Shown here: piece by piece, positions 1 through 23,609 of the stretch
How positions within the stretch are numbered: the first letter of the stretch is position 1
Layout: every line of letters begins with the position of its first letter
Source: a virus
IMG/VR virus record: IMGVR_UViG_3300044635_001006
Coordinates: 1-23,609 of that record
Strand: one strand, 5' to 3'
Length of the DNA: 23,609 bases
Translations under genes and position numbers: made by a program
The notes under the pieces: model-generated
What the model saw: only the letters and a program-made list of their open reading frames with translations
Databases searched by the model: none
Told to the model about the DNA's origin: nothing

Positions 1-362
1 GATTTTAAAAAGTTGTGCCGTGCCCACTTTTCACTCTCGGAATCGTTAAACGACTCAAGGAAGTTCGGCCAGCCGCCCATGCTGCGAATCGTCGCGTTAA
101 TGCGTTGATCGCCAAAGTCGATCCACTTGTAAGGGCCGATGGCAACCGCTCGCTGCACGTCGCTCCAAGCCTCTACGGCTCGCGTATCCTCCGCAACGTT
201 GACGCCGGCAAGCTCCCGAAGCTCGGCAGGTCTCGGCATTCGCGGCAATTCGCGGATCGCCCGAAGTACCGCCGTTTGCATTTGCTCTGGCTCAAGATCG
301 ATCATCGCCAAGGAGTAAACTTGCACCATCGCCTCCGTCGGCTCCACTTGGTGGGCCTGCAT
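1..362 (-). CDS. DUF6475-like phage protein, cut by the left window edge
   Basis: The frame is open from an ATG at 362 through the left edge, giving 120 codons without a stop. Segments RPAELRELAGV, AW..V..A, KWIDFGD and GGWPNF, ending in EKWARHNF, match my memory of the DUF6475-type proteins that often follow phage replication initiators. Their role is unknown, though replication is likely from context. The ATG at 362 has AGAGG five bases upstream, and in-frame ATGs at 329 and 305 are less well placed. Using 362 gives a 71-bp overlap with the initiator gene, which is long but not rare in phages. The C-terminus is outside the window. Gene reality is well supported; the family name is from memory. 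Confidence 0.7.
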   Translation of the reverse strand, partial: MQAHQVEPTEAMVQVYSLAMIDLEPEQMQTAVLRAIRELPRMPRPAELRELAGVNVAEDTRAVEAWSDVQRAVAIGPYKWIDFGDQRINATIRSMGGWPNFLESFNDSESEKWARHNFLK

Positions 363-1251
363 CAATCCCTCTAACAGCGTTGTAAAGTGCTTCAAACTTT
401 CCTGACTCTGCGAATTTTTGAAAGACATTTTTTGTGTTTTCCTCGCGGATCTGTGCAAACGTCTTTGGTTGCGGCGGTTTACGATCCGCCGCTGTGGTTC
501 GGTCGCTGTTCAGCCAATCGGCTTGGAAGCCCTCCCATTGGCGTTCGGCCGCGGTTCGAATGGCTTCGTCTGCCGACATGCCAGCCTTAGCCGCTTCGCG
601 TCGGATCCTCACCAGGACTGATTCCGTAACCGGCTTGCGTCGGCACGCGGTCCAGTCTCGCCAATGGTGTTCGGAAATGTCTTCGGGTCGATCGATTGCA
701 ACCGATGGACGCCGTGTTCGCTTTTGAGAAACAGAAACTAGCGGCTCTGCCGCTTCGCTCCTTCCCCGTTCCCCTTCCTGTTCCTGTTCCCTTCCTATTC
801 CCTTCCCTTCCTCTTCCTTTCCCTTCCCTTCCCCACTGGGCGCGTAAGGCACGCGTTCGGCACGCGTGGGGCACGCGTTAACTACGCGTGGAATATCAAC
901 GAAATTGTTGGTTTCCGACGGTTCTGGCAATGTGCTCTGCGCTTCCTTGAAATTAACGACCTGATGCCGTGAAAATCCAGGAACGTATCCATATTCCACG
1001 CCTTCCGACGCGTAACGCACAACAAAACCACGCGTGGCCAACGCGTCAAGCACGCGTGAAAAATCAACGTTATCGTATGGAAGTATCTGTGCTTTGATCG
1101 ATCGCGGTCGCCATTTGAACCGGCCTTCTCGGTCGCAAATCGTCCACAAGCCAATGAACGCCAACCGTACCGGAAGCCCTTCCTTTTCTTCCAAGTCGAA
1201 GAGTTCCTCGTGGGTGAAAAACTCCGGCTTAATTGTTCGTATTCTTCCCAT
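292..1251 (-). CDS. Replication initiator-like protein (lambda O / replisome-organiser type)
   Basis: 319 residues. The N-terminal ~85 residues (GRIRTIKPEFFTHEEL, LPVRLAFIGLW, CDREGRFKWRP, VLDALATRGFVVRY) look like the winged-helix domain of phage replication proteins that recruit the helicase to the origin. A low-complexity Gly/Glu/Lys/Arg linker follows and is encoded by a long purine tract. The C-terminal third is Arg/Trp-rich. The ATG at 1251 has AGG about eight bases upstream; a GTG at 1308 in the same frame would begin inside the leader hairpin and is less likely. A promoter and structured leader precede the gene. Two ACGCGT iteron arrays lie inside it, as the origin lies inside O in lambda. 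Function is inferred from domain resemblance and context. Confidence 0.72.
   Translation of the reverse strand: MGRIRTIKPEFFTHEELFDLEEKEGLPVRLAFIGLWTICDREGRFKWRPRSIKAQILPYDNVDFSRVLDALATRGFVVRYASEGVEYGYVPGFSRHQVVNFKEAQSTLPEPSETNNFVDIPRVVNACPTRAERVPYAPSGEGKGKEEEGKGIGREQEQEGERGRSEAAEPLVSVSQKRTRRPSVAIDRPEDISEHHWRDWTACRRKPVTESVLVRIRREAAKAGMSADEAIRTAAERQWEGFQADWLNSDRTTAADRKPPQPKTFAQIREENTKNVFQKFAESGKFEALYNAVRGIDAGPPSGADGGDGASLLLGDDRS
759..834. repeat. Polypyrimidine/polypurine tract
   Basis: 76 bases on the plus strand contain only four purines (768, 780, 786, 797), with short CCCTTC/CCTTCC units. It encodes the Gly/Glu/Lys/Arg linker of the initiator on the minus strand. Such tracts can form triplex DNA or unwind easily. 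It lies directly beside the first ACGCGT array, so it may be part of the origin, though a simple linker expansion would also explain it. Confidence 0.85.
840..889. repeat. Iteron array 1: ACGCGT every 11 bp
   Basis: ACGCGT begins at 851, 862, 873 and 884, exactly 11 bp apart, and a fifth degenerate copy (GCGCGT) begins at 840, also in register. The usual context is GGCACGCGT. An 11-bp period is not a multiple of three, so codon repetition cannot produce it. It fits proteins bound on one face of the helix, as for iteron-binding replication initiators. Confidence 0.85.
1008..1057. repeat. Iteron array 2: ACGCGT in 11-bp register
   Basis: ACGCGT begins at 1008, 1030, 1041 and 1052, with gaps of 22, 11 and 11 bp, so they share one 11-bp register with one missing position at 1019. 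The spacer between the two arrays (890-1007) contains short A/T-rich patches. I saw only one other ACGCGT in the window, near 11690. Confidence 0.82.
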
Positions 1252-1262
1252 CGATCGACCTG

Positions 1263-1348
1263 AAAAAACCACCGCCCAGCAGCTTGGCCGGCTTGTGGAG
1301 ATTCCCACAGAACGCCGGGCGGTGGCTTGGATTGGTCAGCCGGCCAAG
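1263..1348 (-). promoter_or_regulatory. Initiator leader RNA with interleaved stems and T6 (attenuator or pseudoknot)
   Basis: Reading along the minus strand: A (CTTGGCCGGCT, 1348-1338), 12 nt, B (CCACCGCCC, 1325-1317), 23 nt holding hairpin TGTGG-gaatct-CCACA, C (AGCCGGCCAAG, 1293-1283), 5 nt, D (GGGCGGTGG, 1277-1269), then T6 at 1268-1263. A pairs perfectly with C over 11 bp and B with D over 9 bp, so the stems interleave. B-D plus T6 is an intrinsic-terminator design, and A-C could be the antiterminator or they could coexist as a pseudoknot. The initiator start codon is 12 nt beyond the T run. The pairings are observed and regulation is inferred. Confidence 0.75.
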
Positions 1349-1361
1349 GCTGATTTCGTAC

Positions 1362-1390
1362 ACTATAACAATCTGTCAACCTGTTCGCAA
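1362..1390 (-). promoter_or_regulatory. Sigma70-type promoter for the initiator leader
   Basis: Minus-strand -35 TTGCGA (1390-1385), 17-bp spacer, -10 TATAGT (1367-1362). The predicted start near 1355 falls a few bases before strand A of the leader. It lies in the 147-bp gap between the methyltransferase stop and the initiator. Confidence 0.6.
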
Positions 1391-1398
1391 CTAAAAAC

Positions 1399-2424
1399 TC
1401 ACTCTACTTCGCGGAAGCTATCGTGCTCCCAAGACGTATCGTCCGCATCGTCAAACGGAAGCATCGGAACGTTTTTCTTCTCCTCTTGCAATCGCAAGAA
1501 ATTGCACCCGTGTTGCCAATATGATTCTTTCAATTCAACGCCCACAAACTTTCGGCCGCACCTAAGCGACCCGACGCCCTCGCTACCGACGCCACCGAAA
1601 GGCGAAAACACGACGTCGCCCGGAAGCGTCCACAGGTCAACGGCACGCTCTATCAACCCAAGCTGTAGCGGACAGATATGCTTCTCATCGTTTTCCGTTG
1701 TCGCCAGTTTGAAGTTTAGGACGTCCGTTTGATTGATATCCCACCAAACCGGCTCCGCGTATCTTCGCCAAATATCGATCGACGGATCGGCCGCGTTTTT
1801 CTTGCGTGAAAACGGCGACGGGTGATTATCGTTTGAGCTTCCGGCCTCACCAATGTATCGCGCGAATCCCTTCGGCCTAACGATGGGCTTGTCGGACATC
1901 AAGCCGCTTCCTTCGCTTGGCGGCTTTCGAAAGACGATCAGATAATCCGCCATACCTTGCCGCACCTGCGACGTATCACGCCTAACGGTCTTGTGGAGCA
2001 GTCCGTTATTGTTGGTCCGCTCGCGCTCCGTTACGGGGCATTTCCAGATCGTTACACGCGAATGAAAGACCCAACCAGCGGCCTCGAACTCCTGAATGCA
2101 AGCCCCAGGAAAGTCGATAAGCCCCGTCGTGCCGTAGACGTTCGCATATCGCGGTAAGTCCTTGCAATGGACCGCACAAAGGCGGCCCGGAACCGTCAGT
2201 CTGTAAAGCTCTTTAATCGCGAAAGCGTAGTGCCGAAAAAACTCTTCGTCGTTCGCTGCGTTGCCCATGTCGTTTTCTGAATCGCTGTAGATGTACAGCG
2301 AAGAAAACGGCGGCGAGTGAATGCAAAAGTCGATCGAGTTATCGGGCAAGTCCCGCATAAGGTCAACGCAATCGCCGTTGTAGAATGTCCAATCCGTTCC
2401 GTGCTGTTCGTTCATGCAACTCAT
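1399..2424 (-). CDS. DNA adenine/cytosine-N4 methyltransferase
   Basis: 341 residues. Motif IV, HSPPF (residues 36-40), a variant of the (D/S/N)PP(Y/F) catalytic motif, comes first. The AdoMet-binding motif I, FSPFGGVGSEG (about 273-283) followed by FVGVELKESY, is near the C-terminus. This is the beta-class order of amino-methyltransferases that make N6-methyladenine or N4-methylcytosine. The protein probably protects phage DNA from host restriction; no cognate nuclease is visible. The ATG at 2424 lies just after the helicase stop with AGG eight bases upstream; a GTG at 2433 in the same frame is the alternative. Target site cannot be told. The pair with the helicase suggests a modification or replication module. 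Confidence 0.88.
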   Translation of the reverse strand: MSCMNEQHGTDWTFYNGDCVDLMRDLPDNSIDFCIHSPPFSSLYIYSDSENDMGNAANDEEFFRHYAFAIKELYRLTVPGRLCAVHCKDLPRYANVYGTTGLIDFPGACIQEFEAAGWVFHSRVTIWKCPVTERERTNNNGLLHKTVRRDTSQVRQGMADYLIVFRKPPSEGSGLMSDKPIVRPKGFARYIGEAGSSNDNHPSPFSRKKNAADPSIDIWRRYAEPVWWDINQTDVLNFKLATTENDEKHICPLQLGLIERAVDLWTLPGDVVFSPFGGVGSEGVGSLRCGRKFVGVELKESYWQHGCNFLRLQEEKKNVPMLPFDDADDTSWEHDSFREVE

Positions 2425-2425
2425 T

Positions 2426-3823
2426 TCATACACCTGCCTTTGATTTTAAGAAACTAGGAATCGTCGGAACCGCCGACGCCGATAAACCGACCCTCATCAA
2501 CTCGGCTTGATTGCCAAGTCCGAACTGCCTAACAACTTCCGCCATCGACGCCTGCATCAAGCCGTGATCGGCACCCTTTCGGGCAATGCTCTTTTCGATG
2601 TTCGCATCCGCGTCGCTGCCGATGATATGAACCTTGACCGGTCGCGTTTGGCCAAATCTCCAAGACCTTCGAACGGCCTGATAATACTCTTCAAACGAAA
2701 ACGAAAGCGACGCAAACACTTGCGTATTGCAAACCTGAAAGTTCAGCCCGACGCCAGCGATAGACGGCTTTGTCACCAACACCGGAAACTGCCCTTCGGC
2801 AAATCCTAAGAGTAGATCCTGCTTTTTCTTCTCCGGCATCGACCCGCGAACCTCAACAGCCCCGTCGACATGCTTCATCAGTTCCGAAGATTCGTAATCG
2901 GTGTAACACCAAACGATTGCCGGCCGCTCTGACTCACGCACAATCTCCGCAACTCGCTTAGCTCGCTCGGTGTTGGTCCGCCGCTTTTCTTCGTGGATGT
3001 TCGTCGCCGAAATTCCTTCGACGTCGAATAGAAAGCCATCGGCGACGCCATCATATGCAACGCTAACAATGTGTCGCTCAACGGTCAGTGGTGGCAAGAT
3101 GTAGCCGTCGTCGCTAGCCCCAAGATCGGATGGACGCGAAAGACAAACCGCCCACGAGGTTACCCATCGCCAAAAGTCCTTTTGAGCGTGTTTCTTCAAG
3201 CGGTAGCCGCCTGCTTTCATCGTGTCGTTGATAAACCAACGCGAAAGCATTTCGTTCGACGGCATGACCCCAAGAAAATCGGCGTGGTTGCCCAGCTCTT
3301 TGTGGTCATTGGGCGCCGGTGTCGCTGTGCATGCCAAGCGGTATGGCGTTTCGCGATATGAGTCGATCAACTCTTGCTTGATCTTCCCGGTAAAATTTTT
3401 GAGGATCTGCGATTCGTCAAGCACAACCCCTGACCAAATCGAAGCGTCAAACTTGTGGAGCTTTTCGTAATTGATGAGGTTAATGCCCTCGACAATTTCA
3501 CTCTGCTCATCGACCACGGCAACGGGCGTTTCGATGCCAAACTTTTCGGCCTCTCGCTTTGTTTGGGCTCGAATGCCAACTGGCGTATGAATCACAACCG
3601 GCCGCTTCGATCGCTTGCAAACCGCGTCAGCCCAGGCTAACTGCTGAATCGTTTTCCCTAGGCCAGTATCTTCAAATAAAGCCGCTCGGCCACGCTGTAG
3701 CGACCACTGGACGCATTTGGCCTGCCAGCCCTTTAGGGCCTTCGGAAGCTCGCCAACCGCAACCTCAAAGCCCAGCGGCCTTGCCGATCGCACCTTCGAT
3801 CGGATGAATTCTTCGTAATCCAT
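2426..3823 (-). CDS. SNF2-family DNA helicase/translocase
   Basis: 465 residues. Motif I (Walker A) is DTGLGKT (52-58), motif II DESQ (136-139, SNF2-like variant of DEAH), motif III CTATPAPND (165-173), motif V GVGLNFQ and motif VI QAVRRSWRFGQ (382-392). The QxxRRxxRxGQ form is typical of SNF2-like phage helicases. It hydrolyses ATP and moves along double-stranded DNA, in phages usually for replication or recombination. The ATG at 3823 has only a weak GGTG Shine-Dalgarno. It is preceded by its own promoter and a structured leader ending in T5, so its expression is probably controlled there. The methyltransferase follows immediately. Confidence 0.9.
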   Translation of the reverse strand: MDYEEFIRSKVRSARPLGFEVAVGELPKALKGWQAKCVQWSLQRGRAALFEDTGLGKTIQQLAWADAVCKRSKRPVVIHTPVGIRAQTKREAEKFGIETPVAVVDEQSEIVEGINLINYEKLHKFDASIWSGVVLDESQILKNFTGKIKQELIDSYRETPYRLACTATPAPNDHKELGNHADFLGVMPSNEMLSRWFINDTMKAGGYRLKKHAQKDFWRWVTSWAVCLSRPSDLGASDDGYILPPLTVERHIVSVAYDGVADGFLFDVEGISATNIHEEKRRTNTERAKRVAEIVRESERPAIVWCYTDYESSELMKHVDGAVEVRGSMPEKKKQDLLLGFAEGQFPVLVTKPSIAGVGLNFQVCNTQVFASLSFSFEEYYQAVRRSWRFGQTRPVKVHIIGSDADANIEKSIARKGADHGLMQASMAEVVRQFGLGNQAELMRVGLSASAVPTIPSFLKSKAGV

Positions 3824-3832
3824 TTAAACACC

Positions 3833-3920
3833 AAAAAGCCACCGGCGGCGCGGCGTAGCGGGCCAGCCTAGATAGGCACGAAGGCACCGCCGGTGGTTGT
3901 GTTGTTGTGAGCCCGCTACG
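3833..3920 (-). promoter_or_regulatory. Helicase leader RNA with interleaved stems and T5 (same geometry as at 1263-1348)
   Basis: Minus strand: A (CGTAGCGGGC, 3920-3911), 14 nt, B (CCACCGGCGG, 3896-3887), 23 nt holding hairpin GCCT-atct-AGGC, C (GCCCGCTACG, 3863-3854), 5 nt, D (CCGCCGGTGG, 3848-3839), C, then T5 at 3837-3833. A pairs with C over 10 bp and B with D over 10 bp, all perfect. The order and the 23-nt and 5-nt spacers equal those of the initiator leader, while most paired bases differ. The helicase ATG is 9 nt beyond the T run. Confidence 0.75.
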
Positions 3921-3929
3921 GCTTCTAAA

Positions 3930-3957
3930 ATCTTAACGCATTGTCAACCGCTGACAA
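3930..3957 (-). promoter_or_regulatory. Promoter for the helicase leader, overlapping an inverted repeat
   Basis: Minus strand -35 TTGTCA (3957-3952), 16-bp spacer, -10 TAAGAT (3935-3930), which is 5/6 and 4/6 to consensus. The predicted start near 3923 falls just before strand A of the leader. The -35 box is one half of the inverted repeat TTGTCA-N5-TGACAA (3941-3957), a possible operator. Confidence 0.5.
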
Positions 3958-4660
3958 CTGCCAAATCCTCTACCGACTCAAAACCGCAAAGAAAACGCAT
4001 CCAATCGACTTCCCGATTGGACAAGTCAAACCATTCACCACGCACCCGCTTATCTGAAAAAATGCGATGCAAACGAGTCTCGACGTTTTTATGTGCTTGC
4101 TTTGTCGCAATCAGTCGCAGCCTTGGGTCTTCCGCTTGAAGCGTCTTTTCCCTTGCTTGTGGCGAATACGAAAATCCTATTTTTGTTAGTCCGTTTGTGT
4201 GCCTCATCAAATAGACGTATGGAGTTCGCCTATCTGTTCCGCATTGGCTTCTATCAAGCTGACTAGAAAAATAATCGACCTTTGGTTTTAGCGTTATGTC
4301 TTGCTTAATGATCTGTCGACGCAGCTCCGAAATCGTTTGACATGCTGCGTCAATCGCGTTGCCAAATTGCTCAACAGCAAACTCAAAAATCCTGGCCTGA
4401 TTGTTTGTCATGCTAAATTGTTCGCGACTATCGAAATCGATCATCGCTTTGACAATCTCGTGCACTCCGCAATATGGGCCGCTCTTGTATCGCCATCTCC
4501 TGTCAAGCCTCCAGAATTTTCGATCTCCAACGGCGACAACTACGCTGTGGTAGTCGTCGCCGAAATCTACACGCAAATCGTTCTTGATTAGCCTTGTTAG
4601 GTCTTCTGGTAGCTCGGTCATAACCCCAAGACCTGCAAGGCCTCCCTGTAGTCCGCTCAT
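3944..4660 (-). CDS. T5orf172/MUG113-type GIY-YIG-like protein
   Basis: 238 residues. The C-terminal half carries YVYLM (148-152), GLTKIGFS (157-164), a RE.TLQAEDP segment (170-179), E194 in VETRLH and RGEWF (207-211). These are hallmarks of the T5orf172/MUG113 branch of the GIY-YIG superfamily, whose members may nick DNA or act in DNA binding. The N-terminal ~130 residues have no recognisable domain. The start ATG at 4660 overlaps the upstream stop as ATGA. It lies upstream of the helicase, so a nucleic-acid function in replication or anti-host defence is plausible. Family call is good; activity is not established. Confidence 0.75.
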   Translation of the reverse strand: MSGLQGGLAGLGVMTELPEDLTRLIKNDLRVDFGDDYHSVVVAVGDRKFWRLDRRWRYKSGPYCGVHEIVKAMIDFDSREQFSMTNNQARIFEFAVEQFGNAIDAACQTISELRRQIIKQDITLKPKVDYFSSQLDRSQCGTDRRTPYVYLMRHTNGLTKIGFSYSPQAREKTLQAEDPRLRLIATKQAHKNVETRLHRIFSDKRVRGEWFDLSNREVDWMRFLCGFESVEDLAVVSG

Positions 4661-4833
4661 AGTCCCCTCGTCTCCCGCATCTGCCTCTCGATATCATCGG
4701 TCAGCCTTCCGTAGGCTTCCCGCGTCGCCCGTGCCGCCTGATACTCCGCGACCCGCCGCGACAAGCCGCCGTCGTGCTCGGCAATGGCCGCACGCTCGCC
4801 GAAGTGCTCGGTGATGTCGTCATTCGTCGGCAT
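4657..4833 (-). CDS. Small charged protein of unknown function
   Basis: 58 residues, MPTNDDITEHFGERAA... ending RQMRETRGL, rich in Arg, Glu and Ala and probably largely helical. It starts 14 bp inside the end of the upstream gene and ends with an ATGA overlap into the T5orf172-like gene, so translational coupling fills the gap exactly. No family recognised. Support comes from the tight packing and lack of any alternative gene in the gap. Confidence 0.65.
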   Translation of the reverse strand: MPTNDDITEHFGERAAIAEHDGGLSRRVAEYQAARATREAYGRLTDDIERQMRETRGL

Positions 4834-5215
4834 TGGCGGCCTCTATCTCTTCGGGGGTGGCTAGGCGGCAATAGACCCAAGAGGTAAGTTCGCTAAAATC
4901 TGACAATGCGGCAGCAAATCCATACTTTTCATTTGTTTTGCAAACCAACACATAAGGACCCTGCCACCTCTGGTCGTGGTTATCCCGGCACATAACCAAC
5001 TTCCGTTGCTTCGCGTCTTCGTCGGTTAGCTCCGGCTCTACCCACGGCTTGCCGTCGTTCGTGCCGTATCGGGCTCGATCGCTAAGGCTCTCGTAGATCT
5101 TGTCCCAATACTCTCTGCCTTCTGGGAACAGGCTCCAGTCGCACATTTGCAACACTGCATTTGCTGCGCGCTGAATATCTTTTCTGTCGTTGTCGCTTAG
5201 CTTTCGCTGTGTCAT
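4820..5215 (-). CDS. Hypothetical protein, paralogue of the gene at 12926-13300
   Basis: 131 residues. It shares with the 124-residue protein at 12926-13300 the segments DGKPWVEPELTDEDAKQR, VMCRDN, W.GP..L and YCRLATPEEI, which there read DGRPYVDPPLTDEDARQR, VMVRDN, W.GP..L and YCRCATPDEI. The order is the same across the whole length, so they are paralogues. No catalytic motif is obvious. The conserved core is acidic and ends in an ATPEEI helix. Start ATG overlaps the upstream stop as ATGA. Function unknown. Confidence 0.8.
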   Translation of the reverse strand: MTQRKLSDNDRKDIQRAANAVLQMCDWSLFPEGREYWDKIYESLSDRARYGTNDGKPWVEPELTDEDAKQRKLVMCRDNHDQRWQGPYVLVCKTNEKYGFAAALSDFSELTSWVYCRLATPEEIEAANADE

Positions 5216-5496
5216 TTGATTTCCCTTTTTGTTGGTCCGTTGCTTTGTAAAATCTTCGCCCGTGCCTTTAACAGCCCGATCGTCCGTTCGCCGCGTTCCC
5301 TAGCTCGCTCTGGTTCGCACCAGCGACAGAGCCATTCACCTTCGAGCGTCTCGGTTGTCATGTACGACCCGCAATTGCAAAGCGGTATCGCGTCCATCTC
5401 TTCCGGTCCGATGGTAAAAAACCGGAAGCCCGGCGGCGGCTCCATCGTCTTGACGATCACCGCCGCCGGTTTGTCTGCTGGTTGCTTAGGTCGCAT
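5212..5496 (-). CDS. Small zinc-ribbon-like protein
   Basis: 94 residues with CNCGSY near the middle and CRWC about 16 residues later, a CxC...CxxC arrangement likely to bind one zinc. The C-terminal part is basic and helical (RARERGERTIGLLKARAK). It sits between the putative SSB-like gene and the paralogue gene with overlapping stops and starts, so it is probably part of the replication operon. No named family recognised. Confidence 0.7.
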   Translation of the reverse strand: MRPKQPADKPAAVIVKTMEPPPGFRFFTIGPEEMDAIPLCNCGSYMTTETLEGEWLCRWCEPERARERGERTIGLLKARAKILQSNGPTKREIK

Positions 5497-6107
5497 CAGA
5501 ATGGCGTGTCCGCAATCATGTTGACCGGCTTACCGTTAGCATCGACCGCCGAAGCTAGTTCGCGAAACTCTGGAGATTGCCGGATCTCTTCTTTCATTCG
5601 GTCGGGAAGCGACTCAAAAACCAGCGGATCAAATTCGTCAGGCGACAAACTGAAAAACAAATGCGGTTCGCTTGTCGCTGGTGCTTTCATTCCTTTTGGA
5701 AGCCTTGCGATGTTCTGGACATTGGCATATGTCTTACCGTTCGGCGATTCGGCATGAATCACGTTAAGCATGCAACCTACCGACAAGATCCGCCGCACCT
5801 CCCAGGTGCCAAGTTCCTCATCTGTAAACTTCTGGCCGCGCCAGCTTTCGAGGTCGCGGCGAAAAGTCGCCTTTTCGTTCGTCGAAAGATTGTACGTCTT
5901 TCCCATCTTAAACGGCTTTCCGTCGCTTTGCTTTTCTTCTGCAATCTCCCACACAATGCGAATCTTTCGACGAAAGACCTCGGGCTTTCCTTCGTAGCTC
6001 TCAGCCTGCGTTCCGAGGTCGATCACGGCACAACATACCGCGACGTGATTGCCTTCCGGGCATCGCTCGTAATTCGACGATTCGTTTTTCGGTACAACTA
6101 GGGGCAT
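5496..6107 (-). CDS. Putative single-stranded-DNA-binding-like phage protein
   Basis: 203 residues. Segments AVIDLGTQ, RKIRIVWEI, KTYNLSTNEKATFRRDLESW and RGQKFT form a pattern I know from small phage replication/recombination proteins often labelled SSB-like. The beta-rich N-terminal ~130 residues would suit an OB fold and the tail is acidic (DEFDPLVFESLPDRM), as in many SSBs. The ATG at 6107 has AAAGG seven bases upstream. A gap of about 86 bp with two hairpins lies before it. The gene stands in the early region before helicase and initiator. The SSB role is inference. Confidence 0.6.
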   Translation of the reverse strand: MPLVVPKNESSNYERCPEGNHVAVCCAVIDLGTQAESYEGKPEVFRRKIRIVWEIAEEKQSDGKPFKMGKTYNLSTNEKATFRRDLESWRGQKFTDEELGTWEVRRILSVGCMLNVIHAESPNGKTYANVQNIARLPKGMKAPATSEPHLFFSLSPDEFDPLVFESLPDRMKEEIRQSPEFRELASAVDANGKPVNMIADTPF

Positions 6108-6137
6108 CTTCTAACCTTTGTAAAGAGTGATGTAAAC

Positions 6138-6195
6138 GCCGCTGCATTGGCGGCAAAGGCCGTGCGGGAGTTGCACCCGCGACGCTGTGCGGCCT
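6138..6195 (-). other. Structured intergenic segment with an acceptor/T-arm-like hairpin
   Basis: On the minus strand, AGGCCG (6195-6190) pairs with CGGCCT (6162-6157). It encloses GCGGG-TGCAACT-CCCGC, a 5-bp stem with a 7-nt loop resembling a tRNA T-arm. A second hairpin, GCCGC-caatgca-GCGGC, follows at about 6154-6138. There is no poly-T, no D-arm and no anticodon arm. It may be a leader structure for the gene starting at 6107. Confidence 0.45.
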
Positions 6196-6502
6196 ATCGG
6201 TGCTCTTGGTAATGCTTTGCCATGTTTCGCGCGTCGTGCTGGTTGCTACAAGTGCTGAACAACTCCCAGCGGCCAGTTCCGTCAATGTCGATAAGCACGT
6301 CGCGGCCGCTGTCTTGGAATTGTGCCGAATGGTAGTTCAAAACCTTCCATTCCTGACGTACGTCGTCAAAGAGCTCTGTCCACGTTTGGCCCGCGATGCA
6401 ATCGGCTTCGCGGTCCGCTTGTGCAGCAGTCGTGTATTCGTCGGAATAAATAACGCTGTTGCTGTCTAGTCGGCTCGCAACTCGATAACGTCGCGGCTTC
6501 AT
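6194..6502 (-). CDS. Hypothetical protein
   Basis: 102 residues (MKPRRYRVASRLDSNSV...), mixed alpha/beta composition with WTELFDDVRQEW and DIDGTGRWELF. No family recognised. The ATGA overlap with the upstream gene at 6502 supports the start. It ends in the sequence that forms the hairpin region before the SSB-like gene. Confidence 0.7.
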   Translation of the reverse strand: MKPRRYRVASRLDSNSVIYSDEYTTAAQADREADCIAGQTWTELFDDVRQEWKVLNYHSAQFQDSGRDVLIDIDGTGRWELFSTCSNQHDARNMAKHYQEHR

Positions 6503-6699
6503 GGCTTTACCCTTCTCCTTTCCTCTTCAAATTGATCCCAAATCCAGTTAAACCTATCAACTGGCATTCTTTGCTTTCTTTTCATATCGGACGAAATCAT
6601 CGTCACCCATCCATCCAGCACTTTGACGACAAGCCAAGCCCCGTGCTTTCCTTCTGGCAAGCTACTGCCATGCAGTTCAGGAAACGGCCGATAATTCAT
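6499..6699 (-). CDS. Small hypothetical protein
   Basis: 66 residues, rich in Trp and basic residues (DMKRKQRMPVDRF, NWIWDQFEEERRRVKP). A beta-rich middle (AWLVVKVLDGWVTMISSD) suggests a compact small domain. Overlaps both neighbours by 4 bp (ATGA). Unknown function. Confidence 0.68.
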   Translation of the reverse strand: MNYRPFPELHGSSLPEGKHGAWLVVKVLDGWVTMISSDMKRKQRMPVDRFNWIWDQFEEERRRVKP

Positions 6700-6926
6700 T
6701 TTTTCACCCTCCTAGGATCTGTCGGCAACTTCCGCCGCGGTTCATAAACTTTTTCTAAATGGTTCATTGTTGCCAAAACCGACCTATACGCTGAGATTTC
6801 TTGCCAGCCTGACGACAAAATCATCTTGTGTATGTTTTCCCGCAAGCTATCCCACCGCCGCTCAAGCGGTGCCGTCGCTTCCTGCACTTTGTGCTTGATC
6901 AAGTTTTGCAATTGTTCGTCAGTCAC
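6696..6926 (-). CDS. Small helical hypothetical protein
   Basis: 76 residues, charged and predicted helical throughout (EQLQNLIKHKVQEA, RRWDSLRENIHKM). The C-terminus is basic (RRKLPTDPRRVKK), so nucleic-acid binding is possible. It overlaps the upstream gene by 8 bp and the downstream gene by 4 bp. No family recognised. Confidence 0.68.
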   Translation of the reverse strand: MTDEQLQNLIKHKVQEATAPLERRWDSLRENIHKMILSSGWQEISAYRSVLATMNHLEKVYEPRRKLPTDPRRVKK

Positions 6927-7185
6927 ATTTCACCTCGATTTTTTTAGCCTGCTGCTCGGCTTTCTCTGCGTAATTGACCAAAGACGCCGCAAGTTCCTTT
7001 GCCTCTAGCGGGGTCATGCAGACGCGGAAATCTGATACCGCGTCGACTCTGACAATCTTGTTCGAAATCATTCTTGACTTTGTTTCTGAAAAAACGACGA
7101 CAAGCTCGATTACGGTTTCGATGTCTTTTTCGTCTTCGGTAAATCCGTGTCGAATGTTGCGAGATGTGCCCTGTAGCCATTTCAT
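6919..7185 (-). CDS. Hypothetical protein
   Basis: 88 residues. A beta-rich core (IELVVVFSETKSRM, VRVDAVSDFRVCMT) is followed by a helix (LEAKELAASLVNYAEKAEQQ). The pattern of strands followed by an LEAKELAASL helix is common among small phage proteins of unknown function. ATGA overlap with the MazG-like gene supports the start and co-translation. Confidence 0.7.
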   Translation of the reverse strand: MKWLQGTSRNIRHGFTEDEKDIETVIELVVVFSETKSRMISNKIVRVDAVSDFRVCMTPLEAKELAASLVNYAEKAEQQAKKIEVKCD

Positions 7186-7505
7186 TCTGCCACCTCTTTG
7201 ACAAATTGCCCGTCGACCATCTTGCCCTTGCGGTCCTTGATTTCGTCATAAGCCGCTGACATGCAATGCCGCAAAGACAAATCAAGCTTTTCGCAAATGA
7301 CCGTCAACACGACGACCATATCGCCGATCGCGTCTTGAGTTTCTTTGCTGTCGTGTTTTGCGATCGCGTCGCGAAGCTCCTGCATTTCCTCGGCAAGCTT
7401 GTCTAGTTGCCCTTCGATTGTCGATCCGTCGACTAGGTTGCGGTCCGTCGCCCAGCCCCATATGGCGTCCTGCCATAGCTCAATTGAATCAAATTGCCTC
7501 ATCAT
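7182..7505 (-). CDS. MazG-like NTP pyrophosphohydrolase
   Basis: 107 residues. KLAEEMQEL (EExxE, residues 39-43) and DAIGD (58-62) followed by hydrophobic VVVLTVI form the metal-binding helices of the all-alpha NTP pyrophosphatase family. Such enzymes cleave NTPs or (p)ppGpp-like nucleotides to monophosphate plus pyrophosphate; phage versions may tune nucleotide pools. The ATG at 7505 (or 7502) has GAGG four to five bases upstream. A strong terminator lies directly upstream at 7517-7550, so this gene heads the next transcript or relies on read-through. Confidence 0.8.
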   Translation of the reverse strand: MMRQFDSIELWQDAIWGWATDRNLVDGSTIEGQLDKLAEEMQELRDAIAKHDSKETQDAIGDMVVVLTVICEKLDLSLRHCMSAAYDEIKDRKGKMVDGQFVKEVAE

Positions 7506-7516
7506 TTACCTCGTAT

Positions 7517-7550
7517 AAGAAAAACCCGGCGGGCGGATGGTCCCGCCGGG
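7517..7550 (-). terminator. Intrinsic terminator
   Basis: Minus strand CCCGGCGGG-accatccg-CCCGCCGGG (9-bp perfect stem, 7550-7525) followed by TTTTTCTT (7524-7517). It lies between the 32-residue membrane protein gene and the MazG-like gene. Confidence 0.88.
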
Positions 7551-7584
7551 ACGCCGCGACAACGAGCCGCAGCGGTGGTTGAAT

Positions 7585-7683
7585 CTACTGCCCCAACGCC
7601 TGCGGAACGTACCGCACAAGCGTAAAAAAAAACACGGCCAGCCAAAAACCGGCCACGATAAGAAAGTCTGCGTACTTCATCAT
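7585..7683 (-). CDS. 32-residue membrane protein
   Basis: Begins MMKYADFLIVAG and contains one hydrophobic segment (about residues 7-24) that includes FWLAVFFFTLV, flanked by a short acidic N-terminus and Arg-24/Tyr. The ATG at 7683 overlaps the acetyltransferase stop as ATGA, and a second in-frame ATG follows at once. The FFF codons lie in a run of nine T. A strong terminator begins about 35 bp after the stop, so it is the last gene of its transcript. Function unknown; too far from any lysis gene to call it a holin. Confidence 0.62.
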   Translation of the reverse strand: MMKYADFLIVAGFWLAVFFFTLVRYVPQALGQ

Positions 7684-8108
7684 GCTTCCACCTCGGATGC
7701 CTCAATTGAGTATGTAAACGATTTGTGCTTGCCGCCGTAAACCGCAACGCATCGAAAACCGCAAGCCCAAAGAAACTCAACTTGATCGATCGTCGATCCC
7801 GGTACGTGTGCGATGAGAAATTTCCGGTCCGCCCGCAGCCGCTGCCGACACCACGCCACCGCGGCCCGGCCGATGCCCTGGCCACGAAATGCCGGATCGA
7901 TTACCAGCCGCACGATTCTTGCGTCCCTGCTGCTCAGTTGCACGATCAGTAGCCCGACAGTGTGGCCGTCCAGGTCAATCGCCTTGCAATGCCTGCCCGA
8001 GACTGCGGTCAATTTTTTGAGGCCCATCGGCGTAATCGCGGCGAAGGATTCGTGTATCGCGCACAATCGCCGCAGGTCGTCGTTTGTTGCTGTTCTTATC
8101 TCGATCAC
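7680..8108 (-). CDS. GNAT-family N-acetyltransferase
   Basis: 142 residues. The acetyl-CoA-binding motif A is VRLVIDPAFRGQGIGRAAV, with RGQGIG at 75-80. A preceding beta strand (VGLLIVQLS) and a late FLWACGFRCV segment fit the GNAT fold. It transfers an acetyl group from acetyl-CoA to an unknown acceptor; phage GNATs may modify host proteins or small molecules. ATGA overlaps on both sides place it in one translationally coupled block with three small proteins. Confidence 0.85.
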   Translation of the reverse strand: MIEIRTATNDDLRRLCAIHESFAAITPMGLKKLTAVSGRHCKAIDLDGHTVGLLIVQLSSRDARIVRLVIDPAFRGQGIGRAAVAWCRQRLRADRKFLIAHVPGSTIDQVEFLWACGFRCVAVYGGKHKSFTYSIEASEVEA

Positions 8109-8296
8109 TTTTTACTCCGTCGAGCTTTAAGTTTTTTTGCTAGTAATTTCTTGCGATCGGCAAGTGGCATTGCTTCCGGCTGAATGACCGGAAGGTAAAC
8201 CTTTTTCGACCACGATAACTTTTGATGCGTCTCAATTTTTTTTGTACCGCGAATCGCCAGCATTGCCGACAACATCATTAAACCACGATCAATCAT
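8105..8296 (-). CDS. Small basic hypothetical protein
   Basis: 63 residues with a strongly basic C-terminus (DRKKLLAKKLKARRSKK). The N-terminal MIDRGLMMLSAMLAI may be a short hydrophobic helix. Overlaps both neighbours by 4 bp. No family recognised; binding to nucleic acid is possible from charge only. Confidence 0.66.
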   Translation of the reverse strand: MIDRGLMMLSAMLAIRGTKKIETHQKLSWSKKVYLPVIQPEAMPLADRKKLLAKKLKARRSKK

Positions 8297-8436
8297 GGCA
8301 AATCTCCTTGGTCGCTGTCGTGGTACTTAGCCGCGTCGCGGTTAGCCGCAATGGCGATGTAAATAATAAGCAACGCCAACACAATACCTTCGGCCGCTAA
8401 ACATGCCGCGAAGCCGATCCAAAAAAGTGCGTTCAC
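8293..8436 (-). CDS. 47-residue single-pass membrane protein
   Basis: The GTG start at 8436 overlaps the upstream stop as GTGA. One long hydrophobic segment (ALFWIGFAACLAAEG, then IVLALLIIYIAIA) is followed by a charged tail (NRDAAKYHDSDQGDLP), suggesting an N-out/C-in or reverse single span. ATGA overlap to the next gene. Unknown function. Confidence 0.65.
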   Translation of the reverse strand: MNALFWIGFAACLAAEGIVLALLIIYIAIAANRDAAKYHDSDQGDLP

Positions 8437-9044
8437 CTTGTCACCTCTACTTTTCGAAACTCGACAACCCAGACCCAGGGATTTGCGGCCCATGATTCGG
8501 GGCCGTTAATCGATTCCCAGAGTTCGTGAAACCAGTCGCAAGGATTTTGCCCGTAAGCGAGGTTTGAGTGCGGGCGCCCCTCGGCCATTGCGTCGCCGCG
8601 GCTGATGTCGTTCAAACGCTCAACGCAAACGGCGATAATTTCCAGCGTAATGCGGGACGCAATTCTCGGCATGTGGATTGACGGCTTCCACGGCCCGCCG
8701 ATGCCGTCGCTGATCGGCGTCAGGTCTCCGTAATCCGCACGGTAGATAAACCCGCCGCCGTATTTGCAATGAGTCTCCCGCACCCAAAGCCGGTCGCCGG
8801 GTTTGCCGTAGGGCACTCGCCAATACGTTCCGCGCTCGTCCTGGAATCCCCACCCTACTATCTGGTTGTCGTGGTTTTCGAGTTCGTAAGGCGCGCGTTT
8901 GCTTAACTGCCCACCGTGCAGTTCGTCGATCCAGTCGGGCGGTTGCGGCTTGATTATCCGCCGCGTCTGCGTCTTCCGTCCGTCGATAATCGCCCGGACC
9001 ATCGGGCCGGAAAACAAAATCGGCCGTTCTTTAGGTTCGCTCAT
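8433..9044 (-). CDS. ASCH-domain-like phage protein
   Basis: 203 residues. The N-terminal RPILFSGPMVRAI, DGRKTQTRRIIKP and the later GKPGDRLWVRET and SRITLEI are the marks of a widespread phage family with a PUA-like ASCH fold, expected to bind RNA or modified nucleobases. The C-terminal WFHELWESINGP, ANPWVWVVEFRKVE completes the family pattern. The ATG at 9044 is preferred over a GTG at 9056. Ends with a GTGA overlap into a membrane protein gene. Its role in infection is not known. Confidence 0.78.
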   Translation of the reverse strand: MSEPKERPILFSGPMVRAIIDGRKTQTRRIIKPQPPDWIDELHGGQLSKRAPYELENHDNQIVGWGFQDERGTYWRVPYGKPGDRLWVRETHCKYGGGFIYRADYGDLTPISDGIGGPWKPSIHMPRIASRITLEIIAVCVERLNDISRGDAMAEGRPHSNLAYGQNPCDWFHELWESINGPESWAANPWVWVVEFRKVEVTR

Positions 9045-9081
9045 TTCACCCACCAAAATTTTTTAGGCCAAGAGTCGGGAA

Positions 9082-9270
9082 TCATTTTGCCACCTCCACT
9101 TCGTCCAGTAAAAGCCGCACCGCACAACTAATCTCATCCGCCGCTTCGTCTAGCAAGGATCGCACCGCATTTTCAATCTGTCGCTCGTATGCTTCGCGGC
9201 AATCGTCGCAGACGTCGCGGCCGCCCGCGGTTGTGGTGGCCGCGTCGCGGCAGTAGTGGCAGTGGCTCAT
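9082..9270 (-). CDS. Small zinc-finger-like protein
   Basis: 62 residues. CHYC (4-7) and CDDC (about 21-24) make a treble-clef or ribbon-type zinc site. The rest is an acidic helix with two similar segments, RSLLDEAADE and RLLLDEVEV. The ATG overlaps the upstream stop as ATGA. No named family; a small DNA- or protein-binding adaptor is possible. Confidence 0.68.
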   Translation of the reverse strand: MSHCHYCRDAATTTAGGRDVCDDCREAYERQIENAVRSLLDEAADEISCAVRLLLDEVEVAK

Positions 9271-9446
9271 GCGGGCACCTTCTGAGCCTTGGCGACAAAT
9301 TTTTCAAACTGCTTGCGGCTGCAATAGTTAAAGACGACAACCGCTTGCCGCATGTGGTGATCTCGCATCTGTGCGTTATTTCGGCGGTCGTGCCAGATGT
9401 ATTCCATGACGTGATAGTCGATCATCTTTTTGTTTGTTGCGGCCAT
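9267..9446 (-). CDS. Small hypothetical protein (59 residues)
   Basis: Starts MAATNKKMIDYHVMEYIWHD, continues with His/Arg/Met-rich NNAQMRDHHMRQAV and ends FVAKAQKVPA. The ATG at 9446 has AGGA nine bases upstream, and the stop overlaps the next gene as ATGA, giving strong local support. No family recognised. A compact leader with two overlapping complementary stems lies directly upstream. Confidence 0.68.
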   Translation of the reverse strand: MAATNKKMIDYHVMEYIWHDRRNNAQMRDHHMRQAVVVFNYCSRKQFEKFVAKAQKVPA

Positions 9447-9470
9447 CGTTTTGTTCCTGTGTGTGTTGGA

Positions 9471-9499
9471 AATCCGGAGCCCATCCCGGATTAGGGCTC
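9471..9499 (-). promoter_or_regulatory. Leader with two mutually exclusive hairpins
   Basis: Minus strand GAGCCC (9499-9494), AATCCGG (9492-9486), GGGCTC (9482-9477), CCGGATT (9477-9471). The first pairs with the third (6 bp) and the second with the fourth (7 bp), interleaved, sharing one base, so only one stem can form fully. It stands 25 bp before the gene at 9446. Pairing is observed; switching is inference. Confidence 0.55.
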
Positions 9500-9508
9500 A
9501 TGGCTGGC

Positions 9509-9919
9509 CTAATTGCCCATCGACTCCCAGTGCGAAAGCGTGTCGCTGTCTAGGAGAAACGCATTCCCAACCTCCTCGTGCCTTCCGTTGCTGTTCACCT
9601 TGCGTCCGATCTGCTCACCCTTGGCGTTGACTCTCGCCTGTAGCAAGCAGACTCCTCCGTGAGCGGCGGGGTTGTAGTTCCTGCTCGATACGCTGCCGGT
9701 GAAGCCTACGGCAGCGATCGTCTCGAATTCGCTTGGTGGTTGCTCTTCCACAAACTTGCGAAGGCCCGTCATTGATCCGTCACGGGTGATCGTCGCCTGC
9801 ATCGGACCAGTGCTATGTGACATAAACTCAATCACAACACTTTCGGCTGCCTTGTCTTGTGCCATAAATTTAACGGCTGCTTGGTAGGCGTCATTGATGC
9901 TGCGTAGTTGGTTTTCCAT
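9509..9919 (-). CDS. Hypothetical protein
   Basis: 136 residues. Helical N-terminus (INDAYQAAVKFMAQD), beta-rich middle, and a Gly/Asn/Arg-rich C-terminus (NPAAHGGVCLLQARVN, RKVNSNGRHEEVGNAF). No family recognised. Its leader of about 25 bp (9920-9944) is nearly identical to that of the gene at 9997-10236, including a GAGAA Shine-Dalgarno-like stretch. Confidence 0.68.
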   Translation of the reverse strand: MENQLRSINDAYQAAVKFMAQDKAAESVVIEFMSHSTGPMQATITRDGSMTGLRKFVEEQPPSEFETIAAVGFTGSVSSRNYNPAAHGGVCLLQARVNAKGEQIGRKVNSNGRHEEVGNAFLLDSDTLSHWESMGN

Positions 9920-9944
9920 TTTGTTTCTCGCTTGCTGGGGTGTG
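9920..9944 (-). repeat. Leader repeat copy 1
   Basis: On the minus strand CACCCCAGCAAGCGAGAAAC followed by AAA and the ATG. It matches the leader at 10237-10261 except for about two substitutions and one inserted A. It contains the probable ribosome-binding GAGAA and may be a shared translational control site. Confidence 0.7.
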
Positions 9945-9949
9945 TCGTA

Positions 9950-9998
9950 AACCTAGACGCCTCGCGGCGTTTCGCCCTTCCGGGCTCGTCAGTAGGTT
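9950..9998 (-). other. Branched RNA structure with two GNRA-type loops
   Basis: Minus strand: AACCTA (9998-9993) pairs with TAGGTT (9955-9950). Inside lie two perfect hairpins, GCCC-GGAA-GGGC (9985-9974) and ACGCC-GCGA-GGCGT (9970-9957). Both loops fit GNRA. It overlaps the stop codon of the upstream gene and precedes the leader repeat. There is no poly-T, so it is not a classical terminator. Confidence 0.6.
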
Positions 9999-10236
9999 AG
10001 CGGGCGGCAAGCTTGATCGCTTGCGTAACGTTGTCACAGTAGACGCCTGCGGTGTAGTCGTGAACGATGTCGTCGCTATCGCAAGCGGCTCGAACGCGAA
10101 CGGTTTGAATCGTCTCTTCGCTTCCGGCGGTCAGTTCGATAACTCGAAAACCTTTCTTTGCCGAAATCCTTCGACCAACGGCAGTAACTTCAAATCCGGC
10201 CTTGACTAGCTTCTTAGTTGCGTTTGCGGTCGTCAT
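9997..10236 (-). CDS. Small hypothetical protein
   Basis: 79 residues: helical start (TTANATKKLVKAG), then beta strands (FEVTAVGRRISAKKGFRVIE) and VYCDNVTQAIKLAAR at the end. The compact alternating pattern suggests a small alpha/beta fold. No family recognised. The ATG at 10236 follows the second copy of the CAGCAAaCGAGAA leader. Confidence 0.68.
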   Translation of the reverse strand: MTTANATKKLVKAGFEVTAVGRRISAKKGFRVIELTAGSEETIQTVRVRAACDSDDIVHDYTAGVYCDNVTQAIKLAAR

Positions 10237-10261
10237 TTTTGCTTCTCGTTTGCTGGGGTGT
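10237..10261 (-). repeat. Leader repeat copy 2
   Basis: Minus strand CACCCCAGCAAACGAGAAGC then AAAA and the ATG; the partner of the copy at 9920-9944. The two genes behind these leaders encode unrelated proteins, so the shared leader was conserved or copied on its own. Confidence 0.7.
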
Positions 10262-10295
10262 TGTTATCGTTGTCCGACTCCAAGATCATAATCTT

Positions 10296-10333
10296 TGTAT
10301 CGACAAAATAAAAGCCCAACATGGCAATTATTT
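10296..10333 (-). repeat. Intergenic repeat, copy of the element at 13681-13716
   Basis: Minus strand AAATAATTGCC-atgtt-GGGCTTTTATTTTG then TCGATACA. The copy at 13716-13681 has AAATAATTGCCC-gatg-GGGCTATTTTTG then TATCGACA. Both have a short GCC/GGC hairpin followed by a T-rich run, a weak terminator-like design, in a gap between genes. Confidence 0.5.
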
Positions 10334-10343
10334 CCAGAATTAT

Positions 10344-10380
10344 TTTCGCCCCGTAAATTCGTTGGCGAAACTCACTTTCG
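10344..10380 (-). promoter_or_regulatory. Alternative hairpins at the end of the gene at 10372
   Basis: On the minus strand CGAAA (10380-10376) can pair with TTTCG, and the overlapping TTTCGCC (10370-10364) can instead pair with GGCGAAA (10350-10344, 7 bp). The two stems exclude each other. They overlap the stop codon of the DNA-binding-like gene. A switch is possible but unproven. Confidence 0.42.
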
Positions 10381-10563
10381 CGGCCGCCCAGGTCGCGAAT
10401 TAACAGCCGCCGCCGCTTTTGCCGCTTCGCTGCGGCTGATCAGGATAGCTTGCCCGGATCTCTCGCCAGCAATGCCGCAAGTGCGGAGGCCACGCCAAAG
10501 GGTTTTCGCGTGGAGGCCGAGTCGGCGAGCGTGGGCGGAGATTGATGCTTTAGTCGTTGCCAT
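10372..10563 (-). CDS. Small putative DNA-binding protein
   Basis: 63 residues. ISAHARRLGLHAKTLWRGLR resembles a helix-turn-helix, and the basic C-terminus ends in RPGRPRK, close to the GRP core of an AT hook. The ATG at 10563 overlaps the upstream gene by 14 bp; a TTG at 10608 in the same frame is unlikely. It could be a small regulator or nucleoid-like protein. Family not recognised. Confidence 0.6.
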   Translation of the reverse strand: MATTKASISAHARRLGLHAKTLWRGLRTCGIAGERSGQAILISRSEAAKAAAAVNSRPGRPRK

Positions 10564-10786
10564 GGTCTCGCGTCTCTTCGACTGCTTGCTGATAGTATCG
10601 CTCGGCAATCGCTGATCGTTCCGCGTTCGCCTGTTCGATCGCGGTTAGGCGGTCATGTAGCTCTTTGAGCCTTTCGGCTGCCCTAGTAACTACCAAAGCG
10701 GTTCCTGGTGCGCCAAACTGTTCAACAGATTTAGCGACTTTGCCTAGGACTCCAACAAGGTAATCGTCGTCGTTCCATTCGCTCAT
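10550..10786 (-). CDS. Small coiled-coil-like hypothetical protein
   Basis: 78 residues: MSEWNDDDYLVGV then a long helical stretch (AERLKELHDRLTAIEQANAE) with heptad-like Leu/Ile spacing, so it probably oligomerises. The ATG at 10786 has GAGG about nine bases upstream. It is the first gene after the tRNA-like RNA unit, 34 bp beyond its T5 run. Function unknown. Confidence 0.7.
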   Translation of the reverse strand: MSEWNDDDYLVGVLGKVAKSVEQFGAPGTALVVTRAAERLKELHDRLTAIEQANAERSAIAERYYQQAVEETRDHGND

Positions 10787-10819
10787 TTCACCGCCTCGAT
10801 TTGGCCATCTGCGACTGTT

Positions 10820-11003
10820 AAAAAGCCGCTGCCGAATCACACGGATGAACCCGATTTTTGCCGACGGGTCGTGCCCGTCGGTATAGGATTCGGCTAGCGG
10901 CATTGGATCGGCAGGAATCGAACCTGAAACGAACGTCAAGGCGTTGCCCGCGGGACGCGACCCTTTTATTTCGTGCGTGTAGCCACCACCACGCCGCCGA
11001 TCC
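10820..11003 (-). ncRNA. Candidate small RNA with a tRNA-like 5' domain and a terminator-like 3' domain
   Basis: The tRNA-like part, 11003-10905 (99 nt), has GGATCGG pairing with CCGATCC over 7 bp. It also has a D-like arm GCGTG/CACGC (10994-10975) and a T-like arm CAGG-TTCGATT-CCTG just before the 3' acceptor strand. The centre is odd: ACGAA (10974-10970) pairs with TTCGT (10933-10929) around 36 nt that contain another hairpin, and no normal anticodon loop appears. No CCA is encoded. Then GCCGCT-A-GCCGAAT (10901-10888) pairs with ATTCGGCAGCGGC (10837-10825), enclosing hairpin 10881-10861, followed by T5 (10824-10820). The coordinates are from inspection and the function is unknown. Confidence 0.6.
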
Positions 11004-11009
11004 GCAATC

Positions 11010-11037
11010 AGTCTAGCACAATCGCCCGGCGTGTCAA
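11010..11037 (-). promoter_or_regulatory. Strong sigma70-type promoter for the tRNA-like RNA
   Basis: Minus strand TTGACA (11037-11032), 16-bp spacer, TGC-TAGACT with -10 at 11015-11010 and an extended -10 TG. The next GGATCGG starts 7 bases after the -10, exactly where transcription should begin. This is the best promoter match in the window. Confidence 0.72.
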
Positions 11038-11061
11038 TTGTCCGGCCACCCGACACCATCG

Positions 11062-11292
11062 CTACCGCCGCTTGAGAAATAGAGCAATTTCAATCCCGAC
11101 CGCTACCGGTGCCACAAGCACCGCTGCGTGGGCTAAGAAAATCGGGAAGATAAGCGGCAGGAATCCAATCCAAGCACCGGCAGACGGGTCGTTGCTTGCG
11201 ATCGATTTAGCAATCGAAAAAGCGACAGACCCAACCGCAATCAAAAGCCATGCAATCGAGTAGGCTACAAACCGTGCTGAAAAATTCATCAT
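11062..11292 (-). CDS. Two-span small membrane protein
   Basis: 76 residues. Two hydrophobic segments (AYSIAWLLIAVGSVAFSI, about 9-27, and IGFLPLIFPIFLAHAAVLVA onward, about 42-68) are joined by a short polar loop (KSIASNDPSAGA) and end in LKRR, predicting a cytoplasmic C-terminus. The ATG at 11292 lies 6 bp from the upstream stop. Size and topology would suit a holin or superinfection protein, but no lysis genes are nearby, so function is open. Confidence 0.68.
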   Translation of the reverse strand: MMNFSARFVAYSIAWLLIAVGSVAFSIAKSIASNDPSAGAWIGFLPLIFPIFLAHAAVLVAPVAVGIEIALFLKRR

Positions 11293-11298
11293 GTTCCT

Positions 11299-11595
11299 TT
11301 AGTTGTCCGGCCACCGAACGCCCAACCGATCGAGCACGTCGGCAAGCTCTGTTGATGTTTGGTCGATCCACGCCTCGGCTGCGAAGTGGATCTCCGACAA
11401 TGCGTGTTGGCATTCGTGGATCAGCGTATCGAGCACTTGCTTTGCCGACTGATCGTATCGCACTAAGATTAGCCTACGATCCCAATAGCAGATTCCTAGA
11501 GCGTTCGGCAGCTTCCTTCGCGTCACAAATTCAATCCGCCATTCCCGGCCGCCGAGAGTGCAATCAATGGCCGGCGGCTTGCGTCGCTTTACCAT
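11299..11595 (-). CDS. Zinc metallopeptidase-like protein (HExxH)
   Basis: 98 residues with HECQH (60-64), the zincin signature, preceded by a helix (AKQVLDTLI) and a beta hairpin (ICYWDRRLILVRYD). This resembles a minimal SprT/WSS-type fold; a third zinc ligand might be E73 or a nearby His. Substrate unknown. It overlaps the phosphoesterase gene by 7 bp, suggesting co-expression. The motif could be structural in a degenerate protein. Confidence 0.68.
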   Translation of the reverse strand: MVKRRKPPAIDCTLGGREWRIEFVTRRKLPNALGICYWDRRLILVRYDQSAKQVLDTLIHECQHALSEIHFAAEAWIDQTSTELADVLDRLGVRWPDN

Positions 11596-12557
11596 ATTTT
11601 GCCCTCATGGATTCTTATGTTTTGTTCTTTCCAATGGCCTCTGCTGTCGAGGTCTAAAATAGCGAAGCCCTGACTCCACTGATTGACCAACGCGTAAGCC
11701 GGTGCCATGTCGCAGAGACAGCCCGTCGAAAAACACACCCAAGTTTTCCGCTTGTCGCCCGATGTTTCGATGTGCGTCGACGCTTGATGAAAGTGCCCCG
11801 CCATCGATGTCTGCCGCGTTCTGAGCCATAGCCCACGGGCCGGATTTACGGCTGCCACAAGCCCTTTCGGTAGCTCGTGGCCGTGATAACAATTGAGCGT
11901 GCCGAGCGTGTAGAGCTGCTTCGACGCGATCATCTGCCACGATGAATCAAGGCCCAATTGATCGGCGAGCACTTTGCATAAATCCCACTTTGACATGCCG
12001 ATCATCTGCGGGGCGTTTTCAAATAAATAGCTTTCGATCCTGTCTTCGTGGTTGCCGATTTTGTAATAGCAGTCGCCCGAGAAGTGCGGCCGAATGTCGG
12101 CAAGCCAACCGGCCAGCGTCTTGATTTCTTCATCGATGCTCCTTGCGTTTGGATCGCGTACCCACTTGCTCTGCTGGTAGGCGTCTAGCATGTCGCCATT
12201 GAGGATGAGGTGATCGCATCGCGACTCGATTCCGTGCCGAATTGCTTCGTCAATCGCTTGTGGGTCGTGATAGGGAAAATGGGCGTCGCTGAGAATCAAA
12301 TAACGCCCTGGCTTGCGAATCGCAATTGTCGGTCGCGTCTTTCGCTTGGCTTTGGGTGCTTTTGGAATGATGGTATTTTCGTCGGCTCGTTTTTTGTTCG
12401 CGTACGTTTCGCCGCGATGGTATCGGATTAAATCGCGAGTCGATTCAAATGCCGTGAAGAGTGCAGGGTAACGTGCGACAAGAAACTTCGCTATTTCCCG
12501 CGTAGGTCGGTCGGGTGCCTCAGAAATGGCGGCCCTGACTATGTCGGCTTTTCGCAT
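11589..12557 (-). CDS. Calcineurin-like metallophosphoesterase with N-terminal helical domain
   Basis: 322 residues. Motifs SDAHFPYHD (90-98), NGDMLDA (120-126), GNHEDR (168-173), HGH (225-227) and GHFH (254-257) are all five blocks of the dimetal phosphoesterase core. The ~50 N-terminal residues (ADIVRAAISEAPDRPTREIA) look like a helix-turn-helix, followed by a basic linker. Related phage proteins act as nucleases, phosphatases or RNA 2',3'-cyclic phosphodiesterases; the substrate here is unknown. The ATG at 12557 has GGAGG five bases upstream. It heads an operon after a strong terminator. Confidence 0.88.
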   Translation of the reverse strand: MRKADIVRAAISEAPDRPTREIAKFLVARYPALFTAFESTRDLIRYHRGETYANKKRADENTIIPKAPKAKRKTRPTIAIRKPGRYLILSDAHFPYHDPQAIDEAIRHGIESRCDHLILNGDMLDAYQQSKWVRDPNARSIDEEIKTLAGWLADIRPHFSGDCYYKIGNHEDRIESYLFENAPQMIGMSKWDLCKVLADQLGLDSSWQMIASKQLYTLGTLNCYHGHELPKGLVAAVNPARGLWLRTRQTSMAGHFHQASTHIETSGDKRKTWVCFSTGCLCDMAPAYALVNQWSQGFAILDLDSRGHWKEQNIRIHEGKIW

Positions 12558-12582
12558 TATGCCTCCGGTGTTATTAGATGAG

Positions 12583-12598
12583 ACCGGCTCCGGCCGGT
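12583..12598 (-). promoter_or_regulatory. Leader hairpin of the phosphoesterase gene
   Basis: Minus strand ACCGGC-CGGA-GCCGGT. The 3' strand CCGGT can alternatively pair with ACCGG overlapping the Shine-Dalgarno of the phosphoesterase (CCGGAGG). It sits between the -10 box and the start codon. Translational control is possible. Confidence 0.45.
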
Positions 12599-12604
12599 GA
12601 ATCC

Positions 12605-12610
12605 ATTATA
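12605..12610 (-). promoter_or_regulatory. Probable -10 box for the phosphoesterase operon
   Basis: A perfect TATAAT stands about 48 bp upstream of the start codon and 43 bp after a terminator. No good -35 is at 16-18 bp; a TTGACA lies 26 bp upstream, inside the inverted repeat at 12637-12650. An activator-dependent promoter is possible. Confidence 0.45.
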
Positions 12611-12652
12611 GCCGGATTGTCGAGAGAGTCGCCACCTGTCAAGGGTGACAAC

Positions 12653-12688
12653 AAAAAAGCCCGACAGGTTTACAAGGCCTGCCGGGCT
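12653..12688 (-). terminator. Strong intrinsic terminator
   Basis: Minus strand AGCCCGGCAGG (12688-12678), 9-nt loop, CCTGTCGGGCT (12668-12658), TTTTTT: an 11-bp stem with one G-T pair. It closes the transcript of the genes at 13617 to 12741. Confidence 0.9.
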
Positions 12689-12740
12689 TCGGGATCCCAT
12701 TGCAAAGGGAAGGGCATGCTACCAGATTCGCCGCGGGAAA

Positions 12741-12929
12741 TCAAGCGTCGGGGGTGGCTGCCTCTGCCTTTGCCGCTTTGTCAAACGCAAGCAGTTTTGC
12801 GCGTAGCCTCTCAATCTCAATGTCAATCCGCGTAGGATCGTATCGCGATCCCCAACTGCATTGATAAAGAACCCGCCGCGTTTGCAACATTATTTCCAAA
12901 TCTTTGACGATCTTGCCGCGTTCGCTCAT
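12741..12929 (-). CDS. Small hypothetical coiled-coil-like protein
   Basis: 62 residues: MSERGKIVKDLEIMLQTRR, then DPTRIDIEIERLRAKLLAF, an amphipathic helix with heptad-like spacing, and an Ala-rich end. The ATG at 12929 overlaps the upstream stop as ATGA. Terminator follows about 50 bp downstream. No family recognised. Confidence 0.68.
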   Translation of the reverse strand: MSERGKIVKDLEIMLQTRRVLYQCSWGSRYDPTRIDIEIERLRAKLLAFDKAAKAEAATPDA

Positions 12930-13300
12930 TCCGCCACCTCCAGCCCTGCCGAGGCGATCTCGTCTGGCGTGGCGCAGCGGCAATAGCGAAATCCAATGAT
13001 GCCGCATACTGATGGCGTGAATGTGTAATAATCGCCGCCGCAACAAGCCGCTAATGCTCGCGGCCCACGCCAGGGTTCTGCTTCGTTGTCCCGCACCATC
13101 ACCCACGGCCTCTGCCGTGCATCCTCGTCCGTGAGCGGCGGATCTACGTATGGGCGGCCGTCGGTGGTGTTGTTGTAAATCATTCCAGCAAGAATGTCGC
13201 GGACGCCTTGCAATTCGCTTGAGACATTTCCGCTAATAAATAGCAATGCCCAAGCTTCGCTTATGCTTTTTTTCTCGCCGTCTGTCAATCGTCTTTGCAT
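12926..13300 (-). CDS. Hypothetical protein, paralogue of the gene at 4820-5215
   Basis: 124 residues. Shares DGRPYVDPPLTDEDARQR, VMVRDN, W.GP..L and GFRYCRCATPDEI in the same order with the 131-residue protein at 4820-5215. A CCGGDYYT segment adds a cysteine pair that the paralogue lacks. The start ATG at 13300 follows a G-rich GAGG leader. Function unknown; two copies in one phage suggest a role that tolerates or needs diversification. Confidence 0.8.
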   Translation of the reverse strand: MQRRLTDGEKKSISEAWALLFISGNVSSELQGVRDILAGMIYNNTTDGRPYVDPPLTDEDARQRPWVMVRDNEAEPWRGPRALAACCGGDYYTFTPSVCGIIGFRYCRCATPDEIASAGLEVAE

Positions 13301-13389
13301 GTTGTCCTCGGGGGGTGGTGCCGGAGCCTATCCCGGCGGGGGCGGATCTTACTTTGTGGCCAATCGTTTTTCGAATTCTTCGATCACTA

Positions 13390-13617
13390 CTAGACGCTAA
13401 TTACCCGATCGCATTGCGCATGCTCGACTAGCTGGCTTTGGTGTTTTTCATACACTGCTTCGTTTCCGTAGAAAAACGTGGGATACTCGTAACCTATGCC
13501 AAGGTCAATCCATCGAAAGAACGTGCCCTTGCATTCGTCTGTGTCGTTAAAGTACAGCGCCAGCTCAAAAATTTCACCTAACTTCCACTTTGTCAAAATT
13601 TCGTCTGGATATTGCAT
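13390..13617 (-). CDS. Small hypothetical protein
   Basis: 75 residues (MQYPDEILTKWKLGEIFELA...) with aromatic-rich YFNDTDECKGTFFRWIDLG and YPTFFYGNEAVYE. Likely alpha/beta. No family recognised. It is the first gene after the late region and has a good promoter about 40 bp upstream. The 89 bp between it and the next gene hold only a G/C-rich stretch in which I see nothing further. Confidence 0.66.
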   Translation of the reverse strand: MQYPDEILTKWKLGEIFELALYFNDTDECKGTFFRWIDLGIGYEYPTFFYGNEAVYEKHQSQLVEHAQCDRVISV

Positions 13618-13656
13618 TTTTGCGTTCCGTTGTTTGAGTGACTGCCTGACTCCCTA

Positions 13657-13686
13657 ACTATAATCGACACCCCGCCGCATTGTCGA
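13657..13686 (-). promoter_or_regulatory. Sigma70-type promoter for the gene at 13617
   Basis: Minus strand TCGACA (13686-13681), 18-bp spacer, TATAGT (13662-13657), each 5/6 to consensus. It directly follows the terminator-like repeat, so a new transcript probably begins here. Confidence 0.58.
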
Positions 13687-13716
13687 TACAAAAATAGCCC
13701 CATCGGGCAATTATTT
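13681..13716 (-). terminator. Weak terminator-like hairpin at the end of the late region (repeat copy)
   Basis: Minus strand GCCC-gatg-GGGC (13708-13697) followed by TATTTTTG. The stem is only 4 bp, so termination strength is doubtful. The surrounding 36 bases are repeated at 10296-10333. Confidence 0.45.
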
Positions 13717-13769
13717 GGGAAATAGTTTTGGATCGCTTGTTCACCTATTTGCGGTCGCTCGCGAAATGG

Positions 13770-14927
13770 TTAGCCGTCATCGCGGCGGTCTGCAAAATAC
13801 TGTCGGATGTCCGTCGCCAGTTTCCCGAGCGGGTCGCGAAGCTCGTAGAGGCCAGAATTGGCAAGCGTCAAATCTCGCTGCGGGTCGAAATCGTGCCGCT
13901 GCAAAATCTCGTCGCGGCTCACGTACTGCCGGTGCTCTCGATCGCCGTGCCAAAGATGCCGCACGGTTCCCGGCACGAAAGCGACGGACGCCCGACCGAC
14001 CCGCTGAACGTAGGCTTGGCAATCGTCGCGAAGGTGCCGTGTCTGTCTCTCGACGTAGTTCGTTTTTGCACCGCTCACGGCCTCGAAAAACGTAGCGTCT
14101 CCGCCTCCGCAGATGTTCCGGTCATATACGCCACCGATCGACTTCAACCACGCTACGGACGCGATCCAAGCCCCTCCCGGTGCGGTGTTGTCAATCTTGC
14201 CACGACGCTGCCACGACGCCACGCTACCGGCTCGATCTTCGATCTTGTTGCCGTCGCGATCGTAATAAGCCACGACGTCGAATAACTGGACGCAATCGGC
14301 ACCGCGGTTGATTAGGTCGCATCCGATCTCTAACCAGTCGGCACGCTCAAAAAGTAAGTCGTGATCGATCCATGCAAAGTACCGAACGTGCGGCCCAACG
14401 CTCGCCAGTGCCAAGTTGATTAGCCGCTCTTTTTGCCAGATTGCTTGATCGCTCCGAATGTAAACCGAACCCGCGATCTCTTGGCCGCGGTTGCCCACTT
14501 CGTAGCATGTGTGTCGACGCCCAAGCTTCGCGGCCCAGTGTGCGTAGTTCGCCCGCAGTCGCTCGCGGTTGTGGGTGTTGAAATGATAGGTGACGATTTC
14601 GGTAGCGGTATCGACGTCAACGCGATCGCTGCACCCTTCGCAAGTCTGGCCGCGGTAAGTGCTTTTGATCAGCGGCCGCACTAAGCATCGTTCGTGCCGA
14701 TCGCAATGGTACAGCATTGCGTTACCCTCGCACCCGCAATCGATTTTGCGGATCTCTTTGCCGCGATGAATGCAGGGTAGTTCAACAGCCTTTGCCGATT
14801 GCAATGTTGAAGCATCGCAAGCCGCGGCCAACTCTTCGCCGCTGTACATCTTGCCGCAACTACAGCGCACCTTCGGGCCTTCGACGTAGCCGCCTTTTCG
14901 GCAATTAGGGCAGCGGAAATAAATCAT
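13770..14927 (-). CDS. Zinc-ribbon plus GT-A-like glycosyltransferase
   Basis: 385 residues. N-terminal CPNC (6-9) with CSC (22-24) forms one zinc ribbon. A second Cys/His cluster (C52, H54, C64, C66, C75, H78, C81, C96, C99) follows, a layout I recall from planctomycete proteins. From about residue 112 the rest looks like a GT-A glycosyltransferase, with WIDHD (186-190, DxD-like), GGGD (274-277) and HLWHG...R.Y (324-335). It probably transfers a sugar from a nucleotide-sugar to a virion or host-surface acceptor. The ATGA overlap with the tail gene upstream puts it in the late transcript. Catalysis is inferred. Confidence 0.75.
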   Translation of the reverse strand: MIYFRCPNCRKGGYVEGPKVRCSCGKMYSGEELAAACDASTLQSAKAVELPCIHRGKEIRKIDCGCEGNAMLYHCDRHERCLVRPLIKSTYRGQTCEGCSDRVDVDTATEIVTYHFNTHNRERLRANYAHWAAKLGRRHTCYEVGNRGQEIAGSVYIRSDQAIWQKERLINLALASVGPHVRYFAWIDHDLLFERADWLEIGCDLINRGADCVQLFDVVAYYDRDGNKIEDRAGSVASWQRRGKIDNTAPGGAWIASVAWLKSIGGVYDRNICGGGDATFFEAVSGAKTNYVERQTRHLRDDCQAYVQRVGRASVAFVPGTVRHLWHGDREHRQYVSRDEILQRHDFDPQRDLTLANSGLYELRDPLGKLATDIRQYFADRRDDG

Positions 14928-15742
14928 AGCCGCTCGATTTCTGCGGTGAATGTTCCAGCGGTTTTAAATGTATCTGTCGCGGTGTCATAGAAGTCATCGA
15001 TCCCAACCCAATCAGGATCATCGTAGCCGGTTACGTCGCCCCAGGCACCGAATATCGATTTGTAAAATCGTAGATTGCCGCTGATCGTGTCCGCAACTCT
15101 CGGCCCGTCCCAGCCGATGCGGCTTGTGTTGTACGTGACGCCGACGTCGGTAGCTTCTCCGTACTGTGCCGATGTCGGCACGAACTCGATCCCCAAAACG
15201 GGATGAAGGTCGCCCGCTGGTGGTGGCGATAATCCGCCCGGATTGAATGCCCCGAGGTCAAGCACAAGGCCGAGCGACAACAATGCAAAAAAGTTCGCTT
15301 CGATCACGTTCGTCGGTCGTGTCGATTTCGCTTCGATGTTCGCGTTTAGCGTGTACGTGTAATCGTATGGAATCGTGTTTTGGTAGATGTTGTACGAAAT
15401 TTCGACAAGCTCGGAATCGTCTGCGGTCCAGATACAACCGTATTGCGTTCGGACCACCGATAGATACCACGTGCCGTTTAGCCCGCTCATGCCGGTGATG
15501 TCGGTATAGTAGCCGCTTAACTCAATTGAGTGTGCATCCTGGACGCCCGAGATAACAAGCTTGGCCCGCAGCCCGTCGCGATAAGCAGAGTAGTTGACCA
15601 TTTCGCGAACGACTGCCGGCGTGTCGAAAACGTTGGTCCCGTTGTTGAGTCCACCGCACTGACAGCACCCGCATGAACCATGCCGCGTTGTGCTTGTAAA
15701 TGACCCGAGAGTCGGCCGCGGACCGAACCATCTGGTCGCCAT
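14924..15742 (-). CDS. Tail-tip region protein of unknown function
   Basis: 272 residues, starting MATRWFGPRPTLG; the ATG at 15742 overlaps the upstream stop (TAATG). A cysteine knot CGCCQCGG lies at about 23-30. The remainder is beta-rich with aromatic strands (ELSGYYTDITG, YTYTLNANIE), like structural tail proteins. Position after tape measure and before the glycosyltransferase suggests a tail-tip or receptor-facing part. No family recognised. Confidence 0.75.
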   Translation of the reverse strand: MATRWFGPRPTLGSFTSTTRHGSCGCCQCGGLNNGTNVFDTPAVVREMVNYSAYRDGLRAKLVISGVQDAHSIELSGYYTDITGMSGLNGTWYLSVVRTQYGCIWTADDSELVEISYNIYQNTIPYDYTYTLNANIEAKSTRPTNVIEANFFALLSLGLVLDLGAFNPGGLSPPPAGDLHPVLGIEFVPTSAQYGEATDVGVTYNTSRIGWDGPRVADTISGNLRFYKSIFGAWGDVTGYDDPDWVGIDDFYDTATDTFKTAGTFTAEIERL

Positions 15743-16437
15743 TAGACGTAACCCTCTTCGGCGTTGCACGCGGCTTGAATTGCAAAGTATTCGCCGCCTT
15801 GTGCGATGCAATAGCCCTTCGTGCCGGACGCCATGCCCATGAAAATAGCTTCCGGATCTTTGAGCGTTGCGCCGCTGGCGAAGGTCGTTCCTGCCATCGT
15901 CTTGATCGTCGCGGTGACGCTTGTGCCAGAGGTGTAAGCCGCAGTCGTTTCGAAGCGGTAGAGCGTTGCACCGCCACCGCCGCCGCCGATCCTTGCAATA
16001 CCGCAATTGAGTTGCGTGTCATAGCCGAAGAAAACGAACGGCCCTTCGCCGTCTTCAATTTCCCACGACGCATTCTTAGCTCGGCACGATTGCCCAAGCG
16101 TTAGACCTGCCTCTGCCTTGACTTGCAAAATGCCGTACTTGTAGCCGCTGCCGTGGCCGCCTGCCGGTATCGATTGAGGCCCGTTCACCAAAACCGGATC
16201 GCCTGACGTGTTCGGCTTGGCAACAGTGACGACCGCCATGTCGTCGCGCATCTCGACGCCGGTAATCCGCATCACGCCAAATGCCGGCACCTCTTCGGCC
16301 GTCGTGTTACGAAACTGGATCGCGTCAAAATAGTTCGGAACATTCGGAACTATGCCGCCGCTAGTGCCCATTAACTGAGCGCGAACATAGCCCCAAACGA
16401 TACGCCACTGTTCCGGCGTGATGGCCTGTATCTGCAT
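15742..16437 (-). CDS. Tail-tip region protein of unknown function
   Basis: 231 residues. N-terminal helix (TPEQWRIVWGYVRAQLMG), then beta-rich repeats of structural-protein type, a Gly run (IGGGGGG, about 149-155) that looks like a hinge, and a C-terminal domain with QGGEYFAIQAAC. TAATG overlaps on both sides. Probably a minor tail or fibre-base protein by position only. Confidence 0.75.
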   Translation of the reverse strand: MQIQAITPEQWRIVWGYVRAQLMGTSGGIVPNVPNYFDAIQFRNTTAEEVPAFGVMRITGVEMRDDMAVVTVAKPNTSGDPVLVNGPQSIPAGGHGSGYKYGILQVKAEAGLTLGQSCRAKNASWEIEDGEGPFVFFGYDTQLNCGIARIGGGGGGATLYRFETTAAYTSGTSVTATIKTMAGTTFASGATLKDPEAIFMGMASGTKGYCIAQGGEYFAIQAACNAEEGYV

Positions 16438-16826
16438 TATGCCGGTGCCACGATTTTGTAAAGCGTCACAAGTGCCGGCGTGTTTGCGACTGTCGCCTTA
16501 ATGTATGTCGACGCCAACGCATCAACCCTCGGAAGAACCGCACGCTCTCCGGCTGGTATATCAAAAATCGGATAATATGTCGCGGAAACAACAACACCAA
16601 GCGAAAGACTAGCCGATGCCGATCTGTTTTCAACGATTGCCATAACGTCATCAGTCTGATCGCCTGCCGTCAGCAGTTCGTGCGTAGTGCCGACAAGTTG
16701 CGTTACTTGCGAATGAATTGCTGAGGTCGTTTCGGTCGCGATCGTCTTTGATTTGACGTCGGGATTTGACGCCGCCGATTCAATCAAGTATTCGACGCGG
16801 GTTGTTACTCGAACTGAGTTTGCCAT
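16437..16826 (-). CDS. Tail-tip region protein of unknown function
   Basis: 129 residues, beta-rich and Ser/Thr-rich (VRVTTRVEYLIES, SASLSLGVVVSATYYP, IPAGERAVLPRV), the pattern of a single small beta-sandwich. The ATG at 16826 overlaps the upstream stop; an ATG at 16883 in the same frame would overlap the previous gene by 58 bp and is not preferred. Function by position: minor tail protein. Confidence 0.75.
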   Translation of the reverse strand: MANSVRVTTRVEYLIESAASNPDVKSKTIATETTSAIHSQVTQLVGTTHELLTAGDQTDDVMAIVENRSASASLSLGVVVSATYYPIFDIPAGERAVLPRVDALASTYIKATVANTPALVTLYKIVAPA

Positions 16827-17743
16827 TAGAGAAGCCCCATATCTGCGTAAGTCGAAAGCCCATAAGCCGGACGCAATAGCCAAACGGCGTTATTCGGATT
16901 ATCCTCAACGGTGCCGTCAAGCTTTAGCAGCGTCGGCGTCGTTTTGCGTTGTCCGGTGCCGTCAAGAATCGGAACGATTTGCGTTAGTGTAAGCAACGGC
17001 AACGGGTCGTCGTTGTCTTCTGGAACTGTTTCGAGAACCGTGGTCGATACGTTTTTAAATGTTCCTTCATGCCTAAACCGATGCCACCACGCAAACTGAT
17101 TGTCAACTAAAAACGGTTTACGGAACAAAATCGAAACGGTGATATTCCAGTATCCTTGATCGTCTGCCTCGCCGCCGCTGAATTGGTTTTGAGCACTTAT
17201 GCCAGTTACTAAACCACGCCCCGCCGGATACCCCGCGAATACGTCTTCGTTAATCGTGTTTTCAAAACTGTCCCAAAACAGGGCGTTGTAAGTTTCGTAT
17301 CGCCTTGTGATCGTTAACTGCCGATCCGTGATCATCCGCGTTAACCCCTGCACAGGCTCGCCTACGGCATTAATCAGCGGCCTGCCGTAATAGTCGCGAT
17401 CGACCGATTCGTTGCTTGTGACCGGGCTCCACGAAATCGAAGGTCGCGATAGTTCCGGGTCCGGAAGTCCCTCATATCCGACGTCGACCATGTACACGAT
17501 CGGGCTAACCCGTCGCGGCGTAACCGACTTGCATCTGTACTTCGGATTGCCGCGGTAATAGTCGCCGATTTGCGGTATCAGCGGAGAAGACTTAACAACC
17601 TCCGCGTCGTCATTCGCTACGTCATCGACTACAACGAAGTAGCCCTGAGTAATCGCGATCACCGCATCGGCGGGACTAGCCTTTTCGCTTGTGATTGTCG
17701 CACCGTGGCGCGACCAAACTTCGGTAGCGTCTACAACACTCAT
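16826..17743 (-). CDS. Probable distal-tail structural protein
   Basis: 305 residues immediately after the tape measure gene (ATGA overlap), where siphophages place the distal tail protein. It is beta-rich with QIGDYYRGNPKYRCKSV, VYMVDVGYEG and YWNITVSILFRKPF, and ends LRPAYGLSTYADMGLL. I do not recognise the family by sequence, so the distal-tail role rests on gene order. Conserved Tyr/Trp-rich strands fit a virion protein. Confidence 0.65.
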   Translation of the reverse strand: MSVVDATEVWSRHGATITSEKASPADAVIAITQGYFVVVDDVANDDAEVVKSSPLIPQIGDYYRGNPKYRCKSVTPRRVSPIVYMVDVGYEGLPDPELSRPSISWSPVTSNESVDRDYYGRPLINAVGEPVQGLTRMITDRQLTITRRYETYNALFWDSFENTINEDVFAGYPAGRGLVTGISAQNQFSGGEADDQGYWNITVSILFRKPFLVDNQFAWWHRFRHEGTFKNVSTTVLETVPEDNDDPLPLLTLTQIVPILDGTGQRKTTPTLLKLDGTVEDNPNNAVWLLRPAYGLSTYADMGLL

Positions 17744-19413
17744 TGAATCGGTGCCGCCAGTTGTGGTGCCTTTGCTAATGCCGCGGCGATTTGTGCCCGG
17801 CTCGCTGCCTCTTCTCTCGCCCTCGACTCTTCAGCCATCTTTTGGGCAGACGCACTATTCGCCGCGTCTTGCGTATTACTTGCGATTTGCCTCAGTATTT
17901 CGTTGGTTTCGCTTGCTGGTCCCATCGTCAACAAACGGCCTGTCTGTGCTTGCAACGCGCTGGCCGCCGCAAGCTGATTCGATGATTTGCCTTGCTCGTT
18001 CGATCCTGCCGCTGTCCCGTCTTGGCCTGTCATCTTCAGCGCGATCTGTTCGGCTGGCCCGCTAGTCGCTTCGTCAAGCCCAATCAGTCGACCAGAAAGC
18101 TTCGTGTTGAACTCTTCGGCAAGGTTAGTGCCAAGCTTCCCGATTCTTGCTTGTAGCTCTTGCTCTCGATCGGTTATTGCCCTTGCTGCGATCTCTGGCA
18201 ATGCTTCGGCGGTCGCCGTAAAGCCATCCAATAGACTACCCGAAGCTACTTGACCGATGTCCGCGGCAAGTTGATCGAACCCGCCTGACATGCCGCTAGA
18301 AACGAAATCCCAAATTCGCATGATGATGCGGCCGATCTTGTCGCCCAGGTTGCTGGCGATCGTGACAACGGCGTTAAAAGCGTCGGCCATTAGCTTTGTG
18401 AAGTTATCCGCAAACCAAGCAGCGTAAGCCGGAATCTCGACGGTAAAAGCGTGCTTTGTTCCTTCGACAAGGCGGATCAATTGCAATTCCGTAGAATCGA
18501 CCGCCATTTCCCAGACGGTTCCGAGATTACCGACGATCACCTCGATCATCGTGATCTGCGCGATCGCTCCGTTGATCGCCGCAACCACTTTTGACTTAAA
18601 GTAATCCATCCATTCGCCGATTGACTGGGTGATCGGCCCGATCGACTCAAGAGCCGGAAGCATCACTTCGGTTATCTTTTCGGCAGCAAACCCGATTCCG
18701 TCTAGTGCAAGCTTCCTAAATGGCGATAGGGCCTCGCCTAGCACCTCCATCATATTTCCGACTTTGTTCTGCATCCGCTGATAGGCATCGGCAGCACTAT
18801 CGGCCCTGGCCTCTTTTTGTGCCATCCCGTTATTCGCCAACTGCATCACGGCGGCTAGCTTTTCTTCATTCGTCGCCATGTCTTTAAGCGACGGAATTAA
18901 GCGGTTAAACGAATCAAAATTACCCTCGGTTGCTAGTCGTGCTTTTTTTAACGCATCATCAAGCCCGATGCCCATCGCCTCCGATAACCCGATCGCGGCC
19001 TGTGCTACGTCGTCAATCTGTTCGTTTTCAACGCCAAGCATCGCCGCCGATTTCATCATCTCGGCAATCGTTTCCGCTTCGATGTTCGTTCGACGCTCAA
19101 GCGAATCGGCAAGTTCAATGTTCTTTTGAACGGCTTCGTCGGTAGTGCCTCCGTTGGCCTCCATTGCTTGCCGAAGTGCTCGATTAGCCTCCGTAGCCTT
19201 GTCGTAATCAGACACACCCGCGGAGATTAAGCTGCCTAGCCTTTCAATTCCGCGAAGTGCCGTGTTGATCGTTCCCGATACGAGCGTGAAACCGGCAGCG
19301 GTTTTGATGATTGAACCAAACGACATTTCGAGACGCGACAATCCGGCGACGGTCGAGTTGATCGCCTTCGCCGTTTCGTTTTTACCGCCAATCGCGAACT
19401 CAACGTCTGGCAT
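17740..19413 (-). CDS. Tail tape measure protein
   Basis: 557 residues, long and mostly helical, with hydrophobic stretches (IIKTAAGFTLVSGTINTAL near 35-53 and parts of 280-390), Ala/Gln/Glu-rich ends and coiled-coil repeats. The N-terminal FAIGGKNETAKAINSTV and the TEGNFDSFNRLIPSL segment are usual in phage tape measures. It sets tail length and passes into the host during DNA entry; at about 0.15 nm per residue it would give a tail near 84 nm. It follows the chaperone pair, and its start overlaps the frameshifted frame by 14 bp. Confidence 0.88.
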   Translation of the reverse strand: MPDVEFAIGGKNETAKAINSTVAGLSRLEMSFGSIIKTAAGFTLVSGTINTALRGIERLGSLISAGVSDYDKATEANRALRQAMEANGGTTDEAVQKNIELADSLERRTNIEAETIAEMMKSAAMLGVENEQIDDVAQAAIGLSEAMGIGLDDALKKARLATEGNFDSFNRLIPSLKDMATNEEKLAAVMQLANNGMAQKEARADSAADAYQRMQNKVGNMMEVLGEALSPFRKLALDGIGFAAEKITEVMLPALESIGPITQSIGEWMDYFKSKVVAAINGAIAQITMIEVIVGNLGTVWEMAVDSTELQLIRLVEGTKHAFTVEIPAYAAWFADNFTKLMADAFNAVVTIASNLGDKIGRIIMRIWDFVSSGMSGGFDQLAADIGQVASGSLLDGFTATAEALPEIAARAITDREQELQARIGKLGTNLAEEFNTKLSGRLIGLDEATSGPAEQIALKMTGQDGTAAGSNEQGKSSNQLAAASALQAQTGRLLTMGPASETNEILRQIASNTQDAANSASAQKMAEESRAREEAASRAQIAAALAKAPQLAAPIQ

Positions 19414-20103
19414 ATCGCTTTCGCTCTCGCTCTACTTGCTCGATCTGAATTGCGTTTTCTTCGTTGTTCAGAATTCGCCGAAGCTCAAACCACCACGCCG
19501 ACTGATCAAGTAATCCGCCGGTCTGCGGTAGCACGCCATCAACACAAGCCGCCGAGACGTTTATTTGGTCGATCATGTCGCGACCAATAAACGACGACGG
19601 ACATTCCTTTAGTTCAAAGTATCCACCTCGACACCATTCACAACCATGCCCAGCACAGGCGGGGCACTCAATTTCAATTCTCTGCTGTTCGTCGAAAAGC
19701 TCGTTGCATCGCCCGCGACATGATTTGCAAAGCTCGCCGCAGCGGACGTAGGCGGCGATGCGGATTTTTTTAGCTCGTCACCGCTTGCCGTGAACGTCGT
19801 GACAATCGCGTCGATAATCTCGTTAATTTCGTTAATTGTCAAAAGGTCTTCGAGTGCTTCGCGACTAAACTCACGCCCGAAGTTCTCCCATCCGCTTAGG
19901 CAAACCATTACGGCATCGATCGCCGCATTAAGCTTGCCCTCTGCGTCTTCTGTCTTCATTGACGACAACGCCTTGGAAAGTTGCTTTTGCTTACCAAGCG
20001 TTAGCACGCTGCCAATCAGTCGCGGCTGAATGTCTCGCGGCTTATCGGCGTCGCTCTTGAGTACGAAGACGATCCTGTCGTCACGATCCAAACTTTTTGG
20101 CAT
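19400..20103 (-). CDS. Tail assembly chaperone, long form made by -1 frameshift
   Basis: Same start as the short form. Codons 111-113 (CTA AAA AAA) place A-AAA-AAA (19771-19765) in perfect slippery register. A -1 slip leads into an open frame of 121 codons ending at 19400, for 234 residues. The extension has C-GEL-C-KS-C-RGR-C, then CPACAGHGCEWCRGG, a DnaJ-like zinc-finger pattern, and a helical end with SAWWFELRRILNNEENA and EQVERERKRYARR. This matches lambda gpG/gpGT in place and logic: it recruits the tape measure and tube subunits. I did not find an independent start giving the second frame, and frameshifting is predicted from sequence. Confidence 0.78.
19609..20103 (-). CDS. Tail assembly chaperone, short form (gpG-like)
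   Basis: 164 residues between the tail tube and tape measure genes. N-terminal RDDRIVFVLKSDAD and RLIGSVLTLGKQKQLSKAL, then acidic helices (REALEDLLTINEINEIID) typical of small phage tail chaperones. The zero-frame tail after residue 113 is low-complexity (SASPPTSAAASF...). The ATG at 20103 touches the tail tube stop (overlap of one base). It is absent from mature tails in relatives. Expression of the two forms in a fixed ratio is expected from the slip site at 19765-19771. Confidence 0.8.
   Translation of the reverse strand: MPKSLDRDDRIVFVLKSDADKPRDIQPRLIGSVLTLGKQKQLSKALSSMKTEDAEGKLNAAIDAVMVCLSGWENFGREFSREALEDLLTINEINEIIDAIVTTFTASGDELKKSASPPTSAAASFANHVAGDATSFSTNSRELKLSAPPVLGMVVNGVEVDTLN
19765..19771 (-). 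promoter_or_regulatory. Programmed -1 frameshift slippery site A AAA AAA
   Basis: Seven A on the minus strand are read CTA AAA AAA in the zero frame, so both tRNAs can re-pair after a -1 slip. The -1 frame stays open for 121 codons beyond it. C+G-rich sequence follows; I could not define a specific downstream stem. Confidence 0.75.
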
Positions 20104-21053
20104 TATGGTGTTGCATCGACGAATTGAATCGTCAATTCCTCATCGTTTGTGGTTCCGTTTTTGTTGCACTGCCAAGTTATGTCATCGGTCACAATGTCGT
20201 TTCGGTTGCCTTGGGCAATCGTCTGGATTTGTGCTTTCGGCGCTAAAAAGATAATCGTTCCCGATCCGGCAGTCGGCAGTTTGTATTCTACCTCATATTC
20301 GGTCGATGCCGTTAGTGCCAAATATCGATCAAGCGACGCCACCAAAACGGCTTCGGGATCTGCCGTGATAACCGGCTGTCTGTTCGTCACGATCGCCGAA
20401 GCGTAGCCGCTTGCATGTGTTGTACATTCCCGCATCACAACAGTATTGCCGGCGTCAATCGTTGCCGACGCGACGCAAATGTTTGCGTTGTTGAGTTGGA
20501 ATGTATCGCCCGCACATCGGCTCGGCAGGTCGGTCGGATAGGTCGGCGCGATGATCGTCGAATCCGTCTCCGCTTCCCACTTGCCGCTGAATGTCCAGTT
20601 GATCCGCCCGAGGTCGCCTGTCGGCAAGTCGATCGAAAACGTGCCCATGCAGCCGGATAGCTTGCGATACTTTCCATCGACAAAGCCGCCAATTGTGATC
20701 GTTCGCGGGTCGCTACTGGTGGTCCCAGGTTTAGCAGTCTTCGGCTTGAACGTGCCTGACGTGTTAACCCAACCGCAAGCCGGAAGGAGTACCGTAGCCC
20801 ACGGCGGAAGCGATCCACTGTCACCGCCCCAGTAAATGTCAGTTGAAAACGTCGCCGTTCCCTGCCGACCGGCTGCGATTGCCGCCAAGTAGTTAAACGC
20901 CCCTTGGCCCTCTCGCTGCGTCTTCGAAATGTTGGGCTGAATTAGCAAATCGTAAACGTTGAACACGCCCTCGCTTGCGGTCAGCGTTTCGGCAGTGCCT
21001 ACGGTTGCTTCGGCTTTGGCAGCGAATACTGTGCGGCGTCTGAGTAACGACAT
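20103..21053 (-). CDS. Tail tube (major tail) protein
   Basis: 316 residues. The start (RRRTVFAAKAEATVGTAETL), the middle (RQGTATFSTDIYWGGDSGSLP, and PPWATVLLPACGW) and LTASTEYEVEYKLP are the pattern of siphophage tail tube proteins: a beta-sandwich that stacks as hexameric rings. It has four cysteines. The gene precedes the chaperone pair, the canonical order. The ATG at 21053 is 3 bp after the upstream stop. Confidence 0.82.
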   Translation of the reverse strand: MSLLRRRTVFAAKAEATVGTAETLTASEGVFNVYDLLIQPNISKTQREGQGAFNYLAAIAAGRQGTATFSTDIYWGGDSGSLPPWATVLLPACGWVNTSGTFKPKTAKPGTTSSDPRTITIGGFVDGKYRKLSGCMGTFSIDLPTGDLGRINWTFSGKWEAETDSTIIAPTYPTDLPSRCAGDTFQLNNANICVASATIDAGNTVVMRECTTHASGYASAIVTNRQPVITADPEAVLVASLDRYLALTASTEYEVEYKLPTAGSGTIIFLAPKAQIQTIAQGNRNDIVTDDITWQCNKNGTTNDEELTIQFVDATP

Positions 21054-21056
21054 TGA

Positions 21057-21695
21057 TTAAATTCCTCTTGGCTTGGCTTTGTTAAAGGCTGTGGCAACCC
21101 GAAACCGGATTCGTTCTTCCATTTCCTCTTGCAATCGTTCGTTAATTCGTCGCACCTGCTTAGGTTCAAAGTTCTTCGCGATGTAAACGCCCCAAGGCGA
21201 TGCCGCGTTAAGCTTTGTAATCGGCTCCCGAACCTTTCCGGCATATCGGCCTTTCCGCATCTTTCGTTTGTCGCCGATCCGCTTAAAAACGTTTCCTTTC
21301 CAACTGATCTTCACCGCACCAGGCCGCGGACCCATGAACGCTGATTCAACAAACGCCTTTCCTTTTGTTTTGCTTATTTTGTATTCAACACCAAGCCCAT
21401 TCTGTTTAGGTTTAAAATGCCTAAGGCTCATTCGGCCGGTCATGCTCAATCGAACTATCAATCCTTTTTTTGTTGGCGATGCTCTGCCGAGGATGCTTAA
21501 CGCCTTGCCGCCGTACTTGATCGCCTTTTGCGTCGTGTTTAATTCTGTTCCGATATCCTTTGCTATTTCGCTTAACGTCGCCTTGCCGGTCTTGTTTATC
21601 GCTGTCGCAATTTCTCTGTCGATGTTAATGCTCGTGCCGCGGATGGCGTCTTTCAGTTTCTCAATTTGCTTTTTGTCGATCCGAAAAGTAATCAC
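21057..21695 (-). CDS. Minor tail protein Z-like (tail completion)
   Basis: 212 residues, strongly basic. The start (ITFRIDKKQIEKLKDAI), IATAINKTGKATLSEI, and KISKTKGKAFVESAFMGPRPG resemble the prophage minor tail protein Z family, which caps or completes tails. The late AKNFEPKQVRRINERLQEEMEERI is helical. ATGA overlap to the upstream connector gene at 21692-21695. Its place before the tube gene fits. Confidence 0.75.
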   Translation of the reverse strand: MITFRIDKKQIEKLKDAIRGTSINIDREIATAINKTGKATLSEIAKDIGTELNTTQKAIKYGGKALSILGRASPTKKGLIVRLSMTGRMSLRHFKPKQNGLGVEYKISKTKGKAFVESAFMGPRPGAVKISWKGNVFKRIGDKRKMRKGRYAGKVREPITKLNAASPWGVYIAKNFEPKQVRRINERLQEEMEERIRFRVATAFNKAKPRGI

Positions 21696-22189
21696 GATCG
21701 CACGTTGTACGGGTTGCCTTCGTCGTGTCTGTAGGTCACGAGCAGCGGCAGGTTAACTCCACCGATGCCGCCGTCCGACACAATCGCGTCCGCAACGTCG
21801 AACTTTGCGTTAATCGCGTTACCTCCGAACGCATGCCACTGGCTCGCATCGCAAACGGTCTTAACAACGTCTGATTCAAAAATTTCGCAGTATTGATCGA
21901 TCGGGGTTGTGTCTTTTTCGCTCGGTAGCACATGGCAGCGAATGTCGAACCGTTGCCGATATGCGATTGCCGGAGGATTGCCTGGACAATCAAGTTCCGG
22001 CATCCGTTCGCGTTCGCCTTTCACGACAATTATTTGCAAATGCCGCGGCGTGTACTGTGCCAATCGAGTCGGCCTGACCACCTCGTAAACGTAAGTGAAA
22101 TCGCTATACCCAGCCGCTAGCCGATTGAGCCTATCGAAAAGCTCTTCGGTTATCCGCGTTAGCACCGGCAGGGCTGCAGTTATCTGCAT
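21692..22189 (-). CDS. Probable tail terminator / head-tail connector protein
   Basis: 165 residues. N-terminal helix (VLTRITEELFDRLNRL), then strands YTYV-like VYEVVRP, LQIIVVKGERER and IAYRQRFDIRCHV, and a C-terminal VNLPLLVTYRHDEGNP. The fold pattern and gene order (after FII-like, before gpZ-like) suit a tail terminator such as lambda gpU. Sequence identity to any named family is not clear to me. Overlaps the upstream gene by 10 bp. Confidence 0.62.
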   Translation of the reverse strand: MQITAALPVLTRITEELFDRLNRLAAGYSDFTYVYEVVRPTRLAQYTPRHLQIIVVKGERERMPELDCPGNPPAIAYRQRFDIRCHVLPSEKDTTPIDQYCEIFESDVVKTVCDASQWHAFGGNAINAKFDVADAIVSDGGIGGVNLPLLVTYRHDEGNPYNVRS

Positions 22190-22545
22190 TCGAGTACAAG
22201 CATTCCGTTATCTTGTGTCGTGATTTTCAGTATGGCTCGGCGTTCTGCTGCCTTGCCGTCGCGGGCTGGGAACTCTAATTGATCGCCGCCCGTGTCAATC
22301 TCCGTGCTGCTGATGCCGTTGATCGCATCGTTCGCAACGTGTACTTCAAATCGCGGTAGCACGGTCACAACGTCCTCTGCGAAGTTGTCGACCTGTTCGC
22401 GAATGACAACCGCCTTGATCGCTCGCGGTGATCTGATTTCCGATCCGTAAAATCGATGCGGGTAATAAGTCACCGATTCGGCGAAATCGTCACTGTTCAG
22501 AAAAACCGCGGTTGCGTCGCTTGCGATTACATCGCGTAGGGTCAT
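22180..22545 (-). CDS. Head-tail joining protein, FII-like
   Basis: 121 residues. FLNSDDFAESVTYYPH near the N-terminus and LPRFEVHVANDAINGI with the Asp/Gly-rich turn resemble the small beta-barrel connectors related to lambda gpFII. These join the completed head to the tail. The C-terminal AILKITTQDNGMLVLEC finishes the barrel. ATGA overlap with the preceding small gene. Confidence 0.65.
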   Translation of the reverse strand: MTLRDVIASDATAVFLNSDDFAESVTYYPHRFYGSEIRSPRAIKAVVIREQVDNFAEDVVTVLPRFEVHVANDAINGISSTEIDTGGDQLEFPARDGKAAERRAILKITTQDNGMLVLECR

Positions 22546-22733
22546 CGTTGGTTTGTCCGTGCCCGTGCTTTCGGTTGCTCTTGCACCACCGCTGCGGCGA
22601 TCGGCTCGACGCTTAGGCTAACTCGCTGGACCGGCGGCCCGTCGCCCTCGCTGTGTCGCGTCACTCCGTCAACGGTGATCTTTACGCCGGCAACCTCAAC
22701 GGATTGACCGGCGTTAATTTCTACGATCGGCAT
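22542..22733 (-). CDS. Small hypothetical structural-region protein
   Basis: 63 residues: two strands (VEINAGQSVEVAGVKITVDG, QRVSLSVEPI) and a basic C-terminal tail (KARARTNQR). It overlaps the preceding stop by one base and the next gene by four. It may be a minor head protein. No family recognised. Confidence 0.7.
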   Translation of the reverse strand: MPIVEINAGQSVEVAGVKITVDGVTRHSEGDGPPVQRVSLSVEPIAAAVVQEQPKARARTNQR

Positions 22734-23404
22734 CAGATTCGCTTCGCCTCTACGCTGACGTAATCAACGTGAACAAAGTCGATGTTCGTGTCGGCGGTCT
22801 TTTGGATCTGCACATAGGGCTGTAGCGATCCGGTCGCGGCGCTCATGTCAAAGGTCGTGCCGGCAGCAACGCGAATCCCATCGACGTAGAACTTCACGTT
22901 TGACTTCCCGCCGGTGAAGTCGATCACGAATCGACGGTAGGTCGTGCTGAGGCTCTGACCGGTTGCCTTGTCGTCAAGATCGGTCGTTCCGTCGTCGGTT
23001 TCAACAACAAGCGAATTCGACCCGATTAGCCGAAAGCTGGCGTGGTTCGCGATACTGTCAATCGCGTCGTTTCGAGCCGACGCCAAACCGAACGCGACCG
23101 AAGTTGCCGAGTCCAGGTTAGTGCTTTCCGGCACAACCTTGACGCGGTAGGCAATCGACTGAAGATTGTCGATGTCGAAACAAAGCCTGTCGCCAAACGA
23201 TAAGCACACGTTCTGTACTTCGCTCGTATTGTCGAAGCCCAAGCGAATTTCTCCAGTCGCCGAAGGCGTGACCACGGCGTAAACCGGCGTCCCGCTGCTG
23301 GAGGTGTCCGCAATCGCCCACGGGCTGCCTTGGCCCGCAGTCGTGAAGGTTTCGCCCCCCACGAAGTCATCTTCCCAAGTCAAAAAGTCCTGAATACCTG
23401 CCAT
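22733..23404 (-). CDS. LamG/concanavalin-like virion protein
   Basis: 223 residues from the ATG at 23404, which has AAGGA eight bases upstream; a start at 23437 lies in the hairpin flank and is rejected. Strands such as SLSTTYRRFVIDFTGG, VKFYVDGIRVAAGTTF and TNIDFVHVDYVSVEAKR form a jelly-roll lectin-like pattern, common in phage decoration or surface proteins that bind glycans. Being next to the major capsid gene, it may decorate the head. Fold call is by pattern only. Confidence 0.68.
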   Translation of the reverse strand: MAGIQDFLTWEDDFVGGETFTTAGQGSPWAIADTSSSGTPVYAVVTPSATGEIRLGFDNTSEVQNVCLSFGDRLCFDIDNLQSIAYRVKVVPESTNLDSATSVAFGLASARNDAIDSIANHASFRLIGSNSLVVETDDGTTDLDDKATGQSLSTTYRRFVIDFTGGKSNVKFYVDGIRVAAGTTFDMSAATGSLQPYVQIQKTADTNIDFVHVDYVSVEAKRI

Positions 23405-23428
23405 CGTTTTGATCCTTGTTTGAAATTG

Positions 23429-23463
23429 AAAAACCAACGGCCGCGGCCACTATCGGCCGCGGC
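23429..23463 (-). terminator. Terminator-like hairpin after the capsid gene
   Basis: Minus strand GCCGCGGCC-gatagt-GGCCGCGGC (23463-23440), a 9-bp stem, then CGTTGG and TTTTT (23433-23429). A partial terminator here would give more capsid transcript than downstream tail transcript. The six bases between stem and T run weaken the match to a classical terminator. Confidence 0.65.
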
Positions 23464-23480
23464 TAAAACTCAAACTCGGA

Positions 23481-23609
23481 TCATGCCGAGTTGCGATACA
23501 ATCCGCGGTAGTCGATCGCCTTGGCTCCGAACGTCTGGCGAATCTTATACTTGTAGCAGTCGCGATCGAAGTCCCATTCCTGCTCAAGCACTGGCGACTC
23601 TTCGCCTTC
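23481..23609 (-). CDS. Major capsid protein, C-terminal end (gpT-like), cut by right edge
   Basis: The 42 visible residues end ...QEWDFDRDCYKYKIRQTFG then AKAIDYRGLYRNSA. The FGAKAIDYRGLYRN ending is the one I know from Mu-type gpT-like major head subunits in phages and prophages. The N-terminal part is outside the window. Frame is fixed by the lack of stops and the hairpin after the TGA at 23481. Confidence 0.72.
   Translation of the reverse strand, partial: EGEESPVLEQEWDFDRDCYKYKIRQTFGAKAIDYRGLYRNSA

Follow-up and report, generated by a model that had tools for sequence, protein, structure and literature searches.

A candidate iteron-type replication origin within the initiator gene of a phage, marked by hexamers at 11-bp spacing

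The initiator gene, its neighbours and its predicted fold

The window analysed here is an entire IMG/VR virus record of 23,609 bp, within which no RNA families were detected. Its minus strand carries, at positions 292..1251 (ATG at 1251), a gene encoding a replication initiator of 319 amino acids (P0001), identified by matches to PHROG profiles. The N-terminal part matches phrog_16167 (E 6.6e-46), phrog_1408 (3.7e-27) and phrog_12556 (2.4e-26), the latter two being annotated as 'replication initiation protein', and the C-terminal part matches phrog_678, 'replication initiation O-like'; several initiator profiles thus agree with the putative initiator gene of the preliminary description of this DNA. 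No match to an O-type PHROG was found for residues 1-146, and comparison with Pfam returned zero families at E up to 1, hence neither RepA_N (PF06970) nor Rep_3.

The gene following the initiator (1..425, minus strand) runs off the window and lies at the place of a helicase loader. In a relative (L007, 5827-6513) a complete copy is present, which is DUF6475-like (E 2.3e-5, below the cut-off of Pfam) and also matches a PHROG of unknown function; a DUF6475 gene comes after the initiator in an Endozoicomonas element (L352) as well. Genes annotated as helicase loaders, DnaC-like or DnaB-like proteins were found beside or near the initiator homologues of HK639, Mx8, F10 and a Bordetella phage. On the other side, genes encoding an N6/N4 DNA methyltransferase (1399-2433, beginning 148 bp past the start of the initiator gene), a SNF2-type helicase (2426-3823) and a T5orf172/MUG113 protein (3944-4660) are present, and a metallophosphoesterase gene (11589-12557) is more remote.

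Regarding structure, an AlphaFold2 model confidently predicts a winged-helix N-domain comprising residues 1 to about 95 (967..1251, minus strand), with pLDDT blocks of 89-96 across residues 11-90. A Foldseek search against solved structures gave 732 matches, none of them at E <= 0.001 and none below E 0.03. With VIA-align, the N-domain of DnaD (2v79) aligned with Z 5.7 (rmsd 4.2, 96 residues aligned) and the staphylococcal RepA structures 5kbj, 4pt7 and 4pql with Z 5.6-6.2 (rmsd 3.7-3.9, 92 aligned), scores that are middling and tied with those of Fur, MarR-like proteins and polymerase III subunits; since many winged-helix proteins fall within 1 Z unit, no family is assigned by structure. According to DSSP on the model, a helix of residues 64-73, the third by position, is encoded at 1033..1062 (minus strand), and we infer from the predicted fold that it may be the recognition helix.

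Hexamer arrays and adjoining tracts

Two arrays of the hexamer ACGCGT lie within the initiator gene, both listed on the minus strand. Array A (1008..1057) has copies at 1008, 1030, 1041 and 1052 with the register at 1019 empty, and array B (840..889) has copies at 851, 862, 873 and 884 and a degenerate unit at 840. On the coding strand these are gene positions 195, 206, 217 and 239 for array A and 363, 374, 385 and 396 for array B, with the degenerate unit at 407, and the first sites of the two arrays are separated by 168 bp. Counting in the sequence reproduced exactly all eight positions claimed earlier, and GCGCGT at 840, previously read as an extension of the series, occupies the next 11-bp register with one mismatch. 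Array B and the purine tract described below lie between the N- and C-domains and array A lies within the N-domain, the first three of its coding-strand sites falling in the codons of predicted helix 64-73; this is the internal-origin layout of the lambda O type. The outer flanks of the two arrays are alike (window positions 889-908 and 1057-1076, coding strand CGTTGATWTTYCACGCGT, 168 bp apart), and array B may therefore be a partial copy of array A.

Equal density of ACGCGT elsewhere had been named as an observation that would speak against an origin, and the sole further copy in the window is at 11690. The total of nine is not above the mean of 12.7 in whole-window dinucleotide shuffles, and thus the unusual property is the clustering and phase of the hexamer and not its number. 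Outside the arrays a single copy compares with 12.5 expected under an order-1 model and 5.2 under a maximal-order model; this scarcity is not specific, as TGCGCA is equally scarce (1, expected 12.8). Among all combinations of 6-mer and lag in the window (lags 6-40), ACGCGT at lag 11 is the strongest.

The eight sites of the initiator gene form five lag-11 pairs. The proposed comparison with shuffled codons never reproduced this pattern: 20,000 synonymous permutations gave a mean of 0.98 sites (maximum 6) and at most three lag-11 pairs, and 20,000 shuffles of codon order gave at most four sites and at most one such pair. The cores run across the peptides SRV, DAL and TRG and, in a second set, PRV, NAC, TRA and RVP. 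The cores occupy all three reading frames, so a codon repeat is excluded as the source of the 11-bp period, as the preliminary description had argued.

Directly 3' of array B on the coding strand lies a polypurine tract, (GGGAA/GGAAA)n, at 758..834 (minus strand), which encodes EGKGKEEEGKG... and is a candidate strand-opening element. The adjacent polypyrimidine tract that had been described is thus present, but it is polypurine on the coding strand, as in 61 of 93 representative family genes, and it is not AT-rich as in lambda: an AT-rich tract directly beside the iterons, as in origins of the lambda O type, is absent, the GC content of the tract being 58% in this phage and 0.52 in 61 relatives (0.57 for their genes). 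With a purine-run score of 20 or more as the criterion, runs were detected in 39 of the 41 genes with ACGCGT pairs and in 22 of the 52 without, and a pyrimidine run of equal strength was found in a single gene of the 93. Base repetition within the tract is 0.72 at lag 5 and 0.64 at lag 10, far above the 0.28 at lag 3, and its period is therefore not codon-based. In segments defined by the protein (58 of 93 genes), purine-ending or purine-only codons are favoured, with Gly GGR:GGY at 257:24 inside against 404:543 outside and Arg AGR:CGN at 74:22 inside against 210:1084 outside. A glycine count in purine-defined tracts (257 GGR to 0 GGY) was set aside as circular, the tract itself being defined by purines. 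The exact 26-bp purine pattern was found in nine stretches of viral contigs, several of them from contigs already known.

Of the 93 family genes, 32 have no purine run, and 16 of these show, at the corresponding place, 6-mers such as TGATTC that recur at 7 or 14 bp. In ten loci without a purine tract (L298, L313, L316, L317, L320, L324, L349, L066, L068 and L074) TGATTC/CCTGATTC recurs at 7, 8, 14 or 15 bp; these repeats encode PDSLNLIPDS in the part of the gene where the tract otherwise lies, and are possibly an alternative second origin element.

A second opening candidate, with 32.5% GC, is a modestly AT-rich stretch at 1059..1098 (minus strand), which on the coding strand adjoins the 5' side of array A. 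It is the lowest-GC 40-mer of positions 600-1440 and falls within the lowest 0.8% of the window; in 26 relatives its rank within its own gene has a median of 0.09. GC skew, which had been suggested as a check, was uninformative and leaves the site unmarked, the cumulative skew of the window declining steadily with gene orientation. In a 40-kb stretch of the Bradyrhizobium element (L350) the skew extremes lie at 6.5 and 28 kb and the arrays near 20.2 kb. Single-strand folding of the cassette described below gave an unconvincing z of -1.7.

Conservation, exchange and generality of the 11-bp spacing

A protein search of viral contigs with the initiator returned 59 loci, of which 34 (L006-L012 and L024-L050) carry both arrays. 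The first three sites of array A are at identical gene positions in 33 of these 34, the middle one being absent from L032, and an 11-bp pair of array B is present in all 34 at a distance from array A that varies among loci. The 11-bp phase is thus kept in related phages, a property whose lack had been named as evidence against an origin. Another 12 loci (L013-L023 and L059) have a different N-terminus and an initiator gene free of ACGCGT. The last 13 are more remote and do not show the complete pattern; in several of them pairs are spaced by 10, 12, 21 or 22 bp. When the 34 array-bearing loci were reduced to 15 representatives below 95% identity, codon identity at residues that are the same was 0.95 for eight codons of array A and 0.46 for 80 other codons (p=5e-6, n=15 representatives); the codons of array A are constrained at the DNA level, almost without synonymous change.

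The domain and the arrays are exchanged together. The initiator of L007, identical to that of this phage at a rounded 100%, differs from it by one residue, and blastn of L007 against L015 and L014 showed 83-90% identity as far as a point 64 bp upstream of the ATG; identity of 85-86% resumes at gene position 499, with no blastn similarity between these two points. The exchanged block therefore comprises both arrays together with the winged-helix domain and the tract, and its end lies just past the tract (753..1315, minus strand, converted from L007 coordinates), whereas the C-terminal domain stays. The C-terminal part (292..752, minus strand) is retained on the swap, L013-L023 matching residues 167-315 or less. 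In these swapped-N-terminus relatives, as read in L013, a hexamer repeat of the form CCTNNN comes after G-rich repeats (GGGGTA and TACGAT, frequently with a spacing of 22-23 bp); this is probably another origin type. A HNH-like zinc-finger stretch seems, by eye, to be inserted in the linker of L063 and L348.

Among the best 80 of 443 loci from a protein search of bacterial genomes, 22 have at least two lag-11 ACGCGT pairs, and these include loci of Rhizobium, Mesorhizobium, Gilvimarinus, Rubellimicrobium, Burkholderiales and Acidobacteria. Circular phage-like plasmids of Bradyrhizobium and Endozoicomonas bear the same arrays, and no second annotated replication initiator was found in the 40,390 of 46,622 bases (Bradyrhizobium) and 10,441 of 54,159 bases (Endozoicomonas) covered. 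In 20 bacterial genomes (about 111 Mb) that were picked for holding a relative (20 of the 80 loci), nearly all with arrays, 33 triple arrays were detected, of which 32 fall within the initiator gene and the last lies 186 bp beyond the gene.

A scan of viral contigs for triple ACGCGT with 11-bp spacing, blind to protein and including some contigs identical to those of the protein search, found at least 120 stretches; in 103 of 119 loci examined the array is, among the matches listed, inside a gene of the same N-domain family. Of the 16 other loci four were tested, and each of them matched, among the matches listed, replication-initiation or primosomal PHROGs belonging to different families; as ACGCGT lattices thus occur in initiators with other N-domains, the core by itself does not identify its binder. 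Triple ACGCGT at 10-bp spacing was found in just 15 stretches of viral contigs, 10 of them in the same initiator family, and the control word TGCGCA at 11 bp in 44 viral stretches, none in the ACGCGT initiator family.

The spacing is more general than any one word, with cores that are clade-specific. In a motif-free test, repeated 5-mers were counted per lag against synonymous shuffles in 93 representatives of 126 genes (sharing less than 85% identity in their first 330 nt, their ancestry still shared; L055, with an unrecognised start, was omitted from the gene set). Lag 11 was significant in 61 of the 93, compared with 4, 2, 5, 1, 2 and 2 genes at lags 8, 9, 10, 12, 13 and 16, and 19, 10 and 7 genes at lags 7, 14 and 15. 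The 41 genes with an ACGCGT pair were partly chosen for lag 11, and therefore the other 52 are the cleaner sample; among these lag 11 was significant in 26, with words including GCACC, AGCAC, ACCGG, GGAAG and CTCAC.

A sister initiator family (PHROG 2509/9474; MxWIKVRTHL...), to which the TGCGCA control pointed, was represented by eight loci in a protein search. Three of these have TGCGCA at gene positions 50, 61 and 72 and at 329, 340, 351 and 362, and the other five have TCCGCA at 39, 50 and 61 and at 329, 340 and 351, some also at 362, so that the word is swapped from TGCGCA to TCCGCA at six or seven places, in both arrays and in concert, as would be expected if one co-evolving protein reads all sites. 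The palindromic 6-bp core emphasised in the preliminary description does apply to ACGCGT in this phage, but palindromy is not essential to the design, since members of the sister family carry TCCGCA, which is no palindrome, on an identical lattice. In sister-family loci L257, L262-L269, L219 and L254 two arrays lie about 279 bp apart, mostly with a purine-rich tract behind the second.

The locus as a probable replication origin

Taken together, the locus is best regarded, with a probability of roughly 0.8, as a phage replication origin of the iteron type embedded in its own initiator gene. The origin interpretation offered earlier gains support at the level of sequence from the initiator PHROGs, the conserved phase, the synonymous constraint and the exchange of the arrays with the N-domain; binding by the initiator and firing of replication at the arrays we infer. 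The best reading, drawn by analogy, is that this origin would work like lambda ori, SPP1 oriL and pSK41 ori.

The origins of lambda O, SPP1 gp38 and pSK41 Rep lie within their own initiator genes. The lambda ori in gene O (lambdoid and Stx phages) is alike in its mid-gene iterons and in a strand-asymmetric tract on the 3' side, the lambda record having an 18-nt all-purine run behind the iterons on the coding strand, and a helicase loader follows the initiator gene in lambda; here the next gene is DUF6475-like, below cut-off. Lambda differs in having four 18-bp iterons that start 20-24 bp apart, compared with 6-bp cores every 11 bp, and an AT-rich tract, where the tract of the present family consists of G and A and has about 52% GC; unlike lambda, this phage has a second array within the DNA-binding domain. 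In SPP1, oriL consists of direct repeats in gene 38 that are bound by its own product, the replisome organizer G38P, with gp39 as loader and gp40 as helicase (PMC6316719); the placement of repeats inside the initiator gene is shared, but in SPP1 there is also another origin, oriR, and the unwinding element is AT-rich.

In RepA_N plasmids (pSK41, pTZ2162) a DnaD-like winged-helix N-domain binds mid-gene boxes of its own gene, the linker is encoded by the origin, and in pPR9 the N-terminal domain and origin were swapped as a block of about 500 bp (PMC5703833); the cassette swap observed here resembles this exchange. The boxes of RepA_N plasmids are described as semi-palindromic repeats around a poly-A tract (PMC7145576), which differs from the arrangement here, and the present initiator has no RepA_N Pfam match. 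For oriC, with DnaA boxes and DnaA-trios, and for plasmid iterons with the repeats of the unwinding element, a strand-specific repeat of short period is described as coming after the double-strand sites (PMC10797057), an order also seen here; unlike in DnaA-trios, the repeat is of 5 bp (GGGAA/GGAAA), half G and within the coding region, and its single-strand binding is putative. A literature search largely confined to papers outside subscription found no account of 11-bp hexamer lattices in phage initiator genes. Three features appear to be new: what is conserved is a one-turn lattice of short words; in two initiator families one array falls within codons of the N-terminal domain; and most relatives share a purine tract that mixes G and A, with a repeat of 5 bp, where an AT-rich element is usual.

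In the proposed mechanism, each turn of the DNA would present one hexamer to the winged-helix N-domain; protomers would thereby be aligned on one face of the DNA along arrays A and B, and those on both arrays would assemble an O-some-like complex. The duplex would open beside the arrays, either in the purine tract on the 3' side of array B or in the AT-rich stretch on the 5' side of array A, and the C-terminal domain, which presumably recruits the helicase loader, would together with the downstream loader bring the host DnaB helicase. Once single-stranded, the purine tract could be a strand bound by the initiator that aids opening; alternatively, the purine-rich transcript that the gene itself yields could aid opening by forming an R-loop.

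It is unlikely that the arrays are instead sites at which the encoded protein regulates its own gene or mediates DNA partition, with the origin elsewhere. Operators or a centromere would likewise co-segregate with the domain and the tract and show synonymous constraint; however, the gene matches initiator families and not partition or repressor families, the sites lie mid-gene, about 200-400 nt past the start rather than at a promoter, and the intragenic origins noted above for lambda O, SPP1 gp38 and pSK41 Rep provide precedents for an origin in this position. Binding of ACGCGT at each 11 bp by a host protein rather than the phage initiator would accommodate the ACGCGT lattices of several initiator families, but is very unlikely given that triple arrays in the 20 bacterial genomes are confined to the initiator gene or 186 bp beyond, that array-bearing hosts span Alpha-, Beta- and Gammaproteobacteria and Acidobacteria, and that clade-specific cores on the same lattice and the concerted TGCGCA/TCCGCA change point to a co-evolving phage factor.

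The methyltransferase gene 148 bp beyond the initiator start raises the question of whether the arrays are targets of this enzyme, serving as a methylation or sequestration signal, and the L073 stretch carries two methyltransferases. This appears highly improbable, since methylation by itself requires no 11-bp phase, and, among the relatives with a lag-11 ACGCGT pair whose annotated surroundings were covered, no methyltransferase is listed by the initiator in VvAW1 or in the elements of Bradyrhizobium and Endozoicomonas, though many of their neighbouring genes are hypothetical. As for selection on the protein or chance, conservation does extend to the peptides that the arrays encode (SRVLDALTTRG; DACPTRE), but the protein-preserving shuffles, the synonymous conservation and the motif-free lag test against synonymous shuffles leave such an explanation a negligible likelihood.

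Beyond this phage, a joint reading can be put forward tentatively, and with some doubt: many phage initiators of several families may carry a clade-specific hexamer at 11-bp intervals (each helical turn taking one protomer) within the sequence coding for the linker, and sometimes within that for the DNA-binding domain too, followed by a 5- or 7-bp strand-asymmetric element that would replace the AT-rich unwinding element and be read single-stranded like DnaA-trios, with domain, lattice and second element forming one exchangeable specificity cassette. If this were true, origins and their cognate initiators would be predictable from sequence alone, because the three would travel together.

In most phages known only as sequence, origins have not been located, and a motif-free 11-bp lattice with an adjacent purine tract could place the origin and read the recognition sequence of the initiator in many phages at once. 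Core changes on a fixed lattice (TGCGCA to TCCGCA) would provide natural matched pairs of protein and site for DNA recognition by winged-helix domains, and a conserved G/A tract in place of the AT-rich element raises the testable question of how such origins open.

In a further locus (L218, 2979-3767), ten TGCGCA in unbroken 11-bp phase open a stop-to-stop open frame.

Follow-up and report, generated by a model that had tools for sequence, protein, structure and literature searches.

Two phage leader RNAs with the architecture of the C4/CI antisense systems fused to a candidate intrinsic terminator

The window analyzed in this study is a stretch of 23,609 nucleotides from a virus (IMG/VR record IMGVR_UViG_3300044635_001006, positions 1 to 23,609), and it contains two minus-strand leaders, at 1263-1351 and 3833-3923, in which sequence inspection revealed four ordered segments, A-B-C-D, with A complementary to C and B to D. 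Each of these leaders is probably a compact, self-contained relative of the C4 RNA of phage P1 and the CI RNA of phage P4, that is, an attenuator with antisense feedback. Both directly precede genes of one phage replication module in this 23.6-kb virus record. Leader 1 lies upstream of the gene for a phage replication initiation protein of 319 aa (292..1251, minus strand, ATG 1249-1251, MGRIRTIKPEFFTHE...; PHROG 16167, E 6.6e-46). Leader 2 lies upstream of the gene for an SNF2-family phage DNA helicase of 465 aa (2426..3823, minus strand, ATG 3821-3823; Pfam SNF2-rel_dom 7.6e-12 and Helicase_C 1.2e-9; phrog_62 1.1e-60), which is followed by an N6/N4 DNA methyltransferase gene (1399-2433; Pfam N6_N4_Mtase 6.7e-14).

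Leader 1 opens with a 5' hairpin (AGCC-TTGGCC-GGCT, 1338-1351) that presents the target 'a' and has the position of the c4-a1b1 hairpin of relatives, with segment A at 1338-1348. Segment B (1317-1325), the 5' strand of the C4-type closing stem and putative terminator, follows 12 nt after A, and the 23-nt B-C gap holds an inner hairpin (TGTGG-GAATCT-CCACA, 1294-1309), the counterpart of C4 hairpin P3, whose stem has a compensated change in the relative L003. Segment C (1283-1293), the antisense a', forms 11 bp with A, and after a C-D gap of 5 nt the leader ends in a candidate intrinsic terminator (1263-1277) consisting of segment D (1269-1277) and a U-run of six T (1263-1268). Leader 2 is built in the same order on the same strand, with the 5' hairpin presenting 'a' at 3910-3923 (AGCC-GTAGCG-GGCT; segment A, 3911-3920), segment B at 3887-3896 (14 nt after A; 5' strand of the closing stem and putative terminator), the inner hairpin at 3866-3877 in a 23-nt B-C gap (GCCT-ATCT-AGGC, with the stem reading GCTC/GAGC or TCCC/GGGA in relatives), segment C, the antisense a', at 3854-3863 (10 bp with A), and, after 5 nt, segment D (3839-3848) with its U-run as a candidate intrinsic terminator (3833-3848). 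On re-inspection, all gap lengths and T-runs given for the two leaders in the initial annotation were correct. The exact spacings of 23 and 5 nt, although present in both window leaders, did not extend to the class as a rule, as relatives had C-D gaps of anything between 0 and about 24 nt. Given this variation, and since a/a' segments of the C4/CI type may also pair between molecules, the argument that a 5-nt C-D gap would strain a pseudoknot is a weak one.

A consensus scan placed sigma-70-like promoters just upstream of both leaders, TTGCGA-17-TATAGT at 1362-1390 and TTGTCA-16-TAAGAT at 3930-3957 (both minus strand). These are consensus matches only, and they would place segment A at or near the RNA 5' end, which for leader 1 falls at or just before the 5' hairpin. 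The A-B-C-D strand order resembles the HDV double pseudoknot, a comparison already drawn in the initial annotation, and a self-cleaving ribozyme of HDV-like topology was therefore considered. The comparison found no support, since no HDV-type Rfam family matched, there was no invariant core, and no sequence was conserved between A/C variants. The position of the 5' strand at the predicted transcript start also argues against such a ribozyme, which was rejected and which we regard as hardly credible.

The four-segment layout is far beyond chance. When both strands of the whole window were scanned, two crossing helices of such strength were found only at these two sites, and when a T-run was required, their weights were 67 and 63.5, compared with a top weight of 54.5 among 150 dinucleotide shuffles of the window. 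The B-D stem with its T-run has the form of an intrinsic terminator (a G+C-rich stem with the U-run directly after it) and was part of the minimum-energy fold in 16 of the 16 leaders examined. Since the C4-type B-D stem ends in a U-run, this stem is likely also an intrinsic terminator. Taken alone, B-D and the U-run would look the same in a plain long-loop terminator with accidental upstream complementarity. However, 41 long-loop terminators that were picked without regard to A included 11 in which the A-C pairing reached p <.05 and 6 in which it reached p <.01; together with the compensatory changes in A-C and b-b' reported below, this makes the plain terminator a very improbable explanation.

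Protein searches of IMG/VR led to several hundred related loci, which were scanned for the layout before an ORF. The first scan yielded 37 non-redundant candidates, compared with 7 when the sequences were reversed, and a second, independent locus set gave 30 leaders against 0 in the reversed control, the reversed sequence being an imperfect control. Because the scans demanded a T-run, the frequency of U-runs in the class is biased upward. In total, about 30 distinct sequence types were found in environmental phages, before replication, helicase, HNH, and methyltransferase genes, and the genes downstream comprised replication initiators, SNF2 helicases, HNH nucleases, methyltransferase-type genes, and a PAPS-reductase-like gene. 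The A/C sequences of different types were usually unrelated, yet still complementary. Different a/a' pairs also occurred inside single phages, with two in the window and two each in L123, L342, and L150, which fits separate circuits.

The pairings were borne out by covariation. In the 14 sequences of the window type, A-C and B-D were 100% paired, with 5 (A-C) and 7 (B-D) pairs changed on both sides, and pairing fell to 28-47% when the helices were slid. In the HNH-gene type (25 leaders, 34 pairs), 93.8% of the positions were paired, compared with 40-50% in the slid helices, and 22 pairs were changed on both sides, including pairs of a separate b:b' helix; covariation alone does not distinguish pairing in cis from pairing in trans. 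The covariance model R1 was made from HNH-type leaders and R2 from the R1 matches, and neither contains the a:a' pairs. Nevertheless, leaving aside a few marginal matches at E >= 0.1, their matches outside the seed landed on leaders with a:a' complementarity, and R2 located a second leader in the phage of L150 (L438), with a 9-bp a:a' pair. Neither R1 nor R2 matched the window's two leaders, P4, or P1. The prediction that a covariance model would find further members held with these two HNH-derived models, and the proposed class of covarying stems upstream of replication genes is real, with compensatory changes in relatives. As far as sequence comparison reaches, the pairings, the terminator-like form, and the class membership of the relatives are thus established. 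No Rfam family matched the leader class at its gathering score, and since no leader reaches the score set for any current family, the class is missed by annotation.

Several observations bear on the distribution of the leaders. A third leader of the window type was present in close relatives (L005 7423-7544, L008 4697-4818), with its own A/C and B/D segments, before a gene starting MTDPPQIDYPKRDKF. Two sets of near-identical leaders, one comprising L100 4875 and L421 2382 and the other L208 3887, L167 1366, and L420 2389, were found before different genes (a replication initiator as against a ParB-like/methyltransferase-type gene), and the A/C changes were compensatory. Leader modules therefore seem to move between genes. 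Pseudoknot scans of eight known isolate phage records with a related replication gene gave no convincing leader, and DNA similarity searches with three leaders as queries found no leader elsewhere. The bacterial genome collection yielded only a few candidates. The best of these, L252 3881 from a Eubacteriales MAG, was a clear leader whose A-B gap contains an ATG; it stands upstream of a replication initiator on a contig of a bacterial genome, which extends the class beyond viral contigs.

In many relatives there is a further pairing, between the inner-hairpin loop b' and the region where a leader peptide starts; the stop codon of this peptide overlaps or abuts the downstream gene. The b:b' helix of the HNH type joins this loop to the bases just before the AUG of the leader ORF; pairing of b' with the leader-ORF start region was present in the HNH type and several rep-type relatives and absent in the window leaders. 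Where an AUG lies in the A-B gap, the ORF extends across B, C, and D. In ten leaders (L100, L149, L150, L163, L182, L353, L380, L421, L422, and L429), the end of this ORF overlaps the gene by ATGA, and in many others it stops three bases short of the gene start. Neither of the window's leaders has a leader ORF or a clear b:b' pair, and the leader ORF is also absent from L087, L167, L208, and L420.

The leaders of the IncI-alpha RepY/RepZ systems likewise combine a hairpin loop that pairs downstream, an overlapping leader peptide, and a replication gene. Unlike the leaders described here, they are not known to have an intrinsic terminator or a C segment in a terminator-stem loop. A translational switch of this kind, in which translation of the leader peptide would open B-D, a pseudoknot between loop A and C would activate the main gene, and the U-run would be incidental, could explain why most leader ORFs of the ORF-bearing relatives overlap the main start by ATGA or end just before it, and why b:b' covers the leader start. 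We nevertheless consider it rather improbable, since such an ORF is missing from the window leaders and since unrelated relatives also have a U-run after the stem, an observation qualified by the T-run that the scans demanded. Another system with partly similar parts is IsrK/orf45/anrP of Gifsy-1, which has a leader RNA with an intrinsic terminator, a read-through mRNA, a short ORF whose translation is coupled to the gene that follows, and a terminated RNA that acts in trans (PMC4825925). In IsrK, the terminator lies ahead of the short ORF and the short RNA has an activating role, whereas in the leaders any ORF that is present extends across the terminator.

The closest architectural parallel is the C4/CI antisense system. 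Antisense immunity of this type has been described in P1, P7, P4, some prophages, and Acinetobacter sRNAs, and C4 itself is processed by RNase P to an RNA of about 77 nt and acts in trans. The initial annotation had suggested a new regulatory RNA class; the class and its covarying stems are real, but it is not wholly new, as its anatomy is that of the C4/CI system of P1 and P4. The 3' half of the leader has the same fold as P1 C4 and P4 CI RNA, with a closing stem, a hairpin carrying b', and a' directly after, and the 5' half matches the C4/CI target, with 'a' in a hairpin loop and then 'b'. The closing stem, the enclosed hairpin, and a' directly after them were found in both the window type and the HNH type, by covariation and by comparison with P1 and P4.

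In P4, the order on the minus strand is a (8657-8672), b (8635-8653), b' (8455-8466), and a' (8441-8450), so that CI with its targets seqA/seqC has the same succession of a and b, then the closing stem with the b' hairpin, then a', an order that P1 shares, and the P4 target likewise sits in a hairpin loop where the RNA begins. Pairing of CI with its targets leads to premature termination of the phage replication genes (PMC4825925). The P4 target is more than 100 nt from the CI RNA, whereas the leaders hold target and antisense in one RNA of about 100-130 nt. Likewise, CI is a processed RNA with a second target after it, whereas the leaders have a U-run at the end of their closing stem and showed no second target. 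The P4 CI a/a' heptamers GTGAGAA/TTCTCAC (L431, P4 7200-9600) were identical in many HNH-gene leaders from environmental phages, which may reflect common descent or coincidence. In C4, b' covers the ribosome-binding site and a hypervariable a' of 7-11 bp sets the specificity (PMC5320573). The P1/P7 C4 and c4-a1b1 RNAs resemble the leaders in the closing stem, in b' in the hairpin loop with a' after it, and in the covering of a small-ORF start region by b'. In contrast, C4 has a P2 hairpin, which the leaders lack, the window type lacking b:b' and the ORF as well, and C4 controls ant, whereas the leaders precede replication, HNH, helicase, and methyltransferase genes. No terminator-fused layout was seen in the P1 c4 region examined.

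The Rfam models recovered both P1 and P4, and the C4 model (RF01695) scored 68.8 bits on P1 and 74.9 bits on P4 as positive controls; among 19 relatives that carry a leader it matched none at E <= 1, and the window was not matched either. The c4-a1b1 model (RF03163) fell precisely on the 5' hairpin in L163 (E 9.4e-6), L182 (0.0016), L100 (0.010), and L110 (0.027), all sub-threshold, at 12.7-21.2 bits against a cut-off of 46.7; matches below the cut-off also came up in 9 of 14 control genomes. This model did not match the window's two leaders. Since the C4/CI order is present in both halves, yet the C4 model matches no leader, we regard the leader class as a variant that would work like C4/CI and not as a member of RF01695. 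The window leaders represent a reduced form without an ORF, and architecture is their only link to C4/CI. The new feature compared with C4/CI is the fusion of target and antisense in one leader, with the C4-type stem ending in a U-run.

Folding of partial transcripts in which C had just emerged predicted A-C in the minimum-energy fold of 12 of the 16 leaders. In the complete leaders, B-D was formed in all 16 and A was back in its own hairpin; as B-D is the favored helix there, A-C never appeared when a complete leader was folded to its energy minimum without knots. The modeled order is thus A-C before D emerges and B-D afterwards. The same order, and the U-run directly before the start codon, would also be expected of a purely cis-acting terminator/antiterminator switch, in which a protein, a ligand, or the speed of RNA polymerase decides between A-C and B-D and no antisense acts in trans. 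We consider such a switch unlikely, as no conserved ligand-type sequence core was seen among the A/C variants, and the C4/CI layout and the hypervariable a/a' argue for RNA-RNA recognition. Moreover, A-C and B-D share no bases, so their exclusion would be only topological.

With P4 and P1 as analogues, attenuation with antisense feedback could proceed as follows. Transcription would begin just before the small hairpin with the target 'a' in its loop and continue into the C4-type stem (B-D), which holds the inner hairpin, and then the antisense a', and the C4-type stem with the U-run, immediately ahead of the start codon, would also serve as an intrinsic terminator. While the RNA is still growing, A-C would pair before D emerges, favoring read-through, whereas once D is out, B-D would be more stable and transcription would terminate. 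Attenuation would follow if anything frees or blocks C as D emerges. The terminated leader of about 90-100 nt would carry a' and could pair in trans with the 'a' of new transcripts, blocking their A-C pairing and, with b/b' in the relatives, also leader-peptide translation; with A-C blocked, termination would be favored. The replication initiator and the helicase would thereby come under negative feedback or immunity control, each leader having an a/a' specificity of its own. Termination, a:a' switching, and action in trans are all argued here from the analogues. Regulation by a terminator, as initially proposed, remains the best reading of the terminator-like B-D stem and U-run, although termination itself is only suggested by analogy.

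On a broader scale, it is quite possible, if still short of probable, that several early genes of environmental phages carry leaders of about 100 nt that combine target, terminator, and trans repressor, with their own a/a' codes, as independent RNA feedback or immunity circuits whose modules pass between unrelated genes. If compact, terminator-fused leaders do occur in several copies per phage, each with its own specificity, before replication, helicase, HNH, and methyltransferase genes, RNA-based attenuation would be a common means by which phages time or limit replication and exclude related phages, and the a/a' code would predict which phages should cross-repress.

Elsewhere in the window, a complete hammerhead-ribozyme-like core was observed at 9950-9998 on the minus strand, with 27.4 bits in the Rfam Hammerhead_1 model against a cut-off of 34. 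Its parts are CTGACGA, stem II GCCC-GGAA-GGGC, GAAA, stem III CGCC-GCGA-GGCG, GTC, and stem I AACCTA/TAGGTT. The element lies between the ORFs 9509-9919 and 9997-10236, in the same sense as both, and has 97-100% identity in three related contigs.

Follow-up and report, generated by a model that had tools for sequence, protein, structure and literature searches.

The window, a 23,609-nt stretch of DNA from the IMG/VR virus record IMGVR_UViG_3300044635_001006, holds a tRNA-like unit on its minus strand, the strand of the genes that flank it. A promoter lies upstream of the unit and a second small RNA lies downstream, in the following arrangement.

11010..11037, minus strand: promoter, with -35 box TTGACA (11037..11032), a 16-nt spacer carrying TG upstream of the -10 box, and -10 box TAGACT (11015..11010)
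10905..11003, minus strand: the whole tRNA-frame RNA unit (P1, 2-nt junction, P2 or D-like arm, insert, P3 or T-arm, P1')
10997..11003, minus strand: 5' strand of the acceptor-like stem P1, GGATCGG, pairing with CCGATCC at 10911..10905; P1 covaries across the family
10996..10995, minus strand: invariant junction CG, preceding P2
10975..10994, minus strand: P2 or D-like arm, GCGTG-gtggtggcta-CACGC, a motif that recurs in the family
10927..10974, minus strand: exchangeable insert of 48 nt, in the place of the anticodon and variable arms
10912..10926, minus strand: P3 or T-arm, CAGG-TTCGATT-CCTG, with a canonical tRNA T-loop
10905..10911, minus strand: 3' strand of P1, CCGATCC, followed by A at the discriminator position
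10820..10901, minus strand: separate conserved small RNA, a three-way junction with a 5+8-bp outer stem, two hairpins and T5, served by the same promoter

The anatomy in the original prediction is confirmed at this locus. The extended promoter that it described, TTGACA-N16-TAGACT, is present at 11037..11010 with a perfect -35 box and an extended -10 box, and it is the sole sigma-70-like match in 600 bp (1 found versus 0.3 in shuffles). G11003, the first base of the acceptor-like stem, is the seventh base after the -10 box, in agreement with the proposed start. The predicted stem and the D-like and T-like arms all lie on the minus strand (GGATCGG/CCGATCC, GCGTG/CACGC and CAGG-TTCGATT-CCTG). Read from 11003 to 10905, the unit runs GGATCGG CG GCGTG gtggtggcta CACGC, 48 nt of insert, and CAGG ttcgatt CCTG CCGATCC; the T-arm contains the single occurrence of GGTTCRANTCC in the window. 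The middle lacks an anticodon arm in register and no CCA is encoded after the 3' strand of P1, both as claimed, although CCA could be added after transcription. The bulged stem with an inner hairpin and T5 reported downstream is real (10901..10820). ARAGORN reports 0 tRNA or tmRNA genes, no Rfam model matches at its gathering threshold, and RF00005 has no match.

A single-sequence fold of the 107-nt tRNA-like stretch is at the level of shuffles (z -0.23), and another single-sequence folding was equally uninformative (z -0.06). The fold alone is therefore no evidence, and comparison with relatives is decisive for this locus.

Empty and occupied sites

Relatives of the locus were collected via homologues of the neighbouring phosphoesterase. 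TTGACA and the spacer length are kept in L003, L004, L006, L007, L009, L010, L011 and L014. The three-way-junction RNA is found in 8 sequences; given that its U-run is reduced to UUU in L006 and L011, it may not be a simple terminator. At seven empty sites (L003, L004, L006, L009, L010, L011 and L014), the promoter is followed directly by this hairpin RNA without a tRNA-like unit, and the unit is present among these relatives only in L002, which is identical to the window, and in L007. This distribution suggests that the promoter and the three-way-junction RNA are older, and the tRNA-like unit of the window/L002 and L007 appears to have been gained at the transcription start between them. No conserved core and no target duplication were found at the empty sites. 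The notion of a dedicated gene thus survives in part: the unit does sit at the start of the promoter, but in seven relatives that lack the unit the promoter serves the downstream small RNA.

The L007 locus holds a unit with the insert of the window and a second unit with a different insert, with a 99-nt structured stretch between the two and the hairpin RNA behind them. The shared insert differs between the window and L007 by the length of one T run and occurs in no other unit. The 99-nt stretch (L007 6388-6486; z -1.94) ends in ACAGCCGGAGAGACGGC. Its hairpin motif also stands ahead of the L058 and L165 units and of the tRNA-Asn in L071, and a variant precedes the L116 unit. An SNase-like reading frame follows the hairpin RNA in L007, L009, L010 and L014; compared with L009 and L014, the frame is absent from the window at 10787-10819, where the next gene comes instead.

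Frame and elbow of the family

An initial scan of IMG/VR with the D-arm motif matched many contigs. Their middles are unrelated but are bounded by GGATCGGCGGCGTGG...CACGC on one side and GCAGG-TTCGAAT-CCTGC-CCGATCC on the other. An exact D-arm/T-arm pattern had zero matches because the D-loop varies. Further scans of IMG/VR left P1 free and used short exact patterns running from the junction through the D-like stem (P2) into the D-loop, so that the conservation of P2 is partly ascertainment. They define a family, here called tRNA-frame RNAs, of at least 162 units in at least 157 loci. Closure with a perfect 7-bp P1 and 5-bp P3 was found for at least 60 of 96, at least 46 of 53 and at least 40 of 50 distinct matches, versus 0.3, 0.1 and 0.2 closures in the corresponding shuffled-P1 controls, and these three sets yielded at least 40, 37 and 33 different P1 sequences, about 100 in all. 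The same 5' pattern in cellular genomes (85k genomes, 257 Gb) gave 46 matches, of which 0 closed at the 3' side. The Persinger, phiKX1 and phiAH14a units are left out of the count, as the regular expression found no closure. The family is large and apparently undescribed: searches of Rfam 15 and of the open-licence papers in PMC found no description of it.

As read from the aligned sequences, the frame is a 7-bp acceptor-like P1, a 2-nt CG junction, a 5-bp D-like arm, a 5-bp T-like arm predicted to stack on P1, and an elbow. In one set of 29 units (A6), 101 double-change cells were counted versus 25 in shuffled and at most 13 in slid controls, numbers to be read in light of the fact that closure of P1 and P3 was the criterion for picking units. 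Pair percentages are inflated for the same reason, and the independent evidence is the shuffled-P1 control and the elbow coupling only. A compensatory change, U-A to C-G, is seen in P2 of the prophage unit L225. CCA is encoded in 1 of 157 units of classes A, B, C and E, the four main classes; in 145 of these 157, A directly precedes P3.

The T-loops were not selected for sequence in the scans. Nevertheless, a GTGGG(A)A D-loop is accompanied by a T-loop of the TTCRAAT type, GAAGGA goes with the 8-nt T-loop (T/A)ATCAAGC (WATCAAGC), and GAAAGCAGA goes with AGTAGCGN; in an earlier set, the mutual information of this coupling had p<=5e-5. Pair 19-56 taken alone is weakly supported in a GGATCGG-dominated set (57-80 of 500 shuffles were as good), and it is the coupling at the level of classes, not this pair, that is strong evidence. 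Such coupling should be expected of an elbow made from two touching loops. The canonical U8-A14 is replaced by C8 and G14, so that recognition by tRNA enzymes is an assumption.

The window unit is a member of this family, as a variant. Membership is defined by a 7-bp P1, the CG junction, a GCGYG/CRCGC arm and a 5-bp P3 with matched elbow loops, as scored by a model that has not been trained on the candidate. Covariance model R2, whose training set left out both the window and L007, scores the window unit at 44.9 bits (E 1.1e-6), with 62.7 and 57.6 bits for the two L007 units, 30.7 (a tRNA-Ser) and 24.5 bits for ordinary tRNAs, and zero matches in the empty-site relatives. Model R1 gives the window 60.9 bits, the window being in its training set; R1 matches to L231, an ordinary tRNA-Ser, and to L232, a coding stretch, were discarded. 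The P3/P1 junction of the window unit is one base shorter than in L007, and P1 has an eighth pair, C10996-G10912, so that the 12 stacked pairs of this copy are split 8/4 versus 7/5 in other members. The copy also deviates in its 10-nt D-loop and in having T rather than A before P3, and the copy may be slightly eroded.

Inserts and genomic placement

The inserts range from about 3 to 195 nt, are mostly unrelated to each other, and in 131 of 162 cases have no homologue in the set. On average they fold no better than shuffles (mean z -0.49), and their complementarity to targets among the loci collected is at shuffle level. An anticodon arm in register is present in 1 of 162 units (0.14 expected), the second unit of L007, with UGG; ARAGORN calls two of the 162 units tRNAs, both of class A. 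The key property, which the original prediction did not include, is a fixed frame with a swappable insert. Flanks that are 90-98% identical enclose unrelated inserts in L028/L070/L167, L175/L176, L095/L148 and L070/L141. Conversely, 97-98% identical inserts lie between unrelated flanks in L071/L167, L159/L176, L247/L262 and L337/L388; overall, inserts shared across unrelated flanks and across frames of different elbow type are 84-98% identical. For example, the class A frames of L247 and L262 and the class C frame of L409, which differ in their loops, enclose one insert. This insert forms two hairpins whose stems are rewritten by compensatory changes while the loops GGGAACAAGCG and CACAATCACAGAGGCGCAC are unchanged, and on this pattern it looks like a specific functional RNA. 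L353 (class B) and L418 (class C) likewise have a common insert in different frames. The recurrence of the same inserts, with compensatory changes, in different frames shows that those inserts are constrained and that insert and frame are independent of each other.

Other inserts have features of their own. A conserved insert of about 140 nt in L355, L380 and L429, with the motif CCGCAGAGAGAAAGGC...GTCGGCCT.TGAGGAT, is related to pieces near other units. The insert of the unit at L109 2647-2771 itself holds a second acceptor/T-arm pair, as a nested tRNA-like RNA, and inner T-loop motifs occur in L098 and L070 as well.

Most units follow closely after a gene on their own strand; they sit in tRNA arrays or in intergenic gaps of phage genomes. 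A canonical tRNA lies within 1 kb of 20 of 162 units, on the same strand in all, versus 9.6 expected for random positions in the same loci on either strand. A gap of 2-9 nt separates unit and next tRNA in L381, L417, L357, L312, L243, L284 and L296, which implies shared processing. Together with the P1/P3 covariation and the loop coupling, placement in tRNA arrays upholds the idea of tRNA mimicry without an anticodon.

Closed units are found in the cultured phages DMCA (host Caulobacter vibrioides CB15), Orimi01, PotUPM1 (host Pseudomonas otitidis), POI1126 (host Ochrobactrum), Pan3 and AP1, where they are unannotated or overlapped by a hypothetical reading frame; the cultured carriers include phages of Pseudomonas, Caulobacter and Ochrobactrum. 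BLAST against named phages with the window or with one GGATCGG unit found no similarity, whereas other elbow classes did match, and named plasmids had no sequence similarity. Cellular units occur in Planctomycetota (2 in 392 genomes) and Pseudomonadota (2 true of 3 in 390) and add further P1 sequences; three of these four lie beside phage helicase, primase, Sak4, anti-repressor or terminase genes. Pfam searches of 74 neighbouring proteins identified no common partner, and most neighbours are not recombinases.

Some neighbouring RNAs are themselves unusual. L229 (about 1400-1490) has a tRNA-Leu-like, anticodon-less RNA with a GCAA-capped hairpin as its anticodon arm, adjoining a unit and tRNA-Ser and tRNA-Arg genes. 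On the minus strand of L070, just behind the unit at 10854-10964, lies a tRNA-Asn-like RNA whose anticodon arm is greatly enlarged, where L071 has a normal one.

Function and alternatives

Sequence comparison documents the frame and its covariation, the elbow coupling, the absence of an anticodon arm, the exchange of inserts and the placement in tRNA arrays or intergenic gaps. The most probable explanation is a tRNA frame that is processed by RNases and presents exchangeable small-RNA inserts. The transcript would fold like a tRNA body and be released by host RNase P and by the enzymes that mature tRNA 3' ends, except that the 5' end of the window unit would come from transcription start +1 instead of cutting. 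The compact frame would protect the RNA and the insert would be presented as a trans-acting small RNA. Phages keep and trade inserts, as would be expected of functions under arms-race selection (regulation, counter-defence or exclusion). In the window, the unit appears to have been gained exactly between the pre-existing promoter and the conserved three-way-junction small RNA.

Such a unit would be the natural counterpart of the engineered tRNA scaffold of Ponchon and Dardel, in which the acceptor, D and T arms are kept and the anticodon stem-loop becomes an insertion region for any RNA (PMC3753655). The two architectures match, and the frame may likewise carry and stabilise its insert after tRNA processing. 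However, the scaffold is man-made on human tRNALys, whereas the units are natural and carried by phages, and they differ in several non-tRNA elbow types, in C8/G14 and in a conserved P2 sequence.

The main rival is a decoy, which the original prediction had also considered, here acting via the frame alone: the tRNA body would compete for a factor of the host or of a defence system that recognises acceptor and elbow (a tRNA nuclease, RNase P, the CCA enzyme or a tRNA-sensing defence), could not be cleaved without an anticodon, and would carry the insert as filler. This is possible but unlikely. Strict conservation of the frame, systematic absence of the anticodon arm, minimal inserts of 3-13 nt (L171, L159 and L151) and the second anticodon-less RNA beside the L229 unit are all consistent with it. 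YrlA is tied to Ro/Rsr and a Ro-binding stem. It is also a tRNA-mimicking noncoding RNA with D- and T-like arms, for which competitive inhibition of a tRNA nuclease has been proposed (PMC7790460). However, no Ro/Rsr-type partner gene is near the units and no variable insert is described for YrlA; a search for Y RNA/YrlA gave no Rfam match to E 10 (the presence of YrlA in Rfam is unconfirmed) and no common partner among the 74 neighbouring proteins. Similarly, evasion of anticodon nucleases has been proposed for phage tRNAs whose anticodon loops are altered (PMC10264068), but those are decoding tRNAs that carry loop mutations, whereas the units, some of which share tRNA arrays, have no anticodon arm. 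A decoy leaves the exchangeable, internally conserved inserts unexplained, since filler should drift rather than be swapped wholesale and then kept at 84-98% identity across flanks and frames with compensatory changes. Moreover, several elbow types argue against a single binding partner.

A second alternative places the function in DNA, with the frame as a folded or homologous cassette or recombination site through which phages swap segments, and the RNA irrelevant. Integron attC sites combine a conserved structure and a variable terminal part with cassette exchange, and the exchange of inserts is cassette-like. An integrase lies beside the DMCA unit, a partial match follows directly after the Persinger integrase, and genes for RecT, ERF and Sak4 (single-stranded DNA annealing) are near some units. 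Nevertheless, attC has another topology and the units lack attC boxes. Coupling between D- and T-loops, together with T-loops of the TTCRAAT type, marks a folded tRNA elbow, and units lie flush in tRNA arrays on the strand of the tRNAs; both point to RNA and make a DNA cassette improbable. The scarcity of recombinases among the neighbours and the empty sites without conserved core or target duplication argue the same way.

It is very improbable that the units are unusual tRNAs competent in translation, whether tRNASec-like, allo-tRNAs or tRNAs with a removable insert. tmRNA, of which ARAGORN finds none here, lacks a D-stem and codes for a tag peptide; its tRNA-like domain resembles the units in having an acceptor and T-arm without an anticodon, but the units have a D-like arm. 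The window copy resembles tRNASec and allo-tRNAs (PMC7609411) in its long middle or variable region and 8/4 acceptor division. Those RNAs, however, are aminoacylated and possess an ordinary anticodon arm, which the family units do without; the usual division in the family is 7/5. tRNASec (RF01852) is the best sub-threshold Rfam match of the window at 18.8 bits, and this and another weak score of 21 bits are below the gathering score of 47. tRNASec moreover requires a UCA anticodon and an 8/5 stack, versus 8/4 (window) or 7/5 in the units; for allo-tRNAs (8/4 or 9/3 branch), the 8/4 stack is present in the window only and a functional anticodon arm is absent. The possible UGG arm of the second L007 unit and the two ARAGORN calls stand against an arm in register in 1 of 162 units, two calls in 162 and missing CCA. 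Finally, the reading as a decaying type II tRNA is contradicted. The window seen singly might suggest it, as might a P3/P1 junction one base shorter than in L007, but frames with compensatory changes preserve both halves in well over 100 contigs around middles that are swapped wholesale, whereas decay should erode the ends no more slowly than the middle.

The processed tRNA frame with exchangeable inserts may belong to a broader picture, for and against which the balance is about even: a modular small-RNA platform in which a carrier shaped like a tRNA, with several elbow types orthogonal to one another, matures through the host tRNA machinery and delivers payloads, traded among phages and among carrier types, in phage-host or phage-phage conflict. 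The family supplies a ready set of candidate phage small RNAs, and its frames offer natural, possibly orthogonal RNA scaffolds for engineering. The tRNA elbow itself, it would seem, can be rebuilt with non-tRNA loop pairs such as GAAAGCAGA/AGTAGCGN and GAAGGA/WATCAAGC. The family also bears on the question of why phages carry tRNA arrays, as part of the content of some arrays lacks any means of decoding.

Follow-up and report, generated by a model that had tools for sequence, protein, structure and literature searches.

A -1 reading frame between the tail tube and tape measure genes

The window that we analysed, a virus record of 23,609 bases taken as a whole, carries on its minus strand the order tail tube, G, tape measure. 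The tail tube gene (21053-20103) matches Pfam Phage_tube_2 (E = 8e-13). It is followed by G (20103-19609), an open reading frame of 164 aa in the 0 frame, which we assign as the short form of a tail assembly chaperone; its match to Pfam Phage_TAC_4 (PF08748; E = 4e-4, 21.0 bits) falls just under the curated cut-off of 21.1, and the G proteins of other family members gave no TAC match in Pfam. The tape measure gene (19413-17740) was recognized through the PHROG family tail length tape measure (1e-4). Its product has just 557 aa, compared with 518-617 aa among the complete relative copies listed, which suggests a short tail if the phage is siphovirus-like. Elsewhere in the window, a DNA methylase (N6_N4_Mtase) gene overlaps an SNF2-type helicase gene (1399-3823), a protein with a T5orf172/MUG113 (GIY-YIG-like) domain is encoded at 3944-4660, and a 385-aa protein with a zinc-ribbon-like N-terminal CPNC...CSCG, which lacks a Pfam match, is encoded at 13770-14927.

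Examination of G confirmed the slippery heptamer A-AAA-AAA that the first-pass annotation had placed at codons 111-113, on the minus strand at 19771-19765 and in the register X-XXY-YYZ. The -1 frame, here called T, then stays open for 121 residues (minus strand, 19403-19765; IRIAAYVRCG...ERKRYARR) and reaches a TGA stop at 19402-19400, within the tape measure gene as had also been proposed, so that the end of T overlaps the tape measure start at 19413 by 14 nt. The predicted G-T fusion has 234 aa. The plausible genes of the window contain nine in-register slippery heptamers in all, and the -1 frame runs for 123 codons at this one vs. 3-78 codons at the other eight.

This arrangement resembles that of gpG/gpGT of phage lambda, which likewise lies between the tube and tape measure genes, with a -1 slip close to the end of G. 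In lambda and in most relatives of the window alike, the 0-frame product ends shortly past the slip site; the heptamers themselves differ, being G-GGA-AAG in lambda and A-AAA-AAA in the window. The order tube, G, T, tape measure is preserved across the relatives.

Conservation of the slip site and of the -1 frame in close relatives

Scans of IMG/VR returned up to 194 contigs with a close relative of T (165 in one scan and 194 in another), and those kept share 50-100% identity. In all 60 distinct close sequences, T begins at an in-register A-AAA-AAA or A-AAA-AAG. The 0 frame reaches a stop 4-25 codons past the slip site in most of them and after 53 codons in the clade of the window and its sister. 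We compared selection on the three frames past the slip site across the close relatives, and pN/pS was 0.24 in the T (-1) frame, 1.23 in the 0 frame, and 1.91 in the third frame, indicating that the -1 frame is conserved as coding sequence. The conservation of the slip site, together with purifying selection on the -1 frame solely, points to a programmed frameshift of the gpG/gpGT type. The frameshifted tail chaperone put forward in the first-pass annotation is thus supported by conservation of the slip site, selection on the -1 frame, and gene position, and the longer second protein is very probably made by ribosomes that slip back one base at this sequence.

We also looked for an RNA element downstream of the slip site that might stimulate frameshifting, and the predicted folds were no stronger than those of shuffled sequences. 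A 7-bp stem (19758-19752 with 19740-19734) was paired in 87.3% of cells, but since the shuffles reach 87.0%, we attribute this pairing to coding conservation; its covariation was also not above that of the shuffles.

The T family in distant genomes and isolated phages

No match to the T of the window was obtained by direct tblastn in known phages, and its relatives there were reached only via intermediates. A profile of the close T sequences led to bacterial contigs of Nitrospinaceae and Schekmanbacteria, these to further genomes, and single distant queries from those to isolated phages: Alteromonas phage P24, Agrobacterium phage JP1, Rhodobacter phages RcZahn and RcTiptonus, and Rhizobium phages RHph_TM16, RHph_I4, and L338C. 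The plasmids that we searched gave no match. Two members, L082 and L083, scored E ~1e-33 against the profile, a value that we discounted because both rows sat inside the profile; scans with either T as a single query gave no match. When alignments of the close and the distant T sequences were made independently and compared, hhalign joined them with E = 6.6e-13 and a probability of 97.8. The match begins at residue 32, in agreement with the four cysteines C36, C39, C44, and C57 discussed below. In a tree of the family, the close sequences fall on one side of a long branch with support of 100/100.

At the homologous place, a slip heptamer stands in register in each of the 15 distant members (A-AAA-AAC in 12, A-AAA-AAG in one, and G-GGA-AAC in two). 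An independent new scan added five more distant lineages, all five with A-AAA-AAC in register, bringing the distant total to 20 out of 20. The conservation of the slip site that the first-pass annotation had proposed to check was therefore seen in both the close and the distant set. The two G-GGA-AAC sites belong to Rhizobium phages (L170 and L171, positions 1501-1507 of each), in which this sequence replaces A-AAA-AAN, a swap of slip-site type inside the T family.

These sequences also bear on whether the fusion could arise by transcriptional slippage on the A run rather than by ribosomal slippage. Runs of seven to nine A residues are found in the close family, with nine in 26 of the 60 sequences, as such a mechanism would favor, but the run in the window has only seven, and the distant members carry A6C, A6G, or GGGAAAC at the same place. 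These sequences are ribosomal -1 sites and are poor substrates for RNA polymerase slippage. Because the distant members have A6C and GGGAAAC, we consider transcriptional slippage highly unlikely.

In the records viewed for the isolated phages, T is nowhere annotated as a frameshift product, being listed as a hypothetical protein or as a separate gene. In P24 (L164), T is unannotated, and in JP1 (L165), RcTiptonus, and the Rhizobium phages (L168-L171) it is annotated as a separate gene. The annotated starts sit downstream of the slip site, and the separate genes of L165 and L168-L171 therefore probably lack the true N-terminal part of T. In RcZahn, an in-register A-AAA-AAC occurs at the end of gp27 (L166, 2830-2836) and leads into gp28; the genome paper reports that a clear frameshift sequence was not found (PMC8601537).

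Such records raise the alternative that T is a separate protein translated from its own start, perhaps by coupled re-initiation, and that the slip site is incidental. A start codon does lie just past the slip site in some distant members, as with the ATG of the separately annotated gene in RcZahn, and GTG or TTG occurs at codons 8-9 in 27 of the 60 close sequences. However, conserved KK-R-A residues lie ahead of those start codons, and in the remaining 33 of 60 close sequences, as in the window itself, the stretch of the T frame from the upstream stop to C11 is free of ATG, GTG, and TTG. The TAA that closes the T frame upstream overlaps the heptamer in many close sequences. Given that the heptamer is also in register across all 80 sequences or lineages, we regard an independent start for T as very improbable. 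The first-pass annotation had named relatives without the slip site, or with the cysteine-rich part behind its own start, as findings that would speak against its proposal; we looked for both, and neither refuted the frameshift in favor of which the evidence above argues.

A four-cysteine set shared by the whole family

The T extension of the window is cysteine-rich, as had been noted, although the count is ten rather than the "up to nine" given earlier; the close family conserves nine of them. Numbering T from the first K of KK, we found C36, C39, C44, and C57 (19601-19666, minus strand; CPACAGHGCEWC) in all 52 members compared, 37 of them close and 15 distant, which bears out the expectation that cysteines would be conserved in relatives. 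A second group, C11, C15, C18, and C22 (19706-19741, minus strand) with C47 (19631-19633), is present in 36-37 of the 37 close members and in none of the 15 distant ones. The T proteins of P24, JP1, RcZahn, RcTiptonus, and the Rhizobium phages are thus homologous to that of the window and, like it, have the four-cysteine set and an in-register slip site, but they lack C11, C15, C18, C22, and C47. Distant rows have a gap of ~20 residues around C11-C22, and an earlier alignment paired the CxxC differently, so the correspondence of N-terminal residues is partly a matter of alignment choice. The proline that follows the last cysteine is missing from a single distant lineage (L296).

The four shared cysteines probably hold a structural zinc, and the clade-specific C11, C15, C18, C22, and C47 suggest a second site. 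The simplest reading is that a single ancestral metal site was present and that more cysteines were added later in the clade of the window; loss of cysteines in the distant set is possible instead, as the tree and the alignment are without an outgroup.

T is covered by no family at threshold in Pfam, PHROG, or NCBIfam. The profile of PF08809 (DUF1799), considered as a possible cognate T, matched nowhere, the controls included. An AF2 model had low confidence when built from 27 close sequences (pLDDT 54.5), and one built from 39 rows reached a moderate confidence, with pLDDT 77.8 and pTM 0.70 for the best of five. The latter places a helix at residues 87-122, with pLDDT of 83-91 over residues 91-120. 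This C-terminal helix and the LPxxGGLLDQ motif that precedes it (19403-19531, minus strand) are kept in both close and distant members. Searches with the model by Foldseek against the PDB and viral models found no fold at E <= 0.001, and the best Z in VIA was 2.5. The best PDB sequence match, which spans a short stretch of 31 residues in phenylalanyl-tRNA synthetase alpha (E = 0.002), we take to reflect a similar knuckle and not kinship. Related cysteine strings occur in Anti-TRAP (PF15777), a small zinc protein, with a best E of 0.012 among the members; that match is far under the cut-off, and the context of Anti-TRAP is unrelated.

The number and spacing of cysteines alone do not distinguish zinc from iron, and the residues could instead serve as a redox switch or as ligands of an iron-sulfur cluster. 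The weak profile matches nevertheless are to zinc proteins (L37Ae and Anti-TRAP) and to no Fe-S family, and CxxC-bearing hairpins are usual in zinc knuckles. An iron-sulfur or redox function is on this evidence unlikely, and we favor structural zinc.

The first-pass annotation had read the cysteines as a DnaJ-type zinc finger that may add a chaperone-like grip on the tape measure protein, which would then be held as an unfolded client. The likeness of T to the DnaJ central domain (PF00684) consists of one CxxCxGxG-like string, locally CPxCxGxGCxxCxxG, and the best DnaJ matches were weak (E = 1.9 in NCBIfam and E = 2.4 for PDB entry 1exk). In contrast to the four repeats of DnaJ, T has a single unit, most of whose pattern is missing in the distant relatives, including C47 in all of them. 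In a Pfam search of 27 members with E allowed up to 5, PF00684 was not among the matches. On these match results we rejected the DnaJ zinc finger as a description of T, and the shared C36, C39, C44, and C57 deviate from its pattern. Nor do we favor a grip on the tape measure by T, which would go against what is described for lambda, where the tape measure is bound by G and the partner of T is the tube protein (PMC5009743). We therefore consider the DnaJ-type client grip very unlikely, and on the analogy with lambda it is more likely that the cysteines of T shape a domain that recruits tube subunits.

Proposed roles of G and T

In the scheme that we propose, most ribosomes would complete G (164 aa), and a minority would slip by -1 on A-AAA-AAA to produce G-T (234 aa). 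If the roles follow the lambda example, G would coat the tape measure protein, and T, tethered via its G half, would recruit subunits of the tail tube, for which the product of 20103-21053 is the likely partner. T itself would consist of the four-cysteine site with a probable structural zinc, then the GGLLDQ turn, and then the long helix, and the clade of the window would have gained further cysteines, probably forming a second zinc site. A comparison of the T family with lambda T by hhalign gave no detectable similarity (E = 0.74 and a probability of 0.1 over 12 columns), although a remote homology may escape a comparison that used a single lambda sequence, and lambda T, unlike T of the window family, has no cysteine. 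The transfer of roles thus rests on position and mode of expression, and because both are as in lambda, the same division of labor between G and T is most likely here. Taken as a whole, the explanation of a gpG/gpGT-type chaperone that yields G-T by a -1 slip, with T forming a distinct four-cysteine family that probably binds zinc, is in our view likely to be correct.

The -1 slip mechanism is already well known in tailed phages, but the cysteine-bearing T belongs to a family without a name, which occurs in many phages. None of the papers found in an open-access library describes a T domain with zinc or cysteines. A more far-reaching possibility, which we hold only tentatively, is that T represents an undescribed and widespread metal-binding family made solely by frameshifting, in which the metal site would be the tube-recruiting surface and tail assembly would depend on zinc or redox state. 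The T profile may serve as a search tool for unannotated frameshifts, such as the A-AAA-AAC of RcZahn. How the T domains of tail chaperones work is poorly understood, and a family with four strictly conserved cysteines would offer a compact system in which the recruitment of tube subunits by T can be tested.
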